DNA of 64,000 bases, taken from Streptomyces humicola (GTDB lineage: Bacteria; Actinomycetota; Actinomycetes; Streptomycetales; Streptomycetaceae). How positions within the stretch are numbered: position 1 is the first letter of the stretch; every line of letters begins with the position of its first letter. The DNA is taken from assembly GCF_024436035.1 (NCBI RefSeq), contig NZ_JANFNG010000002.1:62001-126000 (forward strand), read 5' to 3'. Shown piece by piece: positions 1 through 64,000 of this stretch. The position numbers and the translations under genes are program-made. Under the pieces are notes generated by a model. It did not search any database. It was not told where the DNA came from and saw nothing but the letters and a program-made list of their open reading frames with translations.

Positions 1-2
1 GG

Positions 3-1018
3 TGGCTGCGGCTGCTGTCCCAGTACGCGGGGGCTGTCACCGCCGCGCCGAACTTCGCATACGACTACTGCGCACGGCGCGTGGCTGATGTGGATCGGCG
101 GGAACTTTCCCTGGACCGGACGTCGGTAATGATCAACGGTAGTGAGCCGGTCCGGGCTGTGACCTTGGACCGCTTCCAGGAGGCGTTCGAAAGCTGTGGT
201 TTGCGCAGGGAGGTCATGCGTCCGTCGTACGGTCTGGCCGAGGCGACGGTGTTCGTCTCCGGCTCGCCGCACGGCCAGCGGCCACGGGTCACCGCCTTCG
301 ATCGGGACCTGCTGGCGGGAGGCGTCGCACGTGCCACCACAGCGGCCGATTGCGTACCCGTCACCGAACTTGTCGCGTGCGGCCGTCCCGTCGACCAGGA
401 GGTCGCGGTCGTCGATGCGATGTCCTGTCGCCGGCAACCGGACGGAAGGGTGGGAGAGATCTGGGTCCGCGGTCCCAATGTCGCACGCGGGTACTGGCGG
501 CAGGCGCAGGCCAGCATGGAGGCCTTCGGCGCGGAGTTGGACGACGGCCAGTCAGGTAGGGGCGGCGGGTGGCTGCGCACCGGCGACCTGGGGGTCTGGT
601 ACGACGGGCAGTTGTACATCACCGGGCGCATCAAGGATCTGGTCATCGTCGATGGGACCAACCACTATCCCCAGGACATCGAACTGACGGTGCAAAATGC
701 GCACCCGGCTATTCGCTGCGATCATGTCGCGGCGTTCGCGGTGGCCACCGAGGGCGGCGAGGGACTCGTTGTTGTCGCCGAGCATGCCCGGCACATCACC
801 GATCCGGAGGCTGTACGCGACACCGCCGCCCGAGCGGTGCGCGCCGCCGTCGCCACGGCCCACGCGGTGTCCGTCACGGACTTCGTGCTCGCTGCGCCGC
901 ACACCGTACCCCGCACTACCAGCGGCAAAGTCGCCCGTCGCGCCTGCCGGGAACGCTATCTGAGCGGGATGTGGAAGAGCGCCCAGGACGCGGAGCCGGC
1001 TGCTGAGGACAGGACGGC

Positions 1019-1022
<4 letters not shown>
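3..1022 (+). CDS. Fatty acyl-AMP ligase (FAAL), 3' part only
   Basis: This frame is open from the window edge, so the gene starts upstream and only about the last 339 residues are present. FAALs adenylate fatty acids with ATP and pass the acyl group directly to an acyl carrier protein instead of CoA. The visible part carries the FAAL-typical APNFAYDYC stretch near the edge, a TGDLG motif, YITGRIKDLVI followed by the NHYPQDIE hinge, and a C-terminal TTSGKVARR segment. Its stop overlaps the next start as ATGA, so translation is coupled to the PKS whose first domain is an ACP, the natural acceptor. The pairing copies FadD32 with Pks13. The adenylate-binding N-terminal half lies outside the window, so chain-length preference cannot be judged. 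Confidence 0.92.
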
Positions 1023-7816
<6,794 letters not shown>

Positions 7817-8103
7817 GGTCCCGACGGCCGTCTGGCGAACACACGCCGCGAGCCGCACCGGCATGACACGTCAGCGTGTACGGCCCGAGCAGGAACCGGG
7901 TCAAGCACAAACCGGTACGCCTGCATCGCGATCACCTGGCCAGACTCACCGGTCGTCACCGACAACGAACCACCTGCCGACAGGTGTTGGCAGTTACTGA
8001 AAGCCGCCGATGAACCACGCGGCGTCAGCAACCTGTGCCATGCCATTCCGGACTACTGTCGCCGCTTTCCGCCCCAGCCCCTTCTTCGGATGCAGCGATC
8101 GCC

Positions 8104-9282
8104 ATGACCTCACCGATCCCACACCCGCTGCGCGCCCCTGCGTCAACGGCTCCGGCCCCCTCACGCGTTAGCGGCAACACCACACACGGGCCGCTGCTCC
8201 CTTGTCCGCCTGCCGCAGAAAGCGGGCGGCGGGGGCGCCGCTTCGCCGTAGAGGGTCGGCTTGCATGGGCCGGCCGGCAATCTGCCCGTGCCTTTCTCGT
8301 CGCCTGCCTGGCCATCGCCCCGGCCACAGCCTCGGCGATGGTTCCCGCGGCCGCAGGTTCACACAGAGCGCTCATGGCCGCGCGCACATTCCCCTCGGGA
8401 GAAGCCGACGACGGTGCCTTCGTCAGCGACGTCCGGCGGATCGACGCGCACACGATCGATCTGAGTGTCTACTCCCCGGCCATGGGCGAATCGGTCCCCG
8501 TCCGAGTACTTCTCCCCCGAAGCTGGCTGCGCGATCCGTACCGTTCCTTCCCTGTCCTGTATCTGCTGCAGGGCGCCATCGACGACTACACCTCCTGGAC
8601 CCGTGAGACGGACGTCGAACGGCTCGCGGCGAAGTCCGATGTTTTGGTGGTGATGCCGGACGGCGGGCGCGCAGGTTTTTACACGGACTGGTGGAATTTC
8701 GGGCATCCAGGCGGCCCGAGATGGGAGACATTCCACACCGTTGAACTCCCGCAAATCCTGCGAGGCGGCAACCGTGTGACGGAAGCGCAGGCCGTTGTGG
8801 GCATCTCCGAGGGCGGCTTGGGCGCACTTGACTACGCGGCACGGCACCCAGGCGCCTATCGCTTCGCCGGATCCTTCAGCGGTGCTGTCGACGTCTCGGA
8901 CCCGCTGACGCAATCCGCCATCACCCTCATCTGCCTACGCGAGGGTGTGGACCCGCGGCGGCTATGGGGCGACCCACAGGGCCAAAGAGCCATCTGGAAC
9001 GCCCACAACCCCAGCCGGATGATCGACGAATTCCGCGGCACAAAGGTGTACCTGTCCGCCGCCAGAGGGAAACCCGGCCGCCTGGACAAGAACAGCCCCC
9101 CTCTGGCGGGGCTGTTGGAGGCGGCCCTCTACCAGCAGAACGCTGCCTTTGCCGAACGGCTCCGGGCGGCGGGCGTGGACGTCACCGCGCATCTGTACCG
9201 GACCGGCACCCACACCTGGCGCTATTGGCGACGGGAGTTGCACCGCGCATGGCCCTCCATCCTGGCCGCCCTGGGGAGTTGA
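8104..9282 (+). CDS. Antigen 85/mycolyltransferase-like secreted esterase
   Basis: An alpha/beta-hydrolase of the antigen 85 group; these enzymes move long acyl chains between trehalose or other glycolipid acceptors outside the membrane. With the ATG at 8104 it has 392 residues and a hydrophobic signal segment near 62-78, though this start is uncertain and a later one would shorten the N-terminus. The catalytic triad by alignment to Ag85 is Ser235 (GISEGG), Glu339 (LLEAAL) and His370 (GTHTWRYW). The family's WGDPQGQ and NP motifs are also present. It follows the PKS by 287 bases on the same strand, which suggests that the PKS product is its acyl donor. A simple esterase of the same fold is the alternative. 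The gene at 25286-26281 is a clear paralogue. Confidence 0.82.
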   Translation: MTSPIPHPLRAPASTAPAPSRVSGNTTHGPLLPCPPAAESGRRGRRFAVEGRLAWAGRQSARAFLVACLAIAPATASAMVPAAAGSHRALMAARTFPSGEADDGAFVSDVRRIDAHTIDLSVYSPAMGESVPVRVLLPRSWLRDPYRSFPVLYLLQGAIDDYTSWTRETDVERLAAKSDVLVVMPDGGRAGFYTDWWNFGHPGGPRWETFHTVELPQILRGGNRVTEAQAVVGISEGGLGALDYAARHPGAYRFAGSFSGAVDVSDPLTQSAITLICLREGVDPRRLWGDPQGQRAIWNAHNPSRMIDEFRGTKVYLSAARGKPGRLDKNSPPLAGLLEAALYQQNAAFAERLRAAGVDVTAHLYRTGTHTWRYWRRELHRAWPSILAALGS

Positions 9283-10065
9283 GCGGACACGATATCTGAC
9301 TGTTGCCTGTCAGACACAGAGGTGTGCGATACGATGAAGCAGCCTTCGGCCGAGGGCCGAGACCAAGAATGTGACAGTCCCGGGGACGACCTCGACGGCG
9401 GCACCGAGCCGGCGGCCGGTCACCTTGTGCGTACCGGCGCGGGCGACTGTGAGGAACTGCCCCCACTCCTGCAAAGCCGCGAGTTGCTCGACCGGATCTT
9501 CCGCGAGCTCCAAGCCTGTCGGATTCCCCATGGGCACCGCGGTGGGCGGTGAGGCCGATGCCCTTGCGTGCCAGCTCTCAAGTCCCCCCTTAACCGGTGT
9601 CTCCACGCTGCGTGACCGGGAGGAACACCGCACAGACCACACCTGAGCGGGGGATGCTCCTCGTTCTTCGCTACTCCGTTTGGGGGGCACGGGTCACGCC
9701 CTCGCCCGGTCCTTTCCGCTAGCCCATGACCTGGCCTTTCCCGAACGCGAGCGGAGGCGCGGCAACGATGCAGGGGCGAGATGCGTTTGCGCTCCGATGC
9801 GGCGGATGGCGTACTCGAACGCGAGCCTTCACTTGTTGCCCGCATAAGGCGCTGGGCACTTGCTGCAACTTCATACGGAGAACAAGCGCGGCATGCTCCC
9901 GATCCCCACGCCCTGCAACCGCCTGCGGCTTGCGGGACAAGGGAGCAAGCACACCTTCCCTCCTGCTTCATCACCGTGCACCGCCTGACTCGGCCAGCCG
10001 GGGGCCACTCGGCCGGCCACCGGTCACCACATCGTGATCCGGACAACGCGAGATCGGATTGTTTC
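9283..10065. other. Intergenic stretch without a supported gene
   Basis: No reading frame here matches a family I recognise or has a convincing start. A short inverted repeat, TCTGAC/GTCAGA with an 8-base spacer, lies at 9295-9314 just after the esterase stop. The last part is the upstream region of the CCR gene. Confidence 0.5.
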
Positions 10066-11388
10066 ATGAACATGACACTGTCTGAAGCCGTAGTCGCTGG
10101 CTGTGATGGTGAGCTACTGAGCAGCCTGCCACTGCCCGAACGGTTCCCCGCCGCGACGCTGCGTCTCAGCGACGTCGAGATGTTCCGCGGTGCGACAGAC
10201 AAGGACGTACGCAAGTCGCTGCACATCGTCGACGTACCGATGCCCGCTCTGGCACCGGACGAAGTGGTGGTGGCAGTCATGGCCAGCGCCATCAACTACA
10301 ACACCATCTGGTCGGCGATGTTCGAGCCCATCCCGACATTCCGCTTCCTGCAGCAGATGGGCAAGCTCGGCGGGTGGGAGGCCCGCCACGACCTCGAACA
10401 CCACATCGTGGGATCCGATGCCGCCGGGGTGGTGGTACGCACCGGAGCGTCCGTACGCCGCTGGAACGTCGGCGACCGCGTAATCGTCACCCCCGCTTAC
10501 GTCGACGAGCAGGATCCCGCAACCCATCACGACGGAATGATGGGTGAACAACAGCGCGCCTGGGGCTTCGAGACCAACTTCGGCGGTCTGGCCCACTACA
10601 CCGTCGTGCGGGCCAGCCAACTGCTGCCCAAGCCTGCGCTGCTCACCTGGGAGGAAGCAGCCGTCAATTCGCTGTGTGCCGCCACCGCGTACCGGATGCT
10701 GGTCAGCGACCGCGGAGCCCGGATGAAGCAAGGGGATGTCGTACTGATCTGGGGCGCGACCGGCGGCCTGGGATCGTACGCAGTGCAGTTCGTGCAGAAC
10801 GGCGGGGGCATCCCGGTGAGCGTAGTGAGCTCCGCGGAGAAAGCGGAAATCCTGCGAAAGCTCGGATGCGCTGCAGTGATCGACCGCTCGGAACTCGAGC
10901 AAGGAGACCGCACGCTGCTTCAGCGGCCGGAGGGCTGGAGAAAGCTAGGCACAGCGATACGCGCGGCGGTCGGCGAGGATCCGCACATCGTGTTCGAGCA
11001 CGTAGGCAAAGCCACCTTCGCCGCATCAGTCTACGTCTGCCGCCGCGGCGGCACGGTAGTGACCTGCGGCTCCAGTTCCGGATACGAGCACGCCTTCGAC
11101 AACCGCTACCTGTGGATGAAACTCAAGCGCATCATCGGCAGTCACGGAGCCAACCTGCACGAGCAGCGTGAAGTAAACCGGCTGATCAACCTCGGCCACG
11201 TGGTGCCAGTACTGTCGCGTACATACACCTTCGCCGAAGTCTCCCAGGCGGCCCGGAGTGTGCAGGTCAACGAGCACGTCGGGAAGGTAGGAGTGCTGTG
11301 CCTCGCTCCGGAGCCAGGGCTGGGCGTGACGGACCCGGCAGCCCGTTCGCGCGTGGGAGAGAGCCGATTCCACCTCTTCCAAAACTGA
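10066..11388 (+). CDS. ccr: Crotonyl-CoA carboxylase/reductase (CCR family)
   Basis: A medium-chain reductase of 440 residues that reduces an enoyl-CoA with NADPH while fixing CO2, giving an alkylmalonyl-CoA extender for polyketide synthases. Family hallmarks are INYNTIW (Asn77/Asn79), WGFETNFGG (Phe168, Glu169), the nucleotide motif WGATGGLGSYAVQFV and IGSHGAN (His360). The residue types linked to CO2 binding in characterised CCRs are all present. Ethylmalonyl-forming CCRs usually have Phe after the catalytic His; here it is Gly361, a change that, as I recall, goes with an enlarged pocket in long-chain members such as CinF. The start at 10066 was chosen because homology begins with the following residues; an in-frame ATG six bases later is also possible. 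Context suggests it feeds the upstream PKS. Confidence 0.9.
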   Translation: MNMTLSEAVVAGCDGELLSSLPLPERFPAATLRLSDVEMFRGATDKDVRKSLHIVDVPMPALAPDEVVVAVMASAINYNTIWSAMFEPIPTFRFLQQMGKLGGWEARHDLEHHIVGSDAAGVVVRTGASVRRWNVGDRVIVTPAYVDEQDPATHHDGMMGEQQRAWGFETNFGGLAHYTVVRASQLLPKPALLTWEEAAVNSLCAATAYRMLVSDRGARMKQGDVVLIWGATGGLGSYAVQFVQNGGGIPVSVVSSAEKAEILRKLGCAAVIDRSELEQGDRTLLQRPEGWRKLGTAIRAAVGEDPHIVFEHVGKATFAASVYVCRRGGTVVTCGSSSGYEHAFDNRYLWMKLKRIIGSHGANLHEQREVNRLINLGHVVPVLSRTYTFAEVSQAARSVQVNEHVGKVGVLCLAPEPGLGVTDPAARSRVGESRFHLFQN

Positions 11389-12190
11389 ACCAATAGAACA
11401 AGGCCCACGTCCGGCCCCGGTATCCCCTCGAACGCGACGTGGCCACTGTCGAGCGCTGGCGCATCTTCCGCCATGCCCGCTGCAGCCCCAACTGCCAGAC
11501 ACTTGGCGTGCCCGTAGTGGAACAGGCTACCCGACGCCTCGTCAGGAACGCCGATTCCTGGGCCGATCGCCTCACCGACCGTTCCTCAAGTCGTTCCGCA
11601 ACAACTGTTCCGAAAACCCCGTACGGAACCGACCGGTACGCCCTGCGGTTCGTGCTCGGGCTGCTGCTACTCGCACTCGGACTGCTGCTCGGATTCGGAT
11701 ACTCGCGGAAGCGGAGGTGGTGATGGTGGCCGAGGCGGAAACCTCGGAAGTCGCGGCAGTGGCGGATGGGGAAGAGGAAGAACCGCTTGTGCTTGTCGAA
11801 GTCCCTCACCACCAGGATCGGGTGAATCTTGAAGAAGTGTTCGATCTTGAACTGGGCGCTGCCGGTGGTCTCCGGGTTCCAGTTGACGTCCAAGAAGGTC
11901 TGTACCGAGTTGTCCTTGGCCGACCTGATGATCGCCGTCGGGCCGCGGCGGCCGTTGAACAGCTCCGCCTTGAGCCTATTGGCGACGATGAGGCGGCGCA
12001 CGCGTGAACGGCAGTCGGGGTAGCCCCAGGGGTCGTAGTCGTCGCGGTGGCCCGAGCCCCGCACTTGGGCTGCGGAGGACGCGTGGTCGGTGGTGACGGA
12101 CATGGGCGCGGCGTACGCCCCGGTCGGGGTGGCAGCGACGGCGAGCGCCGCCGTCGCCAGCGAAGCAGCGGCCCGCGTGCGAAGACTCAC
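11267..12190 (-). CDS. Secreted hypothetical protein, possibly with aberrant C-terminus
   Basis: I do not recognise this family. The GTG start at 12190 is preceded by a strong AGGAGG eight bases upstream. The first 28 residues form a clear signal peptide with an AYA-AP-type cleavage site. The mature part begins with an acidic/aromatic stretch (DDYDPWGYPDCRSRV) and continues basic and aromatic to about residue 155, including FKIEHFFKIHPILVV. It then turns into a low-complexity Ser/Pro tract and a tail that overlaps the end of the CCR gene on the other strand by about 120 bases. Such an overlap is unusual, so the original protein may have ended near 11700 and a frameshift extended it. A plus-strand frame at 11439-11723 ends in a hydrophobic helix and RKRRW, but has less support. 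Confidence 0.55.
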   Translation of the reverse strand: MSLRTRAAASLATAALAVAATPTGAYAAPMSVTTDHASSAAQVRGSGHRDDYDPWGYPDCRSRVRRLIVANRLKAELFNGRRGPTAIIRSAKDNSVQTFLDVNWNPETTGSAQFKIEHFFKIHPILVVRDFDKHKRFFLFPIRHCRDFRGFRLGHHHHLRFREYPNPSSSPSASSSSPSTNRRAYRSVPYGVFGTVVAERLEERSVRRSAQESAFLTRRRVACSTTGTPSVWQLGLQRAWRKMRQRSTVATSRSRGYRGRTWALFYWFSFGRGGIGSLPRANGLPGPSRPALAPERGTALLPSRRAR

Positions 12191-12496
12191 GGGAATGACC
12201 TCCTCGGGCGGCGGACGCAGACGAGAGCCTGCTGAACGTCGGAAGATCCGCGCCCAATAAGGGGCATAAGGGGCATTCGAATAATCTCATGACTCCACAC
12301 GGCGGACGGCGATCCGCGTCACCCGGATGCAGGTTGTAGTGGCCGTAGTCGAGCCGGGAGAACCGGCCCTTCCGGCGGCCCTCGGACGCCCTCCCCTTGA
12401 TCAGCACGCAGCCCAGGGTTTTGTGTTTAGCCCTTAGGCCCTGCTGTGCGCTTGTGGTTCTCCCGAGCCTGTGTCGGAACCTCGTTGTGAGGAGAG

Positions 12497-12858
12497 GTGC
12501 GTCTGCAGATGAGCATGCGTGATGCTGGGCTACGCCGGGCTGCCGTCGAGGGGGCTGCGGCCGCCCGGAAGGCCGCGAGTCGAGCGCCTGTCAGATACCC
12601 TGCTCGTGCTGGGCTGATCGGTGCCGGTGGGGCGGGCTGCGGTAGGGGCGGGATGCCGCAGGGTGTGGGGGTGGTGGCCGGGATGTGTGTGGTGCTGTCG
12701 GGTGTCCAGCTGGTGCCGGCGGCCGCCGCATCGGTGACACCCTTGGCGGCGCGGGCGGCGGCCCCACCGGTGACGCAGACGTTCTCCCTCACCGGTGGGT
12801 CGCAGACCTACAGACCTACACGGTTCCCGCGGGTGCGGTGGTGACGGTGCCACCGTTC
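12497..12858 (+). pseudogene. Secreted protein remnant broken by an 8-bp tandem duplication
   Basis: The frame gives a long basic leader, a hydrophobic signal segment (VGVVAGMCVVLSGVQLV) and then VTQTFSLTGGSQTY, where it shifts. The cause is visible: CAGACCTA occurs twice in tandem at 12803-12810 and 12811-12818. Removing one copy restores SQTYTVPAGAVVTV, the start of a beta-rich repeat of the kind found in secreted Gly-rich actinomycete proteins. After about 12855 the sequence becomes antisense to an IS607-type recombinase, so the gene is also truncated by that junction. Confidence 0.65.
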
Positions 12859-13159
12859 ATCCCCGAGTCGTTCTCGGATTCGACCACGCGGTGACCGGCC
12901 TTGGCCGCCCACTCCAGCAGCCGGGCGGTCTGCCGCTCAAGATCAGCCTCCTGATCGTGGGAGGACACCCGCGCATATAGCCCGATGCCCTCGATCTTCT
13001 ACGGCTCGGTGTTCGCTTCGATGTTCACCGGGATCGTGCGCGGACCGACTCGTTCCGCAGGAACCGGCAATGCGCCCTCACGGAACCAGCGATACGCAAT
13101 ACGCGGCCCAACGCCCTGCGCCCTGCGCCCTGCGCCCTGGCCCATTCCGTCAGGTTCAC
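12856..13159 (-). pseudogene. IS607-type serine recombinase fragment
   Basis: Read on the minus strand from a GTG at 13159, the sequence gives NLTEWARAQG, then AYRWFREGALPVPAERVG, then GLYARVSSHDQEADLERQ. These are the MerR-like DNA-binding start and the resolvase catalytic start (Ser in RVSS) of IS607-family TnpA. Three lesions are visible. A 7-bp unit, CGCCCTG on the plus strand, is present four times at 13112-13139 and shifts the frame; exactly two copies would restore it. An in-frame TAG lies at 12999-13001. The C-terminal part is missing beyond about 12856. It abuts the broken secreted-protein gene. Confidence 0.75.
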
Positions 13160-13189
13160 GTCCGAGGTCAACTACCTGATGGTCACTCA

Positions 13190-13524
13190 TGAACACTCAG
13201 ATGCAAGCAGTTCCGCACCCCGCGAGCTCAAGGAGCGCTGGTGAGCGCTGAAGGACGTCACGCTCAGCCCCAGCCGGACCGGCGACATCGCACGCGCCGC
13301 CCTTGTCCTCAACGGGCACTGGAAATGATCCCGCTGAGAAAACCCCACTCAAAGAGTGTGTGCAGCGGATAGGTGACCGTCGAGGCTTCCCGGCGGGCGA
13401 GTTGAGATATCGACATCTCACTCAACAGCCCGGAAGCCTCGTTCGTTCTCGGTCATCCCCGTCACCCGATCAGCGGCCTCAAGCATGACCACTCCCCCAA
13501 CGGACGTGGATCCAGGCCTCGCAA
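13190..13524. other. Stretch with no supported gene
   Basis: Several short frames exist but none has a family match or a convincing ribosome site. A plus-strand piece near 13245-13330 reads LKDVTLSPSRTGDIARAALV before stopping and may be the end of a lost gene, but I cannot assign it. Confidence 0.35.
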
Positions 13525-13857
13525 TCAACGACTGAAGATAAGGCGGCCGTTGGCATTATTGTTGCTCTGAAACAAGTTTACACCGTTCTTCACGGCATTG
13601 ACGTTGAAGAAATTAAAGGAATTGTTGGCAGGACCGGTCCGGAAACCGCCGCCCCCATCGACACCCTTGCCTCCCGAGCCGTCGGTACCCTTGCCTCCCG
13701 AGCCGTCGGTACCCTTGCCTCCCGGGCCAGTAGTCGCGGAAGTGACTCCACTGGCGGAATGCTGCTGGAGCGCCTGGGCTGCCGGAGGCCCCGCCGCCAC
13801 CAGTGCCAGACCGCAAGCACCTGCCACAACCGCCGCGGTCCGCAAGAGTTGTTTCAT
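13525..13857 (-). CDS. Small secreted protein with Gly-Lys repeats and Asn-rich C-terminus
   Basis: A 110-residue protein of unknown function. The start at 13857 is set by AGGAGA six bases upstream and a classical signal peptide (KQLLRTAAVVAGACGLALVAAG, cleavage after AQA). The mature chain contains three near-identical units, GGKGTDGS, GGKGTDGS and GGKGVDGG, followed by an Asn/Phe-rich end with NSFNFFNVNAVKNG and VNLFQSNNNANG. The same C-terminal pattern recurs in the divergent gene starting at 14416, so the two form a pair of secreted paralogues at one promoter region. The lack of enzyme motifs and the repeat plus Asn-rich design suggest a structural or surface role rather than catalysis; that is inference. 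Confidence 0.75.
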   Translation of the reverse strand: MKQLLRTAAVVAGACGLALVAAGPPAAQALQQHSASGVTSATTGPGGKGTDGSGGKGTDGSGGKGVDGGGGFRTGPANNSFNFFNVNAVKNGVNLFQSNNNANGRLIFSR

Positions 13858-14415
13858 CGTAGTCTCCTGATCTCGTGGTCCCTCTTTTTTCACGTAACAC
13901 TGTGCATGCAAAGTCGGCGACTCGCACCGCCAAAATCACCCACCAGCCACTGCGGGCTGAGAACGCTCCCTGTCCGGCCCGATTCCTGGGCAACGTCTCC
14001 GACCGGACATGCACCGGCGGGGGCCACAGGAGTGATGCGCCCGGGCCGGGAACAGGCGCTCCGGACCGGCACAAAACCGCTCTCCAGGGCGATGCGCCGG
14101 ACCCGTCGGAGGCTGCAGAGCCGACAGAGCAGAAATGTGCAGGCTGACCCGATCTTGATGCGACACGACGCGGCCTGGGTTATCGCCCAGGCGGATCAGT
14201 CCAGCGAAGAGGCGTTGTCCGGCTGACTTGGGCTCAACGACACGATATCAGTCCACGATCCACACTTTCCCGAAGAGGTTTTATTCCGATGCCGCTCGGG
14301 TACGAAGTGCTGTCGCCAGTGCATATGACGGCTGGCGGCGACACCGGCCGAGCACTCCGGCCGCACCGCAGGAGGGGGCCCGTCAGCCGGGGCCAGGGAC
14401 AGAAAGGTGAGCAGG
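13858..14415. promoter_or_regulatory. Divergent promoter region between two secreted-protein genes
   Basis: About 560 bases separate the minus-strand gene starting at 13857 and the plus-strand gene starting at 14416. No credible gene lies inside. Both flanking genes encode secreted proteins with a shared C-terminal motif, so co-regulation from this region is likely. The stretch has AT-rich islands near 13880-13895 and 14275-14290, but I cannot assign firm -10/-35 boxes. Confidence 0.45.
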
Positions 14416-14985
14416 GTGACTAAGGCGGTCGGCTGCGTCATTGCCCTGATGGCCGGAGTCGGCGGCTTGCTGGGTGCGGCGTCCGGGACATCAGCCGCCC
14501 AGGAAGCCCCCGATGCAGTCCAGCATACTCAGCACGCCGCCACCGGGCGCCTGCCCGGCGAGAGCAGCGGCATCTGCCAAGAGCAGGGCCCGCACCAAGA
14601 GCCACTCACCAGCTTTCCAGCCTGCCTCAACGGAACTGTCAACAGCGGAAATAGTGTAGGCACGGGAAATTTCGCAAACCAGGGAAATCCCATTAACAGC
14701 GGGAACTTCATCAACGTCAACGGCTCCACCGACGCCGTGAACTTCTTCCAAAGCAACGACACCAGCAGCGGGGACCAGCATATCGGCGCCAGAGGTGCCA
14801 GCCAGCGCATTGACACTCCTGTGAGTAATGACCGGCCTTCTGCCGCCTCCACTGGCACGCAGACACCACGTCAGGTCAGGCCCGCAGACGCGCCCGCGCG
14901 CAGTCACCTTCACGCAGCGGCCGACCAGACCCACAGCGGGCACCACCCGGCACCCATGCCCCGGTCAGGAGTTCGCCCGTTGTGA
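14416..14985 (+). CDS. Secreted Asn-rich protein, partner of the 13525-13857 gene
   Basis: A 189-residue secreted protein of unknown function if the GTG at 14416 is used; a GTG at 14407 is in frame, but the GAAAGG motif at 14402-14407 then sits too close. A signal peptide (AVGCVIALMAGVGGLLGAAS) precedes a polar mature part. The centre has an Asn/Gly-rich run with short repeats (NSGNSVGTGNFANQGNPINS), then NFINVNGSTDA and VNFFQSNDTSSG. That block aligns with NFFNVN...VNLFQSNNNANG of the divergent neighbour. The C-terminal 70 residues are Pro/His/Arg-rich and look disordered; they may be a frameshifted extension. Confidence 0.65.
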   Translation: MTKAVGCVIALMAGVGGLLGAASGTSAAQEAPDAVQHTQHAATGRLPGESSGICQEQGPHQEPLTSFPACLNGTVNSGNSVGTGNFANQGNPINSGNFINVNGSTDAVNFFQSNDTSSGDQHIGARGASQRIDTPVSNDRPSAASTGTQTPRQVRPADAPARSHLHAAADQTHSGHHPAPMPRSGVRPL

Positions 14986-15608
14986 TCCGGGACGCCCGCT
15001 ACCGCATACCCCCACGAGGCGATCCGGCCCTCGCGGGCACCAAGCGTGCGCGAACAGGGCCGCCCCTGTGCGGGCACCCTGAACGCACAGACGGGCAACA
15101 AGGCACAAGCGCGGGAATGCAGATCATCGCCTGAAGGGGTGATGACGGGGCACGGCGGTGAGAGCCGGGCGCCCGAGCAGTTGCTGTCACAACGCGCACC
15201 ATCCACGTGGGCCGCTGGCCGATGCCTTGCACCGCACGTTACACAAAACACAGGTCACGGCCTGTCCAGCGCGCCTGACCCGCCGCTTGTCCTACCAACG
15301 GCGCGCATCCTGGCCGGGCCGGACCGCGACACGGTGGCGCTCCGGACCAGAACGCATCGTCACCTTGCCTCGCACAACGGGCCTATCTTGGCCGCCTTGG
15401 CCCATAACTACCAGACATATCTCAAGATGGCGTGCACTGTAGAGATTGGGGCAGAACGAGATCGGGCAGAGCCGGGGAAGCGGCGGCGGGACCCTCAAGG
15501 CTGCCGAGGTAATACCTGACCCCCGTCGACTCGGATTTGTGGAGGGGGGCTGGATGCTGCGACTGTAAGGTGGACCGGCTTGTGGGCCCCACACTCAACC
15601 CGGAGCGG
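14986..15608. other. Intergenic stretch between convergent genes, no gene seen
   Basis: Only short overlapping frames with no homology, signal peptide or ribosome site. Genes on both sides point into this region, so terminators are expected, but no strong hairpin stood out. Confidence 0.5.
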
Positions 15609-17066
15609 TCATCCGTCCGAAAGCCGTGGAGCGCGGAAAGAGCGAAGCGGCCCGCGGTGCAGCGGCGTCGTGCGCCACCGCGCCCGGAACGTGCGGCGCG
15701 CGAGCGAGCACGTCACGTCCAAGTGGTGGGGCGTCTCAAGGAATGCCACGTCGACGATCAGCGTGTCCGGGGCCGTCCACCCACCGCTGACTGCCGTCGG
15801 GACGGGCGCGTCCGGCCGCGTGTCGATTGTCCACCCTGTCCCGTTGAACCGCAGGTCCAGCCGCGACTCCCCCTCGGTCAGGCAGACGGTCCAAGCAGCG
15901 CCGTCTTCCGCCGCAACCGCGACCGCGGTGAGGGTCGGCTGGTCAGTGCACGCGCCGCCCTCCGGGGCGAACTCAGCGCCCGACCAGAGGTCAGGATCCG
16001 CCAGCGGTACCGGCTTCGCCGCGAGGGGCGGGAGTTCAAGGCCGGAGAGGCGCTGCTGCAGTGCGACGTCCTCGTCTCTTCGGGCGTCGAGCGGCGCGCC
16101 AAACGCCGGCAGCAGGTGCTCCCACACCACGTCCAGCAGGGCCTGCATCTGCTCGGTCGCTGCGGTCGTCACGATTACCGCGTCGTATTCGGGCAGCACC
16201 AGGCAGAACTGTCCGTACGCCCCGTCACCTCGGTACCCATGCCGGGACATCCAGAACTGGAACCCATATCCCTGCTGCCAGTCGGACTTCGCCCCCTCGG
16301 CCGCGCCTTCCGCGTTCGAGATGTGCGAGCGCGTCGCCTCTGCGATCCATGAGGCCGGCAGCAGCCGTTTCCCCTCCCAGACGCCGTTTTGCAGGTAAAG
16401 CAAGCCAAGCCGGGCGATCGCATCGGTGGTGGCGTGCAGCCCGCTGAAGCCGAGATCGCGGCCGGCCGGGTACTGCAGCCAGGCCGCTTCGCCGATGCCC
16501 AGCGGGTCGAACAGCCGGGGCCGCAGATACTGCGTCAGCGACTGGCCGGTCACACGCTGGATGATCGTTGCGAGCGTGTAGCTGGCGGGCTGGTTGTAGG
16601 CGAAGACAGTGCCGGGTTCGCGATCCGGCGGGAGGAGGAGGAAGCCGCGGACGGGCTCGTTCCGGTCGAGGGTGAACGCCTTCTCGTAGGTCTCGCAGAG
16701 GTGGCCGCTGGCCATGGACGCGACATGCCGTACGAGCATGGCGCGGCTGCGAGGGTCGGTGATGTCGGAGTCGAACTCGGGGAAGTAGGAGACCACGGGG
16801 TCGTCAAGACGCAGCAGTCCCTCGGCCACTGCGAAGCCGGCGGCTGCGGAGGTGAAGCTTTTGCTGAGGGAGTAGAGCAGCTGGGGGGTATCGGGGGTGT
16901 AGGGCGCCCACCAGCCGGAGGCGACCAGGCTACCGTGACGCAGGATCATCAGGCTGTGCGGTTCGATGTCTGGTGCCGCTTCGACCGCGTCGAGGAACGC
17001 GTGGACGCCGCGCGCATCGACGCCCTGTGCAGCGGGACTACCAGCGGGCAGCGAGTGAGCACTCAT
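15609..17066 (-). CDS. Class C beta-lactamase-like serine hydrolase
   Basis: A 485-residue serine hydrolase of the beta-lactamase/penicillin-binding-protein group (Pfam Beta-lactamase), which includes esterases and D-amino peptidases. The ATG at 17066 has GAAGGA nine bases upstream. The SxxK motif is Ser66-Leu-Ser-Lys69 (YSLSKSF). The second motif is FAYNQPASYTL around 155-165, with Gln where YxN normally has Asn. The HGYRGDGAYGQF segment matches the third-motif region. There is no signal peptide, so an intracellular role is likely. The gene stands alone. True beta-lactam hydrolysis is unlikely for this subgroup; an esterase is the better guess. Confidence 0.85.
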   Translation of the reverse strand: MSAHSLPAGSPAAQGVDARGVHAFLDAVEAAPDIEPHSLMILRHGSLVASGWWAPYTPDTPQLLYSLSKSFTSAAAGFAVAEGLLRLDDPVVSYFPEFDSDITDPRSRAMLVRHVASMASGHLCETYEKAFTLDRNEPVRGFLLLPPDREPGTVFAYNQPASYTLATIIQRVTGQSLTQYLRPRLFDPLGIGEAAWLQYPAGRDLGFSGLHATTDAIARLGLLYLQNGVWEGKRLLPASWIAEATRSHISNAEGAAEGAKSDWQQGYGFQFWMSRHGYRGDGAYGQFCLVLPEYDAVIVTTAATEQMQALLDVVWEHLLPAFGAPLDARRDEDVALQQRLSGLELPPLAAKPVPLADPDLWSGAEFAPEGGACTDQPTLTAVAVAAEDGAAWTVCLTEGESRLDLRFNGTGWTIDTRPDAPVPTAVSGGWTAPDTLIVDVAFLETPHHLDVTCSLARRTFRARWRTTPLHRGPLRSFRAPRLSDG

Positions 17067-17714
17067 CAGGCGGGTCCTTCGCAGGGGTGGGTGTCCGCGG
17101 GTCTGCACGCGACGGCCGTTGATGCAACGTGCCGTGTAGCATCCGTCCTTCCCAGGCGGGTCCACGGGTGTCCACAAGCCGCCCCGCGAGGGCGTTGAGG
17201 CGGTGACCAGGCCGACGTCGGCGGAACCAAGGAGCGGTGCTTCGCGTCCCCCGCGCCCGCGAGGCGGGGGCGGGCATGCGGCGGAAACATTTCCTCGCCC
17301 TTCTGATGCATTATCCCCGTCCGAAGGAGACGATCGTTCACTGTGCTGTCAAGTTGGTATCGAATGTAGGGCAATATTCCGAGAGTCCCCAAAATGCAGG
17401 AATCGAGAAGAATAATGTCGCTTATGATTAGCTGCTTGCGCCTTCTTCGAAGCGTAACTGTTCAGGGTCTCAGCCGGTTGCGGGCAGCATCCATGGCTGT
17501 CCGGCGCGTCTGCGGCGGCGTATGCGGCAGGTCGTCGCTGCTGGCCTCGCTCCATCGCCTCATGCTCGCACCGGCAGCACCGCCCTGCGGCGGTCCGGCA
17601 CGACGAGCGAGCGGCCCTCGCCTGATTGGGGGGAACCGTCGGCGAGGACCACCCACACTCCACTGTCACAGGTGGTCCGGGCGATCGCTCGCTGAACGCG
17701 GCCTCATGGGTGGG
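17067..17714. other. Intergenic stretch, no supported gene
   Basis: Upstream region of the serine hydrolase followed by sequence with only shadow frames. It is somewhat AT-richer around 17340-17450. Nothing recognisable was found. Confidence 0.45.
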
Positions 17715-17935
17715 CCCACCGATCATTTGACCTCTCTGCAGCATGAAGCCCAGGTGACGTACTTCGTGGTGGGGCACGGGGGGGGCGAGTCGATGTCGCC
17801 GGCGTAGTCCATCCACTCCTCCCTTCATCAAGGGCAGCGATGTCGCCGGTGGCCCAGGTGTCGACGAATGCCTCCCACCGGGCGTTGCTGGGCCGCATGG
17901 TCCGCTCCGGGGTGGTGTGGATGGCCGTCCGGCGG
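17715..17935 (-). pseudogene. Degenerate copy of the terminal-protein gene 3' end
   Basis: Read on the minus strand, this gives ERTMRPSNARWEAFVDTWAT and then GDIAALDE, matching ERTMRPSAARWEAFIDTWAT and GDVEAMDVE near the C-terminus of the terminal-protein-like gene at 36332-36997. The frame then breaks, but the end reappears as HEVRHLGFM against FEVRHVGFM. On the plus strand the shared sequence begins at the GCCCACCGATCAT just before each copy. A run of eight G near 17780 and an indel near 17820 account for the frame changes. Only about the last 70 codons are present. Confidence 0.8.
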
Positions 17936-18052
17936 TGCACGGCCGACCGGAATGCCGCGATTTGCGCGCGTCACATGGCCCCGCATCACCGCCGGGGCAT
18001 TAGCGTTCTGATGTCGTATCAGGGAAATCGGGGGGCAGCCCGGAGAGACAAG

Positions 18053-18496
18053 ATGCTCAGGGGATTCAAGAACTTCCTGATGCGAAGTGACATCGTCGTC
18101 GTGGCGGTCGGGCTGATCGTCGCGCCGGCGTTCAGCACTCTCATCAAGTCGTTCACGGACAATGCGATCAACCTGATCAACGCGTGGGCGCAAGGGGGCC
18201 GGACGCTGGGGCTGGGGTGGCAGTTCGGACGGCTCGGGAACAAAGCGACCTTCCTCGACATCGGGTCGTTCATCTCGGCGCTCATCTACTTCATCATCTT
18301 CATGGCCGTCGTTTACTTCCTGATCGTCGTGCCGTACAAGAGGTTCCAGGCCCGGGGCGGCGTGGCGGCCTTCAAGGAGGCCGGCGCGGTCAAGACGTAT
18401 CCTGCCTGCCTGTCCGAGGAGATTCCCGCCGCGGCTGGCAAGTGCCGGTCCTGCGGGACGGAGCAGCCTCCAGCAGGCGGAGCGCAGCACCCGTAA
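18053..18496 (+). CDS. mscL: Large-conductance mechanosensitive channel MscL
   Basis: A 147-residue membrane channel that opens under high membrane tension and releases solutes during hypo-osmotic shock. The ATG at 18053 has GGAGAG upstream and gives the canonical start LRGFKNFLMRSDIVVVAVGL. Two transmembrane helices are visible, roughly residues 15-35 and 70-95 (ISALIYFIIFMAVVYFLIVV), separated by a periplasm-facing loop. The C-terminal tail contains CLSEEIPAAAGKCRSCGTE, the Cys-containing tail found in many actinomycete MscL proteins. The gene stands alone between decayed elements. Confidence 0.9.
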   Translation: MLRGFKNFLMRSDIVVVAVGLIVAPAFSTLIKSFTDNAINLINAWAQGGRTLGLGWQFGRLGNKATFLDIGSFISALIYFIIFMAVVYFLIVVPYKRFQARGGVAAFKEAGAVKTYPACLSEEIPAAAGKCRSCGTEQPPAGGAQHP

Positions 18497-19320
18497 GAAA
18501 GCCGTCTTTGATACGGCCCGCCCCGCCTTGTCGGCTGTCGAGCCCGGCCCGTGTGCGCCGCAACGGGGGCGAGGTCCCAAGGATCATGCCCGTTGCAGAG
18601 TGCAGAGGAGCGGGCACGTCTACAAGCTGGATGAGTCCCGTCTGCTGTGCGGGGGCCGCGACGCCTCCTCCCTCCCCGTGCGGCTCGGGCGCTGTGCCGC
18701 ACGGGGGCCAGGGGGAACCGGCGGACGCCACTCAGCATGCGTCCGGGATCGACGAACTGCACAGGGGCTGACCAGCAGAGCGCGGGGCGAGCCGGGGTCG
18801 CATATGCCCGTCGGTGCAACCGTTCGTGATTATTGACGCTGTTGACATTCCGACTACGACCCGTCCAACGTGGGCCCTGGGGAGAGTTCCGATGTCCGAC
18901 TGACGCGTCGTAGAACTGTGCTGCGAGCCGGTGGCCCTCGATCGGGTGCTTTGCGTCGGTAGATCGTTTTCCTGCAGGTGTGGTCGGCGTTGGGGCTCGT
19001 GTGATGGTGATGGGTGTTCACAACGTGTCGGAGGTCCGGAGGCAGCTCTGCGGTCAGATGAGCCGATCTACGCGGAGCTGGGGATATGTACTGGCGGCAG
19101 GCGGGCCGGACAGTCCCCAGTCAGGCGGACCCGGTGTGGGCTCGTCTGGTGGAGAACGCGTCGACGGCGGTGTACGGCGTTTGGCCCCGGTTGACCGGCT
19201 GCGTGCCTTCGGTCCCCCCGCGGCGTTGGACGCCGCGGGAGGGGACCAGAGCCCTACCCCTGTTCGGGTGAACCAGGCGGGAGATGGGGCCGACCGCTTC
19301 GGCACGGGTAGACACCTGGA
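18497..19320. other. Intergenic stretch without a supported gene
   Basis: Frames here are short and unconvincing. A piece near 19055-19170 reads DEPIYAELG in one frame and YWRQAGRTVPSQADPVWARL in another, resembling small actinomycete proteins of that pattern. It could be a frameshifted relic, but I do not assign it. Confidence 0.4.
19211..19247. terminator. Strong hairpin upstream of the 19321 gene
   Basis: GGTCCCCCCGCGGCG pairs with CGCCGCGGGAGGGGACC across a 5-base loop (TTGGA), leaving one mismatch or bulge. There is no U-run. It could end transcription from upstream or act in the leader of the following gene. Confidence 0.5.
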
Positions 19321-19710
19321 GTGAGCAGCACCGAAGAGCCGGAGGGTGAGGAGCAGCGGCCTGAGCTGTGCGACCTGTGCGGTGCGGTCATCTGCAACGA
19401 CGCCCAGGTCTATGCGCTGGTCCCGGACTCCTCGGCGATTCACTCCGTGGACGCCAGGCTCGACGGCGTGCGCATGGTGACCGCATGTTCACCGGACCAT
19501 CTGGCCGAGCTGCAAGAGAACTACCGGCTGCGGCCATTCGTGGATGAGGAACTGTGGGTCGGGAAGATCGCCCGCGCTCTCAACGAGCACGCCGCAGGGC
19601 TCACCTTGGAGCGACTGGCAGAGATGACTCGCCTGTCACTGGTGCAGATCGACCGGGCGGTCGTGTGGCAGAACCAGCGGTTCCGTCAGTGGCAAGAGCG
19701 CCTGCACTAA
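19321..19710 (+). CDS. Hypothetical protein with Cys-rich N-terminus
   Basis: A 129-residue protein of unknown family. An acidic N-terminus (SSTEEPEGEEQ) leads to ELCDLCGAVICND, a CxxC pair with a third Cys that could bind metal, and a further Cys in TACSPDHL. The rest is predicted helical, with GLTLERLAEMTRLSLVQIDRA resembling a helix-turn-helix, and it ends in a Trp/Gln/Arg-rich helix. Start codon is GTG; the ribosome site is weak. A small DNA-binding regulator is possible but unproven. Confidence 0.6.
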   Translation: MSSTEEPEGEEQRPELCDLCGAVICNDAQVYALVPDSSAIHSVDARLDGVRMVTACSPDHLAELQENYRLRPFVDEELWVGKIARALNEHAAGLTLERLAEMTRLSLVQIDRAVVWQNQRFRQWQERLH

Positions 19711-19734
19711 CCTGTATCTGCTGGTCGGCCAGCG

Positions 19735-19905
19735 AACCGCCATCAGCGTCAGCGAAGGCATCCTGCGCCGCACCACGCGCCGCACGGGCCGTTTCGAGTA
19801 CCAGGCACTGCTACCCACGGGGTGAAGGCCGAGGACGTCAGCGCGGCCCCCCAGCGACGGCGTGCTGACGGTGACCGTCCCCAAGGCACAAGCCGCCAAT
19901 GATCT
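19735..19905 (+). pseudogene. Hsp20/alpha-crystallin fragment
   Basis: The sequence gives SEGILRRTTRRTGRFEYQAL followed by LPTG, then TGA. After one missing base the frame continues as VKAEDVSA, and after a further shift as DGVLTVTVPKAQAAN. This is the beta-sandwich end of actinomycete small heat-shock proteins. The 5' half is absent and the frame is broken at least twice. It runs directly into an IS3-type end. Confidence 0.75.
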
Positions 19906-20228
19906 TGCTTCGGTTTGGTGGACACCTACCTGCTTGGGGACACTGGTCCCCGCAAGGAGGAGTTCATCGTGCCAAGGACGCGCCCGGACTATCCGCCGGA
20001 GTTCCGTCGCCAGATCATCGAGCTGGTCAGGGCCGGCCGTACGCCGGAGGAGCTGGCCAAGGAGTTCGAGCCGTCTGCTCAGACCATCCGTAACTGGGCG
20101 AACCAGGCCCAGGTGGATGCCAGCGAGCGGTCCGGTCTGACCAGTGACGAGAAGGAGGAACTCGCTCAACTGCGTTGCGAAGTCAAGCAGTTGCGCGAGC
20201 AGAAGGAGATCCTTCGCAAGACCGCGGC
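19905..20228 (+). mobile_element. Truncated IS3-family element with orfA
   Basis: After a typical IS3-like end (TTCGGTTTGGTGGACACCTA), a GTG at 19969 preceded by AAGGAGGA starts an OrfA helix-turn-helix transposase subunit (PDYPPEFRRQIIELVRAGRT, then TIRNWANQAQVD). A leucine-zipper-like helix ends in KEILRKTAA at about 20227. There the expected ILRKAAAWF continuation is lost, and neither orfB nor a right end is present. The element is dead. Confidence 0.85.
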
Positions 20229-20280
20229 ATGCAGGGCACCCTGGTCGCAGCGGGCGCTTGCGCCTGCTGCGACCAGGGTG

Positions 20281-22524
20281 TCACCCGGCTTGGGCGTCAG
20301 CCTGCCGGACGGCTGCCACCAGCTCGTCCACGCCTTCGGCGGTCAGGCCGATGCCGAAGGTGGTGAGCTTGGCCAGCGGGACGCCCCAGGCCAGCGCCGC
20401 AAGCGTGGGGTTGGCCTGAGTCAAGGCAGCCACGTGGGGGGACCTCTCGAGCACCGCGCTCAGGATCGTGTTGCCGACGGGGTGGTCCAGCCACTCGCCC
20501 AGGGTGGACATCGCGCTCAGCTCGTCGACTCGCCCGTCGCCTGCGCAGACCAGCTCGGCGCGGAGTCGGATGTCCCGTGAGGATGCCCCGACCTCCACCG
20601 CAAATGTTCCAGCGTCGGTGCGCCAGCGGCCCCGTCCGGTGGACCACTGGGCCAGGTCCCGCTCCCGAATGGTGAAGGCGACCGGCGTGGATTGCCCCGG
20701 CTCCAGCCGGACCTTGGCGAAGCCGCGCAACTCCCGGCGGGGCCGGGTGGGCTGAGGCTCGTCGAAGGCCACGTACAGCTGGACGACCTCGTCGGCGGTG
20801 CAATGGCCGACGTTTCGAACCGTCAGATTGACGCGCCACTCGTTGCGGCCGACTTCTGCGGCTGTGAGGTCGGTGTACTCGAACCGGGTGTAGTTCAGTC
20901 CGTGGCCGAAGGGGTAGGCCACGGGCCGGTCCAGCGTGTCGTAGTAGCGGTAGCCGACGTAGCGGCCCTCCCCGTAGTCCACATGGCCGTCCCGGCCGGG
21001 GAAGTGCAGGTGCGAGGGCACGTCGGCGAGCCGGAGCGGGATGGTCTCGGCGAGCCGTCCGGACGGGCTGGCCGCGCCGAGCAGCAGGTCGGCCAGGGCC
21101 TGGCCGCTGGCCTGGCCGCCGAGCCAGCCCTCCAGTATGGCGGCTGTATGGTCCTGCCACTCGGCCACGGAGACCACGCCACCGTTGGCGAGGACTACTG
21201 CGACCCGGGGGCAGGCGGCGGATACCTGGCGCAGCAGGGCGAGCTGGTCGCCGGGCAGATCCATGGTGGTGCGGTCGAAGCCTTCGGACTCGGCGGCGTC
21301 GGGCAGGCCGAGGAAGACCAGGGCGGTGTCGCATGCGGAGGCGGTGGCGACCGCCTCGGCGACGAGGGCGTCGTCGGGCGTGCCGTCGAGCCGGTAGCCA
21401 GGGGCGAAGTCCAGTTCGGTTTCGGGGCCGAATCCGGCTTGCAGTGCGTCCCAGGCGGTGTCCAACCGGGTCGGCACCACGTGCGAGCTCCCGCTGCCCT
21501 GGTAGCGCGGGGTGCGGACAAACTCGCCGATGACAGCGATACGCTGGCGGGCGGTTGGGTCCAGCGGAAGCAGGTCGCCGTCGTTCTTCAGCAGCACCGC
21601 GCCGGCGCGGGCGGCCTCGCGGGCCAGTTCGTGGTGGGCGTCCACGTCCCAGTCGGAGAAGGGCTGGGCCGATGCGGTGCGGGCGGCCAGAGCAGCGACC
21701 CGGGCGGCGGATGCGGCCACGGCCGCCGGGTCCAGTCGTCCCTCCTTTACCGCGTCGACGACCTGCTGGTCCGTGCCGGTCGGAGGCATTTCCAAGTCCA
21801 GTCCGGCGGCCAGTGCGGCGACGCGGTCGTTGACTGCGCCCCAGTCCGACATCACCAGTCCGTCGAAGCCCCACTCCTCGCGCAGCACCTTGGTCAGCAG
21901 CCACCGGTTCTGGCTGGCATAGACGCCGTTGATCTTGTTGTAGGAGCACATCACCGTGGAGGGCGTGGACTCGCGGATGATGTGCTCGAAAGCGGGCAGG
22001 TAGATCTCGCGGAGCGCCTGCTCGTCCACGTCCGCGCTGACGCGCATCCGGTCCGTCTCCTGGTTGTTGACCGCGAAGTGCTTGACGCAGGCGCCGATCC
22101 CGGTCGACTGGATGCCTGCGACCATGGCCGCGCCGATCGCCCCGGTCAAGTGCGGGTCCTCGGAGAAGTACTCGAAGTTGCGCCCGCACAGCGGATGCCG
22201 CTTGATGTTCACGCCAGGCCCCAGCACCACGTCCACGTCCAACGCGGACGCCTCGCGGCCGAGCGCGGCTCCGATGCGGCGGACCAGCTCCGGGTCCCAG
22301 GAGGAACCGAGCGACACGGCGGGCGGGAAGCAGGTGGCCGGGATGCTCTGGAAGACGCCGAGCGCGTCGCCGCCCTCCGGCTGGCGGCGGATGCCATGCG
22401 GGCCGTCGGCCAGAGTCACCGCGCGGACGATATCGGGCACCGGGGTGCTCTGGCAGGTGCTGCTGCCGGAGGTCAACGAGGCCTGCTGCTCCAGGCTGAG
22501 ACCGGAAACGCCGTGATCAGTCAT
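20281..22524 (-). CDS. Glycoside hydrolase family 3 beta-glucosidase
   Basis: A 747-residue GH3 enzyme cleaving beta-glucosides with retention. The N-terminal barrel has KHFAVNNQETDR (substrate contacts) and VMSDWGAV with nucleophile Asp227. The second domain carries the acid/base Glu414 in SEGFDR, and the C-terminal part is a fibronectin-III-like domain beginning near YPFGHGLNYTRFEY. There is no signal peptide, so it should act on imported sugars. The TetR gene lies directly upstream on the same strand, 25 bases away, and a ruined ABC uptake operon diverges beyond it. This suggests an oligoglucoside uptake-and-hydrolysis locus that has lost its transporter. A saponin or glycoconjugate deglucosidase is an alternative. 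Confidence 0.95.
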   Translation of the reverse strand: MTDHGVSGLSLEQQASLTSGSSTCQSTPVPDIVRAVTLADGPHGIRRQPEGGDALGVFQSIPATCFPPAVSLGSSWDPELVRRIGAALGREASALDVDVVLGPGVNIKRHPLCGRNFEYFSEDPHLTGAIGAAMVAGIQSTGIGACVKHFAVNNQETDRMRVSADVDEQALREIYLPAFEHIIRESTPSTVMCSYNKINGVYASQNRWLLTKVLREEWGFDGLVMSDWGAVNDRVAALAAGLDLEMPPTGTDQQVVDAVKEGRLDPAAVAASAARVAALAARTASAQPFSDWDVDAHHELAREAARAGAVLLKNDGDLLPLDPTARQRIAVIGEFVRTPRYQGSGSSHVVPTRLDTAWDALQAGFGPETELDFAPGYRLDGTPDDALVAEAVATASACDTALVFLGLPDAAESEGFDRTTMDLPGDQLALLRQVSAACPRVAVVLANGGVVSVAEWQDHTAAILEGWLGGQASGQALADLLLGAASPSGRLAETIPLRLADVPSHLHFPGRDGHVDYGEGRYVGYRYYDTLDRPVAYPFGHGLNYTRFEYTDLTAAEVGRNEWRVNLTVRNVGHCTADEVVQLYVAFDEPQPTRPRRELRGFAKVRLEPGQSTPVAFTIRERDLAQWSTGRGRWRTDAGTFAVEVGASSRDIRLRAELVCAGDGRVDELSAMSTLGEWLDHPVGNTILSAVLERSPHVAALTQANPTLAALAWGVPLAKLTTFGIGLTAEGVDELVAAVRQADAQAG

Positions 22525-22549
22525 GTGCTGTCCCAGGATGTCGAGGTGC

Positions 22550-23326
22550 CTACGGGTGAGGGTGCTCGCCGGGTGGGGTGTCTACCGTCCCTGCTGCGGC
22601 TCGCCGGGCGCTACCAGCAGGGTCTGCGGGGCGATCCGGCCTGCTGTCCGCTGCCGCCTGCGTGGGCGATTCCGGGCCCCAAAGGCCGGCGCCGACCGGG
22701 AACAGCGGGGCCGAGCGGAGGTCCAGGCCGAGGCGGGCGAGGAAGTCCACGACCGCGGCCCGCATGCCGGCCGCCTCCGGCTCGAGCAGCCATTGCGTCT
22801 GCAACCCGTCCATGAGTGCCAGCAGTTGGCTGGCTACCTGGGCCGGGTCGTAGTCGAGCGGAGGGTCCTGCCGAGCCGCCAGGGAGTCGAGGGCGGTGGC
22901 CAGTCGCCCCCGCAGGACCCGGTAGCGGTTGACGAAGTACTGGTGCGCCGGGTGATCCGGATCGGCCGCCTCTCCCGAGATCTTGACGTACAGGCCGACC
23001 AGGCCGGGCGTGCGCATGTTCCGCTCCACAATCCCCACGATGTGGGTGAGCAGCTGCTCCGGTTCATCGGCTGGGTCGGAATCGAAGAGGACCTCGGCGT
23101 CATCCCGGTCGCGGCGGCTGAGCACCTCGATCAGGAGCGTCTCCTTGCCAGGGAAGTGATGCAGCAGTCCGGCGTGGGTCAGTCCCGCATGCGCGGCGAT
23201 GTCCCGCAGCGAGACCGCGTAGAAGCCGGACTTGGAGAACAGCTCGGTCGCCGAGTCCAGGATCCGTGTCCGGGTGCGCTCCCCCTTGGACAGACGTGGA
23301 GCGGGCGGGTCTTCCGGTCGGCTCAC
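22550..23326 (-). CDS. TetR-family regulator
   Basis: A 258-residue regulator. The GTG at 23326 has AGGAGAA five bases upstream. The N-terminal helix-turn-helix reads RILDSATELFSKSGFYAVSL, then RDIAAHAGLTHAGLLHHF. The C-terminal ligand domain is typical in length, with an extended Pro/Ala-rich tail. It precedes the GH3 gene and faces a divergent solute-binding-protein relic, so it probably repressed both the hydrolase and the uptake genes. Two direct repeats at 23428-23473 in the divergent gap are candidate operators. Confidence 0.93.
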   Translation of the reverse strand: MSRPEDPPAPRLSKGERTRTRILDSATELFSKSGFYAVSLRDIAAHAGLTHAGLLHHFPGKETLLIEVLSRRDRDDAEVLFDSDPADEPEQLLTHIVGIVERNMRTPGLVGLYVKISGEAADPDHPAHQYFVNRYRVLRGRLATALDSLAARQDPPLDYDPAQVASQLLALMDGLQTQWLLEPEAAGMRAAVVDFLARLGLDLRSAPLFPVGAGLWGPESPTQAAADSRPDRPADPAGSARRAAAGTVDTPPGEHPHP

Positions 23327-23427
23327 GGTCGTTCTCCTGCCACTGAAGTGTGTCTGGCGGGCCGACTGCCTGGATGGGCGCGCGCAGCAACCGTAGGACC
23401 GCACACCGTTCTCCGGGCCACAGAAAC

Positions 23428-23473
23428 CTACCATCTGGTTATTTCTTGGGTCCAAATTCTACCAGCCGGTTAG
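23428..23473. promoter_or_regulatory. Pair of CTACCAnCnGGTTA repeats, candidate TetR operators
   Basis: CTACCATCTGGTTAT (23428-23442) and CTACCAGCCGGTTAG (23459-23473) match at 12 of 15 positions and are nearly palindromic (TACC...GGTTA). Their starts are 31 bases apart, about three helical turns. They lie between the TetR start and the divergent lipoprotein start. Confidence 0.6.
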
Positions 23474-23542
23474 TTTCGTGGCTATGCTCATGCTGCATCC
23501 ATGGCGCAGCCATCCCTTCCGCCCTCGCATCGGAGGGCCGAC

Positions 23543-24712
23543 ATGCAGCGATATGCCAGAGCCGTCACCGCCGCATCCGTCCTGACATCCACTGCGCTCG
23601 TCCTGACGAGCTGCACCGGCTCGTCAGGCACGACCAGCGCCAGCGGAACGAAAACCCTCAACATTGCCACCATGACGCTGCCGCAGAGCCTCGACCCGGA
23701 GGTGGCGACGGGCCGCGCGATGCCGTTCTTCCAGGCCGTGTACGACACGCTGATCAAGCGCAACGCCGACGCGGCTACAGCCCGATGCTGGCCACCGCCT
23801 GAAGCTACAACCGGACACTGAAGTCCGTGGACGTCATCGATCTCCGCCCATGTCCGCCTCGGCCTGGCCGAGGCGGACCCGTCGCTGCTGTCCGCCTCAG
23901 CGACTCGGCGGGGCTGATGGCCAGTCCGGCCGCGTTCAGCAAGGGCGACGCGCTCAAGACCATGCCGGACGGCACCGGCCCGTACCTCCTCCACGGGCAA
24001 GACCGCCTTCGGTACCAAGTGGGTCTACACCCGCAACACCAAGTACTGGGGACCAAGCCGCCCTTCGACACCGTAACGATGAGCGTCTTCAACAACGAGA
24101 CGGCGATTCGTCAACGGCCTGAAGACCGGCCAGATCGACACCGCCCTGCTGCAGACCGCCACCAGTAGGCCACCGCCAAGGCCGACCCGTCACTCACCAC
24201 CACCCCGAAGCAGTTCGACTTCCAGGGCCTGCTGCTGTTCGACCAGCAGGCCGGCTACGCGAAGGTTCACCCTCAAGTTCCCGCTGATACCGGCCATCGT
24301 CCCCGACGCCCTGGCCTCCTTCATCCAGTCCGACCTCGCAGCCGTCAGTATCAAGGTGGTCTGGGACCCGACCGACCCCTCCACGGTGGAGCAGAAGATC
24401 TTCGTGGATCGGGACTACTCCGGCATGGTCATGAACATCGGCCAGTCCTGCGACCCGTGGATCGTCGCGCAGACGCTCATCCTGCCCGGCCCGTTCAACA
24501 TGTTCGGCTCGACCGACCCCACCGTGGTCGGCCTTCTCGCCAAGATCCAGAGCGAGCCCGAGCAGGCCGCGACGGCGGACCTCCAAGCGCTCAACACCCA
24601 CCTGGTGCAGCAGGGCTGGTTCGCACCCCTCTACCGGATGACCTACCTGCTGGTGACCGACAAGAACGTCAAGGCCGCCCTCCAGTCCGGCATGGCCGTG
24701 TCGTCGATCTAG
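23543..24712 (+). pseudogene. Family 5 extracellular solute-binding lipoprotein, decayed
   Basis: The 5' part encodes a lipoprotein signal (SVLTSTALVLTSCTG, lipobox Cys) and the family start TLNIATMTLPQSLDPEVATG. Near 23775 a base is lost (DG-YSPMLATA) and the next Trp codon appears as TGA. Later pieces in other frames include the end VAQTLILPGPFNMFGSTDP and a final helix ending SGMAVSSI at 24712. At least four frame changes are needed to read it through. Intact members bind oligopeptides, nickel or oligosaccharides for ABC import. Confidence 0.8.
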
Positions 24713-24757
24713 GACTACACCACCGCCCAGTAGCCCCTGGCCGCTACCCACCGACGA

Positions 24758-25075
24758 TTGCCACCCCGATTCCATTTCATCGTGCGCAGGATCGCGGCAG
24801 GAGTGCTGCTCCTGTTCGTGATCTCGTTTCTCTCCTACGTCCTGTCCTCCCTTCCCCAGACCGACGTCGCCCGGCAACTGCTGGGCGAGGACGCCGCACC
24901 TGCGGCCATAGCGGCCCAGAACCACCAGTTGGGCCTGAACCGTCCGGTCACCGTGCAGTACCTCGACTGGCTCGGGCAGCGCTGCGCGGTGACTTCGGCA
25001 CCTCGTGGTTCAGCGGTGAGGATGTGCTCCAGGCGATCGGCAACCGGCTTCCCGTCACCGTGAATCCTTTGTCCG
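24758..25075 (+). pseudogene. DppB-type ABC permease, truncated
   Basis: The frame gives the canonical first helix VRRIAAGVLLLFVISFLSYV and QLGLNRPVTVQYLDWLG. A shift near 24985 leads into GDFGTSWFSGEDVLQAIGNR in another frame. It ends at LPVTV, about 100 residues in. The rest of the permease and any second permease or ATPase are missing. Together with the preceding relic it shows that this uptake operon was cut off before the Ag85-like gene at 25286. Confidence 0.8.
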
Positions 25076-25285
25076 CTGGTTGAGTGATCCTGTGCCTCAG
25101 TCAGGAAGGATGCCGCTTGGAGAGGCCGGTTTGACGCAGCGTTATGTAACGATGAGCCGCCCTGACCGCTGCACGGGACCCAGGAGGTGCGCTCGGGTTG
25201 CAGCAAGGGTTCCTCACATGCCCTTCGCACCTGTGTCGGGAGAGTGCGAGGCGACGTTGCGGCTTCCTCAGGAGGTCCTCAGACC

Positions 25286-26281
25286 ATGCCATTCACCTTC
25301 AAGAAGGCGACCGGCCGAGCGGGACTGACCAGCGGTCTCTTCGTCTGCCTGGTCCTCCTCTCGCTGCTATGGGTACCAAAGACGGCGGCGTCGGCTTCCA
25401 GCCCGGCAGATGCCCGGATCACGGCCGTCAAGCGACTCGATGCCCGCATGCTCGATCTGACCATCCAGTCCCCGGCCATGCGCGGCTCCGTGCCGGTGCG
25501 TGTCATCCTCCCCGAGAGCTGGAACAGCGACAAGACGCGTACCTTCCCCGTGCTCTACATGCTCCACGGTGGAAACGACGACTACACCTCCTGGACCCGG
25601 GAGACGGACATCGAGGCGCTGGCACGAAATTCCGACGTGCTGATCGTGATGCCCGACGGCGGGGAAGCGGGCCAATACTCCGACTGGTTCGCCGGTTGGC
25701 CCAATTGGGAGACCTTTCATACCAGTGAACTTGTCCGCCTCATGGAGCAGAGATTCCGGGCGAATTCCCACCGGGCCATCATCGGCCTGTCGATGGGCGG
25801 ACTCGGCGCTCTCAACTATGCGGCGCGCCATCGCGGTATGTACCGGTACGTAGCCGCCTTCAGCCCGACCGTCGACATCGACGACCCGTCGATCCGTGCT
25901 TACATCCTCCTGGGCAACGTGCTGGCCGGCAACGACGTCGACTACAGCCGGGTCTGGGGCGACCCGGCACAGCAAGCTGCCAACTGGGAGGCGCACAACC
26001 CGTCCGCCATGGCGTGGGCCTACCGCGGTATGAAAGTGCACCTGTCCGTCGGGAATGGCGGGCTGGGGCCACTGGACCAGAACCGTGATCCGGTCGCCCA
26101 GGCTGCCTCGACGTTGGAAGGCGTCCTTCTTCCCGATGTGGAGAAGTTCGCTGCCTCGCTCCGGGCGTCAGGTGTCGATGTCAGTACGCACATCTACAGC
26201 CCAGGGACACACTCGTGGCCCTACTGGGAACGCGAGCTCCATCTCATCTGGGGCACGGTGATGAGAGAACTCGAACACTAG
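25286..26281 (+). CDS. Second antigen 85/mycolyltransferase-like secreted esterase
   Basis: A 331-residue secreted alpha/beta-hydrolase, paralogous to the 8104-9282 gene. The ATG at 25286 has an AGGAGG site, and residues 1-36 form a signal peptide (GLFVCLVLLSLLWV, AASA). The triad by alignment is Ser169 (GLSMGG), Glu278 (STLEGV) and His309 (GTHSWPYW). Shared features with the first copy include DYTSWTRETD, VMPDGG, WETFHT and the WGDP motif. GLSMGG and THSWPYW are nearer to true antigen 85 than the first copy's GISEGG and THTWRYW. The next gene on the opposite strand is a glycosyltransferase. Transfer of acyl chains to a glycolipid is the likely role; generic esterase activity remains possible. 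Confidence 0.85.
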   Translation: MPFTFKKATGRAGLTSGLFVCLVLLSLLWVPKTAASASSPADARITAVKRLDARMLDLTIQSPAMRGSVPVRVILPESWNSDKTRTFPVLYMLHGGNDDYTSWTRETDIEALARNSDVLIVMPDGGEAGQYSDWFAGWPNWETFHTSELVRLMEQRFRANSHRAIIGLSMGGLGALNYAARHRGMYRYVAAFSPTVDIDDPSIRAYILLGNVLAGNDVDYSRVWGDPAQQAANWEAHNPSAMAWAYRGMKVHLSVGNGGLGPLDQNRDPVAQAASTLEGVLLPDVEKFAASLRASGVDVSTHIYSPGTHSWPYWERELHLIWGTVMRELEH

Positions 26282-26347
26282 ATGTTCCGGGGCCAGAGTC
26301 CGGCGCGGAGGGGCCGCGTACCGCCCCTCCGCGCCGGGCATGACGAG

Positions 26348-27592
26348 CTACCGGGCGAGCATCCTGTTCAGGGCGCGGCAGGCGTGTGCGACTCCGCCCT
26401 CGGCGTTCAGCGCCAGACTCAGCCGACGGGCCGCCTCGGTGTGACCGCGCTCGGCGGTGACAGTGCGCAACCGGTCGGTGAGGGCTTCGACCGTGATGTG
26501 GCGGGCTGGCAGGGGCTTCGGACCTGCGCCCAGACGGTGCACGCGCTCGGCCCAGTAGGGCTGGTCGCCGAAGAAAGGGCAGACCAGCGACGGAACTCCG
26601 GCCCGCAGCGCCGTGGCGGTGGTGCCCGCCCCGCCGTGATGAACCACTGCGCCCATCCGGGGGAACAGCCAGTGGTGGGGGATTCCCTCGGCCACGAAGG
26701 TGTCGTCATCGCTCGTGGCAGGGTCTCCGGCCAGCACACCGCGCAGGCCGGCGCGTCGAAGCGCCATCCGTACGGCGCGGTCGGTGGCCTCGGGGTCACC
26801 GGTGCGCATGCTGCCGAACCCCACGTACACAGGCGGGGGTCCGGCGTCCAGGAAGTCGAGAAGCCGTTGCGGCGGTTTCCACCGGGACTGTTCGTGGAAC
26901 CAGAAGCCGGTGAGGTGGACGTTCGGTCCCCAGTCTGCAGGCCGAGGTACGACGGCGGGGCTGAACGCGCACAGCACGGGCGCGCGACGCACCTGGGAGA
27001 ACGGGGCGAGCGGGGACATGGAGGGAAGACCCAGGTTCTTGCGGCGCCAGGTGTTGACGATGCGACGGCTCACCATCCAGGAGCCCAGATCGACCGCCTC
27101 GAAGCTACAGCGGTTTCCCAGCGCCCCCAGGAACCGCGCGCCCGGGGCCAGGGGGTGCGGGAAGGCCCTGGTGGGCTGGCTCGGCTGGAGGTGCACAACC
27201 GCGTGCGGGACATGGAGGTATTGGCTCAAGTGAAGGCCCAGAAAGCTGAACGAAGGGGCCAGGACGAGATCTGCCTGCTCGGCACCCGCCTGAACCTCGG
27301 TGAGCATGGGTGCCAGCAATGGCCCCAGAACCCGGTGGAAACCGCGGATGAACGCGACTGGGTTGCGTCCGCCGGCCAGCAGTTCCTGTCCTTCGGGCGA
27401 CGCGATGATCTCAGCGGGATCATGGGAGAGGGCGTGGAAATCCAAGTCCGCCTCAGTGATCAGGTCGTGGTAGCGGGGACTGGCGATCACCCGCACCGCG
27501 TGTCCCTGGGCGGTCAAGCCCGCGCCCAGCGCCAGACACGGCTGGACGTCCCCGCGGGACCCCGCGGCAATGATCACTACGGTTCGACCCAT
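26348..27592 (-). CDS. Sterol/MGT-type glycosyltransferase (GT1)
   Basis: A 414-residue GT-B glycosyltransferase that moves a sugar from a nucleotide sugar to a lipophilic acceptor. The ATG at 27592 gives the family start GRTVVIIAAGSRGDVQPCLA. The donor-binding signature is VVHHGGAGTTATALRAG followed by CPFFGDQPYWAERV, the form seen in sterol 3-beta-glucosyltransferases and macrolide/glycopeptide transferases. No signal peptide or membrane helix is evident. It converges on the Ag85-like gene with a 66-base gap, which suggests that a glycosylated lipid is made and then acylated; that link is inferred from position. Confidence 0.9.
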   Translation of the reverse strand: MGRTVVIIAAGSRGDVQPCLALGAGLTAQGHAVRVIASPRYHDLITEADLDFHALSHDPAEIIASPEGQELLAGGRNPVAFIRGFHRVLGPLLAPMLTEVQAGAEQADLVLAPSFSFLGLHLSQYLHVPHAVVHLQPSQPTRAFPHPLAPGARFLGALGNRCSFEAVDLGSWMVSRRIVNTWRRKNLGLPSMSPLAPFSQVRRAPVLCAFSPAVVPRPADWGPNVHLTGFWFHEQSRWKPPQRLLDFLDAGPPPVYVGFGSMRTGDPEATDRAVRMALRRAGLRGVLAGDPATSDDDTFVAEGIPHHWLFPRMGAVVHHGGAGTTATALRAGVPSLVCPFFGDQPYWAERVHRLGAGPKPLPARHITVEALTDRLRTVTAERGHTEAARRLSLALNAEGGVAHACRALNRMLAR

Positions 27593-27945
27593 CTCCGCCT
27601 CGCTCTGTCGGGGGTGTGCCGCTTGCGCCTCACGGTATAAGCGACCCCGTACGGGCGCCACCCGCGCCGTAGGCGCATTACGGTGGCGCCTCGTGCCAGC
27701 TCCCGAAACATGGAGAACCCGCACAATCCCCCGGCATCGCCGGGCGACGCACGCAGTGCCCGCCGGCGAGCAAGGGCCCCGACCCCGTGCAAGGCTTGTG
27801 AGACCCCCGTGACCAGGCGTGGCCAACTCCCCACGCCGCCAAGTGAACAAGTATGTGCCGGCAGGGACCACATGACGCTTTCGCCACGGTCTCGACGCCA
27901 AGTTCTCCTGTTTTCCCCACGAAGGGAAACGAGCGATGACGCACG

Positions 27946-29074
27946 TGACGGCGGCCGTGGATCCCCGAGACGGGGATGTGGCCGCAGTTCGACTGGGGCG
28001 AGGGGCCCCGGATCGGCGGACGGTGGACCTGCCTGTTTTGCGCGTGGCTGTCCTGGTCCTGCTTCCGGGTCCTGATCTTGGTCTGGGACTGCACGCTCGG
28101 CACCCTGATCGCTTGCCTGGACACCGTGCTGCGCAGGATTGGTGGGGCGCCGAGCTATGTGCTGACCGACATCGCCCAGAAAGTGACCGTCGAGCACGTC
28201 GCCGGGATCCCGGTCCGCCACCCGCAGATGGTCGCCGCCGGACGTCACTACGGCTGTCAGGTGATGACGTATGTGCCTCCGACCCGCAGTCAAAGGGCGG
28301 CGCGGAGGCGACCGTGCGCATCGCCAAGCCGACCTGGTGCCGACGAGCGCGAACCTGCGCGAGCAGTACGAGACGTTTGCCGAGCTGGCCGATGCCTGCA
28401 GGTCAACTCCCGTCTGCACCGGGCGACCGGGCAGATACCCGCGAGCCCCCTCGATGTCGAACGCACCACGCTGCACGTGCTGCCCATCGAGCCGCTGGCG
28501 CTCGCGTTGGGTAAGGAGCGTGTGGTGCGCGAACGACCCGCACGATCAGCTTCGGTTTGGTGCGCTACTGACCCCGCCCGGCTATGCCGGCGCGCGAGTG
28601 TGGTGCCAGGTGGTCGGCGAGGAACAGTCCATCACCGCCTGCGGCGACCTGACCGAGATCTGGCGGCACCGCTTGTCCACCCCTGCCCCCAGATCCTCGA
28701 CGAGCACTACCCCGACCACCCCGACGGCCGCAGCGTCCACCTGCCGAGGCTGCGTCCCCGCACTGATGCGGATATCGCGTTTGTCGGCCTGGGTCCCGGG
28801 GCACGGGCGCTGGCTGAAGGAAGCCGGACCCGCCGGTGTGAGCCGGATCCGGGCGAAGATGGCCCGCGCCGTCGAACTCGCCGCCGTCCTGGGCAGCGAC
28901 GAGGTCGGCCAGGCGCTCGGGCTGGCAGCGGCAGCGGGACGGTTCGGCGATGAGGACCTGCCCTCGATCCTGGACCACCTGGCAGCCAACAAGCCCGCGG
29001 GCGAACTGGTCCGCGCGGACGAGGTGCACTCGGTGCAGCCCGGCACCAGCGGCTGGCAAGCCCTGGGCCAATGA
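27946..29074 (+). pseudogene. istA: IS21-family istA transposase, 5'-truncated and frameshifted
   Basis: The fragment begins within the catalytic region at RPWIPETGMWPQFDWGEGP and continues through LLFCAWLSW-like and YVLTDIAQKVTVEHVAGI sequence. Frame changes follow near 28290 and 28700, and the typical end (KMARAVELAAVLGSDEVGQA) comes in a third frame. The N-terminal DNA-binding part is missing. Its stop overlaps the ATG of istB at 29071 as in intact IS21 elements. Confidence 0.85.
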
Positions 29075-29348
29075 CCCCACCCGCCCCCTCCCTGGCACTG
29101 ACACCCAATCAGACCAGGAACTGCACCCCACGTCTTGACCCGCGCCGCCGACGACCTGATCCACGGCCGCCTCTGCCCCCGGCTCCTGCACGATCTGTTC
29201 CTGAATACCGCCCGGCTCGAACTCGGCCTGGAAGGCGCCCAGTGCGGCCACCACGACAGATTAGAAGCTGTTGTCTTTCCGGACGTGAGGGCTGCGTTTT
29301 CGCTGGTGGGGCATAGGGGTGGTGATCTGGTGGGAGTGACGGTGTGTC

Positions 29349-29927
29349 ATGTCGTTGCTGCTGTGGGGGTCGTGGATGCCGTCGGTGGTTAGGCTGTTGG
29401 AACAGCGTGAGCTGGGTGCTCGCCGTCGGGTGGATGAGCTGCGGGAGGAGGCCGACCGGATCCAGGCCGAGCTGGCCGTGGCCGAGCGGGAATGGAAGGA
29501 ATGGGCCATTGCCCGCTCGCGGGTCTGCGAGGTGCTGGCCCCGGCGGGCGAAACCGGGCAGGACCACGCCCGGGCCGACCAGAGCGTGCCGGCCGCCGAG
29601 GAGCAGACCGGAAAGACGCCGCAGGTGCCGGAGGCGGCGAAGGCGAAGTCGCAGGTGCCCATGTGGCGCGAGGGGCTGGCCTGGTCGGCGTTGTCGGTGG
29701 ACTACCAGCGCATTCTGCAGGTGACAGCTGATCGGGCCCGGCTCGGTCAGGGGCCGGTGACCTGCCAGGAGATGGCCGCCTTGTTCGGCATGGACGTGGT
29801 GCCGGCGCGGGTGGAGGCACTGCGGTCGAAGGCGAAACGCCTGGTGGCGCGTGGCTGGCTGGCCGAGCCGGCTGCGGGCCGGTTCACGCCCGCCCGCGGT
29901 GTGAACCCGCCAGGCGGTGGGTCATGA
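29349..29927 (+). CDS. Element-borne coiled-coil/winged-helix accessory protein
   Basis: A 192-residue protein found in both IS5-like elements of this window; its function is unknown. The N-terminus (PSVVRLLEQRELGARRRVDE) leads into a charged coiled coil to about residue 55. A variable acidic linker follows, then a conserved block with LSVDYQRILQV. The C-terminal domain has CQEMAALFGMDVVPARVEAL, a winged-helix-like turn, and RSKAKRLVARGWL. The relative at 39794 shares this layout, with about half the residues identical by eye. It sits just inside the left inverted repeat, opposite the transposase. A regulator or DNA-binding helper of transposition is plausible. Confidence 0.75.
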   Translation: MSLLLWGSWMPSVVRLLEQRELGARRRVDELREEADRIQAELAVAEREWKEWAIARSRVCEVLAPAGETGQDHARADQSVPAAEEQTGKTPQVPEAAKAKSQVPMWREGLAWSALSVDYQRILQVTADRARLGQGPVTCQEMAALFGMDVVPARVEALRSKAKRLVARGWLAEPAAGRFTPARGVNPPGGGS

Positions 29928-30192
29928 CCATGGTCATCGACCCGTAGACCATCGCCTCGGCACTGGCGGTGCGGCGTTCGACATCGCGGACCAGGCGGCG
30001 GGTGCGCGTCAGGTGGGCGAAGAGACGCTCGACGATCCACCGCTTGGGCAGGACCACGAAGCCTTTGTGGTCGTCGCTGCGCTTGACGATCGCCAGCACC
30101 AGCGCGAGCGCGGCCAGGCAGTGCTCGACGAGGCTGCCGGTGTAGCCGCCGTCGGCCCAGATCAGCGCGAGGCGGTGGTGCGCGGCGGCCAC
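29884..30192 (-). pseudogene. IS5-family transposase, C-terminal fragment
   Basis: The frame reads HHRLALIWADGGYTGSLVEH and PKRWIVERLFAHLTRTRRLV, with VYGSMTMVMTHRLA at the end. These carry the second Asp and the catalytic Glu motifs of the IS5 DDE family. The first catalytic Asp and everything before it are missing, so it cannot act. Confidence 0.88.
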
Positions 30193-30819
30193 GCTCTCGG
30201 GTGGCCGAGTTGGACTGCCCGGGCACCGGCACGGAAGACTGCTCCACCGGGACCTCCTGATGCTGCTCGGTGATTAGACACCAACGAGCTGTTCAGGAGG
30301 TCCTGCTCGTATGCGCCGAGCGCCCCGCGACCACCCGATCGAGACTCCCGTTCGACCGCCACCGCTCAAGATCGAAAAGACAACAGCTTCTTAAGAACCC
30401 CACCTGTGACCTGTCCCGCCGCCCCGCCCTGTCCGAGGAGCTCGACTGGCTGCTGCGACGGATGCGCCTGCCCTACCCGCGCAAGGCCGCACCCGACGTG
30501 TTCGCTACCGCCCGCGCGCCTGGAGGAGAAGCACATAGGTCAGCGCTGCCGCCACTCACCGTTTTCTTCATGGCGACCGGCAATACTCAACCAAACACGG
30601 AGTCGTGCCGGGCTTCCAGTGACACGCCGAGGGCGTACCACGCAGTCCGCAAGGAGAGGCAGACAAAGGGCCGCGCATCGCGACGGCCGGATGCTCTCGG
30701 CGTCGGGCTCAGCGTATGGTGCGGTGGGATGCCAGTCCCTGTGTATGCACGATGAAGAGGCAGAAACGTCGCCGAGAACCAGATCCCTTTCCAGCACCCG
30801 GCAGCCCGAAGCAGGTTCC

Positions 30820-32268
30820 ATGAGTCGAATGCGTAGCGTCGCCATCCTCGTAGCTGCCCTAGTGCCGACATTTATGACGGCACTGGATGGCGCCATCGTC
30901 AATGTGGCCCTGCCTCAAATCCGCAACGAACTCGCACTGGACGGAACCGATTTCAAGTGGGTCGCAGCCGTTTACCCTCTCACGCTCGCCAGCGTTCTCC
31001 TGCTGGGCGGACGCCTGGCTGACACCATCGGGCGGCGCGCGACCCTGTTGCTGGGCGTCGCCCTCTTCACCATGTCGTCGGTGGGCTGCAGCACCGCAAC
31101 CCAGGGGGGGACGCTGATCGTCTTCCGGGGACTGCAGGGATCGGGCGCAGCACTCATCATGCCCGCGTCCCTGGCAGTCCTGTCGCACGATCTCCCGCCC
31201 CGCGCACGAAATACGGGTTTCAGCGCCACGACCGCCATTATGGCCACAGCGCTCGCCTGCGGGCCAGTGCTCTCCGGTGTCATCACCCAGCACCTGGGCT
31301 GGTCGTGGCTCTTCGCCATGAACGCACCCCTGGGGTTCACGAGTCTGCTCGTCATTGCGCTTGCAGTCCCCCGCCATGCCCGCGGGTCCCGTGCTTCCCA
31401 GACGTTGTCGTCTACAGTGTCGATCCGCGCCGTCGTGCTGGCATGTCTCTCCCTGGCGGCCGTCGCCTATTGCCTGATCGAAGGACCCGAGATCGGGTTC
31501 GCCAGCCTTCCTGTCTTAATCTCTGGTGTGTTTGCTGTGATGTCAGCCGGAGGCTTGTGGTGCGAAATGAAGCTGCATCGGAGCGTGGCGCTGGGGATAC
31601 TGTTTCGTCAGCGTCCTTTCACGGGCGGGATCATCACTCAGCTCCTGTGGGGCTTGGGTGTGAGCGGTGTCTATTTCTTCACCTCCCAGTTCCTGCAGAA
31701 CAATCTCGGCCTCCGTCCGACGTCCGCCGGGCTGGCCTTCGCCCCTGTGGCCTTGTCCGTTCTGGCCGCCGCGCCATTCATCGCCCGCATGGCGCGACGT
31801 TGGGGGGACGGGCGAATCTCTGCCACAGGTCTGCTCCTGGTGGCCCTCGGTCTGCTACTGGTTGCGCTGGGGAGCACCAGTGGAAGCTTCGTCCATATCC
31901 TGCCGGGCCTGTCGGCCGTGGGCTTCGGCTCGGCTTTGGCTATCCCACTCACCACCCGGGCACTGGAATCGTCTCCGCGTCATATGTCCGGCATCGCCGC
32001 CGGCTTGTTCAGCGCCGCTCGTGAGGCATCCGGAGTCTTCGGCATCGCGTTCGTCGGTGCGATTGTGACGTTCGTGCAGCATGCAGCAGCGTCGGCGGGA
32101 GCCGGTCCCGCAGGCGCCTTCCTTTCCGGCTATCAGGCCGGCCTTTGTGTCGCGTCCGCCCTCGTTGCCGCTGGGGCACCCGTTGCGGTGTGGGCCCTGC
32201 GCTGTCTCCCGAACGCCGAGGACGGCGACGATCCGTCTTTGGTCTGGTTCGGCGAGGACAGGCAGTGA
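30820..32268 (+). CDS. MFS drug/proton antiporter, 14-helix (DHA2) type
   Basis: A 482-residue exporter. The ATG at 30820 has AGCAGG upstream and opens with the first helix (ILVAALVPTFMTALDGAIVN). The DHA2 motif LDGAIVNVALPQI and motif A (GGRLADTIGRRATLLLG) are visible, and the number of hydrophobic segments fits 14 helices. Substrate is unknown; such pumps often export antibiotics or dyes. The stop codon lies inside the 156-bp duplicated segment at 32252-32407, so the last few residues were created by that junction. Upstream lies the dead IS21 element, so local regulation is unclear. Confidence 0.88.
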   Translation: MSRMRSVAILVAALVPTFMTALDGAIVNVALPQIRNELALDGTDFKWVAAVYPLTLASVLLLGGRLADTIGRRATLLLGVALFTMSSVGCSTATQGGTLIVFRGLQGSGAALIMPASLAVLSHDLPPRARNTGFSATTAIMATALACGPVLSGVITQHLGWSWLFAMNAPLGFTSLLVIALAVPRHARGSRASQTLSSTVSIRAVVLACLSLAAVAYCLIEGPEIGFASLPVLISGVFAVMSAGGLWCEMKLHRSVALGILFRQRPFTGGIITQLLWGLGVSGVYFFTSQFLQNNLGLRPTSAGLAFAPVALSVLAAAPFIARMARRWGDGRISATGLLLVALGLLLVALGSTSGSFVHILPGLSAVGFGSALAIPLTTRALESSPRHMSGIAAGLFSAAREASGVFGIAFVGAIVTFVQHAAASAGAGPAGAFLSGYQAGLCVASALVAAGAPVAVWALRCLPNAEDGDDPSLVWFGEDRQ

Positions 32269-32407
32269 GCGGGCACCGCGCAAGTGGTATGTGCTGCAGA
32301 TGCTCGAGCTGGCCGGGGACGGCTTCATCGAGCCACCTCCAGAAGCTGCTACATCACGCCTCCTTCAGCGTTTGTGGCACACGATCTGCGGTTTTTCGTC
32401 CACCGCG
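32252..32407. repeat. 156-bp duplicated segment, copy A
   Basis: It matches 35909-36064 with five mismatches in 156 bases. It starts inside the last codons of the MFS gene and ends where a TIG-domain relic begins. On the minus strand its end encodes VDEKPQIV, an IS630-transposase-like motif. The spread of direct copies with different neighbours shows a recent duplication or transposition. Confidence 0.9.
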
Positions 32408-32956
32408 AAGACCACCGCCGGCACCAGCAACGCCGTGGCATACCTCTATGTCGCGGCCCCGGTCGTCACCGGGGTCGATCCCGGCATGGGCCCGACAGCC
32501 GGCGAAAACACCGTCACCATCAACGGCACCAACCTGTCGACGGCCAGCGCCGTGTCGTTCGGTCCCAACCCGGCCACGAACATCACCGTGGTCTCGAACA
32601 GCCAGCTCACCGTCACCGCTCCGGGCGGCACCGCCTCGCTGGTCGGAGTTCGCACCGGCAACCGCGCCCACATCGCCCCCGTGTGCGTTGGCAGGGCGCA
32701 CATCGTGGCGGCGTCGGCACAGGGGCCGATGGCGCTCGGATCGGGTCTGGTTGGCCCTATCGCGTCGGCCGCCAGCTCGCTCGTGGCCGCCTTCGGCGAC
32801 CCGGACCGGCGCATCGTCGGCAGCCTGACCATCTGCGGCAGCCGGGTCGCTCCCGGCAGCGGACAAGTGGTCCTGTGCGGCCTCACCGAAGCACAGCAGC
32901 ACCTCATCCGCGCGGCCCACGCCGCCGTGTCGCAAGAAGCCGAAAATAGCCCGTAG
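32408..32956 (+). pseudogene. IPT/TIG-domain surface protein fragment
   Basis: The frame contains TTAGTSNAVAYLYV (end of one repeat), then APVVTGVDPGMGPTAGENTV and LSTASAVSFGPNPATNITVV. This is one complete IPT/TIG immunoglobulin-like unit as found in tandem in large actinomycete surface proteins. It ends in GGTASLVGV and continues as unrelated low-complexity sequence to 32956. No start, signal peptide or further repeats remain. Confidence 0.7.
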
Positions 32957-33332
32957 CCATGAGGAAGGACCCGTGCCGAGAGCTCGGTGACGCCTGGGCG
33001 GCACTCGGGAGCCCGGGCGGCGGGCCCGCACCGACCGGCCGCCCGGGCCCATCGTTGTCACGCGGCCTTAGTAGCCAGGGTCGTCGGGATGATCTTGTGG
33101 CGAGTCGTGTGGGGCGGTGTGTGCGGGAGCCACCTCGGTCTGTTCGGGTGCGGCATGCCGCTTTTGGTGTAATGGGTTGGTTGGGCTGTTCGGTCGTGTC
33201 ACGCTGTCGTGTTGGATCACGGCCGCTCCCCATTGGAGGCCGGAAGGTGTGCCGCTCGCGTGAGGAGCTGTACGAGCGGATCCGCCATGACTGCCATCGG
33301 CGCAAGGCCGCCGAAGAACGCCAGGCCCGCCC
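32957..33332. other. Stretch with a possible istA N-terminal remnant
   Basis: No intact gene. A short plus-strand frame at about 33241-33336 reads SREELYERIRHDCHRRKAAE, which resembles the first residues of IS21-type IstA proteins, and then stops. It may be another IS21 relic. Confidence 0.35.
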
Positions 33333-34139
33333 GTGACGGACTCACAAGAGCCGCCCCGGACACCGCGCTTTCCTGATCTGCGCCAGCGACTGGATACCGA
33401 GCTGGACCAGATCGCCGAACAACTGCAGGTGATGGGCCAGACCCAGAACCGGCTGCAGGACCTTCTGGACGCCGCACTGTCCTTCGGCCGCGAGCTGGAC
33501 CTGGACGCGGTGCTCCACCGCCTCATGATCACCTCCATGGAGCTGGTCGGGGCCCGCTACGGGGCGCTGGGAGTACTGGATGAGTCCGGGCAGTATCTGA
33601 AGCAGTTCCTCACCGCCGGCCTATCCGAACAGGAGCGGGCCGCACTCGACGGGCTGGAATTCCCCCGCGGCCGGGGCCTGCTGGGACATCTGATGCGCGA
33701 TCCTGCCCCGCTGCGGGTCGATGACATCGCCTCCCACCCCGATTCCATCGGCTTCCCACCCGGCCACCCTCACCTGCGCACCCTGCTCGGGGTCGCGATC
33801 GGCTTCCGCGGCGAGATCTACGGCGACCTGTACCTGTCCGAGCGCTACGACGGGCAGCCCTTCGACGCCACCGACGAGCACACGGTGATCACCCTGGCCA
33901 CCGCCGCCGGCATCGCAATCGAAAACGCCCACCTATTCCGCCAGCTCCGCGAAAGCGCCGAACACTTCCAGCGGCTGCTGCTGCCCACCCTGCCGGACCT
34001 GCACCCGTTCGAGGCCGCCGCCATCTACCAGCCAGCCGCCGAACCGGGCACCCTCGGCGGAGATCGACCTCGGCCGGCGCGTCAGGCCCGTCATCACCCC
34101 CGACGAGCCGGAACGCCTCGTCCAGGAGCTCGCCGCTGA
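33333..34139 (+). pseudogene. GAF-sensor/PP2C-type phosphatase, truncated after the GAF domain
   Basis: Residues 1-50 are a helical linker, and about 55-205 form a GAF domain (GARYGALGVLDESGQYLKQF, GLLGHLMRDPAPLRVDDI). Then comes the start of a SpoIIE/PP2C phosphatase (LLLPTLPDLHPFEAAAIYQP, AEPGTLGG). At about 34059 the phosphatase is replaced by another coding sequence that reads EIDLGRRVRPVITPDEPERL in a different frame and ends at 34254. The annotated frame runs on as Arg/Pro-rich noise. Intact members are signalling or anti-anti-sigma phosphatases. Confidence 0.75.
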
Positions 34140-34243
34140 CCGGCTCCTGCACCGGGCCGCCGTGGTCGGCATCGACGGCCCCTCCTACCGGCTCCGCCAC
34201 CACCAGAACCGCGCCGACAGCCTTCGCCAGGGAGTGAACGCCC

Positions 34244-34874
34244 GTGTCTCATGAACTCGACACCACCAGCGGCGAGTTGGACCGCAACTGCCCCGAGTGC
34301 CAGACCGGGTTCAGGGTCGATTCCGTGACCAGCCGGCGCAAGTACTGCTCGCCGACCTGCCGGGAAAAGGCCCGCTCGCACCTGCCCACGCAGCGGACCT
34401 GCCCCCAGTGCGAGCGGGAGTTCACCACCACCCTCAGTCCGAAGCGCATGCTCTGCTCGCCCGACTGCCGCACCGCCGCCCGCGAGGCCCAGACGGAAAC
34501 CCGAACCTGCCCGGTCTGCGAGAACCCCTTCCAGGCCGGGCGAACGGTCCGCACCCGCTACTGCTCGGCGGTCTGCCGCCGCGAAGCCGAGCACCGCCGC
34601 GACCGGGCCCTGGACGAGGATCGGGCCCGCCGCCTCGGCCAGGCACCACCCGCGCTGCCGGCCCGGATCGAGCTCCCTCCGCCGCCACCGGTCCGCACCA
34701 CCTCCCGGCAGCCCGCGGCCGTCCGTGACCCGCTGGAGCCGACCGCGACCCGGAACTGCCCCCCACTGCCAGCAGCCCGTCACAATCGTCGCCCTGCTGG
34801 CCACCCCGGAGGCCGCCCGTCCGACGATGCCGCACCACCGCACCGACGTCGTCCCGCTGCGGCGGACCCCATGA
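34244..34874 (+). CDS. Multi-zinc-finger protein with a 1-bp frameshift
   Basis: Three similar Cys modules are visible: NCPECQTGF...KYCSPTCRE, TCPQCEREF...MLCSPDCRT and TCPVCENPF...RYCSAVCRR, each with two Cys pairs able to bind zinc. After a Pro-rich linker a fourth pair should follow. At 34759-34764 a run of six C shifts the frame; with five, the sequence reads NCPHCQQPVTIVALLATPEA and stops at 34872-34874, overlapping the Nudix ATG as ATGA. As written the frame continues without a stop into the Nudix gene. A DNA- or RNA-binding role is likely but undetermined. Confidence 0.6.
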
Positions 34875-35319
34875 CCGGCCCCTTCACGCTCGCGCAGGTC
34901 GACGAGTTGGTCACCCGCAGCCACGGCGACGGCATCACCGACCTCGCCGCGGCCGCGCTGATCGAGCACGACGCCAAGTTCCTGCTCGTCCGCACGGTGA
35001 TCCGGGATCTGGACACGCTACCGGCTTGGGGCCTTCCGGCCGGCCCGGTCCTGCCAGGGGAAACCGTGGTCGACGGCCTGCACCGCATCCTCGCGCAGAC
35101 CCTCGGCTACTCGGGCATCGAGATCACCGGCTTCCTCGGCCTCGTCGACGCCGACAACGGCACCCGCACCTTCGTCTTCTCGACCACCATGGACCAGCCC
35201 GACAGCCTCTGCTGGACCGGCGACATCCCGCACCGCTGGATCGACACCATCACCATCAGCGACCTGATCCCCGAGCTCAACCACTCCTTCGCGCCTACCA
35301 CGCGCTCGACTTCAGCTGA
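34871..35319 (+). CDS. Nudix-fold protein with degenerate Nudix box
   Basis: From ATG 34871 the sequence gives a Nudix-like fold: TDLAAAALIEHDAKFLLVRT, WGLPAGPVLPGETVVDGL, then HRILAQTLGY. The Nudix box GX5EX7REUXEEXGU keeps G, the first E and R, but the metal-binding REUXEE region reads RILAQT, so hydrolase activity is doubtful. The C-terminus appears frameshifted near 35291: adding one base gives AYHALDFS and a stop at 35317-35319, whereas the written frame runs on to 35494 in low-complexity sequence. It overlaps the zinc-finger gene, which suggests they once worked together. Confidence 0.55.
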
Positions 35320-35376
35320 CCCTCACCCATCACCAGGGCCCGGCGACCTTCGGTCGCCGGGCCGAAAGCGGCGTCG

Positions 35377-35856
35377 TCAGGCGGGTGATGCATCCGCGAC
35401 GGGGAGCCGTTCCGTTCCGCCGCCGAAGGGAAGGAAGACAGTGCGGCTGGCGAGGAACCAGGCGCCGTCGATCTTGCGGAAGATGTCCTCGTAGTGGCCA
35501 ACGTTCGCCGGGAGCCTGGGCTCGATCATTCCACCTGGGTAGCCATCGACCCGATATGTCGTCAGATACGAGATCGCCCGCGCTGTCGCCTCGGACTCCA
35601 CCGTGACCAGGATGTTCGTCATCAGACGGCGCGACAGCCTGTCCGCCGGGCGAGAGGCGAAATAGCCGCGCAGGGCCTCGCGCCCCTCGATGCGCCGGTC
35701 CCCGAAAGGCCAGTGCCAGACACCATCGGGCGTGAACAACTCGGCCACCGAACTCGGGTCGCCGAGGTCAAGGCGGTGGATGAAGTCCACAATGATGCGC
35801 TCGCAGGCGCGTTCCGCGAGCATCCGCTCGACCGGGGGCATGACCTTGTCGTCCAT
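35377..35856 (-). CDS. SnoaL-like/NTF2-fold protein
   Basis: A 159-residue protein of the SnoaL-like fold, which includes polyketide cyclases, isomerases and ring-hydroxylating dioxygenase-like small subunits. It reads ERIIVDFIHRLDLGDPSSVA, ELFTPDGVWHWPFG, GREALRGYFASRP and HYEDIFRKIDGAWFLASRTV, all typical. The ATG at 35856 follows a short AGGGG; an ATG at 35841 is possible. The duplicated segment copy B lies just upstream, so its original promoter may be lost. No partner genes are adjacent. Confidence 0.8.
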   Translation of the reverse strand: MDDKVMPPVERMLAERACERIIVDFIHRLDLGDPSSVAELFTPDGVWHWPFGDRRIEGREALRGYFASRPADRLSRRLMTNILVTVESEATARAISYLTTYRVDGYPGGMIEPRLPANVGHYEDIFRKIDGAWFLASRTVFLPFGGGTERLPVADASPA

Positions 35857-35908
35857 ACCCCTGTCTATCAGCCCTAACAGGTTCCAGAGCAACGGCTTTT
35901 CCGCACCA

Positions 35909-36064
35909 GCGAGGACGGGTAGTGAGCGGGCACCGCGCAAGTGGTATGTGCCGCAGATGCTCGAGCTGGCCCGGGACGGCTTCATCGAGCCACCTCCAGA
36001 AGCTGCTACATCACGCCTCCTTCAGCGTTCGTGGCACACGATCTGCGGTTTTTCGTCCACCGCG
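35909..36064. repeat. 156-bp duplicated segment, copy B
   Basis: Direct repeat of 32252-32407 with five mismatches. The left edge lies upstream of the SnoaL-like gene; the right edge joins the coding sequence of an IS630 transposase fragment exactly at its VDEKPQI motif. Confidence 0.9.
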
Positions 36065-36262
36065 TTCGCCAGCGGCGTCAGGTACAACCCCACCACGTCC
36101 CGGATCTTGTCGATCAGCAGCGGATCCGGGGAGATCTTGAAGGTCTCGGTCCGCCATGGCTCGAGGCCGAACGCCCGCCAGATGCGCAACACACTGCTCG
36201 GTGAGATCCCCACCCGCTTGGCCAGCTCCCGCTTCGACCAGTGCGTCGCACCTCCGGCACCT
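36065..36262 (-). pseudogene. IS630-family transposase fragment
   Basis: The frame reads THWSKRELAKRVGISPSSVL, then RIWRAFGLEPWRTETFKISP and IDKIRDVVGLYLTP. This is the helix-turn-helix and linker of IS630 transposases. It ends at LANAVDEKPQI, where the first catalytic Asp motif should continue. Upstream and downstream parts are missing. Confidence 0.85.
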
Positions 36263-36331
36263 CTTCCACGGTGCGTACCACTCCCGGCCCCGGGCGCCGT
36301 TCCCGCGCCCGGTGCCCACCGATCATCCGGG

Positions 36332-36997
36332 TCAGACCATGAATCCGACGTGACGTACCTCGAAGTAGGGCTCTGGGGGCGAGTCGATGTCGCCGGCGTA
36401 GTCCATCCACTCCACGTCCATGGCCTCGACGTCGCCGGTGGCCCAGGTGTCGATGAACGCCTCCCACCGTGCGGCGCTGGGCCGCATGGTGCGTTCCGAG
36501 GCGGTGTGGTGCTTGTCGGCGGCGACCTGCTGGGCACCTTGGGCCTGCGGGTGGACTTGCTCGCCAGTGATGGGGATGACGGTGATGGACCGGCCGCGCA
36601 TCCGTGTCCGTACCTGGGGGGCGACGGCCCCTCGGACCTCGGCCGACAGCGGGCGGCCGCGGGAGAAGCGGAGGTTGGAGCCGCGCAGCTGCCAGTAGGC
36701 GCGGTTGACGCGCTCCAGGTTGGCGCCGGACGGGCGGCTGCCTTCGCGGTGCCAGCGGCGCAGGGTGCTCTTCGGTACGCCTGCCGCGAGCAACGCCTCG
36801 TCACCGCCGGTGCGGGTGCCCAGGTACTTCAGCTGGCGGATGACGGAGGGTGAGTCGGCGCGGTCGGGGACGAGGCGTCCGGAGGCGAGTGCCTCGCGGA
36901 CCTGCGCGTCGAGGTTGGCGGCGAACTTCCTTCCGCCGCTGTCGGCGCCTCGGCCCCAGTTGCCCAGGTCTCCGCCGCTGCGTGGTGGGCGTGGCAT
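36332..36997 (-). CDS. Telomere terminal protein, Tpg/Tpc-like
   Basis: A 221-residue protein overlapping the upstream Tap-like gene by TGATG, so the two are co-translated. Terminal proteins are covalently bound to the 5' ends of linear Streptomyces replicons and prime end patching. It has a basic N-terminus, a helix-turn-helix near 70-105 (DEALLAAGVPKSTLRRWHRE), a middle region with SAEVRGAVAPQVRTRMRGRS, and an acidic C-terminus (DVEAMDVEWMDYAGDID). This order matches Tpg, though residue identity by eye is low, so it may belong to the SCP1-type Tpc class or a new one. The priming residue cannot be named. A degenerate copy of its 3' end lies at 17715-17935. Confidence 0.65.
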   Translation of the reverse strand: MPRPPRSGGDLGNWGRGADSGGRKFAANLDAQVREALASGRLVPDRADSPSVIRQLKYLGTRTGGDEALLAAGVPKSTLRRWHREGSRPSGANLERVNRAYWQLRGSNLRFSRGRPLSAEVRGAVAPQVRTRMRGRSITVIPITGEQVHPQAQGAQQVAADKHHTASERTMRPSAARWEAFIDTWATGDVEAMDVEWMDYAGDIDSPPEPYFEVRHVGFMV

Positions 36998-39309
36998 CAG
37001 TTACGCACCGCCCTTCCGCTCCACTCGTACGGCTCGCCCTTGACCTTGATCTCATTCAGGCTCGTGCCCTGGACGAAGACCGGCTTGCCGTCCAGGCGCG
37101 TGCCGAAGACGTCCTCGACGCCTCCGGCCAGGTGGAGTTCGTCGGTGCCCCCGGCGTAGGCAACGATCAGCCCTGCCCTGTGTGCCCGGATCGCCTTGCG
37201 CCACAGATTGGCAAACGCGTGGCCGCGGATGATGTGCTCCCAATCGGGACGCTTGATGTGGTGGTTGGCGCCCGAGTCGCCGATCGTCGAGACGAGGACC
37301 GCGTACATTTTCGCGACGTAGGTTTTGGTGAGCGCGTCGCCGTCGGCGATGGCCCGCGAGCGGGCGTCCCGCAGGATACCCACAAGGATCTTGAACAGGT
37401 TGTCCGTTCCCTTCGCCACATACGCCTCACGGATGCGCGGCAGCTCCTCGAGCAGGCCGGCGTTCTTGGCGTCCTTCAATTTGGCATACACCGAGGTGGG
37501 CACCCAGAGTCGTCCTGCGGTCTCCCGGTCGTCGCCGAGCGGGTGCGGCAGATGCGCGTGCGGCCACTTGGGTTGGTCGATCAGCACGATGCCGGCGAGG
37601 TTGACCCCGCGGCCGTAAGCGTCGGGGTTCTCCCACGACCACTCGCGGCCCTTGGGATCGGTGACGACCGGATTGTGGGTGATCGAGCGCACCGGCAGGG
37701 CTGCGGCGCCGAGGGCGGACAGGTAGGCGCCGTTCACGTCGAGCGGCGTCACGGTCTGCCTGATCAGTTCCTTGGCGGGGTTGGTGTACTTCGGGCGTGC
37801 TTCCCACACCTCGTCAGCGTTGCCGCGGCGCTTGCGGATCAGCGGGTCGGGAAGCTCTGGGTAGGCGGTGGGTTCATAGCGGCCGCCGACACGGGTTGCA
37901 TCCCACAGCTCCATCACGTCCTCAATCGACTGCCCCGCCTTGTTGGGCTCACCAGCGAGGTAGACAAGGGCCGCGTCCCGATCGCCGCCATGCGACTCCA
38001 GGGCGCTGGCGACGCGGTCGGGGATGAAGGAGACCAGGTCGGGCCGCTCGGCTGTGTTGCGGCGCGGGGGCCTTGCCGGCGGCGTCGACGCGGCGGGGGG
38101 CTCGTCCGGTTCGGCGGGAGGGTTGCCTGGTAGCGGGGGTGCAGGGGCGGGCGTGTGGGCAGCAGTGGTGGTGGTGCTGGAGGGCGGCTGTTCGCCGGGG
38201 TCGGCGAACCGGGCGTGGGCCAAGTCGGCGCGCAGCATGATCGTCGCCACCTGGCCGAAGTCGCGTTCGGCGATGGTGACTTCGGCCACCTGATCGCTGC
38301 GGACCAGGGTCAAGGTCACGTCAGCATTGAGTGTGCCAATCACGTTCGGGTCGTCGGTGTCCACGGCGGCCAGGACGGGCACCTGCTGGGTGCGGGCGAG
38401 GTGTGCCAGAGTACGGGCGGCTGCGGGCAGGACGGGGCCGGACAGGGGGACTTGGGGGTCATGGAGGTGTTGGAGGCGGTCCACCACGATCAGCGCCAGG
38501 TGCTCCACGTCCGGGGCGGTAGCGGCGATCGCCTCGGCGGTCAGGTCGCCTCCGTCATCGATGTGCAGCGCAGCCTGGGACAGGCGAGCGGTCGCCTCGG
38601 CGACCGCCACGTGCTCGCTCGCCGTCAAGGCACCGGCGCGTAGGCGACGGTAATCGGCACCCGCCTCAGCGGCGATCACTCTGGCCGCGACGTCGGCGCG
38701 GGTCAGTCCCGAGGCCGCGTACAGCACCGGCTTACCGTCCTCGAGCGCTACCTGGCGGGCCGCTGCCGCGGCAAGCAAGCTTCCTCCGGCCCCTGGCGCA
38801 GCGGCGATCAACACCAACCGGCCAGGCAACAGCCCTCCGGTGGCGGCATCCAGCCCATCCAGGCCGAAACTGACGCCGACCGTGGTGTCCGGGCCGAGGA
38901 AGTCGCCCATCACGTCGCTGAGTGTGGCCAGCGCCCGCCCAGAGGCGGCCGGGGATGCGGCGGCGGGGGCAGGCGTGCTGTGGTCTGTCTCGATGGCCGT
39001 GGCGGGAAGCAGGACCGCGACCGGAGTCCGGCGGCGTCGCAGGACTTGCGGTTCCCCCCCGGCTGCAGCATCGACCAGCTCCCCCAGCTTCTTTCGTGCC
39101 TCAGTCACCGGCAACGACGGCAGCGCTGCTACGTGTTGTTCTCCCAAGCGGACCAGCGGCGCCAGTACGGCGGTGCGGGAGCCTCGCGCGATCAGCGTGA
39201 CCGTGCCCGTCTCCGCGGCCCCCACCAGCTGGTACAGCGCCTTACGCGCATCCTCGATCAGCAACACTTCTGCGGCCCGTGACGCCTGGCCCGGCTCCTG
39301 CTCAGACAA
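36997..39309 (-). CDS. Telomere-associated protein, Tap/Tac-like, with Phd-like and DnaB-like N-terminal domains
   Basis: A 770-residue multidomain protein. Residues about 12-55 and 63-102 look like two Phd/YefM antitoxin-like units (LPVTEARKKLGELVDAAAGG, PVAVLLP). Residues about 140-370 resemble the DnaB/RecA core, but the P-loop is AAPGAGGSLL (170-179), with Gly where the essential Lys belongs; LALIVVDRLQ (271-280) matches Walker B. A Pro-rich linker (371-420) follows. The C-terminal 300 residues align with Streptomyces Tap: TPLDVNGAYLSAL (521-533), a conserved YVAKMYAVLV segment (664-673) and AYAGGTDELHL (717-727), in the order of family B polymerase motifs A, B and C. Tap and Tac are reported to add deoxynucleotides to terminal proteins. 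The gene directly precedes and overlaps the terminal-protein gene. Confidence 0.68.
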   Translation of the reverse strand: MSEQEPGQASRAAEVLLIEDARKALYQLVGAAETGTVTLIARGSRTAVLAPLVRLGEQHVAALPSLPVTEARKKLGELVDAAAGGEPQVLRRRRTPVAVLLPATAIETDHSTPAPAAASPAASGRALATLSDVMGDFLGPDTTVGVSFGLDGLDAATGGLLPGRLVLIAAAPGAGGSLLAAAAARQVALEDGKPVLYAASGLTRADVAARVIAAEAGADYRRLRAGALTASEHVAVAEATARLSQAALHIDDGGDLTAEAIAATAPDVEHLALIVVDRLQHLHDPQVPLSGPVLPAAARTLAHLARTQQVPVLAAVDTDDPNVIGTLNADVTLTLVRSDQVAEVTIAERDFGQVATIMLRADLAHARFADPGEQPPSSTTTTAAHTPAPAPPLPGNPPAEPDEPPAASTPPARPPRRNTAERPDLVSFIPDRVASALESHGGDRDAALVYLAGEPNKAGQSIEDVMELWDATRVGGRYEPTAYPELPDPLIRKRRGNADEVWEARPKYTNPAKELIRQTVTPLDVNGAYLSALGAAALPVRSITHNPVVTDPKGREWSWENPDAYGRGVNLAGIVLIDQPKWPHAHLPHPLGDDRETAGRLWVPTSVYAKLKDAKNAGLLEELPRIREAYVAKGTDNLFKILVGILRDARSRAIADGDALTKTYVAKMYAVLVSTIGDSGANHHIKRPDWEHIIRGHAFANLWRKAIRAHRAGLIVAYAGGTDELHLAGGVEDVFGTRLDGKPVFVQGTSLNEIKVKGEPYEWSGRAVRN

Positions 39310-39336
39310 TCCGTCACTCCCCTATCCCACAAAGAC

Positions 39337-39420
39337 ACGTAAGGGCGTGCGAGCTATTCGTCAGGACTCTAGCATGCAATACGTAAGGATGGAGGGTACG
39401 TCGCCGCGCGATACGTAAGG
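39337..39420. promoter_or_regulatory. Three ACGTAAGG direct repeats upstream of the telomere operon
   Basis: ACGTAAGG occurs at 39337-39344, 39381-39388 and 39413-39420, two of them as ATACGTAAGG. They lie within 112 bases of the Tap-like start at 39309. They may be operators for autoregulation by the Phd-like domains or iterons for replication proteins. Confidence 0.6.
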
Positions 39421-39711
39421 GCCAGGTGCGGCGGCAGAGCACGCGAGCTGGCCCGCGAACCGCGAGAGGCGACACCACCTGGTTGTCGGCTCACGTCCAG
39501 CTCGGACGGGCCCACTCACATCAGCTGCCAGGCCATGCGTACCTCGCCGATGAGGAGATGCGCGCTGTGTGCAGACACGGCGAGTTCCTGCCGAGCGCGG
39601 GCCCGGCGGTCCAGGTCACCGCCGCGCGCCCGGGACTGCTCGTTGCGCGGGGTGAAGTCGTCTCCCCGAAGATGTCCAACGAGTGAAAAGGCCGGTGGTC
39701 TTCATGCATGA
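39421..39711. other. Intergenic stretch without a supported gene
   Basis: A plus-strand frame at 39426-39686 has no match or ribosome site. Nothing else was recognised before the mobile element at 39712. Confidence 0.4.
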
Positions 39712-40350
39712 GAAGCCGTTGTCGTACCGAACGTGATCGTTGCGTTTCTGCTGGTCAGGCATGAACTCGGTGATTTCGCGGGAGAGATGACGCGTGGCGT
39801 CGTCTCGTCCGTGGAGGTTGCGGGTGCCGTCGGTGGTTGGACTGCTGGAGGAGCGCGAGCTGGTTGCCCGCCAGCGGGTGGAGGAACTGCGCGAGGAAGC
39901 GGACCGGATCCAGGCCGCGCTTCAGGAGGCGGAGACCGACTGGGAGCGGTGGGTGATCGCCCGGGAGCGGGTCGATCAGGTCCTGGCCGCGCCGTGTGAG
40001 GTGGGGCCTGGGCAGGCGACCGGGGCCGCGACGACGGCTGCGCCAAAGTCGCGCACTGGTGCTGTACCCGGGTCGGTGGTGCCGGTGCGGCGCGAAGGGC
40101 TCGAGGTAGCCGTGCTGGCCGTGGACTACCAGCGGATCACGAACATCGTGGCCGACCACGAACGGACCGCTGCTGGTCCGGTCAGCTGCCAGCAGATCGC
40201 CGACGCACTGGGGCTCGATCCGGTCCCGGCGAAGGTCGAAGGGGTGCGGTCGAAGGCGAAACGCCTGGTGCAGCGGGGGTGGTTCCGCGATCACTCGATC
40301 GGGACTCCCGTTCGATCAACAAGCCCCGTGATCGGTACGACAACGGCTTC
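39712..40350. mobile_element. 639-bp transposase-less IS5-like element (MITE-like derivative)
   Basis: Perfect 19-bp terminal inverted repeats, GAAGCCGTTGTCGTACCGA at 39712-39730 and its complement at 40332-40350, extended to 22 bp by flanking TGA/TCA. The ends match those of the element at 29264-30390, and both right ends carry a conserved inner motif ACTCCCGTTCGA. It contains only the coiled-coil/winged-helix gene. The transposase segment present in the first element has been deleted between about 40290 and the right-end motif. Flanking trinucleotides (TGA left, TCA right) both fit TNA but differ, so a clean target duplication is not shown. Confidence 0.85.
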
Positions 40351-40567
40351 TCAGATCGCTCATCACTCCCCCTCCCCCACACATGATCAGCGGCAGCAGG
40401 CTAACAGCCCAAGCACCACCAACCCACCCCGGTCGGCGGGCTTCGGCGTCGTCGATCGGGCCGGGCCTCTGTTCACCGGCGTCATCTTCCTTGCCGATCG
40501 GCTTGGGTTCGGTGAAGTCGTCGATGCGCGCCGCCGGACTACCTCAATGCGATGGGAGCGGGTGTGA
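39794..40567 (+). CDS. Element-borne coiled-coil/winged-helix protein, second copy, with run-on end
   Basis: A GTG at 39794, after GGAGAG, opens a frame that starts like the first element's protein (VPSVVGLLEERELVARQRVE, then EELREEADRIQAALQEAE). The conserved LAVDYQRITNIVADH block and CQQIADALGLDPVPAKVEGV-RSKAKRLVQRGW domain follow. After GWFRD the sequence runs through the right end of the element and on to 40567, even overlapping the 3' end of the next gene. The last 75 or so residues are therefore unrelated read-through. Function is unknown. Confidence 0.7.
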   Translation: MASSRPWRLRVPSVVGLLEERELVARQRVEELREEADRIQAALQEAETDWERWVIARERVDQVLAAPCEVGPGQATGAATTAAPKSRTGAVPGSVVPVRREGLEVAVLAVDYQRITNIVADHERTAAGPVSCQQIADALGLDPVPAKVEGVRSKAKRLVQRGWFRDHSIGTPVRSTSPVIGTTTASQIAHHSPSPTHDQRQQANSPSTTNPPRSAGFGVVDRAGPLFTGVIFLADRLGFGEVVDARRRTTSMRWERV

Positions 40568-41468
40568 GGAAGAGTTCGGAAAGCAGCTCGTACGAGCGCA
40601 GTCGGTCAGTGGGGTGGTGGGTGATGGTATTGATCACGAGTTCGTCCACACCGTAGGTTTGCGCAAGGGTGTTGAGGGCGGTGTGAACCTGTTCCGGCTC
40701 TCCGACGATGACGGCTCGTCGATTGTGGGCGGCCCGTTGCGCTTCGTCGCCTGTCCAGCGGTGGGCACGGGCGGCCGAGGGAGAGGGAATTGGCTCGTCG
40801 TGCCCCAGATCCTTGCGGCTGCGCCATAGCAGGTAGGAAGTGGCTAGCTCGGCAGCTTTGGCCTCGGTGTCGGCGGTGATGACGCGGACGGCCAGGGAGG
40901 CACCGATGGGGTCGTTGCTGCGAGCACCTCGTCGCAAGGCGTCGAAGGCGGCGCCGCCCAGACGCGGGTTGAGGAAGTGGGCGTAAGAGAAGTGCGTGCC
41001 GAGTTCGGCCGCCAGTCCGGCGGAGCTGGTACCTGCGCCGAGCAGCCACACAGGGGGCGGCGTGTATCCGTCGCAGGGTTTGGCCAAGTGGTGTAGGAGG
41101 TCCCGCACCTGTTCGGGGAAGTGGTCGGCGATGCCGCCCGCACGACCGATACCGAGATCGACGCGACCTGGGTGCAGGTAGGTAAGGAGCCGGAAGTCCT
41201 CGGCAACTTTGAGGGCCGAATAGCGAGGCAGCAATACCCCGCCAGTGCCGACACGCAGGTTCTGAGTGCGATCAAGGAGGGTGGCGGCGAGTATCTCGGG
41301 CGATGTTCCGGCAAAGCTGGGTGAGTTGTGGTGCTCGGCGACCCAGTAACGGTGGTACCCGAGAGTGTCTGCGACGCGGGCGAGGTCGAGGGTGGCGGCG
41401 AGGGCGTGGGCTGGTGTCGCACCTGCGGGGATCGGCGACTGGTCCAGGATCGAAAGCCGCAGGTTCAT
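40539..41468 (-). CDS. LLM-class flavin-dependent oxidoreductase
   Basis: A 309-residue luciferase-like TIM-barrel flavoprotein using FMN or F420. The ATG at 41468 has GAGGAG eight bases upstream and overlaps the preceding gene by ATGA. It starts with LRLSILDQSPIPAGATPAHA, the YddE/YhbW-type subgroup start, and includes RYWVAEHHNSPSFAGTSPEI, LRVGTGGVLLPRYSALKVAE and VDLGIGRAGG. Last in a three-gene operon with a hypothetical protein and an HSL-type hydrolase. Substrate unknown; oxidation or Baeyer-Villiger-type chemistry in a tailoring or catabolic route is likely. Confidence 0.93.
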   Translation of the reverse strand: MNLRLSILDQSPIPAGATPAHALAATLDLARVADTLGYHRYWVAEHHNSPSFAGTSPEILAATLLDRTQNLRVGTGGVLLPRYSALKVAEDFRLLTYLHPGRVDLGIGRAGGIADHFPEQVRDLLHHLAKPCDGYTPPPVWLLGAGTSSAGLAAELGTHFSYAHFLNPRLGGAAFDALRRGARSNDPIGASLAVRVITADTEAKAAELATSYLLWRSRKDLGHDEPIPSPSAARAHRWTGDEAQRAAHNRRAVIVGEPEQVHTALNTLAQTYGVDELVINTITHHPTDRLRSYELLSELFLTPAPIALR

Positions 41469-41995
41469 CGGTCGGCTCCTCGCACGGTAGCGGGGATGAT
41501 GCGATAGTCGCGCTGGAAGACCAGGTTGTGCAGGTCGGCAGCGGCGATGGCACGCAGGGTGGGCAGTTCGGCGGCTGCCTGCTCGGGGGTGGAGACGTTC
41601 AGGGGCCATTGGCCGACGGTCGCGCCCTGCAAGTGGGGGTGGTGAAAGCCGGCTCCGTAGAAGGCGTGGATGGTGATCGGCGCGATGCCGGTGTTGCGCT
41701 GCTCGGGCCAGGTGAGTGCCCAGATCGCGTCGAGTCCGCCATCGCGCGAGCGGCGAACGCCTGTGGCGGTGATCTCGCCACTGCCCAGCAGGAGATGGCT
41801 GCCGATATCCTCCAGGGCTTCGCGGGCGTACGGGTCAAGGAGCGGGACAGTGTCGCGGAATGCGCGCTCCTTGCCCTGTCGGGAGGCGGAGCCGCCGTGG
41901 GTGCCGTCGCGAAGGTCGGCGAAGTGCCGCAGGAGTGCTTCGGTGCTGGTCGGGGCGGTGGAGGCAGACAGGCCTGTGTGACCGTAGTTGCTCAT
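41465..41995 (-). CDS. Hypothetical protein coupled to the LLM oxidoreductase
   Basis: A 176-residue protein of unrecognised family. The start at 41995 and the ATGA overlap with the next gene support it. It is rich in His and aromatic residues in its second half (HAFYGAGFHHPHLQGATVGQ), followed by AAELPTLRAIAAADLHNLVF. The core could be a small mixed alpha/beta fold with a metal or ligand site, but no motif allows assignment. Close coupling to the flavoenzyme suggests a shared substrate. Confidence 0.75.
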   Translation of the reverse strand: MSNYGHTGLSASTAPTSTEALLRHFADLRDGTHGGSASRQGKERAFRDTVPLLDPYAREALEDIGSHLLLGSGEITATGVRRSRDGGLDAIWALTWPEQRNTGIAPITIHAFYGAGFHHPHLQGATVGQWPLNVSTPEQAAAELPTLRAIAAADLHNLVFQRDYRIIPATVRGADR

Positions 41996-42024
41996 GTGTT
42001 TTTCCTGGTGAGGCAGCTGGGGAT

Positions 42025-42867
42025 TCAGCGGTGTGAGGTGATGGCGAGCAGGTGATGCCGCAAGGTGGTGCCGAGCCAGCGGTGAAGCGGGCTGGCTTGC
42101 GGCTGACCGCTCGTGGCGTCCGAGTTGTTGGGGTGGAGGAAGGCTCCGTGTTGCAGTTCCGGGAACACGCGTAGTTCGACGTGATTGCCGTCCGCTCGCA
42201 GGCGTCGTGCGTAGAGGCGAACATCATCCGAGACGGGATCAAGCTTTCCGACGGCGAGGATCGCGGGGGCCATGCCGGTGAGATCTTCGGCGTGAAGTGG
42301 TGTGCTGTACAGGCCGGAGGCAGTGCCCGGCGGGATCTGTGCGAGGTAGTCCTGCCATGCGGCGATCATCCATGCCCGTGTGGGGAAGCTGTCCGGGGTA
42401 CGGGTGTAGGACGGTGCCTGGCACTGCGGGTCCAGCGGTGGGTAGGCGAGCACCTGGGCCGCGAGCGGCCGCTGCTGATCACGCCATGCCAACGCGGCGC
42501 ATGCGGCGAGGGTCCCTCCCGCGCTGTCGCCGCCGACGGCAACCGGGGTGTGTGGATTTTCGCAGGCAGCCTGGGTCTGTGCCCATTCCAAGGCGGCTAT
42601 GACATCGGCGAGGGCAGCCGGATGACGGTGTCGCGGAGCCAGGCGGTAGTCGACGCTGACCAGGGTGCATGAGGCGGCCAGGGCAAGGGCCGCGCACGCC
42701 TGATGCCAGTCAGCAGCCGAACCTGCACGCCAGCTTCCGCCGTGTGCCCATACCAACCAGCCGTAGTTCTTGGAGTCCGGGTGGTAGATGCGGACGGGCA
42801 CGCGATGCTGGCCGGGCACAGTGGTGGACTCCCACCGCACGGTATCTGTGTGTCTGAACTCGGGCAT
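42025..42867 (-). CDS. Alpha/beta-hydrolase, hormone-sensitive-lipase type
   Basis: A 280-residue esterase of the HSL family. The ATG at 42867 has AAGGAA six bases upstream. The oxyanion motif is His42-Gly-Gly44 (WAHGGSW), the nucleophile Ser115 in GGDSAGG, with Asp210 (GKLDPVSD) and His240 (ELQHGAFL) completing the triad. It is the first gene of the operon with the hypothetical protein and LLM oxidoreductase. Substrate unknown; such enzymes cleave short acyl esters or lactones, which would pair logically with an oxygenase-type flavoprotein. Confidence 0.93.
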   Translation of the reverse strand: MPEFRHTDTVRWESTTVPGQHRVPVRIYHPDSKNYGWLVWAHGGSWRAGSAADWHQACAALALAASCTLVSVDYRLAPRHRHPAALADVIAALEWAQTQAACENPHTPVAVGGDSAGGTLAACAALAWRDQQRPLAAQVLAYPPLDPQCQAPSYTRTPDSFPTRAWMIAAWQDYLAQIPPGTASGLYSTPLHAEDLTGMAPAILAVGKLDPVSDDVRLYARRLRADGNHVELRVFPELQHGAFLHPNNSDATSGQPQASPLHRWLGTTLRHHLLAITSHR

Positions 42868-43079
42868 CACTGTTCCTTGCTGTCGGCGCTGCGGGCGTCG
42901 GCGGGGCAGTCGGGGCACGGCAAAGTCCCGCTTGGCAGGAGCGGTCAGCGAGCAGTTCCTGAGCATCGCCATTGGCTGCGCGGCATGAACGCGGAGCAGG
43001 CTCCGGTGAAGGCTCTGACTGAGAATGCGCGGTTGCGACCTGTGATGGTGCGCCCGCCGCCCTCAGGTCTTGTGTACGG

Positions 43080-43997
43080 TCACAGGGAGAGGCCGGTGTG
43101 CCGCTCGCTGTCGTATGAGCTCGTGTTTTCAGACAGTCGGCGGTTGCTGATCTCAGCTGCCAGAAGCCCCAGGGCTGCTTCGGAAGGAGATCCGGGCTCG
43201 GCGCTGTACATCAGAGCACGGTGGCCGGATTCGTCGGGTACGTGCATGACTTCGAAGGACAGCTCCATCGAGCCCACGATCGGGTGGTGGAACTGCTTCA
43301 CCCCCGACAGGCAGTTGTGCACGGGATGGCGTGACCACAAGGCGGCGAACTCGCTGCTCTTCATCGACAGCTCCCCGATCAGACTGGCCAGCCGCCGGTC
43401 ATCAGGGAAGCGGCCGGCCACCAGACGCAATGACGCGACCGTGCGGCGGGCTTCCTCATCCCAATCGGTGAACAGCTCGCGTGTGTGCGGATCCAAAAAA
43501 AGCATCTGCGGCAAGTTCGGCCGCTCGGACGGGCGATCCGGACTGTCCAGCGCAAGATGACCGGCGAGCAGCGCATGCGCCAGCGGATTCCAGGCGAGCA
43601 CATCGCTGCGTCGGTCTACGACGAGGGCCGGTACGCCCTCCACGGCGCTGATCAACTGTTGCATCCCCGGCCTGGCGTACTCGGCGCGTGGCGCAGTGCG
43701 CCGGGGCCGGCGCGCTGGGTGGGCGAGGTTGCGAAGGTGGGCGTGCTCGTCTTCGCTCAGCTGCAGTGCGCGGGCGAGTGCGTCCAGGACTGCCTCTGAG
43801 GCGTTGGTGCTTTGCCCCTGCTCCAGGCGTGTGTAGTAGGTGAGGCTCATGCCTGCGAGCTGAGCGAGCTCTTCGCGGCGCAGACCCGGCACGCGCCGCC
43901 GCCCGCCGTAGGCAGGCAGTCCTGCGTCTTCGGGTTGCAGGCGCGCGCGGCGGCTGCGGAGGAAGTCTCCCAACTCGGTAGGTGCGTCCATGAGCAC
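43080..43997 (-). CDS. XRE-family regulator with MmyB-like C-terminal domain
   Basis: A 305-residue regulator of the MmyB/MltR-like group common beside actinomycete redox and antibiotic genes. The GTG at 43997 follows AAGGG; an ATG at 43991 is in frame. The N-terminal helix-turn-helix includes VPGLRREELAQLAGMSLTYY and TRLEQGQSTNAS. The C-terminal ligand-binding domain has VVDRRSDVLAWNPLAHALLA and GELSMKSSEFAALWSRH. It lies upstream of the hydrolase-hypothetical-LLM operon on the same strand and likely controls it. The protein at 55247-56092 is a clear paralogue. Confidence 0.93.
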   Translation of the reverse strand: MLMDAPTELGDFLRSRRARLQPEDAGLPAYGGRRRVPGLRREELAQLAGMSLTYYTRLEQGQSTNASEAVLDALARALQLSEDEHAHLRNLAHPARRPRRTAPRAEYARPGMQQLISAVEGVPALVVDRRSDVLAWNPLAHALLAGHLALDSPDRPSERPNLPQMLFLDPHTRELFTDWDEEARRTVASLRLVAGRFPDDRRLASLIGELSMKSSEFAALWSRHPVHNCLSGVKQFHHPIVGSMELSFEVMHVPDESGHRALMYSAEPGSPSEAALGLLAAEISNRRLSENTSSYDSERHTGLSL

Positions 43998-44198
43998 TAG
44001 TGTCCCTTGCCTGAAGCCGTTGTGGGAGCGGTGAGCCTGACCCTGTCGGTGACAGGATGCGCGCCGTTGAAGAATGCGTGGACAACCGCTGTGTGGCCCG
44101 GGTCCGCTGCATCCTCCGGGCAGCGCCGCGCGTGATTGGTTTTCCGAGAGTTCTGCGTGATGGTGGAGGCGCGCTTGTTATCTTCAGGGAAATTATCG

Positions 44199-44633
44199 TC
44201 AGTTGTCGACGGGCAGCGGCTGGTTGGCACTGTCCTTGAATTCCACGGTGGTGAATACCAGGGTGGTGGCTCCTATGTTCTCCAGATCATGGAGCAGGAA
44301 TTCTCCGGGACCGAATGTGTAATGCCGGGTCTCGCCTGGGGCGTAGCTGACTTCCCGCGTGGTTCCGTCGAATGTGTGCTGGCGGCTTTTTCCTGCTGTC
44401 GCTGCGGTCCAGAAATAGTCCAGGACGTGCCGGTGGGCGGCCACGCGCTCCCCTGGCGCAAGTCGGATTTCCCACACCCGGACGCGGTCGGTCTCGCTGA
44501 GAAGGCGCTGGCCGACCGAGCCGCTGAAGGCGTTTTCTTCGAATTCCTGGAGGATGTGCGGGGGCCAGCCCTCGAAATCCTCGGCGATCAGCACGCCGGC
44601 CAGGGGTAGGTCAGTCAGGTACTCGGTGCTCAT
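44199..44633 (-). CDS. Cupin-domain protein
   Basis: A 144-residue single-domain cupin. The first cupin motif is present as RLAPGERVAAHRHVLDYFWT (metal-binding His pair), and the second as ETRHYTFGPGEFLLHDLENI. It is the last gene of the wecB-led minus-strand operon, 80 bases after the acyltransferase. Small cupins of this type act as isomerases, decarboxylases or sugar-binding proteins. Its presence beside a larger cupin and a beta-propeller suggests a role in the same sugar-derived pathway. Confidence 0.85.
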   Translation of the reverse strand: MSTEYLTDLPLAGVLIAEDFEGWPPHILQEFEENAFSGSVGQRLLSETDRVRVWEIRLAPGERVAAHRHVLDYFWTAATAGKSRQHTFDGTTREVSYAPGETRHYTFGPGEFLLHDLENIGATTLVFTTVEFKDSANQPLPVDN

Positions 44634-44713
44634 GATTGGTCTCCTTCTCTCCGGCCTGGTGGGTGGCCGGGCTTTTGGTTGCGGGTGGTGCAGGAGCTGG
44701 TGGTGGGCGGCTG

Positions 44714-45961
44714 TCACCTGCGGTCAGGGGCGAATGTCGACGGGCCGGACTCGACCGGGGTGTAGGCCGCTGGGTGGGTGGGGGTCTGCGGGGCAGGCGG
44801 AACCTGCGGCCGGGACTTTCGACTGCGGCTCCAGCGGCGCATGGCTGGCTGCTCCACGAAGGTGTGCAGGAGCCAGCCGCCGAGCAGTGCCGTGCAGAAG
44901 AAGCCGATGACGACGGCTATGCCCGCCGGGATGCCGAACTGGGCATCTCCCATGAGCTTGCGCAGGTAGAAGATCATGATGCCTTGGCAGAGGTAGAACC
45001 CGAAGGAAACCTCTCCGAGCCAGACCATGACCCGGCTGCGCAGCCGGGTCCGGCGCCCTTCCGCGTCGGCCTGTGCCACGGCGCCGATGAGTGCGCTGAC
45101 CGGGATGATGGTGGCGACGTTGAAGCCGTACTGGAACGGCAGGACCAGGGCCAGTGCGTAGCCGAGGACCATCAAGATGGTCGAAGGGATGATGCCGAGG
45201 GTCCGTGGCCATTGTCCGGTCATGACGATGCGAGCCAGAAGGATGCCCAGGGCGAACTCGAAGATGCGGGAGGGAGGGAAGAGGTAGCCGAACCAGAATT
45301 GGAGGTCGGAGATGGGGGTGATGGCCGACTTGGGGGTGGCGGGGATGCAGAACTGTGCGAGGAGCTGGATGCCGACCATGCCGGCCACCATGACCGCCGA
45401 CCAGGCCCACAGCCGTTTGCCGGCCGTGCGATGGAACAGCCGGATCAGCAGGGGGAAGGAGAGGTAGAACAGCAGTTCGCTGCACAGGGACCAGGTGGGC
45501 GGGCTGACGCTGAGGTTGATCGCGGGCTGCGGGAAGAACGTGTGGATCAGGAAGAGGTTGGGCAGCCATGCGGACGGCTCGGTAACTGCGCCGGCGAAGA
45601 GGACCATGGCTACGGCCCACACGGCCAGGTGGTTGGGGAAGATCTTCACCAGTCGGCGGCGGAGGAAGGCTGTCGCCGGCTCATTCGGTTTGGATGCCCA
45701 GGTGAGGACGAAGCCGCTGAGGACGAAGAAGAAGGAGACTCCGACGTAGCCTGCCTTGCTGAAGACCAGTTCGTCCCAGGCTGCCAGGCTGCGATTTGCG
45801 AACGGGTTGATCGGCGCGTTGGGCGGTATCGGGGAGTTGGCCAGCGAGGTGTGGAAGAAGAACACCAGCAACGCGGCCAGGAACCGCAGGCCGGTCAGGG
45901 ATGGCAGGGGTGGCCGGCGGGCCGGCGCGCTGGGCGCTGCTGTGGGGATGGTTGAGGACAC
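44714..45961 (-). CDS. Membrane acyltransferase, acyltransferase-3 (OafA/YrhL) family
   Basis: A 415-residue integral membrane protein that transfers acyl groups, usually to sugars. It begins after a Pro-rich leader with LTGLRFLAALLVFFFHTSLA, the family start with the conserved Arg and His. It shows GVSFFFVLSGFVLTW, SLCSELLFYLSFPLLIRLF and about ten hydrophobic segments. The C-terminal tail is basic and Pro-rich. Position between cupin genes and the propeller suggests acylation of the sugar product of this operon. Confidence 0.92.
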   Translation of the reverse strand: MSSTIPTAAPSAPARRPPLPSLTGLRFLAALLVFFFHTSLANSPIPPNAPINPFANRSLAAWDELVFSKAGYVGVSFFFVLSGFVLTWASKPNEPATAFLRRRLVKIFPNHLAVWAVAMVLFAGAVTEPSAWLPNLFLIHTFFPQPAINLSVSPPTWSLCSELLFYLSFPLLIRLFHRTAGKRLWAWSAVMVAGMVGIQLLAQFCIPATPKSAITPISDLQFWFGYLFPPSRIFEFALGILLARIVMTGQWPRTLGIIPSTILMVLGYALALVLPFQYGFNVATIIPVSALIGAVAQADAEGRRTRLRSRVMVWLGEVSFGFYLCQGIMIFYLRKLMGDAQFGIPAGIAVVIGFFCTALLGGWLLHTFVEQPAMRRWSRSRKSRPQVPPAPQTPTHPAAYTPVESGPSTFAPDRR

Positions 45962-46066
45962 GGCGCGAAGACCTTCCAGGGGTTCGGGATGCCGGGGACG
46001 AGGGCCGGGCCGCAGCGCGGAGCCAAGGCTGCGGCCCGGGGCAAAGCCGGGAGTGCGCGCGGCCGA

Positions 46067-47317
46067 TCAGCTGTCGATCTGGTTGCGGTAGAGCATCAGC
46101 TTGGCGTCCTTGGCGACGTAGTAGTTGTCGACCGAGTAGGCGATCGTGGCGAAGTCGAGGCGACCGTCGCCGTTGAAGTCGGCGGTGGCGATGCGGGCCA
46201 CGGATTCATCGGAGACCCGCCATTTGGTGAACACGCCGTTTTCGATGTCGATGGCCTTGTAGTACATGACGCCCTGCCAGGGCCATGGACCGCGCAGGGC
46301 GACGAGGAATTCGTCGTCGCCGTCGCCGTCGAAGTCCGCGCACACGATCTGGTGTCCGGGGCCTTCGCCGTTTTCGTTGGGGTCGCCGTACACGTCGAGG
46401 AGTATGCGCTTCCACTGAGCCTCGGCTGCGGGCAGGTTGTCCTGCTTGATGTACACGGCAACGGTGTTGCCGTGGAAGGGCTCGATTGCCGTGACGTATG
46501 CCATCGGGTCGTCGCCGATGCGGCCGGCGTTGAGGTCTCCGCTGCCACGGAAGCCTGTCTGCTCGAACTGGGTGAGCTCGCCGGCTCCGATCAGCTTCCG
46601 CACCCAGGCCCGCGTGTTCGGGTCGTAGTAGAGCCAGGTGACGCCTTCGTCCGACGCGAGCAGAAGGGAGTCGAGGTCGGAGCCGGGGATCAGGCCGCTC
46701 TTCTTCTCTGCTCCGTGGATCATGCGGAAGTGGGTGTCGTCGATGATGGTCATCGGCCACTCGTCGGCGTTGTGCACGTCGTCGGGCTGGGTGAACATCA
46801 CCACGGGCAGGACGGCGTGCACGTCTTCCTTGGCGACGATGGGGAGGCCGATGACCTCAAGTCGGTCGGTCCGGGTGAAGTGGCCGACGCGCAGGCGGTG
46901 CATGCCGGTTGCCCGCCCGATGTAGTGGCGCTTCCATCGGGACTCGTCCTTGTCGGGGCTGCCGGGATTCTCCAGCCAGTCGATCTTGCCGCCGGAGGTG
47001 TCGGGGTCATGAATCGTGCCGATCGGGCCGTACAGCTCGTAGCACACGACGATGTCTGGGTGGCCGTTGCCGCTGATGTCGGCGTAGTCGGCACCGACGG
47101 GCATCTTGATCTTGTCGGCGACGAGGCGTCGAGTCCAGTTCTCGTTGTTTTGGTACCAGTAGATTTCGCCGAGCCTGAGTCCGTACCCGAAGAGGTCCGG
47201 CCTGGAGTCGTTGTCGATGTCCGGGGCCTCCAGCCAGTAACCGTCGCGCAACTGATCGGAGACGATCTCGGGGGCGAACTTCGGGACACGCAGGCACGCT
47301 GCACGCTTGTCGGACAC
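46067..47317 (-). CDS. VCBS/FG-GAP beta-propeller, aldos-2-ulose dehydratase-like
   Basis: A 416-residue protein made almost entirely of beta-propeller blades. The GTG at 47317 has GGAAAGGAA six bases upstream. Calcium-binding loops are visible as DIDNDSRPDL, DISGNGHPDI, DFDGDGDDEF and DFNGDGRLDF. There is no signal peptide, unlike most FG-GAP proteins, so it acts inside the cell. The layout resembles the propeller half of fungal aldos-2-ulose dehydratase, which dehydrates 1,5-anhydrofructose or 2-keto sugars; the cupin half is the gene just upstream. That assignment rests on my recall of the fungal protein and on gene order. A generic integrin-like protein is the alternative. Confidence 0.75.
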   Translation of the reverse strand: MSDKRAACLRVPKFAPEIVSDQLRDGYWLEAPDIDNDSRPDLFGYGLRLGEIYWYQNNENWTRRLVADKIKMPVGADYADISGNGHPDIVVCYELYGPIGTIHDPDTSGGKIDWLENPGSPDKDESRWKRHYIGRATGMHRLRVGHFTRTDRLEVIGLPIVAKEDVHAVLPVVMFTQPDDVHNADEWPMTIIDDTHFRMIHGAEKKSGLIPGSDLDSLLLASDEGVTWLYYDPNTRAWVRKLIGAGELTQFEQTGFRGSGDLNAGRIGDDPMAYVTAIEPFHGNTVAVYIKQDNLPAAEAQWKRILLDVYGDPNENGEGPGHQIVCADFDGDGDDEFLVALRGPWPWQGVMYYKAIDIENGVFTKWRVSDESVARIATADFNGDGRLDFATIAYSVDNYYVAKDAKLMLYRNQIDS

Positions 47318-47396
47318 TGCAGATTCCTTTCCCAGAAAGGTAGTGGGGCGTATGCGCCGGGTCGCTGCCGGGACAGGTGGCCGGAGCATGGAGCTT

Positions 47397-48125
47397 TCAG
47401 GAGGCTTGTGCGTGGTATTCGACGGCAAGCCAGACGCAGTCGGTGTCGGCGTGGTACTGGTGCCAGGGGTAGATGAACGTCCCGTCAGGTCCGGTCGAGC
47501 AGAAGGGATCCGGGGTGGTGTACCCGGGGCTCATCAGAATGTCCTCATAGTGCGTGCTCGGGTCCTGGGCCCGGAATTTCTGCATCCGGCCTGTTCCGTG
47601 CACCTGGGTGTGGACTTCGATGAAGTCGTGCTGGTTATGGATGGCGCAGTCGGTTCCGGCGGGCGCGAACCACAGGTTGACCTTGATCTGGAATTCTTGC
47701 GGCTGTTCGGGTGCGGTGGCTTCCTCCAGGACTACAGCAGGGTCAAAGGTGATGCGCCCTGCGTCGTCCTGTGGGCTCTTCCAGAGCGGGATGTCCTTGG
47801 GAAACGGGGTTGCCTTTGAGCCAGGAGGGAGATCGGCGAGCAGGCTCCAACCGGGCTCCCCTGTGATGACGCTGATGCTGTCCGGCTTTGTCCGAAGGAG
47901 GACCAGGGAATCCGCCTGTTCGATGGTGGTGTCGACGAGGATGGTGGACGAAAGAGGCGGGATCGCTTTCCCGGGAGCTTCCCCGATGGGGATGCCGCTC
48001 ATCCCCAGGTTGATGACGATGTTCCGCCCCTGGACGCGGAAATCTGTAGCGTTCTGGACGAGCTCTGCTTCAACGCTCTTCCCGGAAAAATTGAGGGGCG
48101 TGACGATGTTCCCTGTGTTGGCCAC
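47397..48125 (-). CDS. Cupin protein resembling the cupin half of aldos-2-ulose dehydratase
   Basis: A 242-residue protein starting at GTG 48125 with GGAAGGA upstream. The N-terminal half is a beta-domain (VQGRNIVINLGMSGIPIGEA). The C-terminal half carries a metal-type motif DCAIHNQHDFIEVHTQVHG (three His and Glu) and later YPWHQYHADTDCVWLAVEYH, as in a cupin. It lies 79 bases upstream of the propeller gene and 33 bases downstream of the epimerase. In the fungal enzyme these parts are in one chain, so this would be a split bacterial version. Chemistry predicted by analogy: dehydration and isomerisation of a 2-keto or anhydro sugar. Confidence 0.7.
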   Translation of the reverse strand: MANTGNIVTPLNFSGKSVEAELVQNATDFRVQGRNIVINLGMSGIPIGEAPGKAIPPLSSTILVDTTIEQADSLVLLRTKPDSISVITGEPGWSLLADLPPGSKATPFPKDIPLWKSPQDDAGRITFDPAVVLEEATAPEQPQEFQIKVNLWFAPAGTDCAIHNQHDFIEVHTQVHGTGRMQKFRAQDPSTHYEDILMSPGYTTPDPFCSTGPDGTFIYPWHQYHADTDCVWLAVEYHAQAS

Positions 48126-48158
48126 GGGGCAGGTGTCCTTCCGTTGAAGATCCAGAGG

Positions 48159-49355
48159 TCAGACGTTCATGTACGCGGGCAGGTCTGCCAGTTCCGCAGA
48201 AAGCTGATCGATCGCACTGCCCGGGACGAACGGCATGACCGCTGGCCCCTCGTCGAAGAAATGCGCGAGCGCTGCGACGGAGCGTTCCGTCGCCTTCCCG
48301 TCGCCGTAGGGGTTCGCCGCAGTCGCCATACGGCGGTACGCCTCAGCGTCGCTCAGCAGTCGGATGACCTCTGCCGTAATGCCCTCCGTGGTCCGCCCGA
48401 CGAGTCGGGCAGTTCCGGCGATGACCGCCTCAGGACGCTCGGTGATGTCACGCAGCACCAGCGTCGGCTTGCCCAGGGCAGGCCCTTCCTCTTCGGAGCC
48501 ACTGCTGTCGGAGACGATGATGTCCGAGCGTTGCATGAGGCGGCAGAAGGGCAGGTATGGCAGGGGATCGACAACCGTGATGTTCGGGTGGTTGCCGATG
48601 ACGGGCAGCATGGCTTCCCTGACGACCGGATTTCGGTGCAACGGTGTGACGACGCGGATACCCGGTTCGGTAGCAATGCGGGCCAGGGCATGTGCTATCT
48701 CGGGCAGGTTGTTCCAGGATTCTCGCCGGTGGGCGGAGGCCAGCACGATCCGGCGAGGGTCGCGGTCCAGGTCCTCCAGCGCCGGATGGCCGTAGTCGTT
48801 GGCTGTCTGACTGGCCCAGCGCAGGGCGTCGATCACGGTGTTTCCGGTGACGACGATGCGGTGCGGGCTGATGCCTTCACGGATCAAGTTGGCGCTGTTG
48901 CCCGGTGTCGGTGCAAGGTGCAGGTCCGCTATCTGCCCGACCAGGCGGCGGTTCGCCTCCTCGGGGAACGGCGAGTGCAGGTTGCCGCTGCGCAGTCCGG
49001 CCTCGACGTGCACGACCGGGATCCGGTGATGGAATGCAGACAGCCCGCCGGCAAGGGTGGTGGCGGTGTCGCCGTGCACCAGCACTGCCTCGGCGCCCAG
49101 CGGTCCGAGCTTTTCCGACAGCCCGCGGATGGCGCGGTACGTGACTTGGGACAATGTCTGCCTGGGCGCCATGATTCCCAGATCGATGTCGGGCTTGAGA
49201 TTGAATGCGTGCAATGCCTCGTCGAGCATCTGTCGGTGCTGTCCGGTCGATATGACGACGGGGTCGAAGCGGGGATCTTCCTTGAGCGCCCGGATGACCG
49301 GCGCGAACTTGATAGCCTCCGGCCTGGTTCCGAGAACGACAGCAATGGTTCGCAT
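48159..49355 (-). CDS. wecB: UDP-N-acetylglucosamine 2-epimerase (non-hydrolysing type)
   Basis: A 398-residue GT-B-fold enzyme converting UDP-GlcNAc to UDP-ManNAc. The ATG at 49355 has GGAGAGG upstream. Family motifs include VVLGTRPEAIKFAPVIRAL, STGQHRQMLDEAL, VLVHGDTATTLAGGLSAFH, PVVHVEAGLRSGN, PFPEEANRRL, VLASAHRRESW and DSSGSEEEGPALGKPTLVLR. It is first in a five-gene operon with two cupins, a propeller and an acyltransferase. This is not a typical capsule or teichoic-acid setting, so it may open a dedicated sugar-derived metabolite pathway. Confidence 0.93.
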   Translation of the reverse strand: MRTIAVVLGTRPEAIKFAPVIRALKEDPRFDPVVISTGQHRQMLDEALHAFNLKPDIDLGIMAPRQTLSQVTYRAIRGLSEKLGPLGAEAVLVHGDTATTLAGGLSAFHHRIPVVHVEAGLRSGNLHSPFPEEANRRLVGQIADLHLAPTPGNSANLIREGISPHRIVVTGNTVIDALRWASQTANDYGHPALEDLDRDPRRIVLASAHRRESWNNLPEIAHALARIATEPGIRVVTPLHRNPVVREAMLPVIGNHPNITVVDPLPYLPFCRLMQRSDIIVSDSSGSEEEGPALGKPTLVLRDITERPEAVIAGTARLVGRTTEGITAEVIRLLSDAEAYRRMATAANPYGDGKATERSVAALAHFFDEGPAVMPFVPGSAIDQLSAELADLPAYMNV

Positions 49356-49613
49356 GACCCTCTCCCCTGGTTCATGTAATAGCTGCTCTGTTTGAGTATC
49401 GGCTGGCAAGCAGTCGCGGGTGACGCGCTCAGTTGATCGGGTATCAGCCGTCGGTGTCTTGTCGACTGAAGAAGCCGGGCGGGCCCGGTCTACTCATCCG
49501 GGCTTGCTCACCTATCGCTCATCGGACAGCTTTCCTGTCCCCAATTCCCGGTGTCAACGTTGCTACTTGCACACTGACGAGAACCAAGGTCGAGTTCGCC
49601 GGCCCAGGCAACA

Positions 49614-49654
49614 GAACGCGCCTGCCCACACCGAAAGTGTGGGCAGGCGCGTTC
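49614..49654. terminator. Perfect 18-bp hairpin downstream of the FAD oxidoreductase
   Basis: GAACGCGCCTGCCCACAC (49614-49631) pairs perfectly with 49637-49654 around the 5-base loop CGAAA. It lies 82 bases past the stop of the minus-strand oxidoreductase. No U-run is present, as often in actinomycete terminators. Confidence 0.85.
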
Positions 49655-49670
49655 GTGGGCAGCCGGGGAA

Positions 49671-49724
49671 CCCGCTGCGGGGAGATGGGAGACGGGGGAA
49701 TTGGCCCATCCTCCCCGCAGCGGG
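49671..49724. terminator. Second long hairpin in tandem
   Basis: CCCGCTGCGGGGAG (49671-49684) pairs with 49711-49724, and the stem extends through GATGGG/CCCATC with one bulged base. It begins 12 bases past the oxidoreductase stop codon. With the hairpin at 49614 it forms a double terminator isolating the two operons. Confidence 0.8.
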
Positions 49725-49735
49725 AGTTTGGTTCC

Positions 49736-51415
49736 CTAGTGGGCGGCCGGCTCGATGGACAGCGAGTGGCGGAAGAAGTTGCCGGGGTCCCACTGCCGCT
49801 TGACCTGCTGCAGCCTGGCGTAATTTCCCTTGTAGTAAAGGGTGGACCAAGGGACGCCGGACTTGTTGTAGTGAGGGTCGGCGACGTCCTTGTCCGGATA
49901 GTTGATGTAGCAGCCGTCGGTGGCGTCGTTGGGGACCGGGACTCCGCCGGTAGTGGAGAAGAAGTCCTCGTAAATGCTGCGTGCCCAGCCGAGGTTGGCG
50001 TCGTCCCCGGCTTCGTCGGGCCAGAACGTCTGGAAGCACATCTTGAAGACGGACTCCCGCTGGGAGTTTGCGGTCGCATCGTCCGCGGCTGCGTTGACCT
50101 GTCCGCCGAAAGAGAACAGTACGATCATCGTGTTCGGGTTCTCGAACGATGGGTCGCTCATGTGCCGGTACATCGCGGACACCTGATGGTCGGAGAAGTT
50201 CTTCCGCATGTACGCGGATTTGTGGGCACCGCGTGAGGTCGGATTGGTGATCGTGGGATTGTTGGTACCGACGAGGCGGGTGGCCTGCAGCCAGGGCATG
50301 CGGCGGGGGCTGGCCAGGAACGGCATGGCGGTCAGCTCGCCCGAAGGGTTGGTCATGGCCACGGTCTTGATGCCGGTACCTGCGGTCATCGCGGTGAGAT
50401 AGTCATCGAGCAGCTTCTCGGCGCCGGGAACGGTCGCGTCCACCTGGGTGAACATGTCGAGGGTTCCATGCGCCTTGTGGCAGACGTTGAACAGGCTGCT
50501 CAGCTTGGTGTATGGGGAGTCGGGGGCGCTGTTGGCCTCGTGCCAGGCTCCGAAGTTCTTCAGCAGCCGGCTGAAGGACTTCTGCGTGAGCTGGTCCCAC
50601 GGGACGGAGATGGCGCTGACCAGCACTTCCGAGGGCGGTTGGACCAGCAGTTGGGTCGGGTTACTGCCGGTTGCATGCGGTGAGCGGAACCAGTACCGAG
50701 TGACGAGGCCGAAGTTTCCCCCTCCGCCGCCGGTGTGGGCCCACCACAGGTCGCGGTTAGGGTCGTCGGCTTCGCGGGTGGCGGTCACGGTGCGGACACG
50801 GCCTGCCTCGTCGACGACGACGACCTCGACGGCGTACAGGTGGTCGACGACCAGGCCGTGCGCGCGAGACAGGAGGCCGTAGCCCCCGCCGGCTATGTGG
50901 CCTCCGGCTCCGACGCTGTAGCAGATTCCCCCGGGGATGGTCACTCCCCAGCCCTTGTACAGGGCCTCGTACACATTCATCAGGCGGGCGCCTGGTTCCA
51001 CGGCGAAGGCCCGTCGGCCGGGATCGTAGGAGACGTCGGTCATCTCGGAGAAGTCGAGGATGACCTCGACTTCGGGGTTGCAGACGAAGTCGGAGAAGCA
51101 ATGGCCTCCGCTGCGGACCGAGATCCGTTTGCCGGCCCGGACCGCTTCAATCAGGGCTTGCTCGGCATCAGCGGTCGACCTGATCATCTTGATGTAGTCG
51201 GGCTGGGCCACGAAGCGCTGATTATTACCGGTCGTCAGCAGCGGATACCGCGGGTCACCAGGTTGTATGGTCGCCCCGGTCTGCTCTGCGGGACTGCGGT
51301 GCCCAGGGGCAGCAGCGAGTGCGGGACCTGCCATCGTGCCTGCCATCGCCGTTCCGCCGAGCAGTACCGCGGAACGGGTCAGCATCGTCCGGCGGTTGAC
51401 GCCTCTCATGGTCAT
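49736..51415 (-). CDS. Secreted bicovalent FAD oxidoreductase, BBE/AknOx type
   Basis: A 559-residue flavoprotein oxidase. The N-terminus has a twin-arginine signal (NRRTMLTRSAVLLGG), so it is exported folded with its cofactor. The FAD-attaching His105 in RSGGHCFSDF and Cys165 in GGICYSVGAGGH are both present, 60 residues apart as in aclacinomycin oxidoreductase AknOx. The substrate domain and C-terminal BBE segment (DPGNFFRHSLSI) follow. AknOx oxidises the terminal sugar of a glycosylated polyketide; other relatives oxidise oligosaccharides or alkaloids. It is last in the MFS-SDR-MFS-oxidase operon and is followed by a double hairpin. Confidence 0.92.
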   Translation of the reverse strand: MTMRGVNRRTMLTRSAVLLGGTAMAGTMAGPALAAAPGHRSPAEQTGATIQPGDPRYPLLTTGNNQRFVAQPDYIKMIRSTADAEQALIEAVRAGKRISVRSGGHCFSDFVCNPEVEVILDFSEMTDVSYDPGRRAFAVEPGARLMNVYEALYKGWGVTIPGGICYSVGAGGHIAGGGYGLLSRAHGLVVDHLYAVEVVVVDEAGRVRTVTATREADDPNRDLWWAHTGGGGGNFGLVTRYWFRSPHATGSNPTQLLVQPPSEVLVSAISVPWDQLTQKSFSRLLKNFGAWHEANSAPDSPYTKLSSLFNVCHKAHGTLDMFTQVDATVPGAEKLLDDYLTAMTAGTGIKTVAMTNPSGELTAMPFLASPRRMPWLQATRLVGTNNPTITNPTSRGAHKSAYMRKNFSDHQVSAMYRHMSDPSFENPNTMIVLFSFGGQVNAAADDATANSQRESVFKMCFQTFWPDEAGDDANLGWARSIYEDFFSTTGGVPVPNDATDGCYINYPDKDVADPHYNKSGVPWSTLYYKGNYARLQQVKRQWDPGNFFRHSLSIEPAAH

Positions 51416-51447
51416 GCACCTCGGATTCTGGAGTGTGGGTTCATCGT

Positions 51448-52668
51448 TTACACACCTCCGCCGACGGAGGTATGCGTGGCCGCGACGTCGGTCATGGCCT
51501 GCCGTGAGGCGTTGCGGCGCCTTGTATGCCGGCGGTCGAGAAGTCCGGAAGAGGCCGCAACGGCTAGTCCCGCGACTGCGAGCAGTGCCCCGACCCAGTT
51601 CGGGGCGGTGTAGCCGAGGCGTGCTCCGATGGCCAGGCCACCGAGCCAGGCCCCGCAGGCGTTGCCGAGATTGAAGGCTCCGATGTTGGCGGCTGACGCC
51701 AAAGCGGCTGCCCCTTCGGCCTTGCTCATCACCCGCGCCTGCAGCGGCGGTACGGTCGCGAAGCCCACCACACCGAAGACCGCGATGGTGAGACCGGCGG
51801 CGATCCGCGAGTGCGCCGTGAAGACGAATACCGTCAATACCGCTGCGAGCAGCGCCAGGACGACGTACAAGCTGGGCATCAGACGCCGGTCGGCGGCGCG
51901 ACCGCCCAAGACGTTGCCGATGCACAGTCCCGCGCCGAACAGAATGAGCAACCAGGTCACTGCTGACGGTCCGAACCCGGCTACCTGGGTCATCATCGGT
52001 GCGATGTAGGTGAAGGAAGCGAAGACGCCGCCGAAGCCGAGGGTGGTTGTCGCCAGTGCCAGCCACACTTGCGGGCGTTTGAAGACTGCCAGCTCGCTGC
52101 GGAGTCCTCCGGGTGCGGGGCGTGGCTGCCTGGGTACGAGGGCAAGGATGCCGACCATACCGATGATCCCGAAGCCGGTCACCGCCCAGAACGTGGACCG
52201 CCAGCCGAAGTGCTGGCCCAATGCGGTACCCATCGGAACGCCGAGGACGTTGGCGATAGTCAGTCCGGTGAACATCATGGCGATTGCGCTTGCTCGCCTG
52301 GCCGGTGCGACCAGGTCGGCTGCCACCACTGAACCGATGCCGAAGAAGGCGCCGTGGCAAAGGGCCGCCACCGCGCGGCCGGTCATCAACAGCCAGTAGC
52401 TGCTCGCGACTGCGCAGAGCAGGTTGCCGATGGTGAAGACGCCCATCAGGACTACGAGCATCGTCTTGCGGGGCAGCCGGGAGCCGGCGGCGGTCATCAG
52501 CGGGGCCCCGACCACCACGCTGAGCGCGTACCCGGACACCAGCAGGCCGGCGGTCGGGATCGAGACCGTCAGGTCTGCGGCGATCTGCGGCAGCAGGCCC
52601 ACGATGACGAACTCGGTGGTGCCGATGCCGAAGGCACCGATGGCCAAAGCAAGCAGGGCAAGGGGCAT
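51448..52668 (-). CDS. MFS transporter, 12-helix DHA1/AraJ type
   Basis: A 406-residue exporter. The ATG at 52668 has GAAGGA upstream and starts the first helix directly (LALLALAIGAFGIGTTEFVI), the signature of the AraJ/YdhP/chloramphenicol-exporter group. Further motifs are GLLVSGYALSVVVGAPLM and GMVGILALVPRQP. It lies 32 bases upstream of the FAD oxidase. Export of the oxidase's substrate or product is a natural guess. Confidence 0.92.
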   Translation of the reverse strand: MPLALLALAIGAFGIGTTEFVIVGLLPQIAADLTVSIPTAGLLVSGYALSVVVGAPLMTAAGSRLPRKTMLVVLMGVFTIGNLLCAVASSYWLLMTGRAVAALCHGAFFGIGSVVAADLVAPARRASAIAMMFTGLTIANVLGVPMGTALGQHFGWRSTFWAVTGFGIIGMVGILALVPRQPRPAPGGLRSELAVFKRPQVWLALATTTLGFGGVFASFTYIAPMMTQVAGFGPSAVTWLLILFGAGLCIGNVLGGRAADRRLMPSLYVVLALLAAVLTVFVFTAHSRIAAGLTIAVFGVVGFATVPPLQARVMSKAEGAAALASAANIGAFNLGNACGAWLGGLAIGARLGYTAPNWVGALLAVAGLAVAASSGLLDRRHTRRRNASRQAMTDVAATHTSVGGGV

Positions 52669-52736
52669 CGTGCGGTCCTTCTCACGCAGGGGGCCAAGTT
52701 GAGCTCCGGCTGTCTGCAGCGCGGCCCGATCGGGTT

Positions 52737-53522
52737 TTACAGCTGGCGCAGTGCGCCGCCGTCGATGGCCCACTCCGCTCCGGTGACCTGGCGGGCCAGC
52801 GGTGAGAGCAGGTAGGCGACGACGCGGGCGACGTCGTCGGGTGTGCCGATGCGGCCGGCGGGAAGGCGGCGGACCTGCTGAACGAAGTGGTCGATGGCTT
52901 CCTCGACCGGAAGTTGGAACTGCGCAGCCAGTTGTTCGGCGAAACCGCCCGGGGCGTCCCACAGCGCGGTGCGTGTGGGGCCGGGCGAGACGACGTTGGA
53001 GCGGAGGCCGCGTGTGCCGAATTCGGCCGCCAGGGTTTTGGAGACCGACAGCATGGCGGACTTCGCGGCAGCGTAGTCGACCAGGGGGACGTCGGGGAAG
53101 CGGGCGGCCTCACTGGCGATGTGCACCACGCTGGCCTCCCCGCCCCGCATCAGCGCAGGCAGTGCGGCGCGAGTGATGCGGACCGCGGAGAAGAAGTTGA
53201 GCTCGAAGGTCGCCTTCCACTCCTCGTCGGCGACGTCCAGGAAACTCGTGCGGGACTCGAGACCGCCGACGTTGTTGACCAGGCCGTCCAGTCGGCCGTG
53301 CCGTTCCAGCGTCGCCTCGACGATCCGCTGCGCGCTATCCGGGTCGGTGATGTCGGCCGCGATACCGCTGGCCGCCGGGTGGAGGGCATCGATGACGTCG
53401 GCCTTGCGGGCGACGCCGACCACCGATGCTCCCTCGGCCGCGAGCAGCCGGACGGTTGCCGCTCCGATGCCGGCCGACGCACCGGTCACGAGGAACACTT
53501 TGCCAGCGAGCTTCAGATCCAT
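52737..53522 (-). CDS. Short-chain dehydrogenase/reductase
   Basis: A 261-residue classical SDR. TGASAGIGAATV is the NAD(P) motif, NNVGG replaces the usual NNAG, and the catalytic Ser (HIASEAARF) and YAAAK follow. The C-terminus ends with the typical GAEWAIDGGALRQL. ATG at 53522. Middle of the four-gene operon; acts on a ketone or alcohol of an unknown substrate, probably linked to the neighbouring flavin oxidase. Confidence 0.95.
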   Translation of the reverse strand: MDLKLAGKVFLVTGASAGIGAATVRLLAAEGASVVGVARKADVIDALHPAASGIAADITDPDSAQRIVEATLERHGRLDGLVNNVGGLESRTSFLDVADEEWKATFELNFFSAVRITRAALPALMRGGEASVVHIASEAARFPDVPLVDYAAAKSAMLSVSKTLAAEFGTRGLRSNVVSPGPTRTALWDAPGGFAEQLAAQFQLPVEEAIDHFVQQVRRLPAGRIGTPDDVARVVAYLLSPLARQVTGAEWAIDGGALRQL

Positions 53523-53601
53523 GGATGGACTTCCCTTGTGGTGATGAGGACCGGGGGGCGGTGCCCCCGGCTGGGGCACCGCCACATGAGCATGCGGTCG
53601 A

Positions 53602-55035
53602 TCAGGCGGCCTGCTTGCTGCGCAGGAAGATTCCGGACAACAGCGCACCTGCCAGCACGATGAACGCGTTGACGGCGACGGCAGTGGAAATGCCGCCCAG
53701 CACGGCGGACGTCCCGGATGCCGCAGTGACCCCGGCCGTGGCGATAGCGCTCATGACCGGTGTGCCCATAGTGATGCCGACCTGCTGGGTCATCGTCGCA
53801 AGACCGGTCGCCATGCCCTGTTCGGCATCGGGCAGACCGGAGGTCGCGGTCACCATGAAGCCCACGATCACAAGCATGTTGCCGACACCGCCGATGAAGG
53901 TGGCCACCAGCAGCAGGGCCATGGAACTGCGGTGCTCGCCGAGGGTCACCAGCGCCAGTGTGGCAATGAACTGGATGAGCCCACCGGTCACCAGCGTCGC
54001 CTTGGTGCCGATCTTGCCGATCACCCGCGGCGCCATCACACCACCCGATACCGTTCCCAGCCCCAGCACCCCGAAGGACAAGCCGGCCGCCAGAGGCGAG
54101 AATCCGAGCACCTTTTGCAGGTACAAAGTCATCAAGAAGACCAGTGAGGTCTCGGTCACGAAGGCGATCAGTCCGGCGAGGTTGCCCCAGATCACCGTTC
54201 GCCGCTTGAGGACCCTCACCGGTACCAGCGGCGCAGCCGCGCCCCGTTCGATGGCGTAGAACACGATGAGCAAGATCGCGCCTACGGCCAGAGAACCCAG
54301 CGCCAGCGGGTTTCCCCAGCCCTGCTCGCCCGCCCTGGTCAATCCGTAGACCAGCGCCAGCAGACCTGCGGTGACGAAGATCGCACCCGGTACATCCAGT
54401 TTCGGCCTCTCGTCGGGGCGGCTCTCCTTGATCACCGTGGGCGCGATGAGGAGCACGATGCACGCCACCGGGACATTGATGAAGAACGACCACCGCCACG
54501 ACAGCAGGTCGGTGAGCACGCCTCCGAGGATCGCACCGGTGGTGAACCCGGCCGACATCAAAGCGCCGTTGAGCCCAAGGGCCTTCTCCCGCAGCGGGCC
54601 TTCGGGAAAGGACGAGGTCAGCAGTGACAGCCCGGCAGGCGTCACTGCCGCAGTCGCCAGACCCTGCGCCACCCGGGCGGCCAGCAGCATCGGCGGGTTG
54701 ACCGCCAGTCCGCCCACGAGCGAGGCGGCCCCCAAGACCGCCAGCCCGACCAGGAACAGCCGGCGGCGTCCCACCACGTCGGCAATTCGCCCGAACAGCA
54801 GCGTGAACCCGGCCGCACACAGCGCAAACGCGGTGGCGATCCATTGCAGGTTCGCCAGCGAGAACTTCAGTCCCTTGCCGATGGTCGGCAAGGCGACATT
54901 GAGAATGGAGAAGTCCACGGCGAGCATGAACTGCGCCACCAGGAGCACGACCAGGACCAACCGCAGCTTCCCGGTCAACTGGTGGGAGGCCTTTGCCTGC
55001 TGCCGAGTGGCAGACGCCTCATCCAGCGTCGACAT
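53602..55035 (-). CDS. MFS exporter, 14-helix DHA2 (EmrB/QacA) type
   Basis: A 477-residue exporter when started at ATG 55035, which has GGAAGGA upstream; a start at 55062 is possible. It shows VLLVAQFMLAVDFSILNVAL (motif D1), LFGRIADVVGRRRLFLVG (motif A) and an internal RVAQGLATAAVTPAGL. First gene of the operon leading to SDR, MFS and FAD oxidase. It faces a divergent MmyB-type regulator across a 211-base gap, a common arrangement for regulated drug exporters. Confidence 0.94.
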   Translation of the reverse strand: MSTLDEASATRQQAKASHQLTGKLRLVLVVLLVAQFMLAVDFSILNVALPTIGKGLKFSLANLQWIATAFALCAAGFTLLFGRIADVVGRRRLFLVGLAVLGAASLVGGLAVNPPMLLAARVAQGLATAAVTPAGLSLLTSSFPEGPLREKALGLNGALMSAGFTTGAILGGVLTDLLSWRWSFFINVPVACIVLLIAPTVIKESRPDERPKLDVPGAIFVTAGLLALVYGLTRAGEQGWGNPLALGSLAVGAILLIVFYAIERGAAAPLVPVRVLKRRTVIWGNLAGLIAFVTETSLVFLMTLYLQKVLGFSPLAAGLSFGVLGLGTVSGGVMAPRVIGKIGTKATLVTGGLIQFIATLALVTLGEHRSSMALLLVATFIGGVGNMLVIVGFMVTATSGLPDAEQGMATGLATMTQQVGITMGTPVMSAIATAGVTAASGTSAVLGGISTAVAVNAFIVLAGALLSGIFLRSKQAA

Positions 55036-55246
55036 CGTCACGCTTCCTTCCCGCTTCGCCATTCATGAAAAATTTTCCTTCCAGTTCTGTTATTTGCCTG
55101 CCGGAAGGAAGTCTGTTTCTGTCCCGGAAGGTCAGCCAGTCCCCTGCCGTGCGTAGGCGGGCCGTGCCTAGCCTTGCGGTGCCCATCACTGGCGGGGACA
55201 GGATCGACTCGCCCAAACTGTCCGTTCGCCAGGCACACTGGCCCGC

Positions 55247-56092
55247 ATGGACGGATCAGCCGAGTTGGGAGAGTTCCTGCGCGCCCGGCGCGCCCTGCTA
55301 AGGCCGCAGGACGTCGGCCTTTCCTTGCGCGACGACCGCCGTGACGCGCCTGGGCTACGCCGAGAGGAACTGGCACAACTCGCTGGGATCAGCACCGCGT
55401 ACTACACACGCCTGGAACAAGGACGCAGCCGACAGGCCTCGCAGGGCGTGCTGGATGCGATCGCCCGTGCGCTGCAGCTCAGCGACGCCGACACGGCACA
55501 CCTGCGCCGCCTGGCCCGGCCTCGGCGTGCCGCACGACGCACCCTTGAGCATCCCGAGTCCGCCCGGGACACCTCCCGCCGGCTGGTCGCCGCGATGGAG
55601 CATGTGCCTGCTGTGATCGTTGACAGGCGGAGCACGGTGTTGGTCTGGAATCCTCTCGGCCATGCGCTGCTGGCCGGGCACGTCGATGCGGACCGCCCGG
55701 ACAATCTGGAGGCGCGCCCCAACCTGGCGCGGATTCTGTTCCTTGACACCTGCGCCCGTAAGCTCTACCCCCGGTGGGAGACCGAGGCCCGGCGCTGTGT
55801 GGCGTCCTTGCGACTTGCGTCGCGGAACCACCCCACTGATCGGCTGCTCGCCGATCTCGTCGGTGAACTGTCCATGAAATCCAGAGAATTTGCCGGACTT
55901 TGGACGCAACGTCCACTGCTCAACTGCTCGTTCGGAACTGTCTACGTGCACCATCCCCTGACCGGAGGGATGGAGCTCAGCTTCCAGACACTGCAAATCC
56001 TGGACACCTCCGGTCACCGGCTGATTACGTACCACGCACGGCCGTGCTCTGAATCGGAGGCCAGCTTGCGTTCGCTGGAGAAGCTTATCTGA
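55247..56092 (+). CDS. XRE-family regulator with MmyB-like C-terminal domain
   Basis: A 281-residue paralogue of the 43080-43997 regulator. The helix-turn-helix reads APGLRREELAQLAGISTAYY and TRLEQGRSRQAS; the sensor domain has VIVDRRSTVLVWNPLGHALL and GELSMKSREFAGLW. It is transcribed divergently from the MFS-SDR-MFS-oxidase operon and is its likely regulator. Members of this group often respond to small hydrophobic ligands or redox state; the ligand is unknown. Confidence 0.93.
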   Translation: MDGSAELGEFLRARRALLRPQDVGLSLRDDRRDAPGLRREELAQLAGISTAYYTRLEQGRSRQASQGVLDAIARALQLSDADTAHLRRLARPRRAARRTLEHPESARDTSRRLVAAMEHVPAVIVDRRSTVLVWNPLGHALLAGHVDADRPDNLEARPNLARILFLDTCARKLYPRWETEARRCVASLRLASRNHPTDRLLADLVGELSMKSREFAGLWTQRPLLNCSFGTVYVHHPLTGGMELSFQTLQILDTSGHRLITYHARPCSESEASLRSLEKLI

Positions 56093-56160
56093 CGTGCCAC
56101 CACACGTGCCCGCCGCATCATGCACATTGTGGGGGAGCCGGGAGCCGACGAAGACATCTG

Positions 56161-57201
56161 TTATGCGCATTTCCGACTCACCATCTCTGCAGCAAGATTC
56201 TGCCAGGCTTCGGCGCATTCGGCGGCTGCCGCCGACACCGCGTCTGCACAATGCGCAGGGACGGATTCGGTCACCCGCTTCCAGTGCGGGAGCACAAAGG
56301 TGTGAACCTCCAACATGCGCAGCAGCAGACGCCCTGTGTCAGTGAGTCGAAGGGAAGGATCGCGGCACAGGCAGTGAAAGATCGCTGCGAGATCCTCTTG
56401 CTGTTTGCGGAAGACGGTAGTTCGTGTTATATCGGCTGTCGTGGGCGCCGCCGCCCGCGTGGGCCGAGCGGCACCGGACTTGCCGGTGCTGCCACGTCGG
56501 GCTGGTACCGGGTCCTCACCGCGATGCAGGCGATCGCGCACGTCCCGCACCGTTCCGGGAGATACCCCGGCTATTCGCGCAATCTCGCGCAGCGATGCTC
56601 CCGGTCGGTCGGTCAGCAGGCGGCCGACCGACCGGCGCTTCTGCGATGTGTCCAGCGACCGGATCCGACCGTCGCGCCCGACGCGGAGGGGCGGTTGGGG
56701 GATGTGGTCCGCCTCTCGGCGGCGCAACGAGCCCACGGTCTTGGCGGAAAGCCCGGTGACGAAGGCGACAGCCCGGTCTGACCACTGGGGGTGGGATACC
56801 AGGATGCGCACGGCAGCGGATCTGCGTTCCGCCAACGACAGCACCCTGCCCTGCCCGGTGTTGGCTTCAACCGCGAGGACGAAGGCGTCCTCGTCCGTCC
56901 CCTCGAAGAGCCGGGCTTCGATGTGCGACTGACCGAGCATCACTGCGGCGCGCAAGCGGTGCATTCCATCGATGACACGAAGCGAGGGCTGATGCACGAT
57001 GATCGGCGGCCAGGCGAGCCCCGAGACTGCGATTTTCTGCGCATGCTCCAGGCTCACCCCATCTGCCCGGGGAGAGTCCGCCGGCAGAAGGAGATCAACT
57101 GGAACCGGCCGGACGGGGAGTAAGGAGGCCCGCCACTCCCGTTCCGGGGCGTGCGTGCCCGGTTCGCAGGCTGTGGCCGCGGGGCGTTCGACGGTTTCCA
57201 T
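56161..57201 (-). CDS. StrR/NovG-type ParB-like pathway activator
   Basis: A 346-residue regulator related to StrR, NovG and Dbv4, which switch on aminoglycoside, aminocoumarin and glycopeptide genes. The ATG at 57201 has GAGGAAG upstream. The ParB-like domain includes DLLLPADSPRADGVSLEHAQ and RVIDGMHRLRAAVMLGQ (about residues 32-115), followed by HPQWSDRAVAFVTGLSAKTV, then a second helix-turn-helix SLREIARIAGVSPGTVRDVR (203-222). These blocks are the StrR family hallmarks. A perfect match to the StrR operator lies 68-96 bases upstream of the start, so autoregulation is likely. It is expected to control the PKS-containing cluster to its right and possibly genes outside the window. Confidence 0.9.
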   Translation of the reverse strand: METVERPAATACEPGTHAPEREWRASLLPVRPVPVDLLLPADSPRADGVSLEHAQKIAVSGLAWPPIIVHQPSLRVIDGMHRLRAAVMLGQSHIEARLFEGTDEDAFVLAVEANTGQGRVLSLAERRSAAVRILVSHPQWSDRAVAFVTGLSAKTVGSLRRREADHIPQPPLRVGRDGRIRSLDTSQKRRSVGRLLTDRPGASLREIARIAGVSPGTVRDVRDRLHRGEDPVPARRGSTGKSGAARPTRAAAPTTADITRTTVFRKQQEDLAAIFHCLCRDPSLRLTDTGRLLLRMLEVHTFVLPHWKRVTESVPAHCADAVSAAAAECAEAWQNLAAEMVSRKCA

Positions 57202-57268
57202 GTCTGTATCTGCTTCCTCGTGCTCGCGTGTACGCTCACATCGCGCCACAGTGGGCAAATGGCTGTGT

Positions 57269-57297
57269 GTTCAACTGGGGAGATTCCGCGGTTGAAC
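57269..57297. promoter_or_regulatory. Perfect StrR-type operator
   Basis: GTTCAACTG, 11 spacer bases, CGGTTGAAC. This fits the published StrR/NovG consensus GTTCRACTG-N11-CRGTYGAAC at every fixed position. It sits in the promoter region of the StrR-like gene (start 57201). No second full site was found in the window. Confidence 0.9.
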
Positions 57298-57348
57298 GCT
57301 GTGCTGGCGGATCGGCTCGATCCACTGAGGCTTGTCTGAATGAATCGG

Positions 57349-58296
57349 TCAGCTGACGGCAGCGCTCACCGGATGGTGTGACGCAGATGGAATGCGGCCG
57401 TCGGCCAGTTCCTGGTCAACGAATGCCCGCAGCCATCCCTGGAATTCATCTCCGAGATCCTTGTGCTCGCAGGCGAGTCGGACCGTGGCTCGAAGGTAGT
57501 CGGCCCGGTCGCCAGTGTCATACCGACGCCCTCCGAAGACGACCCCGTGCACGGGCCGACCTTGCTGGATCAGTTCTTGCAAGGCATCGGTGAGCTGGAT
57601 CTCACCGCCGCGTCCAGGCGCGGTGCGTCCCAGGACATCGAAGACCGCCGGTTCGAGTACGTACCGGCCGATCACCGCGTAGTTGCTGGGAGCTGATCCC
57701 GGGTCGGGCTTTTCTACCAGTTCGGTCACCTGCACCACATCGTTCTCCGCAGTCACCCGGGTGGCGGCGCAGCCGTACAAGTGGACCTGCCGCGACGGCA
57801 CTTCCATCAATGCAACAACGCTTCCACCCAAGCGGTCACGCACCTCGGCCATGCGCGACAACAACGGATCACGGGGGTCGATCAGGTCGTCACCGAGGAG
57901 GACGGCGAAGGGCTCGGCGCCGACGTGCGGGGCCGCGCACAGCACGGCGTGGCCCAGACCACGGGGGTCACCCTGTCGCACGTAGTGGATCGCAGCCAGG
58001 TCGGAGAGTCCGCACACACGCGACAGTTTCTCCGTGTCCCCCTTCCTCAGCAGCGCCTCCTCCAGTTCGTGGTTTCGATCGAAGTGGTCCTCGAGCGGCC
58101 GCTTATTGCGGCCCGTCACCATCAGGACGTCGGTCAGCCCGGCAGCCACAGCCTCTTCGACTACATACTGAATGGCAGGCTTATCGACGACTGGCAACAT
58201 TTCTTTAGGTGTCGCCTTCGTGGCCGGAAGGAAACGTGTTCCAAGACCTGCAACCGGCATGACCGCCTTACGCACGCCAGCTCGGTGGACGTTCAT
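57349..58296 (-). CDS. galU: UTP-glucose-1-phosphate uridylyltransferase
   Basis: A 315-residue nucleotidyltransferase making UDP-glucose from UTP and glucose-1-phosphate. The start at ATG 58296 follows AGGGGG and gives RKAVMPVAGLGTRFLPATKA, then TPKEMLPVVDKPAIQYVVEE, the full GalU signature. FAVLLGDDLIDP and ELVEKPDPGSAPSNYAVIGR are also typical. Placement between a StrR-type activator and a PKS suggests a pathway-dedicated sugar supply, for a glycosylated polyketide or for the glycolipid system. Confidence 0.95.
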   Translation of the reverse strand: MNVHRAGVRKAVMPVAGLGTRFLPATKATPKEMLPVVDKPAIQYVVEEAVAAGLTDVLMVTGRNKRPLEDHFDRNHELEEALLRKGDTEKLSRVCGLSDLAAIHYVRQGDPRGLGHAVLCAAPHVGAEPFAVLLGDDLIDPRDPLLSRMAEVRDRLGGSVVALMEVPSRQVHLYGCAATRVTAENDVVQVTELVEKPDPGSAPSNYAVIGRYVLEPAVFDVLGRTAPGRGGEIQLTDALQELIQQGRPVHGVVFGGRRYDTGDRADYLRATVRLACEHKDLGDEFQGWLRAFVDQELADGRIPSASHHPVSAAVS

Positions 58297-58879
58297 CTCC
58301 AACCCCCTGCTGCAGATAGTTGTGCTGCTAGGAATATCTGGGCCGACCGGCCTGAGTTGAGGCCGACCGTTCATGATGACCGGCCGCGGGTGCGGCATTG
58401 GATTACTTGTCCGTACATGATCCCAACGGCATGCCGCATGGTCCGGAACTGGCTTGGGACACCGTGCGGCGGCTCGGTGCACGGCACCAAGCCGCGCCGT
58501 TACACAGACCGCCCCGCCTCACCGGTGAGCAGGCACTGGCCGACTCATCCCGACCCGCGGAGCACACCGTTTCACGTGCCACCGCAGATCACACTGTGTC
58601 GCCGTTCGCATCGGGCGACTCGCTGCGACAATCATTCCACCCCCGCCTATGCATTCACCTGAATACATTCAAGAGCTTAGACACAAAGATGTACTCGAGT
58701 ACATATATTGTGACGCAGGTCACATTCACCGAGGATGACCCCAGAGATTTTTGGTGAAAAACGTGATGAATCATCCCAGAACGACGCGCGGCGAGTCTAA
58801 ACCACTCGCGATCAAAGTTGTTCTGGGGCATATTTTTGTTTCGCACTAACGTCTGGCCTCCTCCACTCGCTCCGGGGGG
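58297..58879. promoter_or_regulatory. Divergent promoter region of galU and the second PKS, with a 16-bp palindrome
   Basis: No gene is present. The right half (58660-58850) is notably AT-rich for this genome. ATGTACTCGAGTACAT at 58689-58704 is a perfect 16-bp palindrome and a good operator candidate for an unknown regulator, perhaps the TetR at 63239. No StrR-type site was found here. Confidence 0.6.
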
Positions 58880-61800
58880 GTGCGGGTGGCCTCCAGTCGT
58901 TCCGAAGGCGGACATTTGCATACGAAGCACTCAGGTGAGAACGGGTCGTTCCCGATCGCCATCATCGGCATGGGGTGCAGGTTTCCTGGGGCTGATGGGC
59001 CCGGGAGTTTCTGGAATCTGCTCCGGGAGAACATCGACGCTGTCAGCCCCGTCCCGCCCGACCGTTACGACGTTTCTGCTGTCTACGACCCCACTCCCGC
59101 AACCGCGGGGAGGACCGTCTCGCGACACGGAGGGTTCCTCGAGGATCCCTACGGATTCGATGCGGCGTTCTTCGGGATCTCGCCGGTCGAAGCGAAGTCC
59201 ATGGACCCCCAGCAGCGTCTTCTCCTCCATGTCACGTGGGAGGCCCTTGAGGCAGCCGGGATACCGCCGTCGAGTCTCGCGGGCACCCGGACCGGAGTCT
59301 TCATCGGGCAGGCGACATCGGAGTACGCGGAGGTCACCCGGCCGGCAGCCGGCTCAAGCGTGTGGGAGGCAACAGGCAGCCGCATCAGAGCCATCACGGC
59401 TGGTCGGATCAGCTACACGCTCGACCTGCGCGGCCCCAGCATGGTGGTCGACACTGCCTGTTCGTCGTCGCTGGTGGCTCTTCACGCCGCCCGGCAGAGT
59501 CTGCTGACGGGCGACAGCGAACTGGCCATCGCCGGCGGCGTCAACATCGTTCTGTCCCCCGAGGACTCCATTGCCTACTCCCAGGGCGGGATGCTCTCCC
59601 CTCAAGGTCGCTGCCGATTCGGTAGCGCGGAGGCCGACGGATTCGTGCGCAGCGACGGCGTGGGCGTCGTGGTCCTCAAGCCGCTCCACGAAGCGCTGCG
59701 TGGCGGTGATCCGGTCCTTGCAGTGCTGCTCGGCAGTGTTGTCACCAACGATGGACGAGGCAGTGGTCTGCTGTTGAAGCCGTCGGCGGAAGGGCAGGCC
59801 GATATGCTGCGTCAGGCGTGCCGGAGCGCGGGAATCGAACCCTGGCAGCTCGACTACGTGGAGGCCCACGGCACTGGCACCCCGGTAGGAGATGGTGTCG
59901 AACTGCAGGCCCTGTCCGAGGCGGCACTTCCAGGGCGACCTGCTGGCCGCCCGCTCAAGGTCGGCTCGGTCAAGACGAACATCGGGCACGCAGAGGCGGC
60001 CGCAGGGATGGCTGGCCTGATCAAGGCGGTCTTGATCGCCCGACACGGAATCATTCCCGCATCGCTGCACCAGGGCACTCCTCACCCGCTGCTCGCCGAC
60101 GGCACGTCACCCATCGAAGTGGTAACGGCCAACGAGCCTGTGGAGAAGGCCGGGAGGCAAGCGCTGCTGGGCATCAGCTCTTTCGGCTTGTCCGGCACCA
60201 ACGCCCACGCTGTGATCGGCGAATACCTCCCCGCTCCCGACCGGCCTGCCGACAACCAGCGGCAGATGCAAGACGGCAGTCCGCACCTGCTGGTCCTGAG
60301 CGCACGCTCCGACACGGCTTTGCGCAAGCTGGCCAAATCCTTTGCTGAGTATCTGAGCCCTGAAGGAAACGGCCGTGCCTACGCGTTGCGAGACGTCTGT
60401 GCCGCCGCGGCCACTCGGCGGGATGCGCATCCGTACCGGTTGTGGGTGACTGGCGACTCCCGCGCCGATGTCAGCGCCAAGCTCCGCTCTCTCGCCTCAG
60501 GCGAGTCGATCGAGGACGGCGGCATCGCTCAGGCCGGCTTCAACGGCGTCAGACGCGCGGTCTTCGTCTTCCCCGGACAAGGGTCGCAGTGGCTCGGCAT
60601 GGGGCGCGACCTGATGGCCTCCTCCCCTGCGTTCCACACCGCGCTCGAACGCTGTGACCGCGCGATCCGCGCCGAGCTGGGCTGGTCGGTCATCGGTCTT
60701 TTCACCAGTGATGCCGAGGAGTTCCCCGCCGAGGTGGAACTCGTGCAGCCCGCCTTGTGGGCGATGCAGGTGGCGTTGGCAGCCGCTTGGCAGGAGAAGG
60801 GCATTGATCCGGACGTATGCGTCGGGCACAGCATGGGAGAAGTAGCAGCGGCCCACGTGGCCGGCGCGCTCTCCTTGGAGGATGCGGCAGCGGTCATTTG
60901 CCGACGCAGTCAGTTGATGAAGCGTGCGGCGGGTCGAGGCGCGATGCTCGCCGTGGAGCTGTCCGCGGATGAGGCCCGGCTCGCCATCTCCAGGCATGCG
61001 GATAACGTCTGCATAGCGGCCGAGAATGCGCCCACCAGCACCATCATCGCCGGCGACCGCACTGCACTGGCCCAGATCGAAGCCGAGCTGCGGAGCCGAG
61101 GCGTGTTGTGCCAGCTGGTCAAGGTCAACGTTGCCTCCCACTCACCCCATATGGACGCGCTGCGCGAGCACCTCCTCGACCAGCTCGCCGATCTGGAGCC
61201 GACCGCGTCGACTACCGACATGATCTCCACTGTGCACGATAGGCGTGTTCGAGGCCCCGAGCTCGACGGCAGATACTGGGCCGACAATCTTCGTCGCCCG
61301 GTGCGCTTTGCAACTGCCGTGAAAACACTAGGTATTGAGGCGGAGAGCGTGTTCCTGGAGGTCAGCCCACATCCTGTGCTGGTGACCTCTGTCGAAGAGA
61401 CTCTGAGCGCCTGGGCCATCACCGGGGCAGCCATGCCCTCGCTTCGGCGGGACCGAGACGAGCGTGTACAACTGATGCAAGCTGTCGGCCGGCTCTTTGC
61501 ACACGGTGGACACGTGGCCTGGGACCGATGGTACGGGGAGGCTGTCCGCCCGGTCGCCTTGCCCCCATATCCATGGGACTCCAAGCAGTTCCGCCCGGAC
61601 GCCGTCTCGACCACCGGCGGCAAGACCTGCGTCCGGGAGGTCAGCCTCGCAGCCCTGACCGCCACCGGCTGGGACGACGCCGTCCAACTGCGCGGCATCA
61701 GACCCATCCCTGCCGCCGTCTACCTCGCAACGTTGCTTAACACGGCGAGCGAGGCCATGCCCGGCGCAATGCTCGCGCTTGAGGATATGGAGCTCGGCGA

Positions 61801-62923
61801 TGAGCTTGTCGACGCACACGATGCCGACCGGATCTCGTTGCGCATCACCCTCAAAGAGGCGGACGGCCGCTCGTCCCGACCTGCTTTGGTGGAAGCCGTC
61901 CACAACGCAGGTCCTGGTCCCATTCGGTGCGCGACCGGGCTGCTCCGCACCGTCGACGGGGCTGACACACGCGAGGCACACGGCGCACTGGACGCCGCTC
62001 TGGCCCGGTGCCGGCACTATCTGCCTGCTTCCGGTTTCCGGACGCTGGCGCGTAGGAGAGGGCTGGAGATCGGTGAGGCCTTCGAGGGAGTGGAACAGCT
62101 CTGGCGCCGTGACGGCGAGGCGGTGGCCCGCCTCCGACTGCCGAAGGCAGGCCTGCCGGCCGCATGGGAGACCGGGCTGCATCCGCTGGTGGCGGCTTGG
62201 CCACTGACCGGGGCGCAAGACGCGGATAGCTGCACATACGTTGCGACCGGTTTTGACCGCGTGCAACTCTTCGGCGACCTGACCGAGGAATTCTGGAGCA
62301 TCAGCAGCTTCACCCCTGCGAGCGGGACCGATCCGGCGCGAGGCAATGTCGTGCTGCTCACCCGCGAAGGTCGCGTTCTCGCCGAGTTGACCGGTATCCG
62401 CTTGCGTCGCCTGGCTGGAGAAGCCGTCCGCGAAGCATCTGTCCTTTCCGCCGTGATCTCACGGCTCTCCCGGCTCACACTGCCTGTTGGTGCCTCACCG
62501 GGCAACAGCATGGCGTCGCTGCTGGGGCGGCTGATCAGCCGCCCCGATCGCAGCGCGGACGGTGCCGCGCCGCCCCGGGCCAGGCACGTGCGTGCGGCAT
62601 CACCGGTGTCATGCGAGCGTTCCCAAATCCGTGCCACTCGGACAGGCACGGGCCGTGGAGCGCGCACCGAACCTCCGCAATCATCGCGCAGCGCCGATGC
62701 CGACACTCTCCTCAGGAACGCCGCCGCCGTACTCGGGATGGCCGTCACGGACATCGACCTGCGCCGCCCCTTCCGCGACTACGGGCTCGACTCGCTGATG
62801 GCGGCCCAGCTCAGACAGCGGTTGCGCAAAGAGACCGGTCTTGAGGTGACCGCCGGACGTCTGCTCGGAGCCGACAGCATCGGCAGCATCGCCCGAAGCC
62901 TGGCAGACGACCTTCTCGTATAG
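58880..62923 (+). CDS. Type I PKS, KS-AT-DH(degenerate)-ACP, orsellinic-acid-synthase-like
   Basis: A 1347-residue single-module PKS without KR, ER or TE. KS is complete (Cys194 in DTACSSS, His330 in EAHGTGT, His370 in NIGHAEA). AT has Ser651 in GHSMGE and VASH at 751-754. The region 910-1190 has the double-hot-dog outline, but the HxxxGxxxxP motif reads VQLRGIRPIP, with Val935 instead of His and only Gly939 and Pro944 kept; the partner Asp motif reads HPLVAAW. The ACP has Ser1305 in YGLDSL. KS features such as GRCRFGSAEADGFVRSDGVG and this domain order and size recall iterative bacterial synthases of orsellinic acid (AviM, CalO5). An ordinary extension module is the alternative. Start GTG 58880; GTG 58886 also possible. 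Confidence 0.9.
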   Translation: MRVASSRSEGGHLHTKHSGENGSFPIAIIGMGCRFPGADGPGSFWNLLRENIDAVSPVPPDRYDVSAVYDPTPATAGRTVSRHGGFLEDPYGFDAAFFGISPVEAKSMDPQQRLLLHVTWEALEAAGIPPSSLAGTRTGVFIGQATSEYAEVTRPAAGSSVWEATGSRIRAITAGRISYTLDLRGPSMVVDTACSSSLVALHAARQSLLTGDSELAIAGGVNIVLSPEDSIAYSQGGMLSPQGRCRFGSAEADGFVRSDGVGVVVLKPLHEALRGGDPVLAVLLGSVVTNDGRGSGLLLKPSAEGQADMLRQACRSAGIEPWQLDYVEAHGTGTPVGDGVELQALSEAALPGRPAGRPLKVGSVKTNIGHAEAAAGMAGLIKAVLIARHGIIPASLHQGTPHPLLADGTSPIEVVTANEPVEKAGRQALLGISSFGLSGTNAHAVIGEYLPAPDRPADNQRQMQDGSPHLLVLSARSDTALRKLAKSFAEYLSPEGNGRAYALRDVCAAAATRRDAHPYRLWVTGDSRADVSAKLRSLASGESIEDGGIAQAGFNGVRRAVFVFPGQGSQWLGMGRDLMASSPAFHTALERCDRAIRAELGWSVIGLFTSDAEEFPAEVELVQPALWAMQVALAAAWQEKGIDPDVCVGHSMGEVAAAHVAGALSLEDAAAVICRRSQLMKRAAGRGAMLAVELSADEARLAISRHADNVCIAAENAPTSTIIAGDRTALAQIEAELRSRGVLCQLVKVNVASHSPHMDALREHLLDQLADLEPTASTTDMISTVHDRRVRGPELDGRYWADNLRRPVRFATAVKTLGIEAESVFLEVSPHPVLVTSVEETLSAWAITGAAMPSLRRDRDERVQLMQAVGRLFAHGGHVAWDRWYGEAVRPVALPPYPWDSKQFRPDAVSTTGGKTCVREVSLAALTATGWDDAVQLRGIRPIPAAVYLATLLNTASEAMPGAMLALEDMELGDELVDAHDADRISLRITLKEADGRSSRPALVEAVHNAGPGPIRCATGLLRTVDGADTREAHGALDAALARCRHYLPASGFRTLARRRGLEIGEAFEGVEQLWRRDGEAVARLRLPKAGLPAAWETGLHPLVAAWPLTGAQDADSCTYVATGFDRVQLFGDLTEEFWSISSFTPASGTDPARGNVVLLTREGRVLAELTGIRLRRLAGEAVREASVLSAVISRLSRLTLPVGASPGNSMASLLGRLISRPDRSADGAAPPRARHVRAASPVSCERSQIRATRTGTGRGARTEPPQSSRSADADTLLRNAAAVLGMAVTDIDLRRPFRDYGLDSLMAAQLRQRLRKETGLEVTAGRLLGADSIGSIARSLADDLLV

Positions 62924-62942
62924 ACATCAATGCCGGTGTGAC

Positions 62943-62977
62943 GGGGCCTGCCCTCCTTCCCTGGTGCGGCAGGCCCC
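62943..62977. terminator. Hairpin terminator after the second PKS
   Basis: GGGGCCTGCC (62943-62952) pairs perfectly with GGCAGGCCCC (62968-62977) across a 15-base loop, 20 bases after the PKS stop. No U-run, as is common in actinomycetes. Confidence 0.75.
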
Positions 62978-63238
62978 TCACCGTCGTGAGCCTCAGCCCG
63001 CGTGAGCAGCCGCGCCCGTTCGGTTGACCAGACAACATTCATAGACTGTGGTATAAGTTTTCTCTAACGGGGGCGCACAACGGGTCATCACGCTGGCACC
63101 CCGCCCGACACCCGTCGTACCGGGGACGTCACGAACCCTGATCTCGGTGACTCGCGTGCGCCGCACAGGCGGCAGGACGGCGGATCAGCGGCACCACTCC
63201 GCCGGGGCTGCTGCCCGAGACATGGGGAAGAAGGATTC

Positions 63239-63889
63239 ATGGACTCCAACGCGTCGAAGGCGACGCAGACGCTCGGCCGACGTGAGCGCAACAAGCAAAG
63301 GGTGAAAGAACGCCTCTACACCTCGGCGCTGACGTTGTTCACCGAGCATGGCTACGACCAGACTTCCATCGACGAGATCGCGGAGCTGGCAGACGTGGCG
63401 CGCGGGACATTCTTCAACTACTTCCAGCGTAAAGAAGATCTCATCAGCGCCTGGGGGGAACAACGCCGTGCCAGGCTTGCGGCCTGTCTGAAGGAACACG
63501 AGCCGGCCTCCGGCTCTGGGTGCTCCGCTCGACTAGAGCAATGTATGTGCGCACTGGCGCGCATCAACGAGGAGGAAGCCGATCTGACGGCCGCCATGCT
63601 GACGGCCTGGGTCAAGGCAGGCCGGCCTTTGCTCGAGGAGCCGTACGTCACTGAGATTTTCGCGGATATCGTCAAGACCGGACGCGAGCAAGGCGAGATC
63701 GTCCCGGAAGCGGACCCCGAGCACGTCGGCAACATCCTGCGTGACATCTATCTCGGTGCGCTCTTCCGCTGGTCACGCCAACAGCCTGAGGTGCGACCGG
63801 GAGCCCTGGACCGGGAGCTCCGCACGGCTTTGAAGCTCCTCATACACGGCATCTCTACGCAGCCTCAGCCCGAGTTGCGCAGAACCTGA
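63239..63889 (+). CDS. TetR-family regulator
   Basis: A 216-residue regulator. The ATG at 63239 has GGGGAAGAAGGA upstream. The helix-turn-helix reads LYTSALTLFTEHGYDQTSID, then EIAELADVARGTFFNYFQRK, a strong TetR_N match. The C-terminal domain is helical with a typical dimer helix (HVGNILRDIYLGALFRWSRQ). It follows the second PKS by 315 bases and may control it; the palindrome at 58689 is a candidate site. Confidence 0.95.
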   Translation: MDSNASKATQTLGRRERNKQRVKERLYTSALTLFTEHGYDQTSIDEIAELADVARGTFFNYFQRKEDLISAWGEQRRARLAACLKEHEPASGSGCSARLEQCMCALARINEEEADLTAAMLTAWVKAGRPLLEEPYVTEIFADIVKTGREQGEIVPEADPEHVGNILRDIYLGALFRWSRQQPEVRPGALDRELRTALKLLIHGISTQPQPELRRT

Positions 63890-64000
63890 GCCGGAAAGAT
63901 CTCACCTCCCTGCACGGCTTCGCTCTGCGATGTGCGACCCGCCGAAGTCGGGAACCGGTCAGAGCCACAAGCGGCAACCGCGGCGACGGCCGTTCTGCCA
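63890..64000. other. Window end, no gene seen
   Basis: The last 111 bases after the TetR stop contain no supported start or homology. Confidence 0.4.

Follow-up and report, generated by a model that had tools for sequence, protein, structure and literature searches.

The window analysed here, a stretch of 64,000 nucleotides from Streptomyces humicola, carries two adjoining reverse-strand genes that encode proteins of 770 and 221 amino acids. Their open reading frames (ORFs) overlap by a single base, with TGATG supplying both the stop codon (TGA) of the longer and the start codon (ATG) of the shorter; the longer ORF itself starts with TTG, and GC3 was 0.84 for the 770-aa ORF and 0.88 for the 221-aa ORF. 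On its contig of 565,614 bp the pair is found about 98–101 kb in from the start, surrounded by accessory genes and repeated ORF starts. Because the domain pattern of the 770-aa protein is found again in many genomes, we do not regard it as a product of chance. The genes and the N-terminal features of the longer protein are as follows.

36997–39309, reverse strand: gene encoding the 770-aa candidate telomere polymerase (Phd–Phd–degenerate DnaB–PolB core), from ORF, Pfam, AlphaFold and Foldseek
36332–36997, reverse strand: gene for the 221-aa terminal-protein (TP) candidate, from the ORF and from relatives that adjoin a core gene in plasmids
39130–39267, reverse strand: first Phd-like unit, residues about 15–60, from the secondary structure of the model only
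39001–39117, reverse strand: second Phd/YefM unit, residues 65–103, from Pfam PF02604 and TIGR01552
38230–38877, reverse strand: DnaB/RecA-fold domain without the P-loop lysine, residues about 145–360, from Pfam, Foldseek and a motif table

An earlier sequence-only reading had placed two Phd/YefM-like units at the N terminus, and both were borne out, by different routes. The second unit matched PF02604 (PhdYeFM) at residues 66–103 (E 2.4e-9, 37.3 bits against a cut-off of 29.8) and TIGR01552 at residues 65–103. PF02604 membership applies to this unit only, as the first had no match in a Pfam scan of the 770-aa protein and was recognized from the full-length AlphaFold model, in which residues 18–50 and 65–102 have a helix–helix–strand–strand order in common (mean pLDDT 67.8 for the whole model; 68–88 in ten-residue blocks between residues 21 and 100).

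The same reading had described a DnaB/RecA-like domain lacking the P-loop lysine, and here too our results agreed. Pfam DnaB_C matched residues 145–315 (E 4.7e-23; model positions 1–175 of 255), and the 50 listed Foldseek matches of the full-length model include DnaB-type helicases by title, as well as 2r6a, 2r6d, 2r6e, 2vye and 2vyf, whose titles do not name DnaB and which we take to belong to that family. The P-loop reads APGAGGS, and its lysine is absent in 14/14 sequences that have this domain type with a P-loop present, the 770-aa protein included. SGLTRAD occupies the place of SLEM in relatives with an intact DnaB, and DnaB_N had no Pfam match in the 770-aa protein, which thus lacks both the DnaB_N domain and the Walker A lysine of DnaB replicative helicases. 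The domain matches and the missing lysine support the suggestion that DNA-binding units are built into the protein alongside an ATPase that has degenerated.

Predicted fold and motifs of the C-terminal core

The C-terminal part of the 770-aa protein contains the following features.

37000–38064, reverse strand: predicted B-family polymerase core, residues 416–770, from AlphaFold, Foldseek, VIA and motif spacing
37738–37740, reverse strand: codon for D524, the carboxylate of motif A (LDVNGAY) that corresponds to phi29 D249, invariant in core family alignment A3 and aligned with phi29
37141–37143, reverse strand: codon for D723, the carboxylate of motif C (GTDELHL) that corresponds to phi29 D458, invariant in A3 and aligned with phi29 DTDSIHL

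We modelled residues 416–770 with AlphaFold (pLDDT 87.4, pTM 0.86) and searched the PDB with the model using Foldseek. Among 313 matches at E ≤ 10, the nine at E ≤ 0.001 were all phi29 DNA polymerase (best E 4.2e-8), among them the enzyme bound to its terminal protein, and ranks 10–50 among the matches listed were B-family polymerases by title. VIA gave Z scores of 17.9–18.8 for five phi29 entries and 12.4 for the next, with all 50 rows shown being B-family by title, and a search of a viral structure library put phage DNA polymerases on top. The model has the palm and fingers fold of B-family polymerases. Judged by range and spacing, the core retains the palm, a TPR1-like part and the fingers, and the exonuclease, TPR2 and thumb are missing; motif B tyrosine and a conserved arginine have 26 residues between them rather than the 48 of phi29, which leaves no TPR2. 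We predict with high confidence that residues 416–770 form a protein-primed B-family DNA polymerase like that of phi29, an assignment that is new here. The earlier term 'polymerase-like' captured this kinship but was too weak.

The predicted structure also confirmed the order of motifs A, B and C that had been proposed from the sequence. D524 and D723 correspond to the two metal-binding aspartates of phi29 polymerase, D249 and D458, whose roles as metal ligands are given in the accessible text of a published study (PMC4974454). Motifs A and C with both carboxylates were present in 80/80 relatives (the best 80 of 265). The full DTD of motif C, which is usual but dispensable for the two metal ligands, is not found: the 770-aa protein has GTD, with G721 at the place of the first aspartate of phi29, whereas 18/18 archetypal Tap cores have SDC and all five sequences of alignment A7 have NVD. 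At motif B the protein departs from its relatives, with A666–K667 where most have K–A and V671 in place of lysine, so that lysines near-invariant in the relatives at 666 and 671 are not kept.

Sequence profiles pointed in the same direction when three branches were pooled. A profile made of the top 25 rows of A3 (55 rows, built from 54 of the 80 loci after clustering at 88% identity), 18 archetypal Tap cores (alignment A5, from 18 of 20 Tap loci, the other two lacking a match to the extraction pattern) and the five A7 sequences aligned with 11 phage protein-primed polymerases over 255 co-linear columns (score 37.2, E 7.7e-4), a score that none of 100 column shuffles reached (best 19.4). Each branch alone gave weak support for the PolB link when set against the phage polymerases: the core family scored 23.8 (probability 1.1%, reached by 2/100 shuffles), A7 scored 18.5 (probability 0.3%, not significant) and the Tap cores, with hhalign, scored 15.9 (reached by 38/100 shuffles, not significant), as compared with 15.8 (30/100 shuffles) for a control of TP alignment A2 against A3. 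Pfam found no credible family for the C terminus of the 770-aa protein and only weak, scattered matches in a scan of eight cores at E ≤ 10, and a PDB profile search with the core returned four chance matches and nothing credible. The core had no match to DNA_pol_B_2 or to a PDB polymerase profile, which is a search criterion rather than a defining trait. A PHROGs search with the core part gave nothing useful, and none of the stretches matched in viral contigs was confirmed (12 with the core profile, one with archetypal Tap).

Kinship with Tap, the terminal-protein candidate and replicon ends

The sequence-only reading had called the core 'Tap-type' and proposed a comparison with Tap. Profile–profile alignment of A5 with A3 (hhalign) revealed clear homology (probability 93.5%, E 2.3e-7, score 58.7, 0/100 shuffles), but the 770-aa protein had no match to the NCBI Tap model NF047542 (600-bit cut-off) at E ≤ 1, and an XRE-bearing relative, L032, reached 70 bits only. 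Kinship with Tap stands, and by sequence comparison the protein is a member of a sister family with varied N termini rather than an archetypal Tap. As the same reading had noted, Streptomyces Tap starts with an XRE-type helix–turn–helix (HTH), seen as HTH_3 in the L148 Tap; the 770-aa protein has a Phd unit there instead. For Tap itself, a PolB reading would be drawn from the pooled profile, the visible motifs and the homology of Tap to the core whose fold we modelled. The source genome, rated 100% complete in 78 contigs, yielded no archetypal Tap, DNA_pol_B_2 match or second core gene, and no archetypal Tpg at E ≤ 0.01.

For the 221-aa protein and its relic we list the following features.

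36704–36802, reverse strand: HTH-like segment of the TP candidate, residues about 66–98, a weak MerR match below cut-off
36380–36382, reverse strand: codon of S206, candidate priming residue (prediction only), a conserved hydroxyl
17739–17919, reverse strand: relic of a second TP gene in two pieces, residues 164–194 and 206–221, from a tblastn search of the source genome

The 221-aa protein had no NCBIfam match to NF047541 (Tpg) at E ≤ 1. Only its HTH segment resembles Tpg, and weakly (score 21.3, where 60 shuffles reached at most 19.7, with four Tpg sequences compared), and T114 of Tpg has no placeable counterpart. The S206 position was serine or threonine in 69/69 aligned TPs, a set consisting of 7 of the 9 sequences in A2 plus others filtered by length and motif, which favours TPs of the core family. 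Since the likeness to Tpg is weak and limited to the HTH segment, S206 stays a candidate priming residue, predicted from sequence, with Y58 and Y101 as rivals. The relic is 77% and 62% identical to the TP candidate in its two pieces (E 2.7e-18). Automatic selection returned no TP for 6/80 loci and looks wrong for some others, such as the 276-aa protein at L016, which is unlike a TP.

Relatives carry the core behind XRE, Phd with a dead DnaB, an intact DnaB or DUF927, the last matched N-terminal of the core in L017. The closest cores among the matches listed are those of L010 (Streptomyces sp. NBC_01304; 58% identity) and L016 (B-S-A8; 57%), and the L010 TP is the closest one found to the 221-aa protein (48–50% identity); unlike the 770-aa protein, both have a complete DnaB with GKST and SLEM and no Phd match. 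XRE-core/TP pairs of Streptomycetaceae, such as L032 and L011, have the same core and gene order (core identity 45% for L011 and 43% for L012) but an XRE-type HTH instead of Phd–DnaB. The L011 pair is annotated in RefSeq as a helix–turn–helix protein plus a hypothetical protein, and its TP is 28% identical to the 221-aa protein. No helicase match was found in the XRE relatives scanned (L032 and L011). A TP-size gene followed the core gene in 13/13 annotated plasmid records opened and lay ≤1.4 kb from a record end in 6/13. In two of three plasmids whose other end was fetched, the TP gene was within terminal inverted repeats at both ends; the left end of the NBC_01304 plasmid is not repeated at its right end. 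This arrangement supports the predicted pairing of a TP with a telomere polymerase that had been proposed for the locus.

We found no telomere in the source genome by comparing its contig ends with the ends of related plasmids. The start of its contig C22 has strong hairpins, which we did not call a telomere because a 30-bp piece of them recurs inside the contig at 17994–18023. The box GCTGGCTASGDGGAGGGK was derived from four plasmid loci, in which it lies close to the ends, and was absent from the other 189 of 193 loci and, with one mismatch allowed, from the source genome. NBC_01216 and NBC_00582 each have a looser box, GCTGGCTA.G.GGAGGG, at both ends, and pKP058 and the left end of NBC_01304 have it too; it was not seen at the right end of NBC_01304 or in NBC_01454 (whose record starts about 272 bp further in than that of NBC_00582), NBC_00280 or pshk1. 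Among 10 ends, folding of the first 150 nt went clearly beyond mononucleotide shuffles only at the left end of NBC_01304 (z −3.6) and pKP058 (z −2.6). Across genomes, strong core matches (E < 1e-50) occurred in 10/23 without Tap and 7/38 with Tap (presence threshold E ≤ 1e-100; weak core matches in G046, G053 and G060 dropped before the count); we gave this complementarity no weight, as the Fisher p of 0.044 is uncorrected for kinship.

Proposed function and known systems

The linear chromosomes of Streptomyces and its relatives are kept by protein-primed DNA synthesis. We think it probable that the two genes supply a protein primer and a pared-down relative of phi29 DNA polymerase, which copy linear DNA ends together; the pair suggests the type of enzyme by which Streptomyces chromosome ends are maintained. 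We assign a probability of roughly 0.75 to the reading of this pair as a telomere end-patching module, comprising a TP, a minimal phi29-type polymerase and an N-terminal targeting part. The 221-aa TP would offer a side-chain hydroxyl as primer, on which the core would put the first deoxynucleotides at the 3' overhang of a presumably linear replicon, with the TPR1-like part holding the TP and D524 and D723 binding metals. Because thumb, TPR2 and exonuclease are absent, only a short primer would be expected, as with Tap (13 nt), and a host polymerase would then take over. The two Phd units may mimic a DNA-binding Phd dimer in a single chain, and the degenerate DnaB domain, rather than acting as a motor, could passively bind single strands or the ring of host DnaB.

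It is possible, but doubtful, that the pair is a remnant of a mobile element (a plasmid or an integrated linear element) and that the present replicon is circular or uses another system. The accessory-gene neighbourhood, the repeated ORF starts, the TP relic, the lack of a visible telomere and the position 98 kb inside a contig would fit such an origin; however, both genes are intact and overlapping, and no Tpg, Tap or second core gene was found in the genome, rated 100% complete although split into 78 contigs. We consider it improbable that the polymerase fold has been kept in an inactive or decaying copy that acts as a DNA-end-binding TP scaffold, with DinB1/2 performing the nucleotidylation. 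Nucleotidylation by a host polymerase was reportedly the first proposal made for Tap. The glycine at the first motif C position, the altered motif B lysines and the nearby relic at 17739–17919 are in keeping with an inactive copy, as is the need of linear replicons for DinB1 or DinB2 that is described in the accessible text of one study (PMC4513846). The same text reports that Tap and Tpg alone carry out TP-primed DNA synthesis in vitro to 13 nt with no added polymerase (PMC4513846), which, together with motifs A and C in all 80 relatives and an intact ORF and partner with coding-like GC3, argues against inactivity. Very improbable is a helicase–polymerase machine whose DnaB part joins host DnaB in a ring and so brings the core to the end as the fork advances, its dead P-loop being tolerated because partner subunits supply the ATPase power: L010 and L016 do fuse a complete DnaB to the same core and L017 has DUF927 before it, but the lysine is lost in all 14 sequences of the degenerate type, DnaB_N is unmatched in the 770-aa protein and the two XRE relatives scanned have no helicase match.

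Beyond this locus, we think it likely that one interchangeable catalytic core is joined to swappable targeting modules (XRE, Phd with a dead DnaB, intact DnaB or DUF927), each with its own TP, and that Tap halts at 13 nt because thumb, TPR2 and exonuclease have been lost. Tap has been a puzzle, active in vitro, yet reportedly described by its discoverers as having neither a polymerase motif nor any resemblance to a polymerase. With a B-family core, bacterial telomere replication would share one mechanism with phi29 and adenovirus, the catalytic residues would be named and the short product would have a possible explanation. The accessible text of a 2021 study states that no telomeric proteins have been characterised besides Tap/Tpg and Tac/Tpc and that none of the telomeric proteins was found in Streptomyces rimosus ATCC 10970 (PMC8743542); the diverse N-terminal modules suggest telomere systems other than these two. 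One core relative, L043, comes from another S. rimosus strain.

Compared with known systems, the pair shares with Tap/Tpg the polymerase-then-TP operon order, an HTH-like segment in the TP and a homologous C-terminal core with a D-x-N motif A, which reads VGIDVN in Tap, and the motif C aspartate, and it differs in having Phd units and a DnaB domain where Tap has its XRE start. With phi29 polymerase the core shares the predicted palm and fingers fold, the motif A and C carboxylates and a TP partner, whereas its aligned range includes neither exonuclease nor thumb, its motif C has GTD rather than DTD, and identity is about 12%. The accessible text on the linear plasmid pRL2 describes one protein that resembles both Tap and a helicase, and a second that resembles Tpg (PMC8743542), candidates that we liken to the present pair by description only and that offer a published precedent for a helicase–Tap combination.

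A two-gene operon with a fused N terminus

The candidate telomere polymerase P0001 and the candidate terminal protein (TP) P0002 are encoded about 98–101 kb from the start of contig C22 (565,614 bp), in a genome of 7.07 Mb and 78 contigs rated 100% complete. The P0001 stop codon and the P0002 start codon overlap by one base (TGATG), and GC content at third positions is 0.84 and 0.88, respectively.

Features of the locus, in window positions (the window spans C22:62001–126000)
36997–39309, minus strand: P0001 gene, 770 aa, TTG start
36332–36997, minus strand: P0002 gene, 221 aa, 3′ of the P0001 gene
36022–36340, minus strand: ORF overlapping and extending beyond the 3′ end of the TP gene, a transposase fragment in appearance by eye
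17739–17919, minus strand: two-piece relic of a second TP gene, with 77% and 62% identity to P0002

A Pfam search with the ORF at 36022–36340 (minus strand) returned no match. ORF pairs with similar beginnings flank the region (31855–32328 and 35377–35985, both minus; 29349–29927 and 39794–40567, both plus), which suggests that segments near the operon were duplicated or remain from insertion elements.

Pfam matched Phd/YefM at P0001 residues 66–103 (2.4e-9) and DnaB_C at residues 145–315 (4.7e-23, covering model positions 1–175 of 255), with zero matches in the C-terminal half. In an AlphaFold model of the full-length protein built from 22 sequences (mean pLDDT 67.8, pTM 0.50), a helix–helix–strand–strand order occurs twice, at residues 18–50 and 65–102; residues 108–174 and 360–421 were modelled at low confidence, and the core was also visible. 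The 50 Foldseek rows listed for this model include DnaB-type helicases, identified by title except for the 2r6 and 2vy entries, which we take to be of this type. The P-loop of the DnaB-like domain reads APGAGGS and has no lysine. This lysine was absent from all 14 sequences that have a P0001-type DnaB-like domain with the P-loop present (P0001, L004–L009, L019, L022, L035, L038 and L185–L187; L021 ends before the P-loop), whereas the two proteins whose DnaB is complete, L010 according to NCBIfam and L016 according to Pfam, retain GKST and SLEM. A degenerate ATPase is therefore a trait of the lineage and not a defect of the P0001 copy.

A predicted B-family polymerase core

We predict that the core of P0001 (residues 416–770) is a B-family DNA polymerase, and the main evidence is the structural match of its model. 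A genome scan with the core profile yielded 273 stretches, of which 265 were confirmed and the best 80 retained. The core model, built from P0001 and 54 of these 80 relatives, reached a pLDDT of 87.4 and a pTM of 0.86. A Foldseek search against the PDB gave 313 matches at E ≤ 10, and all nine at E ≤ 0.001 were phi29 DNA polymerase (best 4.2e-8; the complex with its TP, 2ex3, at 1.9e-6). From their titles, we take listed ranks 10–50 to be B-family polymerases. VIA-align returned five phi29 entries (Z 17.9–18.8, 271–287 residues, 3.7–4.7 Å, 12% identity), followed by a row at Z 12.4; all 50 rows listed were B-family by title. Phage DNA polymerases also came out on top in a viral structure library.

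Three of the five phi29 rows pair core model residues 23–355 with phi29 169/170–499, and the other two start at phi29 122/123. By our understanding of the phi29 domain borders, the aligned range omits the exonuclease domain before it and the thumb after it. Spacing from the motif A aspartate to the motif B tyrosine is alike (145 residues in P0001, 141 in phi29). From that tyrosine to the conserved arginine there are 26 residues against 48, so the TPR2 insertion would be absent from the P0001 core. In the text of PMC4974454, the phi29 processivity clamp comprises TPR2, palm, thumb and TPR1, and the TP intermediate domain is contacted chiefly by TPR1. The phi29 carboxylates D249 and D458 (PMC4974454) correspond to P0001 D524 and D723. 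Motifs A and C were present in all of the best 80 of 265 relatives, which had been selected independently of these motifs.

From sequence alone, the case for the core family by itself is weak: its profile scored 23.8 against 11 phage protein-primed polymerases (probability 1.1%), a score reached by 2 of 100 column shuffles, although the alignment was co-linear across motifs A, B and C. Against the same polymerases, neither the archetypal Tap profile alone (15.9, equalled by 38 of 100 shuffles) nor that of a third core branch, A7 (18.5), gave a signal. With the three branches pooled, the score rose to 37.2 (255 co-linear columns, E 7.7e-4, probability 25%), against a best of 19.4 in 100 shuffles.

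Branches of the core and exchangeable N termini

At E ≤ 1, neither P0001 nor P0002 matched NF047541 or NF047542, by which NCBIfam represents archetypal Tpg and Tap. The source genome has one core gene; searches of it found neither archetypal Tpg nor Tap, and no PF03175 match. The genus-level search covered two genomes, the source genome among them; of 61 genomes sampled from the family, 38 have Tap at E ≤ 1e-100 and 20 have the core at E ≤ 1e-10. Archetypal Tap genes were drawn partly from genomes reached through core-relative loci and partly from further genomes. D-[VIL]-N and SDC are present in the C-terminal cores of all 18 Tap sequences extracted, and profile comparison linked these cores to the core family (E 2.3e-7, score 58.7; best of 100 shuffles, 24.7). 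A7 (L007, L008 and L185–L187), with motif A [IV]DRNGS[YF]PSA, follows a Phd–DnaB N terminus in L007 and four more proteins annotated DnaB-like. It resembles the core family (E 4.7e-26) more than Tap (E 0.0019) and is possibly a Tac-like branch.

With phmmer, the DnaB-like segment was matched in 6 and the Phd segment in 2 of the best 80 core relatives. Pfam typing covered chosen examples.

N-terminal types of core proteins by Pfam
L032, L011 and archetypal Tap L148: XRE-type HTH
L016: complete DnaB
L017: DUF927
L004 (NZ_CP108678.1), 1,947 aa: AAA_22, DnaB_C and, under the cut-off, Phd
L023: no match

Very long versions occur in L004, L006 (1,347 aa) and L194, and the gene in NBC_01454 measures 4,806 bp; in L004, the AAA_22 match and segments that look repeated by eye lie upstream of Phd–DnaB–core. 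In L010 and L016, a complete DnaB helicase (GKST) is joined to the same core, possibly forming a single-chain helicase–polymerase. A precedent described in the text of PMC8743542 is pRL2, with one protein resembling Tap plus helicase and another resembling Tpg.

Terminal proteins, plasmid ends and known systems

By tblastn, the polymerase was matched in part in 146 plasmid records (E ≤ 1e-5), at no place with coverage of at least 80%, and the TP in 118 (E ≤ 0.01); by genus name, all were Streptomycetaceae. In all 13 annotated records inspected from among the matches listed (a 14th, pSCAT, carries no annotation), a gene of 190–212 codons follows the core gene. It lies within 1.4 kb of a record end in 6 of the 13, one of which, pKP058, bears a circular label. 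Three plasmids were compared at both ends: NBC_01216 and NBC_00582 each have one TP accession present at the two ends, inside inverted repeats of at least about 1.5 kb (100% and 99.9% identical over the compared stretch); NBC_01304 showed no such repeat. The ends of L004, L005, L006, L010, L196 and L197 share a box, GCTGGCTA-G-GGAGGG, within about 48–186 bp of the plasmid ends and beside small palindromes; proteins of this class may bind at this box.

P0002 has 50% identity with the TP of L010 and 18–28% with the other seven aligned TPs; resemblance of the family to Tpg is weak and confined to the HTH segment. Across 69 aligned TPs, three hydroxyl positions of P0002 are constant in kind: Y58, Y101 and S206 (S or T). 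Tpg is primed at T114, for which serine can substitute, according to text in PMC3572947. Because an acidic stretch precedes it (DIDS), S206 is our first guess at a candidate priming residue; the relic at 17739–17919 (minus strand) has alanine at the equivalent place.

A Streptomyces rimosus strain (L043) encodes a core protein with an XRE-like start, adjoined by a 191-aa gene; for S. rimosus ATCC 10970 (Sg2247 telomeres), the text of PMC8743542 reports that known telomeric proteins were not found. Two records titled Microtetraspora glauca (L057) and Streptomyces xylophagus (L062) are both 16,490 long with an identical match, and the former label may be a mislabelling.

Literature searches, mostly outside subscription papers, found no report of Tap-like proteins as B-family polymerases or of the Phd–DnaB–Tap architecture, and Streptomyces, telomere and terminal protein are all absent from the main text of a 2020 survey of B-family polymerases (PMC7544198). 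TP-primed telomere end patching is already known; what is added here is a variant of it with a mechanistic claim, the predicted B-family core, which extends past the P0001 gene and offers a class, divergent B-family, for the Tap polymerase of Yang et al. 2015 (PMC4513846).
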